DNA from: Candidatus Alkanophaga volatiphilum
GTDB taxonomy: Archaea; Halobacteriota; Syntropharchaeia; Alkanophagales; B39-G2
Reading direction: 5' to 3'
Length of the DNA stretch: 38,725 bases
Assembly: GCA_029259545.1 (NCBI GenBank)
Contig: JAPHEE010000011.1
Coordinates: forward strand, 16,039 to 54,763
The notes below the pieces were generated by a model. It saw only the letters and a list, made by a program, of their open reading frames with translations, was not told the DNA's origin and made no database searches. A program made the translations under genes and the position numbers. How positions within the stretch are numbered: the first letter of the stretch is position 1; the number at the start of each line of letters is the position of its first letter. Positions 1 to 38,725 of the stretch are shown here, piece after piece.

Positions 1-57
1 CTCCCATCAGCGGCTTCTCTTCCTATCAAACGCACCTGCCGATGTCATAACAGCGTT
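1..57. other. Short non-coding edge
   Basis: No gene or convincing signal is visible between the window edge and the stop codon of the PUA-protein gene. It may be the intergenic tail of that operon. Confidence 0.4.
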
Positions 58-540
58 TTATTCCTCGACCCCATAGCGTACCTTTACGGCTGCGCCGTGC
101 TTGAACGTCAGCATTTCGGCAGCGGAGAGTAAAGCCCTGCCGGTGCCGAGAAGTTCATCGTTTTCGTCGACAAGGATGACTTCATCACCAGCCTTGATCT
201 CAGGATCGACCGCGACGACATGTTTTGCGAACGCCGTCTTGCCTCTTCTCACGAACGGCGCGCTTTCCTTGCTCATCACAACCCTGAGTTTCGGCGGCTC
301 GAAGCGTGCTAGGAGACGACGAGCGCCCTCCGGGCTCAGCGTCATCAAACCGTCGCTCGCCCTGACGGTCACGAGCCGCTGCCCATCCTTTAAGACTTGC
401 GCAACCCGTCCTTTCCTCGAAAACAGGAACTTTACGTCATCGTCGAAGAGGGCAGCGCCTGCACCCCGCCCAAACTGATAGTCTGCTATCGTCCTGACCT
501 TTCTTAAGAGTTCCTCCCTGCTTTTGTGCTTGTCGATCAT
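58..540 (-). CDS. PUA-domain RNA-binding protein (archaeosine transglycosylase-type PUA family)
   Basis: A 160-aa protein. The C-terminal half (about residues 88-158) has the PUA pattern: a lysine/valine-rich strand (LRVVMSKESAPFVRRGKTAF), then a VDPEIKAGDEV segment and an ELLGTGRALLS segment. This arrangement occurs in stand-alone archaeal PUA proteins related to tRNA-guanine transglycosylases and RNA-modifying enzymes (COG1370-like). The N-terminal half (about 1-75) is the accessory domain usual in that family, and no catalytic domain is visible. The ATG lies 1 bp downstream of the stop of the phosphopantothenate synthetase gene, so the two are very probably co-transcribed. A role in tRNA or rRNA binding is inferred; the substrate is not predictable from sequence. 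Confidence 0.75.
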   Translation of the reverse strand: MIDKHKSREELLRKVRTIADYQFGRGAGAALFDDDVKFLFSRKGRVAQVLKDGQRLVTVRASDGLMTLSPEGARRLLARFEPPKLRVVMSKESAPFVRRGKTAFAKHVVAVDPEIKAGDEVILVDENDELLGTGRALLSAAEMLTFKHGAAVKVRYGVEE

Positions 541-541
541 C

Positions 542-1312
542 TCAGTCGAGCTCGATGATATCGAGTTGCACCAATCGCTCCGTAATTGCTCTCAACATCG
601 CCTGCAGGTTTTCTTTGTTGTCAAAATTTTCAACAAGCTTCTCCAGCTCGCTTCTCGACGCATCTTTAAGTTCTGTCGTCAGCCGTATCATGTTGTTCAC
701 CGCCCTCGTTATGTCGTCGACGATCGTCACGGTCGCCGCCCTCGCCGTCCGCGAAAGCGGGTTTAGGTCGATTGCTATGACCTTCTTGCCCATTCTTACA
801 AGGGCTTCACAACGATCTCCATCCTCGAGCGGAGTCAGAACCACGTCGGCGCTGTAAATTCCCTCCTTCGCCGCCTTCGCTCGTGCATGCTCGAGCCCTG
901 GGATCAGGGCGTCTGGTTTGTCCCCCAGCACTTTATTTTCAGGGGCGCCATGTTTCAACAGATGCTCCTTTATTCGACGGACTCGCTCTTCCGTCCTATA
1001 AAATATGTTTATTTCGAGCGGCGCATCCAGAAGCTTGCTCAGCTTCACGATTTCTGAAGGGACGAGCGCTGCGACATTCCCATTCACGGAAAGCACGGGA
1101 TGCCTCGCCAGCAGCAGCATAGCAACCGCCGTCCTCGTAGCCTCAAACGCCGGCGGGAGCGTCCTCTCGCCGATGAGGTAGTCGAAAGCTTCGCCACGCC
1201 CGTGCGCAATGAGCCCTTGGAAGCTTGTTATCCCTGCACGCACGCCTTCCGCTAGCTTTTCACGCTTCACCAACGACTCGTACCTCGGATGGCTCTTTGG
1301 CACTTGAAACAT
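542..1312 (-). CDS. 4-phosphopantoate--beta-alanine ligase (archaeal phosphopantothenate synthetase)
   Basis: This is the archaeal coenzyme A enzyme that condenses 4-phosphopantoate with beta-alanine using ATP, replacing the bacterial PanC route. The protein is 256 aa from the ATG at 1312. It starts with the family hallmark SHPRYESLVKREKLAEGV and continues with GLIAHGRGEAFDYLIGE, SVNGNVAAL and a late DGDRCEALVRMGKKVIAIDLNPLSRT block, all characteristic. A longer reading frame runs upstream to 1372, but its extra codons lie inside the tRNA-Gly gene, so I chose 1312. A Shine-Dalgarno GGTGAT sits just upstream of that ATG (plus-strand 1314-1320). It leads a two-gene operon with the PUA protein. 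A CoaE-type dephospho-CoA kinase lies elsewhere in the window (14239-14886). Confidence 0.9.
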   Translation of the reverse strand: MFQVPKSHPRYESLVKREKLAEGVRAGITSFQGLIAHGRGEAFDYLIGERTLPPAFEATRTAVAMLLLARHPVLSVNGNVAALVPSEIVKLSKLLDAPLEINIFYRTEERVRRIKEHLLKHGAPENKVLGDKPDALIPGLEHARAKAAKEGIYSADVVLTPLEDGDRCEALVRMGKKVIAIDLNPLSRTARAATVTIVDDITRAVNNMIRLTTELKDASRSELEKLVENFDNKENLQAMLRAITERLVQLDIIELD

Positions 1313-1331
1313 CCTATCACCAAGAATAAGA

Positions 1332-1403
1332 TGCGCCGGCCGGGATTCGAACCCGGGTCGGTGCCTTGGCAAGGCACAGTGATAACCCCTACACTACCGG
1401 CGC
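1332..1403 (-). tRNA. tRNA-Gly (anticodon GCC)
   Basis: A 72-nt cloverleaf. Acceptor GCGCCGG (5') pairs with CCGGCGC (3') and the discriminator is A. The anticodon stem GTGCC/GGCAC encloses the loop TTGCCAA, giving anticodon GCC. The T-arm is GGGTTCGAATCCC-like. No intron is seen and the 3' CCA is not encoded, as is usual in archaea. Confidence 0.95.
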
Positions 1404-1430
1404 GCGTGCCCATCTATCTATTCTGCTGAT

Positions 1431-1440
1431 GTTATAAAAA
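1431..1440 (-). promoter_or_regulatory. A-box promoter of tRNA-Gly
   Basis: The minus-strand sequence TTTTTATAAC is a good archaeal A-box (TATA). It is centred about 32 nt upstream of the mature 5' end at 1403, the expected spacing for TBP/TFB-directed initiation. Confidence 0.6.
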
Positions 1441-1553
1441 ATATGCCGCAGCACGGCACCATCCTCGCTGCTGCAAATGCAAACCGAGAGCAAAAACTTC
1501 TTAAACTCTCTTGGCTCCTTGAACTCCAGCCCCATCTATCTAACATGCACGCC

Positions 1554-2051
1554 TCACTCCTCTTCAAAAAGCTTCACCCCGTGTATCTTCAGCAAGATCA
1601 TCGTAACACCGTCGTCGAGAAACTCTAAAAGCGTGTCCTGAGCGTCGACGAAAACCACACGCCCCTCCTTCTTTAAGTTCCCGTCTTCGCTCTTCATCCA
1701 AGTGGCTCTTCGTCCAAAAGCCTCGCAAAGACGCCTCGCAACCTCACTACGTCCTACAACTCTTAGATCTTTCTTTTTTAGCCACTTAAACTTTTCAAGC
1801 TTCGCTACCGATATAAAAAGTGAGAGTGTGGTGTTCAGATCGAGATCGAAGATTTCCAGTCTGCCAGGGCGCTTCTTGAAGTCCGAGACGAGCAGGATAT
1901 GGTCGCAGCCAAGTTCTGCAGCGGTATCCGCAACGTCCTCTAAGCTCATCTTCCCTCGATTAACATAAGGGAAGTGCGTGAAACCCCGCAGACGCTTGCA
2001 CAACGTCCTCGTCTCCATTGACGGTTTCCTCGACGTCGTTATGAGCAGCAT
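1554..2051 (-). CDS. Archaeal Brix-domain ribosome biogenesis protein (Imp4-like)
   Basis: A 165-aa protein, the usual size for the single-domain archaeal Brix family, whose eukaryotic relatives (Imp4, Rpf1/2, Brx1) act in rRNA processing and ribosomal subunit assembly. The N-terminus LLITTSRKPSMETRTLCKRL, followed by PYVNRGKMSLEDV near residues 28-41, is the sigma70-like signature of Brix. The region DHILLVSDFKKRPGRLEIF (about 50-68) and the late ILLKIHGVKLFEE end match the compact alpha/beta fold. The ATG at 2051 is preceded by a purine-rich GAGGGGAAACATGAG. It is transcribed toward tRNA-Gly, with a short gap and no obvious partner. Confidence 0.88.
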   Translation of the reverse strand: MLLITTSRKPSMETRTLCKRLRGFTHFPYVNRGKMSLEDVADTAAELGCDHILLVSDFKKRPGRLEIFDLDLNTTLSLFISVAKLEKFKWLKKKDLRVVGRSEVARRLCEAFGRRATWMKSEDGNLKKEGRVVFVDAQDTLLEFLDDGVTMILLKIHGVKLFEEE

Positions 2052-2134
2052 CTCATGTTTCCCCTCGCCTTTTCACACCACCTTAGCTTCATGCTGCTTG
2101 AAAAATGGAGAGAAGGAGTGGCAGTTCCCCCTGC

Positions 2135-2662
2135 TCAAGCCTCATACCACCAGCTTACGCCGACTGAGCCCACGCTGAAGCCGTCGGCAGCCCTCCATAA
2201 AAATCCATACCACTTACCGTAATGCACGTCTCCCAAGTCTGGGAGTCTGAGCCGCAGCGTGAAAGTGCCTGCGAAGTTCGCGGGCAGCGGGACGGCGTCA
2301 CGGAACACCACACCGCTCGCAACGCCGAGCTCCGGAATCACGCAAACTATGAAAATTCCGACGGTTCTGGGCTCGTTTGCTGTGTTCTCCAAGGTTATGT
2401 TCAGGAGCATCAGATCTCTTGGATGGTACGTGCGCTTGTCCAAGTCCAGATCGAGCTTCACGTCATCAACCATCACGTACTTGGCGTTCGGAGCCGTGCT
2501 GGCTGCGAGGGGCTGGAAGTCCAGCTCTGCATCCCCGCTCAGTAAGGGCGATCCACTCGGATCGATCGCCGCGGCGAGCGGCATCAGGGCACAGACCAGC
2601 AAACATGCACATAGCAACACAACGCCTCGACGCCCGCTCATACACAACTCTTTTGGAGTCAC
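2135..2662 (-). CDS. Secreted protein with a lineage-specific beta-rich domain
   Basis: A 175-aa protein of unknown function. A signal peptide is clear: a basic start, a hydrophobic core VVLLCACLLVCALMPL (about residues 14-29) and a small-residue cleavage region near 30-33. The mature part (about 65-170) is a beta-sandwich-like domain with D(L)DLDKRTYHPRD, LLNITLENTA and TFTLRLRLPD segments and a late WY motif. The same pattern recurs in the C-terminal domain of the surface protein at 18322-19800 (TDKYEY, MLINLTLRNPA, TFTLRWRLP, WYVAL), so both proteins share an unnamed extracellular module. I chose the GTG at 2662 because GGAGGT (plus-strand 2671-2676) lies 8 nt upstream; an ATG at 2641 is the alternative. 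Oddly, that Shine-Dalgarno belongs to the right-end motif of the IS605-like mini-element at 2668-2919. Confidence 0.6.
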   Translation of the reverse strand: MTPKELCMSGRRGVVLLCACLLVCALMPLAAAIDPSGSPLLSGDAELDFQPLAASTAPNAKYVMVDDVKLDLDLDKRTYHPRDLMLLNITLENTANEPRTVGIFIVCVIPELGVASGVVFRDAVPLPANFAGTFTLRLRLPDLGDVHYGKWYGFLWRAADGFSVGSVGVSWWYEA

Positions 2663-2667
2663 CCCTT

Positions 2668-2919
2668 GTGACCTCCTCCCCTCACTGAATGGGGCATCCA
2701 GCGAGGGGAGGTTCCCATTTCATCCATCCGAGCTTACCCGGCAGCCCTCTCAGCCTTCCGGGCAGAGGGCACAGTGTCGAGGGCTTCACTTCGGGCCGGC
2801 CCAGCCCTAGGCTCGCATAGCAGGCAATGAATAATACGATGATGCTACATAAATACTTTCCTGCCCACACCTCCCTGCTGCACCTTTGAAAAGGCGGGAA
2901 TTAGCAGCAACAACATTCC
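2668..2919 (-). mobile_element. IS200/IS605-type mini-element (TnpB-less)
   Basis: The right end on the minus strand is a hairpin: CCCCTCGCTG (2708-2699) pairs over 10 bp with CAGTGAGGGG (2687-2678), followed by GGAGGTCAC ending at 2668. The same tail ends the elements at 31820 and 31950. The left portion (about 2919-2870) has TTGCTGCTAATTCCC, then CCTTTTCAAAGG inside TGC.GCAGCAGGGAGG, and resembles the left-end structure near 31625-31670. A TATTTATG A-box (2848-2855) follows it, and the interior is GC-rich and foldable, as in TnpB guide (omega) RNAs. No TnpB ORF is present. Boundaries at the left end are approximate. Confidence 0.55.
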
Positions 2920-3040
2920 TCGGCGTCACCTGCTTCAACCCTCTCATCCGCTACTCGCCCTCGCCGCCGGACCTCACCGGCAGCGGTTAGAAAAGACTTG
3001 AAGTGGGCAAGTAGTGTGACGCGACCGGAGAAGCCTATGG

Positions 3041-3060
3041 TTCAAAAAGGAAAAGGGAGG
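3041..3060 (-). terminator. Oligo-T terminator after mcrG
   Basis: Directly after the mcrG stop the minus strand reads CCTCCCTTTTCCTTTTTGAA. Such pyrimidine/T-runs are typical archaeal termination signals. Confidence 0.5.
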
Positions 3061-3849
3061 TTAAGGTTTTTCTTTCTTCTCCACGAGTTTCGGGTCGAGT
3101 CCGCCTTTGACGTGCATCTCGAAGATCCTGCCCGTTACCTCCCAGAGTTCCTTCGCTTCCCTGTACGGTATGGTGTCCAGCCCGTAAACTATGGACTTTT
3201 TCAGCAGGACATCCTCAGGCAGTGGCTTCCCCACTGAGACCGGCGTGTCCATCGGAACCGCCATCTGGTCCTTCGTGTACACTACCTCACCCCGCTCCTT
3301 ATCGAAGTAGTAGCGGCGGCGGGCGTCGAACATGAGGCCGTTCTCGTCGAGACGAAGAGCGGAGCCGTGCACGGTGATTCCACGAATCGCTGTCCTCGCA
3401 GGGTCGAAAAGTTCCGTTTCCAGCAGCTCCTTGGAGTATTTCTCCAGATCCCGCTCACGTGCCTCCATCAATTCTCTTCCCGAATATGTGATGGTGTCGA
3501 TGCCCCGGTAGCGTACATGATACATCCTGCCTCGGAATATCGGAGTTAAAGGTGAGTGATAGACCGAGTCCGTAAACTGTATGTAACGTATGCGGTCGCC
3601 GTGTCTTGCGCCGTCGGTCGGCGGCACGAGCTCTCTTATCGGGTCTTCCGGCAGCTTCAGCTCGTCCAAGCTCGGATGCAGTGAGCTGTACTTCTCGCCG
3701 GGCGCCCTGTGCCCCAGCAGCCGTACCAGATCTTCGTCAGGGATCTCCCTTAGCTTCTCGAACTTGCTCTTCGGGTCGAGGATGAAGCGCCGCCGCTCCG
3801 CAACACGATCATCTCCTGGGTACAGGTTTGGCGACGGCTTTTCCGTCAT
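3061..3849 (-). CDS. mcrG: Methyl/alkyl-coenzyme M reductase gamma subunit
   Basis: A 262-aa protein, close to the usual McrG length (about 250-265). It has the family landmarks GHRAPGEKYSSLHPSLDEL (about residues 46-64), GARHGDRIRYIQFTDSVY (about 80-97), YSGRELMEARERDLEKYSKE (about 122-141) and LRLDENGLMFDARRRYYFD (about 165-184). The gamma subunit helps to form the F430 pocket of the (alpha-beta-gamma)2 nickel enzyme. It is third in a tight mcrB-mcrA-mcrG operon. The ATG follows the mcrA stop by 4 bp, and the mcrA TGA is embedded in this gene's Shine-Dalgarno GAGGTGA. Classical methanogen operons run mcrB-D-C-G-A, so both the gene order and the absence of mcrC and mcrD differ. Confidence 0.93.
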   Translation of the reverse strand: MTEKPSPNLYPGDDRVAERRRFILDPKSKFEKLREIPDEDLVRLLGHRAPGEKYSSLHPSLDELKLPEDPIRELVPPTDGARHGDRIRYIQFTDSVYHSPLTPIFRGRMYHVRYRGIDTITYSGRELMEARERDLEKYSKELLETELFDPARTAIRGITVHGSALRLDENGLMFDARRRYYFDKERGEVVYTKDQMAVPMDTPVSVGKPLPEDVLLKKSIVYGLDTIPYREAKELWEVTGRIFEMHVKGGLDPKLVEKKEKP

Positions 3850-3853
3850 GGGA

Positions 3854-5518
3854 TCACCTCGCCGGCTTTATCAGGTCGCGCTCGCCCTCCGGCATGAACT
3901 CACGAAGCGCACCCCTCGCAACCTCCGCTCTTATCCTCTTGAAGTCAAAGGGCAGGCTTGAATCCGCAAATGCCCCCTTCACCACCGGGCTCAGAACCCA
4001 AGGGTCGCCACGAGCTGCGTGCGCCGAAAACACGGATGAGGGCTCTATTGCCATTATCAGCGCTGACGTCGAGTCCTGCGGCATGTTCGCACCCCGTAGC
4101 TCTGGCACTAAGCCCTCGTCTGGACGGACCGATGCCGCGTACGCTATGCTTATGTGGTCGACGGAGTCGCCAGAGCCGAAGCCAGCACGCCCCCACGCCT
4201 CCTTGCCGACGAACGCCTGCGTGTAGTGCAGCGCGAGGTGCGCCGCCAGCGAGTGCCCGGTTGCGAGACCGACGCCGACAGCCGCCGTGGACTGAAGCAT
4301 CCCGAAGCGGATGGCGCCGCCCCAATGCGACTCCAGCAGCAGCGGATACCTGTTGTACTGCTCAAGGATGTAGAAGACCGCCTCCTCAGTGACGTCCCTC
4401 ACGACGTCAAACGACGGCTTCGCCTGCGCAAAGCCCCCGTACTTGTCTTTTACATAATCGGCAATGTGCTGGTAGAAGTCGTCGAGGACGCCATCGCTGC
4501 AGAAATAGGCGACCGCCGAGGCGCCGACGCCGCCGATGACATAGTTGTTCACCCATATGGAGATGTAGTAGAAGCCAGCGAGGGCGGAGGCTTCTGCACA
4601 ATAGCGGACAGGATCGTCGGTGAGCGCATCCGTCTGACAAATGTCGCCGATGTAACCGTAGGGCAGCCCGCCGGGCTCGTTGTCCTTTGGTCCCCTGCGG
4701 GGCCACGTCGGCGTCGCCAGCAACACATATTGCATGTGTTTCGCGGTGAGCGAGAAGTCAGCAAGAACGGAGCCGCCGCCGAGCTTGTAAGCGACGATGA
4801 ACGCGAGCGCGCTCTGATTTGCGTTCCAGCGCCTTGTTATCCCACCATCACCTATTCGGACGGCAATCGTCGGGATTCTCGTTACCTGATAAATATGCCT
4901 ACCAATACCCTCCTTCACCTTTTCAGCCCTCTCTTCAGGATACTCACGGTTTAAGTTTATTAGGAACTGCGGATCTATGTGCGCAGCCAGTTCGTCGTCG
5001 CCGGTGAGAATCTTAACAGAGGTATCCTTCACAAGTCCGGGATGAACCTCAGCCATGTGTTCTTGAGCGACTGCGCCGCCACACATCGCATGGTTTGCCA
5101 CCTCTAGATACCTGTTTATCGTCTCAGGCGTCACGGAGACGCCGAACCTGTTCTGGAGGATCATGTGCGCCATGTCGAGCCCTAGGATGGCAGTCCGCCT
5201 TATGTCATCAGCCATCTGTTGTATCGCTGCGTTGTTTATCTGATGGAAGTCATCATACTCGCAGATAACATCCGTTCCTGTGATGTTGAAATTTTCAAGG
5301 AGCCGTTGTCCTAAAGGCACGCCGCCGATCTCATCTTCACGCTCCCGCTGGTAGCCCACAATCCCGCGCTCTGCCGCTAATTTCCTCGAAAACTCTACGA
5401 ACTCCGTCTTACGCTTGGACTGCCGCCAGCCACCCAGATCGTAAAACTTCGTGCGTCTTTTTGTGGCGTCCTCCTCGCCAAAAGCCTTCTTCAACCTCTC
5501 AACCACTTCCCCCCTCAT
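3854..5518 (-). CDS. mcrA: Methyl/alkyl-coenzyme M reductase alpha subunit, divergent
   Basis: A 554-aa protein, the catalytic subunit of the nickel F430 enzyme that forms or cleaves methyl-CoM or alkyl-CoM. Conserved landmarks are NNAAIQQMADDIRRT (95-109, containing the F430-ligand glutamine), TPETINRYLEVANHAM (130-145), TAKHMQYV (His261, the methyl-histidine position), NEPGGLPYGYIGDICQ (280-295), a Tyr326 equivalent to the active-site tyrosine 333, and the C-terminal ARGALREFMPEGERDLI. Positions that differ from methanogen McrA, by my eye alignment to M. marburgensis numbering: Phe330 is Val323, Gln400 is Ile403, and the GFYGYDLQDQCG block is GFGSGDSVDHIS (446-457). In that block Tyr444 becomes Gly, thioglycine-445 aligns with Ser449, and Cys452 becomes Ile. 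A larger pocket for a multicarbon substrate is an inference. The ATG has a GGGGGTGTGA Shine-Dalgarno and lies 1 bp after mcrB. Confidence 0.93.
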   Translation of the reverse strand: MRGEVVERLKKAFGEEDATKRRTKFYDLGGWRQSKRKTEFVEFSRKLAAERGIVGYQREREDEIGGVPLGQRLLENFNITGTDVICEYDDFHQINNAAIQQMADDIRRTAILGLDMAHMILQNRFGVSVTPETINRYLEVANHAMCGGAVAQEHMAEVHPGLVKDTSVKILTGDDELAAHIDPQFLINLNREYPEERAEKVKEGIGRHIYQVTRIPTIAVRIGDGGITRRWNANQSALAFIVAYKLGGGSVLADFSLTAKHMQYVLLATPTWPRRGPKDNEPGGLPYGYIGDICQTDALTDDPVRYCAEASALAGFYYISIWVNNYVIGGVGASAVAYFCSDGVLDDFYQHIADYVKDKYGGFAQAKPSFDVVRDVTEEAVFYILEQYNRYPLLLESHWGGAIRFGMLQSTAAVGVGLATGHSLAAHLALHYTQAFVGKEAWGRAGFGSGDSVDHISIAYAASVRPDEGLVPELRGANMPQDSTSALIMAIEPSSVFSAHAARGDPWVLSPVVKGAFADSSLPFDFKRIRAEVARGALREFMPEGERDLIKPAR

Positions 5519-5519
5519 T

Positions 5520-6848
5520 TCACACCCCCATCTCCGCCGCCGCTAGCGCTATGCTTTCAAGCGGGCGGTGGAACTCCGGCAGCACCTTCCTAATCTTGAA
5601 AATCTTGCCGGAAGTCATCTCCGGCGAATAAATCTGCGTTCCCGCGTCCAAACAGACGGCAGCACACGCACACGGTATTATAAAGCCCTTAGATGCCCTC
5701 GTGACGACGTGTTCGCCCGACATTATACCCGGGGCGCCGCCGCCGTAGGTGGCGTGCGTCAGCCACTCGTAAGTGATGGCGGTGCCGAGCGCCCTGCCGA
5801 AGTCCACCGACGGCAGCCCGGTCTGCATCTCCAGCAAGTCGTTGTAGAAAAGCATGGCAGATGGCGCACTCTGAACCGCCCTCGACGCACCGACGCTTTG
5901 AATAGTTGCTGCGAGTAGCCCGGCGGCGGCATACGCATTCCAGAGGGCGGCATCCTTCGGCGCATAAACCTTAAAGCCCGACGGCAGCTCCTTCTCCACG
6001 AATATCACGCCGTCTTCCAACGCCCTCTTCACCACCGCCTCGACGATGTCCACAAGCGTTCCTCTACCATGCTCCCTCACAAGCTCATAAACCATATTCT
6101 CGCCGTTCAGTCCTTGATACCCAAAACCAAGGAGCTGGAAGCGCTCGTAAGATCCCAAAGCGTTTCCAGATTCAAATGCGGCGGCGTGTTCCAGCGCCGC
6201 AGCTATGGCAACCGCATCAAATGTTCTTTTACCGGCGAGCGCCACTATGGTATTTATCGTTGGGCTCCTGTAGGCGACGCCCATCGTCTCAAGCTTTGTC
6301 GGGAACGCAAGCAACGCAGAAACGGCGCCGCCCGGCGAGACCGTCTGCGGATACCTGCCGAGGAGCGCTGCTTTCAGCATGTCCACACCGTCGAAGATGC
6401 CAAGCCCGAAAATCTTGATGATCGCATATGCGACTGCTGCTGCCGTCACCAGATAGGTCTGCGAGTAGTCAGCCGCCATTTCAACGCGGGCTCTCGGCAG
6501 CTGGACGATGAGAGAAGCGTCAAGAATTTTGACATCGGTATCGTCGTCCTCCTCCACTTTTATCATCTTCTTAACCTCGTCAGCAATCGCCCCTATGTTC
6601 TCGACGAGAGGTAGGTCCAGCTCTCTGCCGAGAATCTTACACTCACAGCCGATCGCCATCGTGCCCCCGACGCTTGCCGCCCTCAAAGAATCCTCAATTT
6701 TTTTCACATCCACGATCGCGGTCCGCTTCAGGCAATAAAGCATTTTCCTAATAGCTACGTTCTTCAGCGGGCTTATCGCACTCAGGGGAACTTTCTCGGC
6801 AAGTAGCTTGCCCCTGTCATCATAGATACTTACCCTGTCCTCTTCCAT
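5520..6848 (-). CDS. mcrB: Methyl/alkyl-coenzyme M reductase beta subunit, divergent
   Basis: A 442-aa protein from the ATG at 6848. The start reads MEEDRVSIYDDRGKLLAEKV, matching the typical McrB start VDIYDDRGKLLE; a TTG four codons upstream (6860) is less likely. Conserved features are PGGAVSALLAFPTK (about 172-185), AMLFYNDLLEMQTGLPSVDF (about 331-350), the YGGGAPGIMSGEHVVTR block (about 368-384) and GTQIYSPEMTSG. The tyrosine equivalent to beta-Tyr367 is kept (Tyr368). The preceding aromatic pair, Phe361-Phe362 in methanogens, is Trp362-Leu363 here, again altering the pocket wall. It is the first gene of the mcrBAG operon. The lipid reductase gene upstream ends 62 bp away on the same strand, so read-through is possible. 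I see no clear A-box in that gap. Confidence 0.93.
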   Translation of the reverse strand: MEEDRVSIYDDRGKLLAEKVPLSAISPLKNVAIRKMLYCLKRTAIVDVKKIEDSLRAASVGGTMAIGCECKILGRELDLPLVENIGAIADEVKKMIKVEEDDDTDVKILDASLIVQLPRARVEMAADYSQTYLVTAAAVAYAIIKIFGLGIFDGVDMLKAALLGRYPQTVSPGGAVSALLAFPTKLETMGVAYRSPTINTIVALAGKRTFDAVAIAAALEHAAAFESGNALGSYERFQLLGFGYQGLNGENMVYELVREHGRGTLVDIVEAVVKRALEDGVIFVEKELPSGFKVYAPKDAALWNAYAAAGLLAATIQSVGASRAVQSAPSAMLFYNDLLEMQTGLPSVDFGRALGTAITYEWLTHATYGGGAPGIMSGEHVVTRASKGFIIPCACAAVCLDAGTQIYSPEMTSGKIFKIRKVLPEFHRPLESIALAAAEMGV

Positions 6849-6910
6849 TGATTTAAACAAATGTTCATTATCTTATTAGCCTTTTTCCTCGAGCGTTTTG
6901 TCCGAGCGAG

Positions 6911-8098
6911 CTACGGGAAGAGCTTAGCTAAACTCATTAGAAGCCTCGGATTCCTTTTTATCAACTCTCTCAGGAGCTCTCTGGCATTTAATTCTTCGAA
7001 CCTCACGCCTTCTAAGGAGCGAGCGAGCCTGTTAAGCTCTTTGTCACTAAACTTCGACACCAACAACCTTGCCCGATACATCCTCGTGAGCTTCTCGTTC
7101 AACTCTTTACACCTCTCCTCATACTCTCGTAGCGAGCTTTCTGAGAAGTCCTTGCGCTCGAAAGCCTCGGCAACAACCTCCCCTGCGATTTTACCGGCTT
7201 CCATGGCGTTTAGTATGCCACCGCCGGTCAGCGGATCGGTCTGTCGGGCGGCATCCCCCACGAGAATTATTCCGTCGGCGACGCTCTTTATCGGCCCGCT
7301 CACAGGGACGGCGCCGTACACCTGTCCGAGCACACGCCCCTCTGGAAATTTGCGACGCACAAAAGCCTTTAAGTAGTCGAGAGCGCGCGCTCCGTCCCTG
7401 GAGCGCGATGCTTCTATCCCGACGCCGACGTTCGCAGAGCGCTCGCCCTTAGGGAAGACCCACGCATAGCCGCCTGGTGCGATCTTGTTACCGAGATAAA
7501 ACTCGCTGAAATCCTCTTCAACGTCGATGCCGGTCATGTAAAACTGAGCGCAGACCTCTAGGTCCGCGGGCTTGATCCTAGTTTCCAAGCCCGCCATCCG
7601 CCCTATTTTCGATTCGACGCCGTCTGCAGCGATGACGACATCTGCAAAAATCTTTGCATCGTCAGAGACATCCCTCACGACGATGCCCTTAACGGAACTT
7701 CCATCCTTCAGGATGGAAATTGCCTGCGTTTTCACTCTGACCTCTACGCCGCTGTCTGCGGCGAGTCTCGCAAGATATTTGTCAAATAACTTCCTCTCAA
7801 GGACATAACCTACTTCTGCAAGTTTTCCTCGTGCGGTCTTTTCAGAAAGCTCGACGCAGGTGCCATCAGGGCTGAAAATGCGGGCGCCCGCAGCTTCGGT
7901 GGCAATACACTCCTTAGGAAGGCTCACGAAATTTTCAACTCTTTTGCTGACGCCCTCGGCGCAACGCACCGGCACGCCTATCTCCTGATTCTTCTCGATT
8001 AAAAGGACGTCTAAACCATGTTCTGCAGCAACTTTCGCAGCGGTAGAGCCGCCGGGACCGGCGCCTACTACTACCACATCGTACCTCTCTTCCCTCAT
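6911..8098 (-). CDS. Geranylgeranyl reductase-family flavoprotein (archaeal lipid reductase)
   Basis: A 395-aa FAD enzyme, expected to saturate the geranylgeranyl chains of archaeal ether lipids. The N-terminal Rossmann motif VVVGAGPGGSTAA (about 9-21) is followed by an acidic end in LLIEKN. The C(A)EGVS segment (about 47-51) matches the conserved cysteine region of archaeal GGRs. A GGYAWVFPKGE block (about 209-219) is the substrate-binding PxxYxWxFP-type motif, and GDAARQTDPLTGGGILNAM (about 278-296) binds the flavin. The ferredoxin gene lies 4 bp upstream in the same operon. In Methanosarcina acetivorans a GGR is known to need an adjacent ferredoxin for full lipid reduction, so this pairing supports the assignment to digeranylgeranylglycerophospholipid reductase. 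Confidence 0.88.
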   Translation of the reverse strand: MREERYDVVVVGAGPGGSTAAKVAAEHGLDVLLIEKNQEIGVPVRCAEGVSKRVENFVSLPKECIATEAAGARIFSPDGTCVELSEKTARGKLAEVGYVLERKLFDKYLARLAADSGVEVRVKTQAISILKDGSSVKGIVVRDVSDDAKIFADVVIAADGVESKIGRMAGLETRIKPADLEVCAQFYMTGIDVEEDFSEFYLGNKIAPGGYAWVFPKGERSANVGVGIEASRSRDGARALDYLKAFVRRKFPEGRVLGQVYGAVPVSGPIKSVADGIILVGDAARQTDPLTGGGILNAMEAGKIAGEVVAEAFERKDFSESSLREYEERCKELNEKLTRMYRARLLVSKFSDKELNRLARSLEGVRFEELNARELLRELIKRNPRLLMSLAKLFP

Positions 8099-8102
8099 TT
8101 TC

Positions 8103-8282
8103 TCACCCTTTGTTCTCCAGCTCTAACGCCCCAACCGGACAAATATTCACGCAAACGCCACACTCGTTGCAATTCTCTCTGATCTCTATGCATACCCCCA
8201 CAAGCTCGATGGCATCCGCCGGGCATACCGTCACGCACGCTCCGCAGTACCCGCACTTATACCGGTCGACTCTTACCGCCAT
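8103..8282 (-). CDS. 2[4Fe-4S] ferredoxin, partner of the lipid reductase
   Basis: A 59-aa protein with two cluster-binding motifs: CGYCGACVTVCP (about 10-21) and CNECGVCVNICP (about 39-50). Both are classical CxxCxxCxxxCP. I chose the ATG at 8282 (MAVRVDRYK). The reading frame extends further upstream, but that part overlaps the divergent tRNA-Phe gene. It is followed after 4 bp by the geranylgeranyl reductase gene, so it probably supplies electrons to that enzyme. Its A-box region (TTTAAATATTTTA, about 8298-8310) overlaps the divergent promoter of tRNA-Phe. Confidence 0.9.
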   Translation of the reverse strand: MAVRVDRYKCGYCGACVTVCPADAIELVGVCIEIRENCNECGVCVNICPVGALELENKG

Positions 8283-8297
8283 CGCATCACTATTTGG

Positions 8298-8310
8298 TAA
8301 AATATTTAAA
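8298..8310. promoter_or_regulatory. Overlapping divergent A-boxes (ferredoxin / tRNA-Phe)
   Basis: The AT-rich stretch TAAAATATTTAAA can serve as an A-box in both directions. It lies about 16-28 nt upstream of the ferredoxin ATG on one side and about 24-36 nt upstream of tRNA-Phe on the other. The position fits both genes; its bidirectional use is inferred. Confidence 0.45.
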
Positions 8311-8333
8311 GTGTTGATGCGAAAAAGAAGGCG

Positions 8334-8407
8334 TGGGCCGTAGCTCAGCCTGGGAGAGCGCGCGGCTGAAGACCGCGTTGTCCGGGGTTCAAATCCCCGC
8401 GGCCCCA
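8334..8407 (+). tRNA. tRNA-Phe (anticodon GAA)
   Basis: A 74-nt cloverleaf with D-stem GCTC/GAGC, anticodon stem CGCGG/CCGCG around the loop CTGAAGA (anticodon GAA), and T-stem CGGGG/CCCCG around TTCAAAT, ending with discriminator A and no CCA. Six acceptor pairs form (GGGCCG with CGGCCC). The outermost pair, position 1 T with position 72 C, is mismatched as written. Confidence 0.93.
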
Positions 8408-8417
8408 CTCTCGCCGC

Positions 8418-9065
8418 TCATAATTCTAGCTCCTGCCAGTCCGTGTCCCTGCCAAAACCTTGGAACCTTACAAAATTCGTAGTCCCCTCTTTTTTTACCT
8501 CTAACAAACCCTCAACAAGCTGCAAAAGCATCGAAACCTCGGCTTCGTGCATGCCCCTATCCACAACTATCAAGCTTATACCCTCGATACTTGAAATCTT
8601 CCCGAGGAAAACGTGAAGGAAACGAAACACCGCTCTTATATCAGTATACATCAGAAGCATGGAAATGGAATCGAAGCAAAACCTTATGTTCCTCATCCCC
8701 CTATCCTTCCAAAGTTCCTTCAGGAAGTTGGTGATGTGAACACCTATTCTCGTCAGGTCGCCTAAGGACGGCACATAACCCACATTTTCCACCTTCTCAG
8801 GAGTCAGCCTTGAGGTGCAGTCTATAACCCTCAGCCCGCCGATAGACTCTTCAAACCACTCCATTATCTTCTCGCCAGACTTCTTGGTCGAGACGTAGAT
8901 GACGCCTTCGTCGTTAAGCACGCCCGTCTGCACGAAGTTCTTCACAAGCGTCTCTCCCACACCTAACGGCGGCGCCGAGAGCATAATATTCGAACCTCGA
9001 GGAACTTCCCCAATAAGCCCATCGAGTTTCGGAATGCCGAAAAGATTTTTGACAACGTCTGCCAT
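8418..9065 (-). CDS. RecA/KaiC-like ATPase-fold protein with degenerate Walker A
   Basis: A 215-aa protein with the layout of archaeal single-domain KaiC/Rad55-like proteins (COG0467/COG2874 type). It starts with LFGIPKLDGLIGEVPRGSNI, typical of proteins that open with a target-sensing beta strand before the P-loop. The P-loop region reads APPLGVGETL (31-40): the Walker A lysine is replaced by Glu38, so normal ATP binding is doubtful. A Walker B-like strand IRFCFDSISMLLM lies in the middle. The C-terminal GFGRDTDWQELEL resembles the ends of related sensory/regulatory proteins. A strong A-box lies 23 nt upstream of the ATG, so the mRNA may be nearly leaderless. A regulatory or scaffolding role is inferred, not shown. 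Confidence 0.65.
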   Translation of the reverse strand: MADVVKNLFGIPKLDGLIGEVPRGSNIMLSAPPLGVGETLVKNFVQTGVLNDEGVIYVSTKKSGEKIMEWFEESIGGLRVIDCTSRLTPEKVENVGYVPSLGDLTRIGVHITNFLKELWKDRGMRNIRFCFDSISMLLMYTDIRAVFRFLHVFLGKISSIEGISLIVVDRGMHEAEVSMLLQLVEGLLEVKKEGTTNFVRFQGFGRDTDWQELEL

Positions 9066-9087
9066 CTGCCCTAATTTTCGAGCAACC

Positions 9088-9095
9088 TTTATAAA
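9088..9095 (-). promoter_or_regulatory. A-box promoter of the KaiC-like gene
   Basis: The minus-strand TTTATAAA matches the archaeal TATA consensus. It is 23 nt upstream of the ATG at 9065, implying a very short or absent leader. Confidence 0.6.
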
Positions 9096-9254
9096 TCAGT
9101 TTTGACTTCCGAAGAGGTGCCAGCATCATGCGCGCCGCTGGGCGGGATGTGATGGACAGCAACATATAGCGTTGTCTTCTTAGCATTTGACTATTGTTGC
9201 CGGTGGTGAGATTGCACAAGCTCTATGTGTGAATGGTAGAGTAAACTCTTAACG

Positions 9255-10409
9255 ATGGAAGTGGTCGTGGGTGTACCCTTCGGGTACGAGCCGAGCGCCG
9301 AAGTCAGGGAAATCTTGGAAGATTTCAGAGACATGATAAACTTCTGCATAGACTATGCGGTTGAAAACGGGATAACGTCCTACGCAAGGCTCAGGAAGGG
9401 CATCTACGAGGAGTGGAAGAGGAGGTGGGACTACTCGTCGCACTTTTGCCACTCGGCGTGCAAGATAGCTCTGGCGATGCTCAAGAGCTACAGGAAGAAG
9501 AAGCAGGGGAAGCCTGTGGCGAGAAAGCTTTTCATGCAGCTCGACCCCCAGCTCTACAAATTCCACGGAGATCGGATCAGGATTTCCGTCAGACCGAGGC
9601 AGTTCCTGTTCATCGCCCTGAAGTTCGGAGAGTACCAAAAAAGGTTCATAGATGCGTGGAGGGAGGGAAAGCTCAGAACCGGGGAGATAACGATAAACGA
9701 GTCCAAGATCGTTGTCCCGTTCAAGAAAGAAGTGGACTTGCAGAACCCAGATGACTGGATCGCCATAGACATAAACGAGGCGAACGTCACCGCCGCCAGC
9801 TCGAACTCTCTCTTAAGGCTTGAGCACGAGCTTAGAACAGTGCACACGACGTACTTTTGCATCAGGAGGAGAATCCAAAAGCTCGCAAAGCTCAAGCCGA
9901 AGACCGCCGAAAGGCTCATGAAGAAATACTCCGGGAGGGAGAACAGGAAGGCAAGGGATGTCTGCCACAAAATTTCGAGGGCGATCGTCGATTTCGCCAA
10001 GGAGCACGATCTCGGAATCATCGTGGAAAACCTGAAAGGGATAAGGAACAGGATCAGATACAGCAGAAACTTAAACAGGAGGCTGCACTCGTGGAACTTC
10101 AGGAGGCTCCAGTTCTATATAGACAAGGCGAAGCTCGAAGGCTTGCCGGTCGTCTACGTCAACCCTGAAGGGACTTCGAGCCTGTGCCCGATGTGTGGTG
10201 GGAAGCTGAGAAAAGCACCGAATGGGCACAGGCGGGTTGCGTGCAGGTGCGGATACGAGAACGATAGAGACGTGACCGCCTGCCTGAACATGCTCAGGAT
10301 GAGGGGAGTCCCGTTCCCCCTGAAAGCCCTCGAAAGAGGGAAGACTTCCGCTACGCACGCAACGAAAGCTACGAACGTAGCGGAAAGTCAGAACGGCTGT
10401 ATGAGCTAA
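9255..10409 (+). CDS. tnpB: TnpB RNA-guided nuclease of an IS200/IS605-family element, apparently intact
   Basis: A 384-aa protein. The N-terminal OrfB_IS605 helix-turn-helix region (about 1-160) is followed by a RuvC-like domain with all three acidic motifs: Asp172 in IAIDINEANVT, Glu258 in GIIVENLKGIR, and Asp339 in ENDRDVTACLNM. Between motifs II and III a zinc ribbon has Cys311, Cys314, Cys330 and Cys332. TnpB cleaves DNA guided by an RNA made from its own 3' region. The last 25 codons contain a foldable GCTACGAACGTAGC hairpin (about 10365-10382), as expected where the guide-RNA scaffold overlaps the ORF. No TnpA transposase is nearby. The stop codon overlaps the end of the convergent MazG-like gene by 4 bp, so the right end of the element sits at or next to that gene's stop. 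Confidence 0.88.
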   Translation: MEVVVGVPFGYEPSAEVREILEDFRDMINFCIDYAVENGITSYARLRKGIYEEWKRRWDYSSHFCHSACKIALAMLKSYRKKKQGKPVARKLFMQLDPQLYKFHGDRIRISVRPRQFLFIALKFGEYQKRFIDAWREGKLRTGEITINESKIVVPFKKEVDLQNPDDWIAIDINEANVTAASSNSLLRLEHELRTVHTTYFCIRRRIQKLAKLKPKTAERLMKKYSGRENRKARDVCHKISRAIVDFAKEHDLGIIVENLKGIRNRIRYSRNLNRRLHSWNFRRLQFYIDKAKLEGLPVVYVNPEGTSSLCPMCGGKLRKAPNGHRRVACRCGYENDRDVTACLNMLRMRGVPFPLKALERGKTSATHATKATNVAESQNGCMS

Positions 10410-10687
10410 CATCTACAGGGCTTGCCCCCGCAACGTGGACAGCCATCGCCGTACTTTTTGAGGAATGCTGCTTCGACGTCAACGCCGAGGACGTTCGCAA
10501 GGGACAGAAGCCACGCAAGCACGTCTGCGAACTCCTCCTCGATCTCAAGGCGGCGTCCCTTCCTTATCGCCCTCGTCAGTTCTCCAACCTCTTCTACGAG
10601 CCAGAGGTTGTTTTTCTCTACTCCTCTTTCCCAATCCCGCTCGAAGTAAGTCTCTTTTATAAGTCTTTGAAGCTCTCTAACTTCCAT
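10406..10687 (-). CDS. MazG-like nucleotide pyrophosphohydrolase
   Basis: A 93-aa all-alpha NTP-PPase of the MazG/RS21-C6 type, which hydrolyses (d)NTPs to monophosphates and pyrophosphate. The metal-binding pattern is visible: LVEEVGELTRAI (EExxE, about residues 30-41), then EEEFADVLAWLLSLAN (ExxD, about 50-65). The C-terminus is a cysteine-rich tail CPRCGGKPCRC seen in archaeal members. The start region overlaps the end of the upstream PUA-like gene by 31 bp, and the series continues from trpF, so an operon of three is likely. The stop codon overlaps the stop of the convergent tnpB. Confidence 0.85.
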   Translation of the reverse strand: MEVRELQRLIKETYFERDWERGVEKNNLWLVEEVGELTRAIRKGRRLEIEEEFADVLAWLLSLANVLGVDVEAAFLKKYGDGCPRCGGKPCRC

Positions 10688-11139
10688 TGCTCCACACTCC
10701 TGTCCTTAGGTATTAAGGACTTAAGCTCATTGCCTCGCAGGACGCCACAGCCGAGCGGCGTGTTTCGTCCTTTGAATTTGACGACGACGTAGCCATCAGT
10801 TAGGTCTCTCGTACGGAAGGCGCCAAGATGCACGCTCCGCCGCTGCATGAACTCAAAAGCGTCACTTGCATCGAGTTCTACGACATTCCTCGTTGCAAAC
10901 CTCCCAAAGAGCTGTATAGCACTCGTCGTCGGCTTGAGGTCGGCGCTAATAACCCTCATGAAGCTCATTCCTATAACCTCACACCTCATTTCATTAAGAG
11001 CCGCAGCAGCATCCTTTGGCACTATCCAGATCCTATCCCCCTTCTGATAGAAATCATAGTCCTCAAAAACGTCTCTGCTTACTCCAAATCGCTCCTCCCA
11101 CCAATTTAATATTTCCTCCCTTGTAACTCGACGCCGCAT
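10657..11139 (-). CDS. Conserved archaeal protein, PUA-like (RNA methyltransferase-associated type), function unknown
   Basis: A 160-aa protein from the ATG at 11139. A TTG at 11157 would add six residues and overlap the trpF stop. The sequence runs from RRRVTREEILNWWEERFGV, through FYQKGDRIWIVPKD and LKPTTSAIQLFGRFATRNVVEL (about 77-98), to DGYVVVKFKGRNTPLGCG and LKSLIPKD. This resembles the domain appended to archaeal NOL1/NOP2/Sun-type rRNA cytosine methyltransferases, here without the methyltransferase. RNA binding is therefore likely, but no enzymatic residue is recognisable. It sits between trpF (upstream, about 14 bp) and the MazG-like gene (31-bp overlap). Confidence 0.6.
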   Translation of the reverse strand: MRRRVTREEILNWWEERFGVSRDVFEDYDFYQKGDRIWIVPKDAAAALNEMRCEVIGMSFMRVISADLKPTTSAIQLFGRFATRNVVELDASDAFEFMQRRSVHLGAFRTRDLTDGYVVVKFKGRNTPLGCGVLRGNELKSLIPKDRSVEQWKLESFKDL

Positions 11140-11153
11140 TTTCTCATGACGGC

Positions 11154-11846
11154 TCAACCCTCAGCCGATTTCGCCCTCTCTATGAACTTTTTTATTTTTT
11201 CAGCATCTTTTTTCCCCCTTCTCAGCTCCACACCGCTCGAAACGTCCACGCCAAACGGCTTAACTGTCTTAACCGCGGCTTCGACGTTTTCAGGGTTCAA
11301 GCCACCAGCGAGTATCACTTTGGTCCTCCCCCGTAAGGCTGAGGTCACAACCCTGCTCAGCCGCCAATCGTGCGTCCTTCCGGAGCCGCCAAGCGTCTCC
11401 GCTTGCGTATCGAGGAGAATAGCGTCCGCACCTGCAACAGCGTAAGCAATAGCTCTTTTAACAAGCTCGTCAGCATCAGCATCGCCAACTCCTATCTTCT
11501 TTATGATTTCGAGCTTTAAACCTTGTTTTTTCAAAGCACGTACGAGACTCGGCGGCTCCTCACCATGCAGTTGAACGTGCGTCACGCCCGCACCCCTCAG
11601 CTCGGTCTCAAGCTTTAAAACTTCCTCAGGGCACTCTGCCGTCGTGACGGCGACAAATGCAGGCTTCTTAAGCTTTAATCTTGAAAGTTCCGCCCCGACC
11701 TCGGAGAACATCTCTCTCGCTTGCTCGGTAGTTACGAGCCTCGGAGACGCCTCGACAAGTACGGCGCCGAGAGCGTCCGCACCTAAAGCGGCAGCAGTCA
11801 CAGCGTCCTTGACGTTCGTCAAGCCGCAAATCTTGACCCAGACCAT
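11154..11846 (-). CDS. trpF: Phosphoribosylanthranilate isomerase
   Basis: A 230-aa (beta/alpha)8 enzyme of tryptophan synthesis that converts N-(5'-phosphoribosyl)anthranilate to CdRP. It starts at the ATG at 11846 (MVWVKICGLTNVKDA), where KICGLT carries the catalytic cysteine. The DTQAETLGGSGRTHDW block (about 170-185) carries the catalytic aspartate and the phosphate-loop region, followed by KVILAGGLNPENV and FGVDVSSGVE, the second phosphate-binding motif. Upstream codons in the same frame run into the divergent radical SAM gene and lack family similarity. No other trp gene is present in the window, so trpF is detached from a trp operon here. Confidence 0.92.
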   Translation of the reverse strand: MVWVKICGLTNVKDAVTAAALGADALGAVLVEASPRLVTTEQAREMFSEVGAELSRLKLKKPAFVAVTTAECPEEVLKLETELRGAGVTHVQLHGEEPPSLVRALKKQGLKLEIIKKIGVGDADADELVKRAIAYAVAGADAILLDTQAETLGGSGRTHDWRLSRVVTSALRGRTKVILAGGLNPENVEAAVKTVKPFGVDVSSGVELRRGKKDAEKIKKFIERAKSAEG

Positions 11847-12105
11847 TTTTTTCTTCTTGCAACATTGTAGTAGTAAAGGTTTTGGTATGAAAGTCGTGAG
11901 GCGAGCGGCAAAACGCATATTCACGAAAACAAAAATCCCAGGAGCGAGCTACGTCATTAACCAGTATGTAGGCTGCGAGCATGCGTGTGTTTACTGTTAC
12001 GCGAAGTTCATGTGCCGCTGGCACGGTGCTTGGGGGAGCTGGGTCGAGGCAAAAGTCAATGCTCCAACGCTCATCAAGGGCAAATACGTACGTGGCAGAG
12101 TTTAC

Positions 12106-13591
12106 AAAAAGTCGCTAAGAAAGCCCCGCTCTTCAGAGCGGGATGAATTAGGGGAGGCGGGAGGAGAGGCTGGTGGTAAGTTTTTACCAAAAGCTTTAAA
12201 TACCTTTTTGCGTGGTAAAACCTCGGTAGTATGTGGTGTACGGTGAAAGCCAGAGTTCCAAGGAAACTGGAAACCCTGCTAAACGAGTTAACGAAGGAAA
12301 GTGCAAGAGTTTGGAATGAGGCAAGAGAGCTTGTACTCTCACAAATAGACTTAGACTGTCTGCTTAGTCTAATGAACAATAAGAAAAGTAGAGAAGCTTA
12401 TACTATTCTCAACACCTTAAAATGGGAAGCTCAAAAGATCATCAAGTCAGACATTCTACACTCTCAAACCGTTCAAGCAATTCAAGACTACTTAACAGCA
12501 TCTATCAAATCCTATTTGAAGAACAAACTCAATGACGACTCTCACAATCTGCCAAAGGAAGTTAAGTGGTTCATTTATCTGGAAGAACCAAGCAATTAAG
12601 TTTGTCGATGGTAAAATCCAGCTATCTTTAGCGAGAGGTAAGGGTAAAATCATTGTTCCTTTAAAGAAAAAGCACAAGAAACAGCTAAGCAGGTTTTTAA
12701 AGAGTTCAACGGAGTAATCCGTTGGGTTGTGATAACGAGAAAGTATGGTTGCTACTGGATGCACATATTCGTCAAAGCTGAAGACGCTAAAGCTAATGTT
12801 GACATAGAGAGGCGGTTATTCATCGATATTGGAGAGATTCATCCATTCGTGGGATGGAATGATGTTGACAACGAGTTCGTATTTTTCAACGGCACATCAG
12901 GAGTCTTAAGCAATTGAGGTTAAAACTCATCGCTAAGAAGCAATCTATGTTATCAAAGAGGCAAAAAGGTTCGGGAAGATGGAGGAGGGTAAAGCAATCC
13001 TTCGACGAGCAAATCTGGAAGCTCGAAAGGAAAATCACTGATTTAGAGTGTAAATACATCAAAGCTTTGCTCGACTATTGCTTAGAGCATAGAATTGGAA
13101 GAGTTGTCATCGGTGATTTAAAAGGAATTAGAGAAAACAACGACAAAGGTAATGGTGTTAATCAGAAAATCCACAACATGTGGAGGTTTAGAAAATTAGT
13201 TGATAGGTTGAAGTATAAGCTCTCCACATACGGGATTAGAGTGGTGGAGGTCAGTGAAGAATTCTCCACCCAACTCTGTCCTGTATGTGGAGAGTCAAAC
13301 AAACCTAACGGTAGAATCTACAAGTGTAAGTGTGGTTTCATTTTCCATAGAGATTTTGTTGGTGCTATCGGAATCGCTCGAAACTTCTACAACTTTGAAC
13401 TAAAAAGGGGTTTTAAGTGGTTAGCTCCTGAGAAAATATGTGTTGAAGTGTTCAAAGTAGATATTGATAAAGCTGAGGTGAAAAGTATCGTGGTCTGTTT
13501 AAGACCACGTAGCTGGAACGGCACGCCCGCCGTAAGGCGTAGCTCGCCCTTCGGGGCGAGAAACCCCGCACTTTAGTGCGGGGAGTGTCAT
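12106..13591 (+). mobile_element. Decayed IS200/IS605-family (TnpB-only) element
   Basis: The left end follows TTTAC (12101-12105) and begins AAAAAGTCGCTAAG, then a hairpin CCCCGCTC..GAGCGGG (about 12123-12143). The right end carries a GC-rich guide-RNA-like region, with hairpins around 13496-13515 and 13545-13562, and a terminal hairpin CCCCGCAC..GTGCGGGG ending in AGTGTCAT at 13591. The insertion site 3' of TTAC fits the IS605 mode. It encodes a single frameshifted tnpB and no tnpA. Exact ends are inferred from the restored reading frame and from similarity to other copies in the window. Confidence 0.8.
12231..13576 (+). pseudogene. tnpB pseudogene with three frameshifts
   Basis: The reading moves through frames beginning at 12231 (N-terminal domain, to about 12575), an overlapping segment around 12580-12700, a segment around 12700-12905 (VVITRKYGCYWMHIFVKAE then RLFIDIGEIHP, the RuvC-I aspartate), and a last long frame from about 12905 to 13576. 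The last frame has RVVIGDLKGIREN (motif II), the zinc ribbon CPVCG..CKCG and HRDFVGAIGIARN (motif III). Catalytic motifs are recognisable but the chain cannot be translated whole. It is AT-richer than its neighbours and only distantly similar to the intact tnpB at 9255. The final codons overlap the guide-RNA-like right end. Confidence 0.8.
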
Positions 13592-13745
13592 GTGCGTGAT
13601 GACCTGAAAAAGCTTTTAGAGAAGATGAACGTTGCCATCAGGGGCATCGTAGTGCACCCGGCAGCGAGCAAGAGGCGGTGGATCGTCATTAGGCAGGATG
13701 GGGTTATGCGACCAATTTCCTTCGTTTGATCCGCTTGGTGGTAGC

Positions 13746-14180
13746 ATGGTACTGCGTCTCATTTTCGTGGGCGGTATCTCCGAACTCTATCGAGAGCTTG
13801 AAGAGTACTACCTCACAAGATTGAAATCGATCCTCAAGACCGAGCTTTTGGAGGTTCCAGAGTCGAAAGCGGCATCGCCAGAGCGGCGGCTGCAGGAGGA
13901 AGCTATTCGCATCAGAAAGCTGCTCAAAGGTAATGTTTACGTGACCGACGCCAGAGGCACGCTTATAAATGATGACTTCATGCTGTGGCTCGTAAAAAGC
14001 TCCATGTATGACGACATATCCATCGTCGTCGGCGGTCCTTATGGTGTCGCTTCTGAAGTCGGAGGCGAACGTATTTCGTTCTCAAAGCTCACATTCCCGC
14101 ACGACCTTTTCCGAATAATGCTCCTTGAACAGCTTTATCGGCAGGCCCTCGCCCTGAGAGGCGTGAAATACAAGAAGTAG
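13746..14180 (+). CDS. rlmH: 23S rRNA (pseudouridine1915-N3)-methyltransferase family protein (SPOUT)
   Basis: A 144-aa protein of the RlmH/YbeA family (COG1576), a SAM-dependent SPOUT enzyme. It starts at the ATG at 13746 (MVLRLIFVGGISELYRELEE), with GGTGGT just upstream. The conserved parts are VTDARGTLINDDFMLWL (substrate/loop region), the trefoil-knot SAM loop ISIVVGGPYGVASEV (about 96-110) and the C-terminal SFSKLTFPHDLFRIMLLEQL YRA-type end. Length is close to bacterial RlmH (about 155). It follows the interrupted radical SAM gene, whose fragment ends 17 bp upstream. Confidence 0.88.
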   Translation: MVLRLIFVGGISELYRELEEYYLTRLKSILKTELLEVPESKAASPERRLQEEAIRIRKLLKGNVYVTDARGTLINDDFMLWLVKSSMYDDISIVVGGPYGVASEVGGERISFSKLTFPHDLFRIMLLEQLYRQALALRGVKYKK

Positions 14181-14238
14181 TTCGGCATCTTTGAGAACGA
14201 CCGGATCGAGAAGCGTCACGGCTCTGGAAGTACGTTAA

Positions 14239-14886
14239 TTAAGCAAGATCGTGCTCACGAGCGGGCGAGCAGCGCTTGAGCCTCCTATAAATCGACACAA
14301 CTTGCCGTCTTGTGTCCTCGATGCTGCCCTCGTTGTCTATAACGAAGTCTGCGTATTTCAATTTCTCTTTGAGGGGCAACTGTGCCCGTATTCGGCGGCG
14401 AGCCTCCTCCTCCGAAATGCCGTCACGCTCGCAAAGCCGCCGCAGCTGCGTCTCTTCGCTCACATAAACCACAATTATCTTGTCGAGCTTAAGCTTCTCG
14501 GCGGTAGGCGACGATGCGAGCATTTTCTCGATGAGCAACGGGATGTCGAGTATTACTATCGCCTCGGGGTCGAGCTTTTCCAAGGCTGCGAGTCTTCTCT
14601 CGCCCTCTTCCGAGATCGCAGGATGCACTATTTCCTCAAGTTTTCGCAACTTAGAGTGGTCCGCAAAGACGATGTCGCCGAGCTTTTTGCGATCTATGGT
14701 TAGGTCTCGGCGCAAAATTTCCTTGCCGAAAGTCTCCACGATGCGCCACCACGCTTCAGTGCCCGGACGCACGACTTCCCGGCTCAGAACGTCGTAATCG
14801 ATGACGTAAGCGCCAAGTTCCATAAAGAATTTCGCAACAAGGCTTTTGCCGCTTGCAATCCCGCCGGTAAGTCCAACTCGCAACAT
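14239..14886 (-). CDS. coaE: Dephospho-CoA kinase, bacterial CoaE type
   Basis: A 215-aa P-loop kinase that would phosphorylate dephospho-CoA in the last step of CoA synthesis. Walker A GLTGGIASGKS occupies about residues 5-15, then ELGAYVIDYDVLSREVV (the DxD-type region) and VILDIPLLIEKML (lid-associated) follow. Length matches bacterial CoaE. Most archaea use an unrelated COG1909-type kinase instead, so either a lineage feature or transfer may explain this gene. It converges on rlmH. It is functionally linked with the phosphopantothenate synthetase at 542-1312, but not adjacent to it. Confidence 0.88.
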   Translation of the reverse strand: MLRVGLTGGIASGKSLVAKFFMELGAYVIDYDVLSREVVRPGTEAWWRIVETFGKEILRRDLTIDRKKLGDIVFADHSKLRKLEEIVHPAISEEGERRLAALEKLDPEAIVILDIPLLIEKMLASSPTAEKLKLDKIIVVYVSEETQLRRLCERDGISEEEARRRIRAQLPLKEKLKYADFVIDNEGSIEDTRRQVVSIYRRLKRCSPAREHDLA

Positions 14887-14975
14887 TATGCCACCATGAC
14901 TTCAGTCGCTTCCATCATGGCTCCGCTTTTTTGTTGATCTTTTCGATTATCCAAGTCGTGATAACACATGTCGTC

Positions 14976-15193
14976 TTAATCTTAGTCATCCTTTTCGAGC
15001 GTCATCACACTCCTGCCGCCAGGAAGCCCCTGTCAGGGGAGGGCGGAAGTTATTTATATGTGTTTCTCGTGGGCTGGAGCGGCTTTAAGCCAGCTTTCCA
15101 GCCGTAGGGGTGCGGCAGCCGTCCTGATCGGCTCGATGACCGGGACGGCGACCCTTGCGAGGCAAGCTCCCTCTTCAGACGGGAGAAGCTGAC
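14976..15193 (+). mobile_element. IS200/IS605-type mini-element with omega-RNA-like interior
   Basis: The left part has a hairpin AAGCCCCTGTCAGGGG (15023-15038) followed by GGGCGGAAG and an A-box TATTTATATG (15051-15060). The interior folds well: GGCTGGA..TCCAGCC at about 15072-15103 and GCCGTCC..GGGACGGC at about 15117-15150. The right end is a hairpin CTCCC..GGGAG followed by AAGCTGAC ending at 15193, a typical IS605 right-end tail. No ORF is present. The left boundary (ATAAC|ACATGTCG) is weak and only suggested by similarity to the copy at 21616. Confidence 0.55.
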
Positions 15194-15332
15194 TCTTTCA
15201 ACCTTCTCATAAGCCCTTCAAAAACAACTCACTCCTCGCACTGACTCATGCGTGAGCTTTAACGCCACGAGGTGCGCGCGACGAGCGAGCTCTGCTTCCA
15301 TCTCTATAGGGGGGTCATCATACCGAGGCTGC

Positions 15333-16558
15333 TCAAAGCCACAATAGATATAAGACGGATGTGATGGATATTGTTACGAATCCCATTACGATGCCACCGA
15401 CCGTATAACATTTATAACCTATGGCGGGTTCTTTCAAGTCCGCAAGCTCCAGCATTGTCCAGAAATACGAGTCATTCGCATGCGACACTAAAAATGTGCC
15501 CGACGCCACGGATAACAGTACGATTTCAGGTGGCAAGCCGAGCTCAGGAAGGGCTGTAGAAATCAAACTCGGAACTACTAGGAAAGTCACGAGCCTCGAA
15601 CCTTGGACGCTCTGTACGGCAACTGCAACCAGAAATGGCACGAGTACAGCCGGTAATTTCGCCTCCATCAGCATTTCTCCTAACTCCTGCCCAACTCCAG
15701 TCATAGCTAACGTGGCACCAAAAGCACCTCCTGCACACACGACCATCAATATGGCACCGCCCCACTCCACCGCCGCTCCTACCCAATTTTTACTACTGTC
15801 ATCGTAAGCGGCAATAAGAGCGAGCAAGACCCCTATTAGCAGCTCCGAGGAAATTCAACGGCGGGGTGCGAAATGTAAGGTTTGAGAAAATAAGAGCTAA
15901 CGGCACGACGATTGGCGGATATACCTTCCACCTATTAACCGTTTTCTTCTTCCCTCCTCTTTTGGAACTGCTCCGAGCCTGCAACGCTTAGCATATAGGT
16001 AGCCGGCAAGCGTGGTGGGAATTGCCACGACGAGCCCCCACAGCACTATATCTCTTCCGACAATTCCCAATTCGGTGGCTGCCAAATAGACGGCGGGCGC
16101 CGGGTAGATGAGCTCGTATGACGCCAGCGTGCCTAGGCATAGTGATGTCGCAGCGACTCCCATCGGGATCTTAAGCTTTGCTGCTACCTCTTTGGCAACT
16201 GACACGAAGATCACGTATGCGGTGATGCAGCACATCAGCGGAACCGCCGCCAAAAACCCCATGAGGTTCAATGCGAGGAGCGGCTTCCTCGTCGTTTTTA
16301 TTATATCCTCAGCAATCACGGGGGTTCCGCCAATGTCCTCCAGAACAGTTCCAATGACGCCGCCGCAGATGATTATTATCGCAAGGTGGCGAATCACCCG
16401 CGCCATGCCGGAGAGCCCCTCAACGGGTTTTGCTGCCAAGATTGCGACGAGCACCGACGTGGCAAGAGCAGCCCGAAGAAGGGATGTACCTTCACCTTTA
16501 CGGTCAGGAGGAAGACGACGGCTAAAGCGATGGCAAAGGCAATTACGGGAGGGAGCAT
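15333..16558 (-). pseudogene. GntP-family (gluconate/H+ symporter-like) transporter, frameshifted
   Basis: The protein would start at the ATG at 16558 (MLPPVIAFAIALAVVFLLTV, then VHPFFGLLL). It shifts frame near 16470 and resumes as RAALATSVLVAILAAKPVEG, with IIICGGVIGTVLEDIGGTPV and LCLGTLASYELIYPAPAVYL. It shifts again near 15960 (KVYPPIVVPLALIFSN) and near 15830, then reads through GGAFGATLAMTGVGQELGEM and VQGSRLVTFLVVPSL to ASGTFLVSHANDSYFWTMLE. Order and spacing match a GntP permease (gluconate or related hydroxyacid uptake) with about 10-12 membrane segments. At least three indels break it. A sequencing error is possible but would need three independent events. Confidence 0.78.
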
Positions 16559-16695
16559 AAATTTTGATTATAGCCCTTCGTCTTAAATCCCTGATGCTCA
16601 GGGACGGCGGGGCAGAGGCGGAAAAGAGTATCGCAGTATCGTACCGCCTCACACCGCAGCACTACACCCGTCTTACTTATGACGGCGGGTGCCGG

Positions 16696-16962
16696 TCATT
16701 CCTCGGTCAAGCCCGCCTCCTTCAGGGCATTTTCCAGCGTCTCCATGCTCGGAGCCACGCCGATTATGCGGATGTCGTTGTCGATCACGACCGCAGGTGT
16801 CGTGTCGATTCCGTACTCCTTAGTCTTTTCGGTGACGCCTTCGTAAATCCGTACCTCTATCTTGTCGCCGTATTTCTGCTTCAGCCTTTCAATCGCCCGT
16901 CTCACAAGCCGCCCTCCGGAGCACGGCGGCAGCGACGTGAAAACCTCCACGAAAAGCCCTAT
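16696..16962 (-). CDS. Thioredoxin-like small protein 2 (single active-site Cys)
   Basis: An 88-aa thioredoxin/glutaredoxin-fold protein paralogous to its upstream neighbour. The pattern EVFTSLPPCSGG corresponds to ETFTAEPPCPGC there, but the second cysteine of the CxxC is glycine (CSGG). Later segments VRIYEGVTEKTKEYGIDTTP, with the cis-proline region TTPAVVID, and RIIGVAPSMETLENALKEAG match the small redox/disulfide family. No ATG, GTG or TTG lies at the homologous start: GGAGGTGG (plus-strand 16968-16975) is followed after 5 nt by ATA at 16962, aligned with the ATG of the paralogue. I use ATA as start; a TTG at 16986 or a GTG at 16950 are alternatives. It is third in the MtrA-HTH operon, 35 bp after the previous stop. 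Confidence 0.65.
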   Translation of the reverse strand: MGLFVEVFTSLPPCSGGRLVRRAIERLKQKYGDKIEVRIYEGVTEKTKEYGIDTTPAVVIDNDIRIIGVAPSMETLENALKEAGLTEE

Positions 16963-16997
16963 CCCAACCACCTCCGTCGTCAGCAACCCACCAACGA

Positions 16998-17258
16998 CTA
17001 CTCAACGCCAGCCTCCCAGAGCGCCCTTTTTAACGTCTCTCTGCTCGGGCAGACGCCCATGATTTTTATCTTCTCGGCGACGACGACCGCCAGGACGACC
17101 GTCAGCCCGTACTTCTCAAATTCCTCGCAAGGTCCGATGTGCTTGATGACCTCCACCTTCTCGCCGTACTCCTGCTTAATTTCGTCCGCAAGCTCAAGAA
17201 GCTTGGTGCAGCCCGGACATGGAGGTTCTGCCGTGAACGTTTCAACTTTCACCTTCAT
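16998..17258 (-). CDS. Thioredoxin-like small protein 1 (CPGC)
   Basis: An 86-aa protein with a thioredoxin fold. KVETFTAEPPCPGCTKLLEL carries the redox motif CPGC (Cys14, Cys17), followed by YGEKVEVIKHIGPCEEFEKYG, a VVLAVVVAEK strand in the cis-proline position and IKIMGVCPSRETLKRAL. Two further cysteines occur (in GPCEE and GVCPS). The Shine-Dalgarno GGAGGTGGGAG precedes the ATG. It lies 11 bp after the MtrA-HTH gene. The operon context suggests thiol/redox handling linked to a corrinoid protein, for example reduction or metal/cofactor delivery; this is inference. Confidence 0.75.
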   Translation of the reverse strand: MKVKVETFTAEPPCPGCTKLLELADEIKQEYGEKVEVIKHIGPCEEFEKYGLTVVLAVVVAEKIKIMGVCPSRETLKRALWEAGVE

Positions 17259-17269
17259 TCTCCCACCTC

Positions 17270-18142
17270 CTACTTCCTCCTCTGCTGAAACTTTAATAGC
17301 GCTACGCCCTCCGGGGTCACGCTCACGAAGTTTTCGTCTCTTTTCACGAGCTTCACGCTCTCCAGAACGCTTAAATGGTAGTTCAAATCCTTGTCGGGGA
17401 GCTTAAGCGTCTCTTTAAGTTCATCAAGCGAGGCGCCGCCGACCTCCCATAGCAGCGTCAGTAGATTCCTTCTTGTTTTGTTGCTCGCCACCTTCAGCAA
17501 AAGCCTGAGGGCGTGCGGTGGAATTTCCGTCCCTGCAGCTTCCAGCCAAGGTTTTGACACCTTCCACGCAATCTTGTGGACGATTGGCGGCTCCGGGTAT
17601 GCTCCGGGGTCGTAGAGCACGTAGCCGTCGAACCTCGTCGGCGTCTCTTGGTAGCAGCAGCGAACCGCCTCCGCAACCTTTCGAGGGTCGGTGCAGCCTA
17701 TCAAGTCAACGACGCTCACCTGCTTCCTGAAACGCTCGACGAGCTCCGGCGGAAGGTTATAAAGGTAGGGCGTCGGCGCCCCCGTCCCGACGATCCGCTT
17801 GTTCTCGTCAACGCCGTTTTCGACGAGCGCCTTCAAAGCCTCCCCCGGCAGGTGACCGGGGGACTCCTCGCCGCAAATCACGATATAGCGGATGTTGGGG
17901 TTTGCGACCACGTTGCACACGATCTTTTCGATGCCGACGTTCTCCGTCTGCAACGTTCCTGCGAGGGCGGCGCCGGCATCCAAGGCGCTCATCACCAGCG
18001 CCTCCACTTCAGGCGGGGTTGCGAGGTCGAAGGTCGCCAGAATGACGACGACAGCCGCCGGCGAGTAATCATTCCCCCTGACGTAACGCCCCTCCTCCGG
18101 CGGGTACTCCGCCGGCGGCTTGACCTTCCTCATCCACTCCAC
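17270..18142 (-). CDS. MtrA-like corrinoid-domain protein fused to a winged-helix DNA-binding domain
   Basis: A 290-aa two-domain protein. Residues about 5-170 match MtrA, the cobamide-binding subunit of the Na+-translocating methyl-H4MPT:CoM methyltransferase: YSPAAVVVILATF, GTLQTENVGIEKIVCNVVAN, PNIRYIVICGEESPGHLPGE and ENGVDENKRIVG. His97 in SPGHLPG corresponds to the KGH histidine that I take to be the cobalt ligand in canonical MtrA. The canonical C-terminal membrane helix is absent. Instead residues about 215-285 form an ArsR-like winged helix (NKTRRNLLTLLWEVGGASLD, LKLPDKDLNYHLSVLESVKL, VTPEGVALLKF). No other mtr gene is in the window. A corrinoid- or methyl-sensing transcription regulator is inferred. 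An A-box (AATTATTTAAATGG, near 18160-18172) implies a nearly leaderless start, so GTG 18142 or ATG 18133 are both possible. Confidence 0.85.
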   Translation of the reverse strand: MEWMRKVKPPAEYPPEEGRYVRGNDYSPAAVVVILATFDLATPPEVEALVMSALDAGAALAGTLQTENVGIEKIVCNVVANPNIRYIVICGEESPGHLPGEALKALVENGVDENKRIVGTGAPTPYLYNLPPELVERFRKQVSVVDLIGCTDPRKVAEAVRCCYQETPTRFDGYVLYDPGAYPEPPIVHKIAWKVSKPWLEAAGTEIPPHALRLLLKVASNKTRRNLLTLLWEVGGASLDELKETLKLPDKDLNYHLSVLESVKLVKRDENFVSVTPEGVALLKFQQRRK

Positions 18143-18159
18143 TGATGCGCTCTGCCATT

Positions 18160-18172
18160 TAAATAATTTTCG
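18160..18172 (-). promoter_or_regulatory. A-box promoter of the MtrA-HTH operon
   Basis: On the minus strand an AT-rich AATTATTTAAAT lies about 20-30 nt upstream of the start codons, the only AT-rich block in a GC-rich gap. Its position fits a short-leader promoter. Confidence 0.5.
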
Positions 18173-18189
18173 AAATGGGGTTCTGGATC

Positions 18190-18258
18190 GGCGTGGGTGC
18201 TGCGGCGTGGGTTCCCGCCGCCCGTCCGCCGCCCACGCCCGCCCACGCCCGCCACGCC
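18190..18258. repeat. GC-rich tandem inverted repeat (GGCGTGGG x2 / CCCACGCC x2-3)
   Basis: Two direct copies of GGCGTGGG (18190-18197, 18204-18211) face two copies of GCCCACGCC (18231-18239, 18241-18249) and a shorter GCCACGCC (18251-18258), all in the divergent gap between the MtrA-HTH operon and the surface-protein gene. It could form alternative hairpins or be a multi-site operator. Confidence 0.6.
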
Positions 18259-18321
18259 CTCGGACGGCGCCCGCAGACAGGCATGGGAAAATTTAAATGA
18301 TGAAAATTCAACCCTGAAGGG

Positions 18322-19800
18322 ATGAGGGGCGGAGCCTTGCTCTGCTTCTTACTTGTGTCCTTCTTTGCATTCGCAGGCGTGGCGTCCGCGGCGACGATCT
18401 ACGTGCCCGACGACTACGCGACGATCCAAGAGGCGGTGGACAACGCTTCCGCTGGAGATACGATAATTGTGAGGGATGGGGTCTACACCGAAAATATAGA
18501 AGTGGACAAGCCGCTGACGCTGATCTCAGAGAACGGCTCCGAGAACTGCATCGTACGAGCGGCGGACACTCACGACCCCGTGTTTTACGTCGCCGCAGAC
18601 CGCGTGAACATCTCAGGATTCACGATCAAAGGCGGTTATAACGGGATTCGCCTCGGCCTTGCGGAAAATTGCTGCATCACGAACAATAACGTCTCGGGGA
18701 ACCGGTGCGGCATCCGCTTGGCGTGTTCGAGCGGCAACGTCGTCCGCGGGAACACCGTCTCGGAGAACGAGCGGGATGGCATCTGCTTGGAAGATTCGTG
18801 CGGCAACGTCGTCAGCGAGAACACCGTCTCGGGGAGCGGCGACGACGGCATCCGCTTGTGGTATTCGAGCGACAACCTCATATACCTCAACAACTTCATA
18901 GACAACGCCGATAACGTCCATTCTGCCTACTCGACGAACGTCTGGAACTCGCCCTCGCCGGTGACGTACACGTACGGCGGCGGACAATACACGAACTACA
19001 TGGGCAACTACTGGAGCGACTACACGGGGGGCGACGCCGACGGCGACGGGATCGGCGACACGCCGTACGCAATTATCGGAGATGCTGATGACAACTACCC
19101 GCTGGTCGAGCCTTTTGAGAGCTATTTTGCGCCGGAGAACCAGCCGCCGGTGGCGAGCTTCACGTGCTCGCCGGAGCATCCGACGGTCGGTCAGATGGTG
19201 ACGTTTGACGCATCCTCTTCTTACGACCCGGACGGCACGATCGTTTCTTACGAGTGGGACTTCGGGGACGGGGCGACCGCCTCCGGGGTGGTGGTGACGC
19301 ACGTGTATTCGGCGGCGGGGAGCTACACGGTGACGCTCACCGTCACGGACGACGCCGGAGCTGCGAACTCGACGAGCGTGCTCATCACGGTGCTGCCGCC
19401 GCCGCCGAGCGTCTCGGTCTCGACCGACAAGTACGAGTACGCCGCCGGCGACACCATGCTCATAAACCTGACGTTGCGGAACCCGGCGGGCGAGCGGCAG
19501 GACGTGCGTTTCCTGTGGCGTTTCGACGTGCCGGACTACGGACTCCAGTTCCCGATAGTCAACGCCCGGCTGCGGCTGCCGCCGAGCTACGAACGGACGT
19601 TCACGCTGCGGTGGCGGCTCCCGGCGTGGCGACTCCCGTTCAACGCATCGTGGTACGTCGCACTCTTCGACGCCGAATCCTCGGAGCTCATAAGCGACGA
19701 CCGGGCGGACTGGAGATACGTCGCAAGGAAAGGGATGGGAATGGTACCCACGCCCGCCGAAGAGGTCATGAAAGAGGTAAAGAGAGTTTATCCTTTTTAA
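18322..19800 (+). CDS. Secreted beta-helix (NosD-like) / PKD surface protein
   Basis: A 492-aa extracellular protein. The signal peptide (about 1-23) has a hydrophobic core and an AGVASA cleavage region. Next comes a periplasmic copper-binding/NosD-type start, YVPDDYATIQEAVDNASAGD, then parallel beta-helix repeats (about 70-195) with recurring N-N-x-V-S-x-N units. A NYWSDYTGGDADGDGIGDTP module (about 225-245) follows, with an Asp-rich calcium-binding look. A PKD domain (about 275-355; ASFTCSPEHPTVGQ, YEWDFGDGATASG, VTDDAGAAN) comes next, and a C-terminal domain (about 365-475) is shared with the secreted protein at 2135-2662. No membrane anchor or sortase-like tail is visible. A cell-surface or adhesion/carbohydrate-related role is likely for such archaeal proteins; the ligand is unknown. 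An A-box AAAATTTAAATG lies just upstream (about 18289-18300). Confidence 0.85.
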   Translation: MRGGALLCFLLVSFFAFAGVASAATIYVPDDYATIQEAVDNASAGDTIIVRDGVYTENIEVDKPLTLISENGSENCIVRAADTHDPVFYVAADRVNISGFTIKGGYNGIRLGLAENCCITNNNVSGNRCGIRLACSSGNVVRGNTVSENERDGICLEDSCGNVVSENTVSGSGDDGIRLWYSSDNLIYLNNFIDNADNVHSAYSTNVWNSPSPVTYTYGGGQYTNYMGNYWSDYTGGDADGDGIGDTPYAIIGDADDNYPLVEPFESYFAPENQPPVASFTCSPEHPTVGQMVTFDASSSYDPDGTIVSYEWDFGDGATASGVVVTHVYSAAGSYTVTLTVTDDAGAANSTSVLITVLPPPPSVSVSTDKYEYAAGDTMLINLTLRNPAGERQDVRFLWRFDVPDYGLQFPIVNARLRLPPSYERTFTLRWRLPAWRLPFNASWYVALFDAESSELISDDRADWRYVARKGMGMVPTPAEEVMKEVKRVYPF

Positions 19801-20002
19801 TTCTCCTCTCTTCTTCTTTACCGTTTTATACGCCTCTCAACTCCCCTTTCTTCGGCTCTGTTGTAAGTCAATGCGGCTCCTGAGGGTGAGCGGCGTTGCT
19901 TTGATTTTCACCTGAACGCAAGCGCTTGCAACCGATCAACGGAAGCCAAAAATGAACGTAGCAAGTGCGGCATCTACTGTGAAATTGACTTAACTATTAG
20001 CG
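19801..20002. other. Intergenic region with a flanking short inverted repeat
   Basis: About 200 bp without a gene. A T/C-rich stretch right after the surface-protein stop (about 19800-19830) may terminate transcription. TAAGTCAAT near 19864-19872 is inverted as ATTGACTTA near 19985-19993. No clear RNA gene or A-box was recognised. Confidence 0.4.
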
Positions 20003-20767
20003 ATGAAAGTAAAAAGGATGAAGCTCGTGGTTTGCGGCAAGGGTGGGAGTGGTAAGAGCACCGTCGCCGCTCTAATCGCTAGAGAGCTTGCGAGGAGGGG
20101 CAGAGTTCTCGTCGTGGACACCGACGAGTCCAACTTTGGGCTTTATCAGCATCTCGGCTTCGAGCAGCCGAAAGACTTTATGCTTTACCTCGGCGGAAAA
20201 GCAAAACTCAAAGAAATTCTCTTCAGGACGAAAGGGAGACCCGAAGCGGATATCTTGGAGGAGTTCACCCTCAACGACCTTCCGGAGGGCTTTTTCGTCG
20301 GCGACGAGCATTTGAAGCTCGTTGCCATCGGCAAGATTCACGAGTTCGGCGAGGGCTGCGCATGCCCGATGAACGTGCTCGCCGCCGAATTTCTAAGGAA
20401 GCTGCGCCTCCGTGATCGCGAGTTCGTGGTCGTGGATACCGACGCCGGCATCGAGCACTTCGGAAGGGGCGTCGAGGCGAGCTGCGATGCGGTCCTGGTA
20501 GTTATAGATCCGAGCTACGAATCCGTCATGCTCTCGAAGAAGATCGCGGGGATCTGTGAAAGCGTGGACAAAGAAGTTTTCTTCTTGCTGAATAAGATCG
20601 ACGAGGACTCCAAGGAGCTCTTGGAACTTATGGACGGGAGCAAGGTGGTTGGCGTCCTTCCATTCAAGAGGGAGCTTTTCAGAGCATGTCTGAGAGGCGA
20701 GCCCCTCCCCGAGATTGAGGAAATACCGAGCGTCGTGGACACTTTGCTGAAATGGAGCTCAAAGTGA
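20003..20767 (+). CDS. CooC-like nickel-insertion ATPase (MinD/ParA superfamily)
   Basis: A 254-aa ATPase. A deviant Walker A CGKGGSGKST (11-20) starts the chain, and LVVDTDESNFGLYQHLG (about 37-52) follows. A CxC pair (Cys119, Cys121 in EGCACPMN) matches the nickel-binding motif of CooC dimers, which load nickel into carbon monoxide dehydrogenase. VVDTDAGIEHFGRG (about 145-160) is the Walker B/switch region. The context (Mcr, anaerobic metabolism) makes CODH maturation plausible, although no CODH gene is in the window. A second ATG 15 nt downstream (20018) is an alternative start. The stop overlaps the start of trmO by 16 bp. Confidence 0.83.
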   Translation: MKVKRMKLVVCGKGGSGKSTVAALIARELARRGRVLVVDTDESNFGLYQHLGFEQPKDFMLYLGGKAKLKEILFRTKGRPEADILEEFTLNDLPEGFFVGDEHLKLVAIGKIHEFGEGCACPMNVLAAEFLRKLRLRDREFVVVDTDAGIEHFGRGVEASCDAVLVVIDPSYESVMLSKKIAGICESVDKEVFFLLNKIDEDSKELLELMDGSKVVGVLPFKRELFRACLRGEPLPEIEEIPSVVDTLLKWSSK

Positions 20768-21267
20768 CGCCTATAGGGCTTGTGAAGAACGAGTTCGAGC
20801 GCGAAATCCCTCTCAACTACCATCAGCACGTCTCTGAAGTCCACATCCTCAAGGAATACGCCGACGGTCTGGATGGAATTGAAGAATTCTCCCATATAAT
20901 CGTCATTTACTGGATGAACCGCTCAAGATGGGACGCTTCTGCAATGAAAATACACCCGATGGCGAACAGGGACCTGCCGCTCGTCGGAGTTTTCGCAACG
21001 AGATCTCCCATAAGACCAAATCCGATAGGAATAACAACGGTCAGACTTTTAAGAAGGGAGGAAAACGTGCTTTTCGTCAGGGGCTTGGATGCCTTCAACC
21101 GCACGCCCGTCTTGGACATCAAGCCTTACATGCTCGGATATGACCTAGTGAGGGATATGAGGTTCCCAGTCTGGGTTTACATGGGCATGGCTTCCCTAGA
21201 AGAGGCGAGGCGGAGTGATAAGAAGCAGACTTGGCAGAAAGAGCCTGAGCAGTGGCTGGAAATCTAA
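20752..21267 (+). CDS. TrmO/TsaA-family tRNA N6-methyltransferase
   Basis: A 171-aa protein of the TsaA (UPF0066, YaeB/TrmO) beta-barrel family, whose E. coli member uses SAM to methylate N6 of t6A37 in tRNA. Signature blocks are VTPIGLVKNEFE at the start, LDGIEEFSHIIVIYWMNRS (about 41-59), GVFATRSPIRPNPIGITTV (about 79-97) and LDAFNRTPVLDIKPYM. The length is typical of the short archaeal form without the C-terminal extension. It overlaps the upstream CooC-like gene by 16 bp, so translation is probably coupled. Confidence 0.88.
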   Translation: MELKVTPIGLVKNEFEREIPLNYHQHVSEVHILKEYADGLDGIEEFSHIIVIYWMNRSRWDASAMKIHPMANRDLPLVGVFATRSPIRPNPIGITTVRLLRREENVLFVRGLDAFNRTPVLDIKPYMLGYDLVRDMRFPVWVYMGMASLEEARRSDKKQTWQKEPEQWLEI

Positions 21268-21397
21268 CGTATCTTAGTTTGGTGCTCACGAGCTGCCGAG
21301 CGATGGGTGAGCGATGGGTAATGCATAAGCTATCTGTTTATAAAGCATTCGGGGACGTGGAAGGTTTGATGAAAACTGTGAGGCTTTGGGGATGAGT

Positions 21398-21616
21398 GTG
21401 AGCCTCTCCCGACTGGAGGCGGAGCTTCTTTAAGCCTCTCCGCTCCGCCCTAGAGCACCGCTCGGAGCCTCACGACGGCGAGCGGCTCGCCGCAGCCCGC
21501 CGGAGCCTATAGCCCCAGCCTCGCTCCAGCATGTACAGGCTTCAAAATATAAAAACTTCCACCCGCCTCCCTACTTCATCTCCCCACTGAAGTGGGAGCT
21601 TCCGTAGCGACATTCT
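21398..21616 (-). mobile_element. IS200/IS605-type mini-element (TnpB-less)
   Basis: On the minus strand the left end follows TTAC (21620-21617) and begins AGAATGTCGCTACGG, then a hairpin CTCCCACTTCAGTGGGGAG and GATGAAGTAGGGAGGCGGG. These resemble AAAAAGTCGCTAAG and GATGAATTAGGGGAGGCGGG at 12106-12167. An A-box-like TTTTTATATTTTG follows, then a GC-rich foldable interior. The right end is a hairpin with GGGAGAGGCTCAC ending at 21398. About 219 bp with no ORF. Confidence 0.65.
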
Positions 21617-21686
21617 GTAACGCCAAACCCCAAGGAGTTGAGGCAATTTATAGGATGGTGGCAAACGCTCGAACTGGGGTGCGGAG

Positions 21687-22151
21687 TTGAACGATGCGGT
21701 ACACATCTTCCTGCTTTCACTAATTCCTACATTCGAAGGGCGGTACGCAGCAATCGTCGGCATTGGAAGCGGATATCCATTATGGAGCACGCTCTCGGCT
21801 GCCGCCTCCGGAGTTTTAATCCTGTCGGTCACCTTGCCTCTGGTCTTGCCCTTTATTGATCGGATGATGCTGAGACTTAGGGGCACGTTCTTCGGAGGGC
21901 TCGCCGAGCTTTACTTGAAGTACGTCGAGCGGGTTCGGAGGAGGGTTCACCCCTACGTGGAGCGGTGGGGAGCCTTGGGGTTGACGATCTTCGTCGCCGT
22001 CCCCCTTCCCGGAACGGGCGTTTGGACGGGAAGCTTGGCGGCGTTCCTCCTCGGAATGGGGAGAGGGAAAACCGCTCTCGCGCTGCTACTCGGCGGCTTG
22101 CTGAGCATTCTGATAACGGTCGTCCCGAGCTTGGGAATAACAAACCTCTGA
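21687..22151 (+). CDS. Small integral membrane protein, COG2426-like (putative small multidrug export protein)
   Basis: A 154-aa membrane protein with four hydrophobic stretches: the N-terminal IFLLSLIPTFEGRYAAIVGI, then TLSAAASGVLILSVTLPLVL, GLTIFVAVPLPGTGVWTGSL and ALLLGGLLSILITVVPSLGI. The EGRYA motif early on and the VPLPGTGVWTGS signature in the third segment are characteristic of this family, which is annotated as small multidrug export protein but is functionally uncertain. The start is TTG at 21687 with GGGGTG upstream; no ATG in this frame lies near. Confidence 0.75.
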   Translation: MNDAVHIFLLSLIPTFEGRYAAIVGIGSGYPLWSTLSAAASGVLILSVTLPLVLPFIDRMMLRLRGTFFGGLAELYLKYVERVRRRVHPYVERWGALGLTIFVAVPLPGTGVWTGSLAAFLLGMGRGKTALALLLGGLLSILITVVPSLGITNL

Positions 22152-22264
22152 TCGCAACGGCGAGCGGCTCCCCCTTCCCCCCCGCCTCACCGAGCCTGCG
22201 ACGCCTGCGACGAACTTCGAGAAATCCGCTCATGTTTTATTTAACCAAGTAAAATGGGTTTGAG

Positions 22265-22906
22265 ATGATAGCGTCGGCGTTGCAGTCCGCAATCTACGTG
22301 GTTTCGACATCTCTCCTGTACCCGGTAGTCGTTCTCTTGCTTTTTCTCGTCGCATGGGTCGCCGTCGAGCTCGGCGGCTTCCTCTATGAGCTTTTTTCGA
22401 GATTTCGCTCGCCGAACAGGCTTGAGAGCGGCATAACCGACGCGATGACCGCAGAAAGTCGTAGCGACGCCGTGAGACGGGTTTTGGACTCGGCATCCAG
22501 TCGCATGCTCCACGAGTTCCTCAAAGACCTTCTGCGTCTCGTCGAGAGCGGCGGCGGGGGCGATGAGAAATTGCCGGTGCGTGTCGAGAAGCTTCTTCAG
22601 GACTATGAGCTGCTGGCGGCGAAGCGGCTCGAAAGGACGAGAATCCTCGTGCGCATCGGTCCCATGCTGGGGCTCATGGGCACGCTCATCCCGATGGGTC
22701 CGGCGCTCCTCGCACTCACGCACGGCGACGTCCAAACGCTGGCGAACAACCTGATAATAGCCTTCGGCACGACCGTCGTCGGGCTCCTCGTCGGCGGCGT
22801 CGCCTTCGTGATCTCGACGATCAGAGAGCGTTGGTACTCGCAAGACCTGAGCGACATGGCGTACGTTTGTGAGATGCTGTTCGGAGGAGTGGGGGAACCC
22901 GTCTAA
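22265..22906 (+). CDS. MotA/TolQ/ExbB proton-channel family protein
   Basis: A 213-aa membrane protein. One hydrophobic segment near the N-terminus (about 17-42, YPVVVLLLFLVAWVAVELGG) is followed by a charged cytoplasmic region (about 45-125), then the conserved channel pair: IGPMLGLMGTLIPMGPALLAL (about 131-151) and LIIAFGTTVVGLLVGGVAFVI (about 163-183). In the family these helices form a proton channel that energises another protein. The neighbour at 23103-23501 (DUF2149) is the likely ExbD/TolR-like partner. The target of the energy transfer is not evident here. Confidence 0.85.
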   Translation: MIASALQSAIYVVSTSLLYPVVVLLLFLVAWVAVELGGFLYELFSRFRSPNRLESGITDAMTAESRSDAVRRVLDSASSRMLHEFLKDLLRLVESGGGGDEKLPVRVEKLLQDYELLAAKRLERTRILVRIGPMLGLMGTLIPMGPALLALTHGDVQTLANNLIIAFGTTVVGLLVGGVAFVISTIRERWYSQDLSDMAYVCEMLFGGVGEPV

Positions 22907-23102
22907 GACCGTGGCTTGCGAGCGGTTCCATGACAGTCACCGCCGCATGGCTGCTGGTGGCAGCCTGCGGCGCGGCGGAGCGCCGCTCCCGACCCCCGCA
23001 GTTGGACATCCTCACAGCCGTAGGGTTATTAATAAGAGCAACACAAGCTTAGGACGGGGGTGAAAGGCGGCACGCTCATCGCATTCTCTGCCGCCATGGC
23101 TT

Positions 23103-23501
23103 ATGAAACTGAGATACATGCGACGGCGCAGCAGGGGCGGCGTGGGCGGCGGGCATCGCCTCGGAGCGAGGGCGCTTGAGGCTGCGGCTGCGGAGGGCGA
23201 CCCGCTGAGCGGCGTCGCAAACCTGTTCGACGTTGCGATGGTCTTCGCTCTCGGCTTGCTGGTTATGATTCTCCTCTATTACGGGCTTTCCGAGCTTCTG
23301 ACGGAGAGCAACCTCACGATAGTAAAGAATCCGGGGCAGAAGAACATGGAGGTCATCATAAAGGAGGGCAGGGAGATAAAGCGGCTGAACGCCTCGGAAG
23401 AGTTGATACAGACAGAGGTGGTGGCGGAGGTCGGCAGAATCTACAGGACCAAGGACGGCAGCCTGATATACGTGCCTGCGAACGTCAGCGTCGCCCCTTA
23501 G
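23103..23501 (+). CDS. DUF2149 protein (putative ExbD-like partner)
   Basis: A 132-aa protein: an arginine-rich N-terminus, then DPLSGVANLFDVAMVFALGL (about 33-52), the DUF2149 hallmark leading into a single membrane helix (about 42-65), then an extracytoplasmic beta/alpha domain to the end. DUF2149 genes typically accompany MotA/ExbB-type genes in methanogens and relatives. The start is uncertain: ATG 23103 is used and ATG 23118 is possible. A 196-bp gap separates it from the ExbB-like gene, with no recognisable gene apart from a doubtful 40-codon frame at 22930. Confidence 0.78.
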   Translation: MKLRYMRRRSRGGVGGGHRLGARALEAAAAEGDPLSGVANLFDVAMVFALGLLVMILLYYGLSELLTESNLTIVKNPGQKNMEVIIKEGREIKRLNASEELIQTEVVAEVGRIYRTKDGSLIYVPANVSVAP

Positions 23502-23555
23502 ACGTGCTGTGCGGCGCCGCACGCCAGATTTTTATGCAAAGATGGTGTAAAAAAC

Positions 23556-24668
23556 ATGATGCTCGAACGGGTGCGAGAGGTTTTAGACGGTAGGGAGGCG
23601 GTTGCGAGGAGCTGGAAGGAGCAGGGCAAGAAGGTCGTGGGCTGGATATGCCCCTACGTTCCTGAAGAGCTGATACATGCGGCGGGCATGCTGCCGTTCA
23701 GGGTCATGGGCGCCCCTGTGACGATTGTGAAGGGCGACGCCTACCTATACCCGAACATCTGCACTTTCAACAGGGTCGTGCTCGAACTCGCATTAGGCGG
23801 GCGTTACGACTTCCTCGACGGCATCGTCACCGCAAACGTCTGCGACCACATCCGCAGGCTCTACGATGCTTGGCATTTCTTCGTGGAAACCCCGTTCAAA
23901 CTGATATTGAGCCTCCCGCACAAGGTCTCGGAAAACGCCGTCGCCTTCTTCAGGGATGAACTTTCGAGGCTCAAAAGTGATCTTGAAAAGCTCGCCGGCG
24001 TCGAAATTTCCGACGCCGCCTTGAAGAACTCGATAAGAACGTACAACAGAGCAAGGGAGCTGCTCCGCCGAATATACGGGCTGAGGCGTGAGGAAGAGGC
24101 GCCGATCTCCGGCGCCGAGGCGCTGGAGGTGGTCAAAGCCGGGATGTTCCTGCCGAAGGAGGAGTATGTAGCTTTACTGGAGGAGATTTTCGAAAGCCTG
24201 AAACGCCGGGATGAACGCTACGAGGGCAGTGCGAGGGTCATGATCGCCGGCAGCGACCTCGACGACCCCGGATTTGTAAAACTTATAGAGGACTCAGGCG
24301 GCTTGGTCGTGGCTGACGACCTCTGTACTGGCAGCCGCTACTTCTGGGAGGACGTCGACGTCAGCGGCGACCCCTTGGAGGCGCTCGCAAGACGCTACCT
24401 CAGCCCCGTGCTCTGCGCCCGCATGCACCCCTACGAGGCGCACATCGAGCATCTGATAAAAATGGCTGAAGATTTCAACGTCGACGGCATAATATTCGAG
24501 GCTTTGAAGTTCTGCGACATTTACGGCGGCGAGTACCCGCTGCTTCGGGAGTGGCTGAAGGAGAAAGGTTTAGACATCCCGGTCCTTATGCTTGATCGGG
24601 AGTACGTGCTGAGCGGCGTGGAGCAGCTGAAAACCCGAATACAAGCCTTCATAGAAAGTTTGAGCTAG
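23556..24668 (+). CDS. BcrC/HgdB-like subunit of a benzoyl-CoA reductase / 2-hydroxyacyl-CoA dehydratase-type enzyme
   Basis: A 370-aa protein of the 2-hydroxyacyl-CoA dehydratase D-component family. The N-terminal domain has WICPYVPEELIHAAGMLPFR (30-49, Cys32), NICTFNRVVLELALG (67-81, Cys69) and ANVCDHIRRLYDAW (93-106, Cys96), the three cysteines placed as in cluster-binding subunits. The C-terminal Rossmann-like half has SDLDDPGFVKLIEDSGG and the late EALKFCDIYGGEYPLLRE. It is the first gene of a five-gene operon in the order C-B-A-D-ferredoxin, matching bacterial bcrCBAD. The start is the ATG at 23556 with GATGGTG upstream. Substrate is unknown: benzoyl-CoA, a related aromatic acyl-CoA, or a 2-hydroxyacyl-CoA are all possible. 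Confidence 0.85.
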   Translation: MMLERVREVLDGREAVARSWKEQGKKVVGWICPYVPEELIHAAGMLPFRVMGAPVTIVKGDAYLYPNICTFNRVVLELALGGRYDFLDGIVTANVCDHIRRLYDAWHFFVETPFKLILSLPHKVSENAVAFFRDELSRLKSDLEKLAGVEISDAALKNSIRTYNRARELLRRIYGLRREEEAPISGAEALEVVKAGMFLPKEEYVALLEEIFESLKRRDERYEGSARVMIAGSDLDDPGFVKLIEDSGGLVVADDLCTGSRYFWEDVDVSGDPLEALARRYLSPVLCARMHPYEAHIEHLIKMAEDFNVDGIIFEALKFCDIYGGEYPLLREWLKEKGLDIPVLMLDREYVLSGVEQLKTRIQAFIESLS

Positions 24669-24679
24669 GGGGTGATGAG

Positions 24680-25870
24680 TTGGCGGCTGCGATCCCGCAA
24701 ATAGATTCCGTGGTCCAGAAACGCTATATGGAGCTTGTAGCCAATTTCTTCAAAAGCGCATTCGATGCAAGGAACGTCGGGAAGAAGGTCGTCTGGATGG
24801 CGTATTTCCTGCCGTCAGAGCTTTGTTACACTTTAGATGCCGTACCGTTCTACCCTGAGATCTACGGCGGCGTCTGCGCACGAATGGGCATCGTCCTCAA
24901 GTACATAGAGGCTGCTGAGAGCTTCGGCTATCCTCGAGAGCTGTGCTCCGCAACGAAGTCCGCCGCCGGGCTTGCGCTCTCAGGGGAGGCGCCGCCGCCT
25001 GACGCCGTCCTGAGCACGCAGCCGGTATGCGACGGCGGCATGAAGGTTCATGAGTTCGTCGCCGTCCGCTATAAATGCCCACATTTCTTTATCGATATGC
25101 CTTACTCCACCGATGCACGAGCGGTCGAATACTTGAAGGGCGAGCTTGAAGAAGCCCTTAAATTCCTTGCCGAGTCCTTCGGAGCGGAGTTGAGCGAGGA
25201 GCGCTTGAAAGAAGTCATGGAACTTTCGAAGCGTGCCGAGGAGCTGCATCTGGAAGTTAACGAGCTTAGAAGGAAGAAGCCTTCCCCCCTCCTCAGCATA
25301 GAGCTTTTCGGTCAGTACTTCTTCCCGTGCAGCTTCCTCGGTGGTACGCAGGCAGCCGTTGACTTCTATGCGTTCGTCGCGGAGGAGGCGAGGCGCCGCC
25401 TCAGAGAGGGGGACGTGCCTGAGGAGAAATACAGGATTCTATGGTCGCCGCTCGTCCCGCAAAGCTTCCTGAGCATCCTTCAATGGCTTGAGCTCGAGTA
25501 CAAAGCTAAGATCGTCATGGAGATGGTGGGCTACGCCCCGAAGATCGAGATGGATGCGGCGGAGCCGCTGGAAAGTCTTGCGAGGAAGACGCTCGAAGCG
25601 AGGTTCCCGTCTCTTGGGAACGGTCCAGGCGTGTTTAATCTCGATAGATATCGCAAAGTGGTGAAGGATTACGACATCGACGCTGTGATCTACTTTGCGC
25701 ACTGGGGCTGTCGGACGATATGCAGTGCCGTCAAAATGGTTAAGGACATGCTCAGGGAGGAGTTTGACATCCCGATGCTCGTGCTCGATGGCGACATCTT
25801 CGACCCGAGGAACAACCCTGTGGAGCAGGCGCGGGCGAGGGTTGAAGAGTTCTTTGAAATGCTGGAATGA
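24680..25870 (+). CDS. BcrB/HgdA-like subunit of the same complex
   Basis: A 396-aa paralogue of the first gene's family. Cysteines at 49 (SELCYTLDAVPFYPE), 66 (GGVCARMG), 89 (YPRELCSATKSAAG) and 117 (QPVCDGGMKVHE) are placed as in BcrB-type subunits. The C-terminal half ends with DIDAVIYFAHWGCRTICSAV and PMLVLDGDIFDPRN, typical of the catalytic heterodimer. The start codon is TTG (24680) preceded by GGTGAT, 11 bp after the previous stop. Together with the 23556 product it would form the [4Fe-4S] module that receives electrons from the ATP-driven activator. Confidence 0.85.
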   Translation: MAAAIPQIDSVVQKRYMELVANFFKSAFDARNVGKKVVWMAYFLPSELCYTLDAVPFYPEIYGGVCARMGIVLKYIEAAESFGYPRELCSATKSAAGLALSGEAPPPDAVLSTQPVCDGGMKVHEFVAVRYKCPHFFIDMPYSTDARAVEYLKGELEEALKFLAESFGAELSEERLKEVMELSKRAEELHLEVNELRRKKPSPLLSIELFGQYFFPCSFLGGTQAAVDFYAFVAEEARRRLREGDVPEEKYRILWSPLVPQSFLSILQWLELEYKAKIVMEMVGYAPKIEMDAAEPLESLARKTLEARFPSLGNGPGVFNLDRYRKVVKDYDIDAVIYFAHWGCRTICSAVKMVKDMLREEFDIPMLVLDGDIFDPRNNPVEQARARVEEFFEMLE

Positions 25871-25880
25871 GGTGTGTGGG

Positions 25881-26675
25881 ATGATCGTCGCTGGCGTTGA
25901 TATTGGCTCGCTGACGGTCAAAGCCGTCATATTGAGGGACAACGAAGTCGTGGCGACCTCGACGCTCATCACTGGCGACGACGCCGCCACCGCTGCAAAG
26001 ACGGCAATAAATGAAGCGTTGAAAAGCCTAGCTGAGCGGGGTATGAGCGTGACGCTAGACTCCTTAGACCACATCGTGGCGACGGGCGTCGGCAGAAAGG
26101 AGGTCACGTTCGCACACGAGGAAAAGACGGATGTACGTTGCGACGCCGTCGGCGCACGCCACATATTTCCGTCGGTGAGGACCGTCGTGGACATCGGCGC
26201 CGAGAGCTGTAAGGTCATAAGGCTTAGCAAGAAAGGCAGGGTGGAGGATTTCACCGCTAATGACAAATGTGCATCCGGCACAGGAATGTTCCTCGACGTG
26301 CTCGCGAAGGTCATCGGTGTTGGCGTCGAAAAACTCGGCGAGCTCTCGCTGAAAGCCAAAAAACCCGCGAAAATCAGCAGCATGTGCACGGTCTTCGCCG
26401 AGTCTGAAGTTATTTCCTATATCCACAGGAAGGTTCCGATCGAAAACATTATTGCTGGAGTCCACGAGTCCATAGCTAACAGGATATTCGGGATGATGAA
26501 CAGAGTAGGCGTAGAAAAGGACATAGCGCTCGTGGGCGGCGTTGCAAGGAACGTCGGCGTTGTCAAGGCGCTCGAAGCGAAAGTTGGCGAGAGTATTCTG
26601 GTGCCTGAGGGGCCGCAACTCATCGGTGCCCTTGGCGCCGCTTTAATAGCTGCGGAAGCGTGTGGTACTGCATGA
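25881..26675 (+). CDS. BcrA/BadF/HgdC-type ATPase activator subunit 1
   Basis: A 264-aa ASKHA-fold ATPase. VAGVDIGSLTVKAVIL (phosphate 1 loop) opens the chain. VVDIGAESCKVI (about 102-113) is the second phosphate loop. FTANDKCASGTGMFLDVL (Cys130) and ISSMCTVFAESEV (Cys169) carry the cysteines that hold a subunit-bridging [4Fe-4S] cluster in this family. ALVGGVARNVGVV is the adenosine motif. The enzyme uses ATP hydrolysis to push electrons to very low potential. It starts at the ATG at 25881 with GGTGTGTGGG upstream, 10 bp after the B-like gene; upstream codons in frame belong to the other gene's shadow. Confidence 0.9.
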   Translation: MIVAGVDIGSLTVKAVILRDNEVVATSTLITGDDAATAAKTAINEALKSLAERGMSVTLDSLDHIVATGVGRKEVTFAHEEKTDVRCDAVGARHIFPSVRTVVDIGAESCKVIRLSKKGRVEDFTANDKCASGTGMFLDVLAKVIGVGVEKLGELSLKAKKPAKISSMCTVFAESEVISYIHRKVPIENIIAGVHESIANRIFGMMNRVGVEKDIALVGGVARNVGVVKALEAKVGESILVPEGPQLIGALGAALIAAEACGTA

Positions 26676-26693
26676 TGATGGGAGGTGGCGTGC

Positions 26694-27482
26694 GTGGTGC
26701 TCGTCGCCGGCGTTGATATCGGCTCGCTGACCGCAAAAGCGCTGATCTTGGAAGATTCGAAAATACGAGCATATGCCATAATACCAACTGGCGTTGACAG
26801 CGAAGAGACCTCCAAGAAAGTAATGAACATCGCCCTTGAAAAAGCGGAACTCAGGCTCGAAGATATAGAATATGTGGTCTCGACAGGCTACGGGCGTGTC
26901 GTAGTTCCGTTTGCAAACAAGAATATAACGGAGATCTCTTGCCATGCGAAGGGCGCCGTCTTCCTGTTTCCGTCGGTGCGCACGATCCTCGACATGGGCG
27001 GGCAGGATTGTAAGGCTATACGCTGCGACGCCTCCGGAAAGGTGCTGAACTTCGCAATGAACGACAAGTGCGCTGCAGGTACAGGACGCTTCTTCGAAAT
27101 AATGGCAGAAACTATGGAGCTGCCGCTCGAAGAGCTGGGAAGGCTCTCGCTCGAAGCGACAGATGCCGCGAAAATAAGTTCGGCGTGCGTCGTCTTTGCG
27201 AAATCCGAGGTCTTGACGCTACTGCGGAGGGGCGTCGACAAAAAGAACATACTTGCAGGCATAAACGAGGCTGTAGCCCTTAGGGTTTTCGCCCTTTTGA
27301 ACAGAGTAGGCATCGAAAAGGATTTCGCAATCACTGGTGGCATTGCGAAGAACATCGGCGTCGTGCGGAAAGTTGAGGAGAAAGTCGGACTGAAGGCTTT
27401 AATCGCAGAGGAGCCGCAGATCGTCGGCGCCCTTGGCGCTGCGCTCTTTGCAAAAGAGGCGTTAGAGCAGGTTAAAAAGTGA
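26694..27482 (+). CDS. BcrD/BadG/HgdC-type ATPase activator subunit 2
   Basis: A 262-aa paralogue of the preceding protein: VLVAGVDIGSLTAKALIL, LDMGGQDCKAIRC, NFAMNDKCAAGTGRFFEIMA (Cys126), ISSACVVFAKSEV (Cys165) and FAITGGIAKNIGVV. Having two different activator subunits, rather than one homodimer, is the mark of BCR-type complexes (BcrAD) and distinguishes this operon from simple dehydratase activators. The GTG at 26694 is preferred because GGAGGTG (26681-26687) is 6 nt upstream; a GTG at 26685 overlaps that site. The gap to the previous gene is 18 bp. Confidence 0.9.
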   Translation: MVLVAGVDIGSLTAKALILEDSKIRAYAIIPTGVDSEETSKKVMNIALEKAELRLEDIEYVVSTGYGRVVVPFANKNITEISCHAKGAVFLFPSVRTILDMGGQDCKAIRCDASGKVLNFAMNDKCAAGTGRFFEIMAETMELPLEELGRLSLEATDAAKISSACVVFAKSEVLTLLRRGVDKKNILAGINEAVALRVFALLNRVGIEKDFAITGGIAKNIGVVRKVEEKVGLKALIAEEPQIVGALGAALFAKEALEQVKK

Positions 27483-27499
27483 GAGGCTGGTGAAACAGC

Positions 27500-27763
27500 T
27501 TGATAATACATTACGGCTACGCTGACGGTTCCGGCGAATATTATTTGATTGTTGACACGGACAAATGTGACGGCTGCGGGCGCTGCGTCGAGGTCTGTCC
27601 GAACGACATACTCGAACTAGCCCCTGACGACTACGGGAAGGTTGTCGTACGTGTTAAGGACGAGTTCGTGAACAGTATCGGTTACATCTGCCCTGCCTGC
27701 AAGAGACGTGACGAGCGTTGCGAGAACGTCTGCGAGCACGCTGCTATTTCTTACTCGTGGTAA
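27500..27763 (+). CDS. Ferredoxin-like protein of the BCR-like operon
   Basis: An 87-aa protein. The first cluster motif is CDGCGRCVEVCP (about 24-35). A second set of cysteines is spaced irregularly: CPACKRRDERCENVCEH (about 64-80), so the second cluster is atypical compared with ordinary 2[4Fe-4S] ferredoxins. It ends the operon, 17 bp after the D-like gene. The TTG start at 27500 has GGTGA 6 nt upstream. In aromatic degraders a ferredoxin encoded beside bcr genes is the electron donor, and the same role is inferred here. Confidence 0.85.
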   Translation: MIIHYGYADGSGEYYLIVDTDKCDGCGRCVEVCPNDILELAPDDYGKVVVRVKDEFVNSIGYICPACKRRDERCENVCEHAAISYSW

Positions 27764-27851
27764 CTGCGAGTGGTATCTGCCTAGCGTGCTGCTGATGCCT
27801 TATCTACTGCAAGCCGCCTCCTATGCTTATCAGCAAGAGCGGGAGCGGAAG

Positions 27852-28271
27852 TTAGCAACCTAATATTTGCAGAATCACTTTCCTCGTTCTTGGCTTGTTA
27901 TCGAGTTCTACGAAGACGACTTGCTGCCATGTGCCAAGGAGCAGCTTTTTGTCTTTGAAGGGAACGGTCAGGCTCGGTCCGAGGAATGCCGCTCTTACAT
28001 GAGAATGTCCATTGCCGTCGTGCCAGCGGCGTTCGTGTTCATACCATATATCTCGGGGGAACAATCGTTCGAGCGCCGCAGGTAAATCCTTTAAAAGCCC
28101 AGGTTCGTATTCTATGGTCGTTATGGCTGCGGTAGAGCCCGGAACGAAAACTGTCACGATGCCGTCGTTCACGCCCGCCTCTTTCAGCTTCTCGTTTATT
28201 CTATCCGTTAAATCGATTATTTCAACTTCGCCTTTCGTCTTAAAATTCAGCTCTTTCGTTATAACTTCCAT
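27852..28271 (-). CDS. YjbQ/UPF0047 family protein
   Basis: A 139-aa protein of the COG0432 family (YjbQ, reported with weak thiamine-phosphate synthase-like activity). Conserved parts are DLTDRINEKLKEAGVNDGIV, VFVPGSTAAITTIEYEPGL (about 43-61), WHDGNGHSHVRAAFLGPSLT (about 83-102, with the conserved histidines) and LGTWQQVVFVELDNKPRTR. It lies 24 bp after ilvE on the same strand and is probably co-transcribed. The physiological function of the family is unsettled. Confidence 0.88.
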   Translation of the reverse strand: MEVITKELNFKTKGEVEIIDLTDRINEKLKEAGVNDGIVTVFVPGSTAAITTIEYEPGLLKDLPAALERLFPRDIWYEHERRWHDGNGHSHVRAAFLGPSLTVPFKDKKLLLGTWQQVVFVELDNKPRTRKVILQILGC

Positions 28272-28295
28272 TTTCGCTTCACCGCTGTGATGCTG

Positions 28296-29228
28296 CTATT
28301 CATAAACAGGCTCGAGCCAATGCATGTATTTTTCGTCCCGTGCGTTCACAATGTCAAAGAATTTGCTCTGTATAGCCTTTGTGACGGGTCCTATCTTGCC
28401 GTCGCCTATGATCCTGAAGTCGATCTCTCGGATGGGCGTGACTTCCGCCGCCGTGCCCGTGAAGAAGGCTTCGTCCGCCGTCAAAACCTCGCCGACGGTC
28501 AGCGGCTTTTCCACAACTTCGAAGCCGAGGTCTCTCGCTATTTTTATAACGGAGTCCCTTGTGATTCCCGGAAGGATCGAAGACTCAAGCCCGGGCGTGT
28601 AAATGACGCCGTCACGCACGATGAACAGATTTTCGCCGGAGCCTTCGGAAACGTAGCCGTTCTCATCCAGCATTAGCGCCTCGTCGAAGCCCTTGCTTCT
28701 CGCATCCATGACAGCGAGCATCGAGTTCACGTAATGCCCGACCGCCTTTGCAGTCACCGGCACCGCAGTCGGATTTAGTCGCCGCCATGGTGAGATCGTG
28801 CACCTTATGCCACGTTCCAACGCCTCCTCGCCCAAATAAGTGCCCCACTCCCAGACTGCGATCACGCATTCTACCGGGCAATCGCCGGGGTGCACTCCGA
28901 GGTTATAATAGCCGTAAAACACTATAGGGCGGATGTAGCAAGCCTTCAGCCCATTGACCCTTATCGTCTCCTTTATCGCCTCTTTGATCTCCTCCGCCGT
29001 GTATGGGATCTCGATACGATAGAGCTTTGCCGACCAGAAAAGGCGGTCCACGTGCTCTTTGAGCCTGAAAATGAAGGAGCCGCGCTCGGTATTGTAGCAG
29101 CGTATCCCTTCAAAGACGCCCGACCCGTAGTGCAAAGCGTGTGAAAGGACGTGGACCTTCGCGTCTTTCCAATCCACGAACTTCCCGTTCATCCAAATTT
29201 TACCCCGCTCTGGCAACCTTTCCGCCAC
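28296..29228 (-). CDS. ilvE: Branched-chain amino acid aminotransferase
   Basis: A 310-aa class IV PLP aminotransferase for the last step of valine, leucine and isoleucine synthesis. Motifs are [15 protein letters not shown] (about 31-45), the catalytic lysine in [13 protein letters not shown] (about 160), [20 protein letters not shown] (about 183-202) and [12 protein letters not shown] (about 260-271), all typical of IlvE. The start is GTG at 29228 with GGAGGTGG close upstream. It leads a two-gene unit with the YjbQ-family gene and is divergent from aIF2-gamma. Confidence 0.93.
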
Positions 29229-29322
29229 GCTTCCACCTCCTCAGGGTAGCGCTTAATATAGGGGAAGCAGAATAAAAAGCTTAGCAGAGAGCTCAACTCC
29301 ACAGCGGAGGGGGTGTTCTCAG

Positions 29323-30576
29323 ACGGCGAAGACGAAAGCGAAAAAGCCTTGTGTGAACATCGGAGTAGTGGGGCATGTGGATCACGGGAAGACCACGCTT
29401 GTAAACGCGCTCTCAGGTATCTGGACGGACAAACATAGTGAAGAGCTTAAAAGAGGCATATCCATAAGGCTGGGTTATGCTGATGCCACTTTCAGGCGAT
29501 GTCCAAAGTGCCCGGAACCAGATTGTTACACCGTCGCTGAGAAGTGTGAGCATTGTGGCTCAAAGACCGACGAGCTGAGGACCGTCTCGTTCGTGGACTC
29601 GCCCGGTCATGAGACTCTAATGGCGACAATGCTCAGCGGCGCTGCAATCATGGATGGCGCCATCCTTGTGATCGCAGCGTCTGAGCCCTGCCCACAGCCG
29701 CAGACCAAAGAGCACCTCATGGCATTGGACATTATCGGCGTGGACAAAATAGTCATTGTTCAAAACAAAATAGACCTGCTTTCTCGAGAAGAAATCATCG
29801 AACATTACTGGCAAATAAAGGAGTTTGTCGAGGGGACCATCGCTGAGAAGGCGCCCATAGTGCCGGTGTCGGCGCAGCAGAAGGTCAACATGGACGTGCT
29901 TATACAGAAGATAGAGGAAACTATTCCGACGCCGGAAAGGGACTTGAGCAAGCCAGCACGCATGCTTGTCGCTCGCTCGTTCGACGTAAACAAGCCCGGC
30001 ACGCCCATAGACAAGATTAAAGGTGGTGTGCTCGGCGGCTCCCTGCTGCAGGGCAGGATAAAGGTCGGAGATGAGATAGAAATAAGACCTGGGAGGAGGG
30101 TTTCAGAGGGCGGCAGGGAGTTCTGGCAGCCGATGTTCACAGAGGTCACGAGCATCATGTCCGGGAACGTCAGGCTCAAGGAGGCGACGCCCGGCGGGCT
30201 CGTCGGCGTCGGCACGAAGCTCGACCCAGCGATGACGAAGAGCGATGCCATGGTCGGGCAGGTAGTCGGGAAGCCGGAAACGCTCCCGCCGGTCTGGAAG
30301 GGTTTCAAGATGGAGGTTCACCTGCTGGAGCGGGCGGTCGGCACCGAGGAGGAAACGAAGGTCACGCCTGTGAAAGTGGGTGAACGCTTCATGCTGAGCG
30401 TCGGTACCGCAACGACGCTCGGCGTCGTGACGAGCATCTCGAAGGACGCTGCTGAGGTCAGACTCAGCCGTCCTGTTTGTGCGGAGGTTGGCGCTCGTGT
30501 GGCGATAAGCCGGAGGATAGGCGCAAGGTGGCACCTGATAGGCGTTGGGACGATTTTGGAGGGCGACGCCGCATGA
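29323..30576 (+). CDS. Translation initiation factor aIF2 gamma subunit
   Basis: The GTPase subunit of archaeal initiation factor 2, which delivers initiator tRNA. G1 is GHVDHGKT, the zinc knuckle is [14 protein letters not shown]3 is DSPGHET and G4 is NKID; barrel domains II and III follow to the end. The start is unusual. GGAGGGGGTG (29306-29315) is followed after 7 nt by ACG (29323), which would give a normal family N-terminus ([20 protein letters not shown]). The first canonical start in frame, GTG 29353 just before [11 protein letters not shown], has no Shine-Dalgarno and would trim the usual leader residues. I annotate from ACG; 29353 is the conservative choice. The stop overlaps the next gene's start (ATGA). 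Confidence 0.9.
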
Positions 30577-31484
30577 TTTACGAACTACCGCCTTTCCGCC
30601 CGCCGAACGAGGGTGCTGAACAAAGCCTACTGCTCAGGGTCACGCGGGGCTGTCCTTGGAATAAGTGCACATTCTGTGCCATGTATAAAAGCATGAAGTT
30701 CGAGCGACGGAGCGTAGAGGAGGTAAAACAGGACATTAAGGCGGCAAAAATATTCTACCACGCCGCTTACGGGCGTGCGCCTAAAACGGCGTTCATCGGC
30801 GACTCTGACAGTCCGATAATCAAGACTGAGGACTTTGTTGAAATTTTGAAATTTTTGAGAGCGGAGATACCAAGCTTGAGGCGGGTGACGAGCTACGCGC
30901 GAGCAAAAACGATTTACAGGAAGAAGGAGGAGTATCTGCGAGCTTTACGCGAGGCAGGGCTGACGAGGCTGCATCTGGGGCTTGAGACCGGGAGTGACGA
31001 GCTTCTTCGCCGCGTGAAGAAGGGAGCGACCGCCGAAGAAATGATAAAAGCAGGGCGGAAGGCAAAGGCTGTGGGTTTTGAGATTTCTGAATACGTGATT
31101 TTAGGGCTCGGCGGCAGGGAATTCTTCGAGACGAGGGAACATGCCCTTGAAACTGCGAGGGTTCTCAATGAGATAAATCCGCATTTCATCAGGTTTAGAA
31201 CGCTTGTCCCGCTACCGGGCACGCCCATATATGAGAAATACGTAAGCGGAGAGCTCGAACTCCTCACACCGCATGAAGTCTTGAAAGAAGCCCTTACCAT
31301 CATCGAAAATCTCGAAGTCGAGAGCTGGGTAAGTTTCGACCATATATCCAACCCGTATCCGATTCCCGATGCCAAACTCCCTGAGGAAAAAGAACACTTG
31401 CTTGAAGACCTGCGGTTTGCGCTGAGCCTCGACGAGACGCAACTCACCGACGCTAAGCAGCTAATATGCAGAGGGTATTTGTGA
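30573..31484 (+). CDS. Radical SAM protein (COG1032/Elp3-like fold), function unknown
   Basis: A 303-aa protein starting at the ATG at 30573 that overlaps the aIF2-gamma stop. The cluster motif [13 protein letters not shown] (CxxxxCxxC-type spacing: Cys28, Cys33, Cys36) is followed by SFEx-like regions, [38 protein letters not shown] (about 130-148; the GxETGSD motif typical of Elp3/MiaB/HemN-like barrels) and [13 protein letters not shown] near the C-terminal third. No B12-binding or TRAM domain is seen. It may act in RNA or cofactor modification, but no substrate can be assigned. The overlap suggests translational coupling to aIF2-gamma. Confidence 0.82.
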
Positions 31485-31562
31485 CGCCACAATCAACGCA
31501 CGCACGGCGACGTGCCCCTCATCGCTGCGATTTCGTGCAGTTCGTCAGTCAGTCGCTGTTAC

Positions 31563-31950
31563 AAAAAGTCACTAAGCTAAGGGATTAGGGGGGCTGGTAG
31601 GAGGTAGTTACCTTTTAGGAGGGTGTTGCTGCTAGCTAATCCTTACCTTTCAAAGTGCAGCAGGGGGCGGGAAAGACTTGGTGAAGATTCTGAGACTGAA
31701 GCGAGCCGTGGGGTGCTACGGTGGCGCGCCACCGCCCGCCCGACGGCGGCTCGCCCTTGCGGCAAACACACCCAACCTCAAGCATCCGCCGGACGCCCCC
31801 CCAATGGGGGAGGAGGTCACAAATCGATGCAGGTTGGGATGAGGCGTGGGTTATCCCGCGGCAGGGCGTCGTGACCCGCCGGAGGGGAGCGCCACCGGCA
31901 CGCTCCCCAACCTCCCACAGTGGAAGCCCCTAGTTGGGGGAGGAGGTCAC
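31563..31950 (+). mobile_element. Composite IS200/IS605-type mini-elements (two left-end-like and two right-end-like motifs)
   Basis: The outer left end follows TTAC (31559-31562) and starts AAAAAGTCACTAAG, nearly identical to the start of the tnpB element at 12106. A second left-end-like structure (TTGCTGCTAGCTAATCC, CCTTTCAAAG, GCAGCAGGGGGCGGG; about 31625-31672) matches the element at 2668-2919. Two right ends with hairpins and the shared tail GGGGGAGGAGGTCAC stop at 31820 and 31950. The interior is GC-rich with stems such as GGTGGCGCGCCACC (31719-31732), as in guide RNAs. No TnpB is encoded; short ORFs here are not credible genes. Confidence 0.65.
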
Positions 31951-33243
31951 TTCTGGCTCCAAGCGTTTAGCAATGAGGAGCCTGCCGGCGGCGCGAGCGT
32001 TTGTGAGTACGGCGAGCGAGACGAGAAGTGCGAACATGAGCGCCGTTGCTGCATAAAACTCAGCGAACACCGAAAACACGAAAACTAAGAACAACCTCTC
32101 ATCCCTCTTCCCCGGAATGAATTTCAGTCGCCGCTCAAGGCTCTCAGCTCGCACTTTGAAGGTTTCATAAAATTTTGAGGCTGTGTAGCTTACGAGAGAC
32201 GCGCCTAAGACTGCAAAAAGGAAAGAAAAGAAGTTTAAAAGGTTAAAGGGCAGGGAGAGGAAGATGCCGGCAAGGATGAGCGCATCTGCGTATCTGTCGA
32301 GGAGGGCATCGTAGAAGCCACCAAACTTCGACGTTCGGAACTTCAGCCTCGCGATTTCCCCATCCACTCCGTCCATCACGGATGATATCTGTGCTAGCAG
32401 CCCCCCTAAAAGGTAAGAGCCCGAGAAAAAGAGGCTCGCCGCCGCTAGCGACAGCAGAAACGAAAATAGGGAGATGACGTTGGGGCTCACATCATACCGA
32501 CATAAAAACTTGGAGATCCTAAGGGAGAGCTTTCTGTTCAAGTTTCTGGAGATAATACCGTCTTCGGGCTTGATTAAGCTTTTCAGAAGGGCGTTTTCCG
32601 CCCTTTTAACGTCTTCGGGAGTATCAATGTCCACCCAAAATTCATCCACTTCATAGACGCTCATCTTCGCAGCTTTCACAGCTTCTGACCACTCCGCACT
32701 GCTCTTCTTCGCAAAAATGTCATCGAGCGTTTCAAAAATGCGTGGCGTGCACATGAAGGCGCCGGTGTCTATGTAATTCCATTTCTCCAAGTTTTTACCT
32801 ATCTCCACGACTTTGCCGTCTTCTGCAAGGATTTTCGTTGCCTCATCTGTTTCTATCGTCTCATTTTCCCTGCAGACGATCACTGAGTTCGCAGGAGCGT
32901 CCAGAGCGTCTCTCAAGAACTCAAAACTGTAAAGATGGTCACCCATCAGGACAAGAAACTTTTCCTCTCCTTTCAGAACCTCTTTCGCGCAAAGGACTGA
33001 GTACGCGTTGCCCTTATCAAGATTGTCGTTGTAGACGATTTGAGCCTTGCCTTTCAGGAGCTTAGTAAGTTCTTCCGCCTTATGGCCCACGACGACGACA
33101 ACACTCAGCCCAAGCTTTTCAAGGAAGAAGAGATTGCGGAGGATGAGCGGGATGCCGCAGACCTCAATTGCAGATTTCGGCTTCTTTGCCGTAAAGGGTC
33201 TCAACCTCGTGCCCCGTCCTGCTGCCAAGATCAATACTTTCAT
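31930..33243 (-). CDS. Bifunctional CTP:inositol-1-phosphate cytidylyltransferase / CDP-inositol:inositol-1-phosphate transferase (IPCT/DIPPS)
   Basis: A 437-aa fusion that makes di-myo-inositol-phosphate phosphate, the precursor of a compatible solute found in thermophiles. The N-terminal nucleotidyltransferase (1 to about 230) begins VLILAAGRGTRLRPFTAKKP. VLMGDHLYS and the VDEFWVDIDTPEDVKRAE end complete it. The C-terminal CDP-alcohol phosphotransferase (about 245-430) has the motif DGVDGEIARLKFRTSKFGGF followed by YDALLDRYAD, plus several membrane helices. The stop codon (31930-31932) lies within the right-end hairpin of the adjacent mini-element, so the final residues (VTSSPN) are element-encoded. 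The ATG at 33243 has a GAGGAAGC site. Inositol-1-phosphate synthase lies upstream on the same strand. Confidence 0.9.
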   Translation of the reverse strand: MKVLILAAGRGTRLRPFTAKKPKSAIEVCGIPLILRNLFFLEKLGLSVVVVVGHKAEELTKLLKGKAQIVYNDNLDKGNAYSVLCAKEVLKGEEKFLVLMGDHLYSFEFLRDALDAPANSVIVCRENETIETDEATKILAEDGKVVEIGKNLEKWNYIDTGAFMCTPRIFETLDDIFAKKSSAEWSEAVKAAKMSVYEVDEFWVDIDTPEDVKRAENALLKSLIKPEDGIISRNLNRKLSLRISKFLCRYDVSPNVISLFSFLLSLAAASLFFSGSYLLGGLLAQISSVMDGVDGEIARLKFRTSKFGGFYDALLDRYADALILAGIFLSLPFNLLNFFSFLFAVLGASLVSYTASKFYETFKVRAESLERRLKFIPGKRDERLFLVFVFSVFAEFYAATALMFALLVSLAVLTNARAAGRLLIAKRLEPEVTSSPN

Positions 33244-33328
33244 GTGCTTCCTCGCATCCGACGCTCAACCGCTCTTTCGTCCCATTTACGCACGCCGACT
33301 CTTTTTATACTCTAACGAGGCTTTTTTA
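33244..33328. other. Short intergenic segment
   Basis: It holds AT-rich stretches, including TTTTTATACTC near 33301-33311, that may include the promoter of the IPCT/DIPPS gene on the minus strand. Nothing else was seen. Confidence 0.3.
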
Positions 33329-33735
33329 TCACATTGAAACTAAGATCGTCCGTTCCCACTCCAAGCATACAGTATTTCTGGTCAGGTTTTTACAGCTTGC
33401 TTTGAGCTTCACAAGCCCGCGGTTCGGCGTCCTAGTGGCTCTTTTCTCCAATATTTCCACCTCAACACGTATTTCATCTCCAGTACCGGGGCGGTGAACC
33501 TCACACCGTCAATAGGAGGGCGATGATATCGTCAGCCCTAATTGGCCCATCGCCGTACATAGCGTGAGCAACCCTGGGACCAGCCTACCTTCATGCCCTA
33601 TGCGTCTAGCGTAGTCGTCGGAAATGGTGGGTTTGTGGCACCAGTAATGGCTGCGAAGAGATCTACGTCGGTAGGAGTTATTATTCTAGACCTAGAAACT
33701 AGTTTCATGCCCTCTTCAAGCTCTCCGTATTTCAT
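33329..33735 (-). pseudogene. MaoC-like acyl dehydratase (hot-dog) pseudogene
   Basis: From the ATG at 33735 the minus strand reads KYGELEEGMKLVSRSRIITP, DVDLFAAITGATNPPF. It then continues in shifted frames with DDYARRIGHEGRLVPGLLTL, CTAMGQLGLT, IDGVRFTAPV, GDEIRVEVEILEKRATR and GLVKLKASCKN, ending at TGA 33329. This is the complete order of a MaoC/R-hydratase domain (D..N and GxEGRxxxGLL active-site region), broken by about four indels. An intact version would hydrate enoyl-CoA thioesters, as in beta-oxidation. It sits inside the inositol-phosphate locus, occupying most of the 586-bp gap between its two genes. Confidence 0.75.
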
Positions 33736-33829
33736 AAGCCAAGGGCGTCGTAACGTCGTGCATTTGATCAGCTTTGTAAAAAATGGAATGGAGATTTGCT
33801 ACAACCAGCTTTGCTTGTAATAGGTTTTA

Positions 33830-34945
33830 TCACGTGGCTTTGATCGATGGCGTCTCGTAGACCCAGCTCTTCACCAGCTCGAAAGCGAACATCTTTGGGA
33901 TCGCCCGCGCCTCCTTCGGTCCTGGCATCTTCATGTAGAACGCGTTTATCGGGTATACGGTCCCGAACTCGTTGCGTTCGATGGCAAGTGCTGCAAGCCT
34001 TATGAGGTCTACGATGAGCCCGGCAAGTGCTGGGCTGTCGTTTATTCTGGCATTGATTATCAGTTCATCCTCGGCGCCGTTAAACGAAATGTAAGGTATG
34101 TGCATCGCCACGAACTTCTTGTCGCCGAGTGGTTCGAGGTAACCGGTGGGCTTTATGAAGTGCGGGACGTCGTAGCCCAGAATGTCGCTGACTATGGAGC
34201 TCTTCGTAGTCTCCTTAGAGGCGTTGCGCTCGGGCTCCATGAGCGAGAGGAAGTCGGTGTTGCCGCCGATGTTGAACTGGGAGATGCAGAGAACCTTGCG
34301 TCCCCGCTGCTGCAGATGCGCAAGGAGGTCTGCGGTCAGGGGGGTGGCGCCGCTCGCCCCGTCATCGCCGAAGATCACGGTCTTGGAGCGGCTTGCGAGC
34401 TCCACGCACGCTGGATCGTTTGCTATAGGAGAAGGTATGCAGTTTATGAACGCTGACGGACGCTCGTACTCCGCCACTGAATAAAAGTACAGCTGCGCCG
34501 GCGAGACCCTGTCGACGTCGTTCTCCCGTATCGCACGCTTCAGCTCCTGCACGTCCTCGAACGGCTCCGCCTTTTCGGTCGTTATCAAGTTCACGAATAT
34601 TTCGACATCCGCCCGCCGATACTCGTCGATCAGCTGCCCTACGACCTCCTCGAAGTCGACATCGACGCCTCGCCCTCGCATGTCCTCATAGCCCAGCTTG
34701 ACCTCGTAGTCATTTTCAAATTTTATGCCGTCATGCCAGTAAGCCTGAACGACCTCCGAGAGGCGTCTGCCCACCTTGCTCACGTCGATATCGAATGCTG
34801 TGGTCAGCTCGATGTCCTCTATTTTCCTTGGGATGCAGTCTGCGAGCGGGATGCCCTCGTAGCCGATCTCGCCGTTTTTTATCCTTTGAAGCCCGACGGC
34901 GAGTATAGATGCTACATACCCCTGCCCAAATATAGCGACCCTCAA
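33830..34945 (-). CDS. Inositol-1-phosphate synthase
   Basis: A 371-aa NAD-dependent enzyme that cyclises glucose-6-phosphate to inositol-1-phosphate. The Rossmann start RVAIFGQGYVASILAVGLQR is followed by PLADCIPRKIEDIELTTAFD and DVDFEEVVGQLIDEYRRADV. VIFGDDGASGATPLTADLLAHL (about 190-211) and SQFNIGGNTDFLSL (about 225-238) form the catalytic core. FGTVYPINAFYMKMPGP is near the end. The TTG at 34945 is preferred because GGAGGTGA lies 5 nt upstream; a GTG at 34954 overlaps that site. It supplies inositol-1-phosphate to the IPCT/DIPPS enzyme downstream, so the two genes make up the solute pathway except for a phosphatase. Confidence 0.9.
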   Translation of the reverse strand: MRVAIFGQGYVASILAVGLQRIKNGEIGYEGIPLADCIPRKIEDIELTTAFDIDVSKVGRRLSEVVQAYWHDGIKFENDYEVKLGYEDMRGRGVDVDFEEVVGQLIDEYRRADVEIFVNLITTEKAEPFEDVQELKRAIRENDVDRVSPAQLYFYSVAEYERPSAFINCIPSPIANDPACVELASRSKTVIFGDDGASGATPLTADLLAHLQQRGRKVLCISQFNIGGNTDFLSLMEPERNASKETTKSSIVSDILGYDVPHFIKPTGYLEPLGDKKFVAMHIPYISFNGAEDELIINARINDSPALAGLIVDLIRLAALAIERNEFGTVYPINAFYMKMPGPKEARAIPKMFAFELVKSWVYETPSIKAT

Positions 34946-35061
34946 AGCTCTCACCTCCCGCTAAACAAAAAATATAAATAGCGACGAATCTCCCACGCTG
35001 CCGTTCATTTTTTGTAAGCCCTTCTATATAAAGCTTTGCTTGCAAACTCGGTTTGAGGCTC

Positions 35062-35958
35062 ATGACCAGATGTTTACTCTCGTTAGCAGTGGGTGATGCT
35101 TTAGGCTCTCCGGTGGAAGGCCTGACGCAGGAAGAAATTTTGAAGAGGTACGGCAAAATAAAGGACTTCTTGAGCGGCGCGGAGACCACTGACGACACGC
35201 TCCTAGCGCTGCTGACCGCTGAGGCGCTGGTCGAGGCTCGCGGCGTCGATCGCAGGAGAATAGCGCAGAAACTTCTGGAGAATAGGACGAGACTGCGCAG
35301 AATAGGTCCGAGCACGGCGGCTGCGCTGAGAAGGCTTGAGAGGGATATAAACTCGATTGCGACCACGGGAGCGACGAACGGCGCGGCGGTGCGGGCTGTG
35401 CCGGTTGCCCTCTGCAGTACCTCTAAGAACTTATTAAGGAACGTCGTGGAGGCGACGCTCGTGACGCACGGCGCCGACGTTGCGGTCTCAGGAGCTTGCG
35501 CCGTGGCATTTGCGGTGCGTGCGGCGATGGGCGCAAGGGCGGGGAGGGTCGCAAGCCTGAAGCGTGAGAAGGACAAAATTTTGGAGGCGAGCAAAAAAGG
35601 GGCAAAGCAGGGGCGCAAATTCGGCACGAGGACGACGTTCCCGAAAATTGATGAAGTTATAGCGGAGGCGGTGGCGACGCCGCTCCGGAAGCTTCCCGCG
35701 GAGGTCGGCGTGGGCATGTATGCGCACGAGTCCGTGCCCGCCGCAATCTCGGTGTTCTACCAGACGGAAGACTTGAAGAATGCGATCATCGAAGCCGTGA
35801 ATCTCGGCGGGGACGCTGACACCATCGCTGCGCTCTGCGGTGCCATCGCTGGCGCCTTCTACAAGTGGGAACGACTGCCGTTGCGGTGGGTTTTGAGGAT
35901 CGAGGAGAGGAAAAAGCTAAAGTTGTTAGAAAGAAAACTTCTCAGGATGGAAGCATGA
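35062..35958 (+). CDS. ADP-ribosylglycohydrolase family protein (DraG-like)
   Basis: A 298-aa all-alpha hydrolase that would remove ADP-ribose from proteins or small molecules. LSLAVGDALGSPVEGL opens the fold. ETTDDTLLAL (about 41-50) holds the first metal-binding T-D-D. GATNGAAVRAVPV follows, and VNLGGDADTIAALCGAIAGAF (about 255-275) carries the second metal motif GGDxDT. A TTG three codons upstream (35053) is an alternative start. The stop overlaps the start of the next radical SAM gene by ATGA. The natural substrate is not predictable. Confidence 0.85.
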   Translation: MTRCLLSLAVGDALGSPVEGLTQEEILKRYGKIKDFLSGAETTDDTLLALLTAEALVEARGVDRRRIAQKLLENRTRLRRIGPSTAAALRRLERDINSIATTGATNGAAVRAVPVALCSTSKNLLRNVVEATLVTHGADVAVSGACAVAFAVRAAMGARAGRVASLKREKDKILEASKKGAKQGRKFGTRTTFPKIDEVIAEAVATPLRKLPAEVGVGMYAHESVPAAISVFYQTEDLKNAIIEAVNLGGDADTIAALCGAIAGAFYKWERLPLRWVLRIEERKKLKLLERKLLRMEA

Positions 35959-36707
35959 GGGACGAAGTTAAGGCGAACGTGGGGGGCGTCGTCCACATTT
36001 CAACTGTGGACTGGCATGGTAAGGTTGCGCACGTGATCTTCTTCAGGGGATGCCCTTTCCGTTGCGTTTACTGTCAAAACTACAAGATTTTGGAGGGCGA
36101 GAATTACGTGTCGCTCGATGAATTGATGCGAGGCGTGCGGGATGCGAAGTTTCTTGCGGATGCGGTGGTTTTCTCCGGCGGCGAGCCTCTGATGCAGTTT
36201 TCAGCCGTTTTCGAGCTTGCGAGGCTCGTGAGGGAGGAGGGCTTGCTCGTTGCCGTCCAGACTAACGGTTTTTACCCCGGAAGGCTGGAAAAGCTGCTTA
36301 AGGAGAAGCTGCTGGACAAAGTTTTCATAGACGTAAAGGCGCCGCTTGACGACGAAAAATACGAGAGAATAACGGGCGTCAAGGGTGCTGCCGCTCGTGT
36401 TCGTGAATCTTTAGAGGTTTTGCGGCGTGAAGGTGCGGACTTCGAAGCGGTGACGACAGTCTTCAGAGGTTTGGTGGCGGAGTCCGAGGTTAGAAAAATA
36501 GCGTTGGAGCTGAAAGAAATATTCGGACGCTGCACCCACGTCATCCAGCAAGGGCGTCCTGAGCTTGCGATGAGCGAGGAGTTAAGGCGAGAAAAAGCTC
36601 TCAGCAGGAGCGAAATTTTGGAGCTTGCGAGGGTGGCAGCCGCTTTCGGACTGGAGGTGAAAATAAGGACGAAAGAACACGGCGAAGAGGTTTTTAACCT
36701 TGTGTAG
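35955..36707 (+). CDS. Radical SAM activating-enzyme family protein (NrdG/PflA-like)
   Basis: A 250-aa protein that starts at the ATG at 35955 (MRDEVKANVGGVVHISTVDW). The cluster motif CPFRCVYCQNYKI (CxxxCxxC; Cys35, Cys39, Cys42) is followed by VVFSGGEPLMQF (about 74-85), the GGEP SAM-binding motif, then VAVQTNGFYP and VFIDVKAPLDDEKY. This is the pattern of anaerobic ribonucleotide reductase or pyruvate-formate-lyase activases. No glycyl-radical enzyme gene is nearby, so the partner is unknown. It overlaps the DraG-like gene by 4 bp, implying coupled translation. Confidence 0.85.
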   Translation: MRDEVKANVGGVVHISTVDWHGKVAHVIFFRGCPFRCVYCQNYKILEGENYVSLDELMRGVRDAKFLADAVVFSGGEPLMQFSAVFELARLVREEGLLVAVQTNGFYPGRLEKLLKEKLLDKVFIDVKAPLDDEKYERITGVKGAAARVRESLEVLRREGADFEAVTTVFRGLVAESEVRKIALELKEIFGRCTHVIQQGRPELAMSEELRREKALSRSEILELARVAAAFGLEVKIRTKEHGEEVFNLV

Positions 36708-36743
36708 CTGCTGTTCAGCTTGTAAGTTGTACTTGCAGCTCGT

Positions 36744-37526
36744 TCAACCCTTCCTCTTCTTAAGTTCCGCTTTTATTATTTGAAAGAGGGTCCACAGCTC
36801 CTCAGGAGCCAACTCCTCAGGGCGTCGCTCGACATCAAAGTCGCACTCCGAGACTCCAAGCTTTCTGATGCCGCTTTTCAGCTTTTTCCGCCTCTGCGAG
36901 AAGAGAACGCCGACGAATTCCAGAAATTCCTCGCCGATGGTGTCTAGCTCGCGCCTCTGCCTTATCCTCACGATCGCTGAGTCCACCCTTGGCGGCGGGA
37001 AGAATGAGCGGCGGGGCACCACCTCCAGAAGCTCGACGTCGGCGAAGAATTGAGCTAAGACGGAAAGTCGCCCATACTGCTTCGTACGTGGCTTCGCCAC
37101 CATCCGCTCTGCAAACTCTTTCTGGTACATGATGACCGCAACCTCAGGACGGAGCTTCAGCAGTTTGTATGTGATCGCCGACGAAAGGCTATAAGGAATG
37201 TTTGCGACGACTTTGTTGAACTTCGGCAGTTCTAACTTCAGAAAATCTCCTTGTAATATTTCAGCTCGCTCGCACCGTTCCTGCAAAATCTTACAGAGGC
37301 GTTCATCCTTCTCGACAGCATAAACCTTGCCGGCAACCTTCTCAAGCTTCTCAGTAAGGCTCCCAAGCCCGGCACCTATTTCCAGAACCACGTCGCTTTT
37401 GGAAACGTCGGCGTATTCTATCTGACGCCACGCAACCCTGTCGTCGATGAGGAAGTGCTGCCCTGCACGCTTCGAAGGCTTAAGTCCATACTTTTTCAAA
37501 AGCCATACTACATCCCGCTTGCTCAT
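36744..37526 (-). CDS. ksgA: 16S rRNA dimethyladenosine transferase (KsgA/Dim1)
   Basis: A 260-aa SAM-dependent enzyme that dimethylates two adjacent adenosines near the 3' end of 16S rRNA. GLKPSKRAGQHFLIDDRVAW opens the chain. VLEIGAGLGSLTEKL (about 47-61) is the SAM motif. The catalytic NIPYSLSSAITYKLL (about 113-127; NxPY-type) and RRSFFPPPRVDSAIVRI (about 178-194) are both present. It follows trmY by 3 bp on the same strand, so the two rRNA/tRNA modification genes form an operon. Confidence 0.93.
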   Translation of the reverse strand: MSKRDVVWLLKKYGLKPSKRAGQHFLIDDRVAWRQIEYADVSKSDVVLEIGAGLGSLTEKLEKVAGKVYAVEKDERLCKILQERCERAEILQGDFLKLELPKFNKVVANIPYSLSSAITYKLLKLRPEVAVIMYQKEFAERMVAKPRTKQYGRLSVLAQFFADVELLEVVPRRSFFPPPRVDSAIVRIRQRRELDTIGEEFLEFVGVLFSQRRKKLKSGIRKLGVSECDFDVERRPEELAPEELWTLFQIIKAELKKRKG

Positions 37527-37529
37527 TCG

Positions 37530-38138
37530 CTACCAGCTACCTTTCAGTGCTTTCCTGTCGAGGATGTAATGTATGATGGTGATGCATTGCGATGTCAAGT
37601 AAGAAATATTACCGAGTGAGACCTTTTCATGTGGAAACCGCTCTACGAAACTCTCTTCCTTTTTTGGGAGCCCTATATGGTCACCGAGTACGAACACCGG
37701 CTTTTCCTTGATTTCCACCTCTTCCACATCCTTCCCTCTCTCATGCATCACGTAGAAAAATCTCCCTTCAGCTCCCAACTCCCTTATAAGCTCCTGAAAT
37801 CCCATTCTCCGCACCTCTATCCCGGGATTCGCCCTCTCGCCGTCCATCATCGAGCCCAATGCCTTTTTTATCCACGATGCTATGTTCCTCTCATCCGGTG
37901 AGACCTTTTTCAGCGTTCTGCCGTCGAAGGTTATGCAGATCGGCGGGTTGGGACGCCCATAGGCGACGATGTGGATTCTCGTATCTCGTCGCAGGTTATG
38001 ACTAACCCAGAGGGCGTTACAGATACATCTCGCCACGAGATCCATCCGCCCGCCCCGTCCTGGCAAGTCACTCAGCGGGAAGTCGGGGGCGGTCGCCGCT
38101 TTTCTTGCAAAAACCACAAACTCCCTTCTTACACTCAT
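37530..38138 (-). CDS. trmY: tRNA (pseudouridine54-N1)-methyltransferase
   Basis: A 202-aa SPOUT methyltransferase that makes m1-pseudouridine at position 54 of archaeal tRNAs. MSVRREFVVFARKAATAPDF at the start, ARCICNALWVSHNLRRDT, ISFDG-like ICITFDGRTLKKVSPDERNI and VFVLGDHIGLPKKEE (the knot SAM-binding loop), followed by NISYLTSQCITIIHYILD, are diagnostic. The start at 38138 is chosen over an upstream 38162 codon because the family begins there. It leads the operon with ksgA. Confidence 0.9.
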   Translation of the reverse strand: MSVRREFVVFARKAATAPDFPLSDLPGRGGRMDLVARCICNALWVSHNLRRDTRIHIVAYGRPNPPICITFDGRTLKKVSPDERNIASWIKKALGSMMDGERANPGIEVRRMGFQELIRELGAEGRFFYVMHERGKDVEEVEIKEKPVFVLGDHIGLPKKEESFVERFPHEKVSLGNISYLTSQCITIIHYILDRKALKGSW

Positions 38139-38282
38139 ACCGGTACGAAGAGCGCGCCTCACCCTCCCGTCTTTTCAATTAAATTTTTAAACTCTTCTTG
38201 ATTTGCTTTACTATGCCCGTGCAAAATCTTTCGGCGAGCGACATCGCCAATACGGAGGCGGGAGGATAGTAAGGGGGCAAAA

Positions 38283-38725
38283 ATGAGAATAGGTTTTTCG
38301 TCTGGGAATATCCGCCACGGGCGGCTTGGGGACGTATGCAGAAAACGTCTGTCCGAGGTTTGTAGAGCGGGGGCGTGACGTCTCGCTGTTTACGATGAAC
38401 GACGGGAGCCTCAAGACGAGGGAGGTCATGAGGGGTGTGGAAGTTCACAGACCTTTTATAGATGCTTCTGAAATCTTACCACTCTTCGTCACAGAGGACT
38501 TGAGGAAATGGGGTGGGCAGATAAAATTCTTCAACGATGTCCTCATCTACAACTTTCTGAGCGCTACGAAGTTCGTGAACGACCTCATAAAGAAAGAGGG
38601 CTATAAATTTGACATAATAAGTGCACACGATTGGCTGAGCGCGATCGCAGGCATCGCCTCGAAGAACAGGTTTACCTTTTGTTTTTCACGTACACTCCAC
38701 GGAATGGGGCAGGGCGCTTGACGAA
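38283..38725 (+). pseudogene. Glycosyltransferase family 4/glycogen synthase-like gene, 5' part, frameshifted and cut by window end
   Basis: Starts at the ATG at 38283 (MRIGF) and would read WEYPPR and then GGLGTYAENVCPRFVERG, followed by SLFTMND, VEVHRPFIDASEILP and DIISAHDWLSAIAGIASKN. Near the end FHVHSTEWGRALDE appears in another frame. This is the N-terminal GT-B domain of archaeal GT4/GT5 enzymes with their HDW and H-S-TEWGR motifs. Reading it needs at least three frame changes: near the T-run at 38294-38298, near 38318-38326 and near 38672-38686. All sit by short homopolymers, so sequencing error or genuine decay are both possible. The 3' end is outside the window. Confidence 0.7.

Follow-up and report, generated by a model that had tools for sequence, protein, structure and literature searches.

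A soluble MtrA-type corrinoid protein fused to an ArsR-type winged helix in Candidatus Alkanophaga volatiphilum, and its kinship with archaeal arsenic gene clusters

The window, a stretch of 38,725 nucleotides from contig JAPHEE010000011.1 of Candidatus Alkanophaga volatiphilum, carries a row of tightly spaced genes on its minus strand. The first of these encodes an MtrA-type corrinoid domain joined to a winged helix, and it is followed by two thioredoxin-like genes and by the pieces of a gene for a GntP-type permease. The features of the locus, with the basis of each, are as follows.

17270 to 18142, minus strand: fusion gene, soluble MtrA-type corrinoid domain with a C-terminal ArsR-type winged helix (ORF list, Pfam, NCBIfam, alignment, model, Foldseek)
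17624 to 18124, minus strand: MtrA corrinoid domain, residues 7-173 (PF04208, 5.8e-45; NF002126; 5laa/5l8x)
17852 to 17854, minus strand: His97 codon; the residue corresponds to His84, which binds cobalt (alignment to 5laa; conservation)
17276 to 17518, minus strand: winged-helix DNA-binding domain, residues 209-289, without cysteine (HTH_20, secondary structure, ArsR/SmtB structures)
18143 to 18190, minus strand: upstream stretch with a TATA-like AT-rich run and the inverted repeat CCATTT-N12-AAATGG, a putative promoter/operator picked out by eye and not above chance
16998 to 17258, minus strand: thioredoxin-like protein containing PPCPGC, its gene following the fusion gene after 11 bases (PF13192, 2.3e-8)
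16696 to 16986, minus strand: second thioredoxin-like protein, with PPCSGG (PF13192, 1.6e-6; MJ0307 family match)
15333 to 16652, minus strand: GntP-type permease in pieces lying in different frames (PF02447 at 7.9e-14 and 2.7e-24 on two ORFs; ArsQ and GntP models; three-frame reading)

Counted from GTG, the product of the fusion gene has 290 amino acids; alignment with relatives beginning MLKVK suggests that the true start may be the ATG at 18133. Residues 7-173 match PF04208 in Pfam with 153.5 bits against a curated cut-off of 25, and among the NCBIfam models the MtrA subfamily model NF002126 is exceeded (191.9 bits, cut-off 161) while the Mtr-complex equivalog TIGR01111 is not reached (142.2 bits, cut-off 249.15). 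A sequence search of the PDB returned MtrA structures at 2.7e-40, with 5laa and 5l8x nearest. In the C-terminal part, the Pfam model HTH_20 covers residues 220-267 (2.5e-8, 34.2 bits against a cut-off of 27), whereas the cut-off of the NCBIfam metalloregulator model NF033788 (HTH_metalloreg) is missed, with 30.5 bits against 55. The nearest solved structure to this part by sequence is 1y0u, a putative arsenical repressor (ArsR-type) of Archaeoglobus, at 5e-4. An AlphaFold model of the fusion, made from 28 relatives, has a mean pLDDT of 88.2 and a weak linker at residues 198-206. It matches 5l8x and 5laa with Foldseek E-values down to 6.5e-19 and target TM scores of 0.92-0.95, and separately matches the ArsR/SmtB proteins 4ooi, 4k2e, 1y0u and 3f6o with E-values from 2.9e-4 to 6e-4. 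Modelled alone, the winged helix reaches a pLDDT of 73.6 and, among the matches listed, Z-scores of 12 to 13 against QsrR, RosR, CzrA and similar proteins; the fold so predicted is a common one. The original prediction had described the gene as an MtrA corrinoid domain fused to a winged helix and had made the C-terminal match to winged-helix profiles one of its touchstones. That match lies above its cut-off, and with both folds recovered in the model the domain reading is confirmed.

The MtrA domain belongs to a clade of soluble, arsenic-associated MtrA proteins, here named class A. In a tree of 50 rows, class A is one clade of 30 rows that includes the window protein (support 100/99) and lies outside both canonical MtrA (100/100) and a group of MtrA-thymidylate-synthase-like proteins. 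A class A profile (A1) finds members in 18 of the 392 genomes of the window's own phylum, of which 16 are full-length or nearly so and two are fragments (G044 and G339). These 16 score at least 239 bits, against at most 158 for canonical MtrA; one genome with a 205-bit match (G362) was kept apart from the class A count. The same profile also places class A in the phylum to which the Nitrososphaeria MAG belongs (7 of 398 genomes) and in that of the Lokiarchaeota MAG (5 of 227). Plasmid records gave four distant matches only, three annotated DUF4346 and one unannotated. In the window's own order (f2), most genomes have an ordinary anchored MtrA. Residues specific to class A are Y13, E16, Q65 in place of K, L127 in place of I, and Q165-E166.

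The proposal that the winged helix had replaced a membrane anchor does not hold, since a hydrophobic C-terminal helix is absent from all 30 full-length class A members, with or without the extra domain, and present in 16 of 16 anchored MtrA. The maximum 19-residue hydropathy of the window protein is 0.57, against 1.88-3.03 in the latter. A winged helix occurs on five of the 30 full-length members, namely the window protein and its counterparts in four other genomes (L028-L030 and L037); as an add-on in so small a part of the clade, it indicates that regulation is not the basic function of class A. These five and L031, which has no winged helix, form one group (support 93/81), and the tree may reflect either a single origin of the fusion followed by loss or more than one gain. 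The winged helices of L028-L030 and L037 fall under the Pfam cut-off (HTH_34 at 0.028 to 0.18, or no match), and the alignment passes through them without large gaps. Half-size ArsP-type permeases lie 3' of the fusion gene in two of these loci, L030 (4650-5710, two in tandem directly after it) and L028 (8879-9418). Two class A members from the phylum of the Lokiarchaeota MAG carry instead an N-terminal two-cluster ferredoxin domain (L057:6383-7270 and L060:6124-7137); this fits a reducible, catalytic corrinoid, as would be expected if Co(I) were needed.

His84 is described as the lower cobalt ligand in the MtrA structure 5laa, with Glu54 connecting it to a meander of the consensus GAIPF-Y/F-x-EN (PMC4915002). 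The aligned positions of the window protein hold His97, Glu67 and an altered meander, GAPTPYLYN, so the earlier statement that the cobamide-site histidine is retained was correct and extends to its glutamate partner. His97 is shared by all 30 class A rows and all 16 canonical rows, and members from family f16 have Ala or Pro in place of Glu67. Because the window protein keeps both residues, it likely binds a cobamide. Cysteines 90 and 163 were considered as arsenic ligands and rejected: both are invariant in an alignment of 10 rows, but extension to 28 rows breaks the conservation of C90 and shows threonine in place of C163 in two sequences, and a cysteine in the C163 column is also found in half of canonical MtrA.

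The gene neighbourhood of class A was surveyed at 33 loci for ACR3, ArsP, ArsC and ArsR within 6 kb. With HMMs built partly from the counted loci, at least one of these markers was found at 22 of the 33 loci, compared with 0 of 16 canonical mtrA loci, and two or more kinds at 18. ACR3 or ArsP accompanies 19 of the 33 and none of the 16 (Fisher p 8e-5, uncorrected for kinship). The association is drawn from several lineages (family f16, order f2, the genome G055, Nitrososphaeria and Bathyarchaeota), in which the gene orders differ and the genes overlap or are tightly spaced on one strand. Clusters L028-L034 and L039-L047 hold varying sets of ArsR, ArsP-type permease, ACR3, thioredoxin and DUF169; those of family f16 add an ArsC-type arsenate reductase, and the order ArsP-ACR3-ArsC-MtrA is found in one family. 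ACR3 exceeds its curated cut-off of 282.8 in L039 (447 bits) and L028 (362 bits), and the ArsC of L039 is clear (5.5e-36) yet below its cut-off. The ArsP-type proteins match, below cut-off, organometal and Cu/Zn efflux models (SaoE, SO_0444) rather than arsenic-specific ones. Since these permeases resemble organometal exporters, the metal may be other than arsenic.

All four markers are absent within 6 kb at 11 of the 33 loci (the window, L006, L033, L037, L038, L048, L051, L053, L058, L059 and L060), which shows that class A also occurs outside arsenic clusters. Some of these loci are at contig ends and others have long flanks, for example L048, L053 and L059; at L037, itself a winged-helix fusion, no marker occurs in the remaining 930 bases downstream or in the upstream flank. 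Of 30 class A genomes, 15 have an ArsM that exceeds its cut-off; in G002 and G394 it is encoded on the contig of the class A gene, some 3 kb away. The class A clusters show no conspicuous methyltransferase of the MtrH or MtaA kind as a partner, and DUF169 is a possible one. Genes for DUF169 lie near class A mtrA at L004:4195-4911, L028:12252-13010, L032:17148-17897 and L033:12103-12852, directly upstream in the last two.

In the window, the fusion gene and the thioredoxin-like gene that follows it are probably in the same operon, and this thioredoxin is 74% identical to one (L002:37-297) that adjoins a class A mtrA and an ArsR gene. The broken frames of the GntP-type permease may be due to pseudogene decay or assembly error. 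Neither ACR3, ArsP, ArsC nor a separate ArsR was found within 6 kb of the fusion gene; with no exporter or reductase of these kinds in the operon, its link to arsenic consists of kinship, one thioredoxin and the ArsR-type domain itself. A repeat search of the upstream DNA did not single out CCATTT-N12-AAATGG, and as operator candidates both this repeat and one imperfect GC-rich repeat were rejected, neither being above chance. A promoter scan upstream of the fusion found none with a model of the bacterial type. In the sister genome G001, the contig begins at the equivalent of window position 19757, beyond the fusion gene.

The genome to which the window belongs is 88% complete and was searched for the Mtr subunits MtrA and MtrH. 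No MtrH, no second MtrA in its remaining contigs and no ACR3 were found in it, and three other contigs carry matches to PF03773 (ArsP-type) permeases. The observation that no mtr operon is nearby is borne out. Subunit A of an Mtr complex is rejected as the identity of the window protein, given the missing anchor, the failure to find MtrH or another MtrA in this genome and the missed TIGR01111 cut-off. An mcr/acr operon (gamma, alpha and beta) lies in the window at 3061-6860 on the minus strand. McrA-type genes number three in the window genome and four in G055, a genome of the same class; Ca. Alkanophaga is described as having three Acrs, one fewer than Ca. Syntrophoarchaeum (PMC10322722). The counts thus make an alkane oxidiser of the Alkanophaga type the probable host.

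Taken together, these data lead us to favor, with a probability of roughly 45%, the reading that the fusion is a soluble MtrA-type corrinoid methyl carrier which serves in the detoxification of metalloids (arsenic or organometals), has acquired an ArsR-type winged helix and also regulates its own operon. This reading is based on the usual neighbours of the clade, which are arsenic exporters and a reductase, on the family of the domain, which is that of corrinoid methyl carriers, and on the composition of the winged helix. A cysteine site for As(III) is a feature of the ArsR family. Residues 196-290 of the window protein contain no cysteine, which makes an ArsR-type thiolate site impossible there, and any signal would have to enter through the MtrA domain.

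According to the preferred reading, the MtrA domain would bind a cobamide whose lower ligand is His97 and would carry out methyl exchange with arsenic or with a metal or metalloid that bears methyl groups, either taking the group off a trivalent arsenical or putting it onto one. The thioredoxin-like partners would keep cobalt and substrate reduced, and the permeases of the operon would export the product. In the fused form, a change in the state or occupancy of cobalt would alter binding of the winged helix to the promoter of its own operon, so that enzyme and regulator would be one molecule, as in the ArsR-ArsM fusion. We infer cobamide binding, methyl transfer and its direction, and DNA binding by the fusion, and we likewise infer that the window operon has the same substrate as the operons of its relatives. 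ArsRM of Brevundimonas, in which ArsR is fused to the SAM enzyme ArsM, is reported to methylate As(III) and to bind its own promoter, so such fusions can work (PMC10190100). A chemical precedent is the corrinoid-based demethylation of methyl-selenium compounds described in PMC10418091. Where ArsM is also encoded, demethylation is a better fit than methylation, and its presence in half of the class A genomes weakens a methylation-only reading. A broader proposal is more doubtful: that class A MtrA serves as corrinoid enzyme in an oxygen-independent methyl-transfer pathway for arsenic or organometals, for example as the missing anaerobic methylarsenical demethylase, and that the window fusion is a one-molecule enzyme and repressor in which the state of cobalt directly sets transcription of the detoxification operon.

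Several other explanations share part of this evidence. The lack of cysteine in the winged helix, and of a separate ArsR in the operon, would also suit a purely chemical sensor, whose corrinoid reacts with an arsenical or other electrophile and switches the winged helix with no turnover. We consider this unlikely, because 25 of 30 full-length members have no winged helix and many of them are in similar clusters, so that the domain works without DNA binding, and because the ferredoxin-fused members suggest redox turnover. An ordinary methyl carrier for methyl-pterin or the Wood-Ljungdahl branch, brought next to arsenic genes by shared mobile segments, is distinctly unlikely. Such a role is assigned by hypothesis to MtrA/MtrH of non-methanogens (PMC9635834, PMC11291895), and it agrees with the 11 marker-free loci and with TnpB genes in the window; however, the association recurs in several unrelated lineages, where gene order varies and neighbouring genes on one strand overlap or leave little space between them, and the window genome has no MtrH.

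It is improbable that the winged helix is a module for dimerisation or partner docking only, with a fusion that does not bind DNA. Separate ArsR genes in the L028 and L030 clusters and the divergence of the other four fused winged helices below the Pfam cut-off speak for such a module, but the window domain exceeds the HTH_20 cut-off with a predicted helix-turn-helix and wing, and its gene has no other ArsR within 6 kb. Very improbable, finally, is the kind of factor proposed in the original prediction, which would gauge C1 flux by the methylation of its corrinoid and control C1 or methane/alkane genes. Both domains are real and the mcr/acr operon is in the same window, but over 10 kb separates the mcr genes from the fusion gene, which stands first in an operon that also encodes thioredoxins and a permease, and the genome has no detected Mtr complex (MtrA, MtrH). 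The neighbours of the clade are arsenic or metalloid genes and not C1 genes, and no link to C1 flux is seen. What stands of that proposal is the coupling itself: a cobamide fold with His97 and Glu67 kept, beside a DNA-binding fold, makes a corrinoid-coupled regulator plausible, whereas its tie to C1 flux finds no support.

Compared with known systems, the MtrA domain shares its fold and about 38-39% identity with MtrA of the N5-methyl-tetrahydromethanopterin:coenzyme M methyltransferase (5l8x, 5laa, 8q3v), including the equivalents of His84 and Glu54. It differs from MtrA of that complex in having no membrane helix and no MtrH or second MtrA in its genome, and in its class-specific residues, its C-terminal winged helix and the metalloid neighbours of its clade. 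Cytoplasmic MtrA homologues of methanogens are likewise soluble corrinoid domains with no anchor, but they are described as 60-97% identical to anchored MtrA (PMC4915002), whereas class A is a separate, long-branched clade. ArsRM of Brevundimonas, which belongs to an arsenic context, also combines a winged helix with a domain for methyl transfer in a single chain (PMC10190100), a likeness that here concerns architecture only; in our case the partner is a corrinoid domain instead of the SAM enzyme ArsM and the winged helix is C-terminal. ArsR/SmtB repressors (1y0u, CzrA, CadC, HlyU) share the winged-helix fold, unlike which the window domain has no cysteine and is fused to MtrA. MtrAH fusions are another kind of MtrA-domain fusion (PMC11291895). 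A further kind, outside class A, joins the MtrA domain to a thymidylate-synthase-like domain (L046:8906-10261 and L054:9353-10627); these and the related L055 and L056 were set aside on the basis of the tree, and arsenic markers occur at 0 of the 4 loci of this group.

No report of MtrA in arsenic operons was found in the literature searched; the parts belong to known families, and their combination appears new. Demethylation of dimethylarsenate is assigned to methylotrophic methanogens in PMC10579292, where its mechanism is called unclear. Found repeatedly in ArsR-ArsP-ACR3-ArsC clusters of archaea, both mcr-bearing and not, the soluble MtrA-type corrinoid protein offers a concrete candidate for an oxygen-free dimethylarsenic demethylase, and the fused form, if the reading is true, would couple a cobalt centre directly to transcription.

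Two further groups of genes were observed in the window, both on the plus strand. Two TnpB-type genes, a sign of mobile elements, lie near the locus at 9255-10409 and 12914-13576. At 23556-27482, two HGD-D genes (2-hydroxyglutaryl-CoA dehydratase type, near double-cubane reductases) stand in a row with two BadF-type activase genes.

Follow-up and report, generated by a model that had tools for sequence, protein, structure and literature searches.

What reaction is to be expected of a gene set resembling an ATP-driven benzoyl-CoA reductase when it lies in the same stretch of archaeal DNA as genes of the alkyl-CoM reductase type? The question is raised by a 38,725-nt stretch of the Candidatus Alkanophaga volatiphilum genome (hereafter the window), for which an initial annotation had described an operon of the bcrCBAD-ferredoxin kind and had proposed that it either reduces aromatic-CoA compounds or carries out a novel acyl-CoA reaction at low potential, downstream of alkane activation.

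The five-gene operon and its surroundings

An open reading frame scan of the window located five plus-strand genes at 23556-27763, separated by intergenic gaps of 1-17 nt, and the two HGD-D subunits, two ASKHA activators and ferredoxin of the initial annotation are thus recovered as one tight operon.

3061-6860, minus strand: BAG genes (alkyl-CoM reductase type)
22265..22906, plus strand: upstream MotA/TolQ/ExbB-family protein (Pfam PF01618, 1.3e-9)
23103..23501, plus strand: DUF2149 protein immediately 5' of C (Pfam PF09919, 8.7e-27)
23529..23536, plus strand: archaeal TATA-like element TTTTTATG, 27 nt 5' of the ATG of C, recognised from sequence only
23556..24668, plus strand: subunit C, HGD-D family, BzdN-like, 370 aa
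24680..25870, plus strand: subunit B, HGD-D family, predicted catalytic subunit, 396 aa
25872..26675, plus strand: activator A1, ASKHA ATPase of the D-x-G-A-E (GAE) type, start GTG 25872 or ATG 25881
26685..27482, plus strand: activator A2, ASKHA ATPase of the DMGGQDCK type, BzdQ-like
27500..27763, plus strand: ferredoxin Fdx, Fer4, 87 aa

The Pfam E-values (HGD-D, 1e-102 for C and 1e-68 for B; BcrAD_BadFG, 5e-54 and 2e-62; Fer4, 1.5e-9) are strong enough to exclude a chance origin of the five reading frames. A contig of B39_G2 (L020) carries a five-gene operon with the same order and strand, in which C is 87% identical, a DUF2149-like remnant occupies the place equivalent to that of the DUF2149 gene of the window, and a TATA-like element, TTTTTTATA, is again discernible in the sequence 29 nt ahead of the ATG of C. 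That both species have such an element in the DUF2149-C interval favours separate transcription and disfavours a seven-gene operon that would include the ExbB and DUF2149 genes; the ExbB-family gene is thus probably a transcription unit apart from C-B-A1-A2-Fdx. Our literature search found no papers on DUF2149 in methanogens. Within the window no pathway gene adjoins the five-gene set, and any inference about its substrate therefore leans on distant relatives.

Architecture of the predicted reductase

In order to place the operon among known systems, we compared its products with characterised enzymes of the family. By alignment, Cys32, 69, 96, 257, 287 and 320 of subunit C correspond to all six ligands of the [8Fe-9S] double-cubane cluster of BzdN (ligands taken from PMC11971306), and C is a predicted carrier of such a cluster. 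BzdN of Aromatoleum sp. CIB is also its top sequence match in the PDB (8s02_B, 220 bits) and the closest structure to its AF2 model (pLDDT 93; TM 0.95, 1.6 A; about 33% identity in the structural alignment). The six-cysteine signature recurs in DCCP/DCCP-R (PDB 6eno, 7yyl). It is incomplete, by two or three cysteines, in HadC, in MbdN and at the genome's second HGD-D locus: where C reads CCCCCC, HadC reads PCCACC, without cysteine at 32 and 257 (a [4Fe-5S] set), and three of the six are absent from MbdN.

Subunit B, predicted to be catalytic and to bind a single [4Fe-4S] cluster, keeps the cluster cysteines Cys89, 117 and 344 of BzdO in the alignment, and its Glu60 and Trp40 align with the catalytic Glu65 and with Trp46 of BzdO, to which it is about 21% identical (structural alignment). 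Its AF2 model (pLDDT 91) superimposes on both HadB and BzdO with TM 0.85-0.88. BzdO His131, Tyr97 and Gln274 are not kept, and B has Gly, Ala and Leu instead. As MbdO is also devoid of His131, this loss is only partly diagnostic; the loss of the thioester contacts Tyr97 and Gln274, together with the long stem branch of B in its tree, makes the binding of a CoA ester by B uncertain.

Both activators display the cysteine motifs that the initial annotation had claimed for them, NDKCASGTG and CTVFAESEV in A1 (TIGR00241, 250 bits) and NDKCAAGTG and CVVFAKSEV in A2 (TIGR03192 BzdQ, 273 bits, cut-off 380). They form an asymmetric GAE/GGQDCK pair of the type found in Bzd-clade operons. The activators next to Mbd-type subunits in locus L091 differ in not being of the GAE type, and DCCP-type loci and the genome's own HAD-like locus each have a lone activator, of the GGQDS/C-K type. 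The ferredoxin is likely the electron donor to the activators; several Dehalococcoidia encode its homologue as a fusion with A2, detected by Pfam in L029 and by similarity in L027, L034, L036, L043, L049 and L054. With this activator pair and a ferredoxin downstream, the operon is closer to bzdNOPQ-M, which we take to be the nearer comparison, than to the bcrCBAD order given at first, although the subunits and activators are as then described.

Like BzdNOPQ, the operon combines two HGD-D subunits with two dissimilar ASKHA activators and adds a ferredoxin. Given the cysteines and fold of C, the cysteines and glutamate of B and the GAE/GGQDCK pair, its build is that of a BZD-type class I benzoyl-CoA reductase and not that of a 2-hydroxyacyl-CoA dehydratase. 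The (R)-2-hydroxyisocaproyl-CoA dehydratase HadBC/HadI (PDB 3o3m) has the fold, the two-subunit core and the three-cysteine catalytic subunit in common with it but a single activator, while the 3-methylbenzoyl-CoA reductase MbdONPQ (PDB 9g87, 9gai) resembles it as a four-gene ATP-driven aromatic-CoA reductase, with an MbdN that groups with HadC.

Phylogeny and the likely substrate

A phylogeny of the two subunits, proposed as a check in the initial annotation, placed C and B in an uncharacterised third clade outside both Bzd and Had/Mbd. The AU test rejects grouping of C with the Bzd clade (p=0.0013) and with the Had/Mbd clade (p=0.0015), so that firm clustering with the hydroxyacyl-CoA dehydratases, the outcome that the annotation had set against its own reading, is not what we observed. 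Among the relatives, those of the Dehalococcoidia (C, 42-44% identity; B, about 28-30%) have a matching gene set that adjoins PlsX, DegV, FakA, MaoC, FabG-like SDR and FabF-like genes, and these fatty-acid-type neighbours suggest an acyl-chain substrate. Genes of other kinds flank the relatives in Nitrospinae, Desulfovibrio and Sporomusa, hence a single substrate class for all relatives is not implied.

We consider that the operon probably encodes an ATP-driven low-potential Fe-S reductase of BZD-type build whose substrate is an acyl thioester other than benzoyl-CoA, perhaps a fatty one; an acyl-CoA of fatty or unusual type that is tied to acyl-chain metabolism is a likelier candidate than benzoyl-CoA. 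In such an enzyme the ferredoxin would deliver electrons to the A1/A2 pair, whose ATP hydrolysis would drive them onto the double-cubane cluster in C. This cluster may hold at least two electrons before passing them to the open-site [4Fe-4S] cluster of B, which would reduce the bound acyl thioester with Glu60 as the putative proton donor. The comparisons above establish the order of the genes, the cysteines, the fold, the type of the activators and the phylogeny, whereas the filling of the clusters, the route of the electrons, the reductive sense of the reaction and the class of substrate are inferred.

The same build, double-cubane cysteines and activator pair, the Glu and Trp of BzdO retained in B, and the activity of several family members on aromatic-CoA would also suit a true aromatic-CoA reductase, which might act on benzoyl-CoA, or on related compounds with ring substituents or a polycyclic skeleton, from the aromatics of an oil-rich habitat. 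We regard this as unlikely. C falls outside the Bzd clade, and none of the Bcr/Bzd equivalog cut-offs of NCBIfam is reached (BzdN 218/454, BcrC 201/421, BcrB 77/487, BzdO 72/449 and BzdQ 273/380 bits). In addition, the true Bzd-clade operons of other archaea are arranged differently, as GNAT-C-B-A1-A2-Fdx-oxidoreductase. We also followed up on the suggested search for dienoyl-CoA hydratase genes and scanned the genome, which is 88% complete, by family searches for had and for all crotonases: had was not found (20.7 bits, cut-off 338.65), and no dch or oah was recognisable, the five enoyl-CoA hydratases being generic and without dch/oah in their best 25 families. A lower benzoyl-CoA pathway was thus not found in this genome, and our literature search found no papers on Alkanophagales with benzoyl-CoA. 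Altogether, the AU exclusion, the missed cut-offs, the lost BzdO residues and the failure to find had weaken the first branch of the initial proposal, while its second branch, a new low-potential acyl-CoA reaction, fits better.

Slightly less probable is a DCCP-like enzyme that would use its double cubane to reduce a small molecule or a cofactor, outside acyl-CoA metabolism. The best NCBIfam model for C is indeed NF040772 double_cubane, with 241.8 bits under a cut-off of 350, and DCCP_6eno lies within the wider clade holding C (support 99/96), on a long branch that makes its placement uncertain. However, each monomer of the DCCP homodimer holds a double cubane, whereas the window encodes two different subunits, of which B has only three cluster cysteines, and DCCP-type loci have a single activator type where the window has an unlike pair.

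A 2-hydroxyacyl-CoA dehydratase, in which ATP would merely prime a recycling electron, is in our view improbable. B is about equally near HadB (87 bits) and BzdO (85 bits), and at the position of the missing BzdO His131 HadB has an alanine (PMC11971306). Against this, C carries the six-cysteine set that HadC lacks, two unlike activators are present instead of one, and contig C6 of the genome already holds a separate HadC/HadB-like locus, which also encodes an SDR and a single activator; the NCBIfam cut-offs for HadB and HadC are missed (198.5/700 and 122.7/750 bits). HAD membership of the window operon was rejected on its cysteines, its activators and the AU test together.

Relation to alkane activation

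The Mcr-like enzyme noted at the outset was confirmed by the BAG genes and by three acrA in the genome; the Mcr-like alpha subunit of the window scores 578 bits, under the 768-bit Mcr cut-off. The tie of the operon to alkane activation is circumstantial. In Syntrophoarchaeum-like genomes four acr loci but no HGD-D were found, which makes a direct role in alkyl-CoM conversion unlikely and speaks against a general one. PlsA/Ger ester-to-ether lipid reductases (PMC10191378, PMC13274423), compared by description, apply BCR/HAD-family machinery and ASKHA activation domains to lipid acyl esters, with the activation domains inside the PlsA-type chain where the window has separate reading frames. That a family branch kin to these enzymes handles the thioether/thioester carbon of an activated alkane, or repairs non-terminally activated chains, is quite improbable. 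The gene 'yjiL' reported beside acr in PMC10322722 is probably distinct from the window operon and corresponds instead to a marker-15-like ASKHA that adjoins acr on contig C2 or to the activator on C6. Least credible of all is an accessory role, in which the operon would supply low-potential electrons to activate or reactivate alkyl-CoM reductase: acr genes do share the window and ASKHA-fold activators are tied to Mcr biology, as on C2, but McrC and marker 3, components of the standard Mcr activation machinery, are present above cut-off in the genome, ANME-1-like genomes gave no match to C, and the four Archaeoglobaceae-like genomes tested all have third-clade C proteins without mcr/acr, in addition to the Syntrophoarchaeum-like case.

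Double-cubane enzymes generate reductants that are among the strongest in biology, and few of these enzymes have known substrates. The operon is an example of a large unstudied branch that extends over Nitrospinae, Dehalococcoidia, Deltaproteobacteria and archaea, with a complete set of electron-delivery genes and in an organism under enrichment culture with defined alkanes. 'bcr' calls in alkane-oxidising archaea are often taken as aromatic degradation, for which gene order alone is insufficient.

The operon and its host

The five genes that the initial annotation placed at 23556-27763 are present, with spacings of 1-17 nt. They encode two subunits with HGD-D domains in Pfam, C (1e-102) and B (1e-68), two activators, A1 and A2, with BcrAD_BadFG domains and, in the final gene, a ferredoxin (Fdx) with a Fer4 domain. 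Both cysteine motifs previously noted were found in each activator.

22265-23501 (+): ExbB/MotA-like and DUF2149 gene pair, 5' of the operon
23556-27763 (+): five-gene operon
17270-18142 (-): MtrA-like domain fused to an HTH domain at the C-terminus, which may act as a regulator sensing a methanopterin- or corrinoid-linked state

'Candidatus Alkanophagales archaeon B39_G2' (QMVQ01000062.1, L020) has the identical gene order, with 87% (C) and 88% (B) identity to the window. A TATA-like element lies 27 nt 5' of the C ATG in the window and 29 nt in B39_G2, which makes C the probable first gene of the operon. The ExbB-like and DUF2149 genes before it probably do not belong to the operon. The DUF2149 copy of B39_G2 looks frame-shifted. 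The operon is real, conserved and complete, and of a known kind (BCR/HAD family) from an uncharacterised branch.

The host genome (1.85 Mb, 88% complete) is of the same genus as B39_G2 and therefore Ca. Alkanophaga, for which two species have been described (PMC10322722); it has three acrA copies, in agreement with that paper. From place and gene content, we infer that some fifty order-mates are ANME-1, that G055 and G057 are Syntrophoarchaeum, and that groups f10 and f12 are Archaeoglobaceae and Methanoliparia.

Phylogenetic position

Trees of C (110 and 45 rows) resolved three clades: Bzd (100/100), Had/Mbd (99/97) and one further group. Window C falls in this third clade (98/94, 20-row set), its nearest relatives being Nitrospinae proteins (46-49% identity). 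AU tests rejected the grouping of window C both with the Bzd clade (p=0.0013) and with Had/Mbd (p=0.0015); these p-values are somewhat optimistic, as group labels were picked only after inspection of the first tree. The B tree gives the same picture, the two Alkanophaga B proteins standing on a long stem. Bacterial proteins are the closest relatives, and no match was obtained in the ANME-1-like order-mates, which suggests a possible acquisition from bacteria.

The aromatic-CoA reduction proposed earlier retains the architecture in its favour, while membership of the benzoyl-CoA reductases fails on phylogeny, model cut-offs and pathway genes: no operon protein reached the Bcr/Bzd equivalog cut-offs, and a search of the genome for the lower-pathway gene had gave a score of 20.7 bits against a cut-off of 338.65. 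The five enoyl-CoA hydratases are all generic, none having dch or oah among its 25 best families, and genuine Bzd-clade operons of other archaea differ in layout. Architecture aside, aromatic degradation is not supported, with a small opening left by the 88% completeness. Membership of the 2-hydroxyacyl-CoA dehydratases (HAD) fails on cysteines, activators and phylogeny. The same genome has a dehydratase-like system on contig C6, where an SDR gene clusters with HadC-like (cysteine pattern PCCYCC) and HadB-like subunits and a single activator. Genes for AOR and acyl-CoA synthetase are close by, and a further acrA is several kb away. With this system present, the window operon is less likely to serve as a second dehydratase.

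Other loci of the genome were observed as follows.

L005:2447-3601 (-) and 3602-4060 (-), C6: two ORFs (384 and 152 aa) adjoining YcaO and acrA, neither matching Pfam or NCBIfam; the former conserved in B39_G2 (L138:10955-12094)
L005:6301-8292, C6: acyl-CoA synthetase gene (ADP-forming type) interrupted by a TnpB-like insertion, intact in B39_G2 (L138:8925-10346)
L153:10790-12010, contig C2: methanogenesis-marker-15-like ASKHA protein (marker identity judged by eye, Pfam domain alone tested), divergent from the adjoining acrBGA
L154:3073-4377, contig C22: second protein similar to that of C2

Cluster ligands and activators

In the 2025 BzdNO structure, six cysteines hold the [8Fe-9S] double cubane in BzdN, and three hold the catalytic [4Fe-4S]-OH2 of BzdO, with Glu65 and His131 at the open site (PMC11971306). 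Window C keeps all six (Cys32, 69, 96, 257, 287, 320), as do BzdN and the double-cubane cluster protein (DCCP), whereas HadC lacks two and MbdN three; its predicted structure matches BzdN with TM 0.95 and 1.6 A. Window B keeps Cys89, 117, 344, Glu60 and Trp40, but BzdO His131, Tyr97 and Gln274 are replaced by Gly, Ala and Leu, and its predicted fold is about as close to HadB as to BzdO.

The activators carry unlike motifs, D-I-G-A-E-S in A1 and D-M-G-G-Q-D-C-K in A2. Bzd-clade operons from Asgard archaea, Thermoplasmata and Aminicenantes have the same asymmetric pair, as do Dehalococcoidia; in contrast, DCCP-type loci and the HAD-like locus of the same genome have single activators of the GGQDS/C-K type. 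Cysteines, fold and activator pair together indicate that all parts for ATP-driven multi-electron reduction are present. By analogy with BzdNO, the design is that of a BZD-type reductase, and the parts would work as an ATP-driven multi-electron reductase.

Alkane activation and the substrate

The route from alkyl-CoM to acyl-CoA is unknown according to PMC10322722. All four class members with a third-clade C (G000, the host, and G001, G053, G056) have acr-like genes. However, HGD-D is absent from G055 and G057 despite four acr copies, and mcr/acr from four Archaeoglobaceae-like genomes holding third-clade C proteins, which argues against a general role in alkane activation. Methanoliparia-like genomes have HGD-D from another clade, one adjoining a B12-dependent mutase. 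Two arrangements of HGD-D genes in other genomes were observed.

L141:5909-11283 (G081, Methanoliparia-like): HGD-D C-B-activator genes adjoining large and small subunits of a methylmalonyl-CoA-mutase-like enzyme, with beta-oxidation genes also alongside; Asp replaces one cluster cysteine in C
L140:1841-13094 and L143:2289-11396: recurring operon of two acyl-CoA dehydrogenases, an unknown 430-490 aa protein, C, one or two B, two activators, an unknown protein and a CooC-like ATPase, common to G056, Archaeoglobaceae-like genomes and Syntrophaceae/Deltaproteobacteria

No metabolic genes adjoin the operon within the window. Third-clade relatives in Dehalococcoidia are arranged C-B-A1-A2, often with the ferredoxin fused to A2. 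PlsX comes next in six loci (L031, L034, L040, L043, L049, L054), the series in L054 going on with MaoC-like, PlsX, SDR, FabF-like, SDR and DegV; other loci have DegV or FakA nearby. FakA, PlsX and the FakB-like fatty-acid-binding protein DegV are proteins of fatty acyl phosphate metabolism. An acyl-chain substrate is favoured by these neighbours together with PlsA/Ger, members of the BCR/HAD family that carry out the ester-to-ether reduction of lipids (PMC10191378, PMC13274423). As the neighbours differ in Nitrospinae, Sporomusa and Archaeoglobaceae, the clue to an acyl-chain compound is suggestive only. Our best guess for the substrate is an acyl thioester other than benzoyl-CoA.
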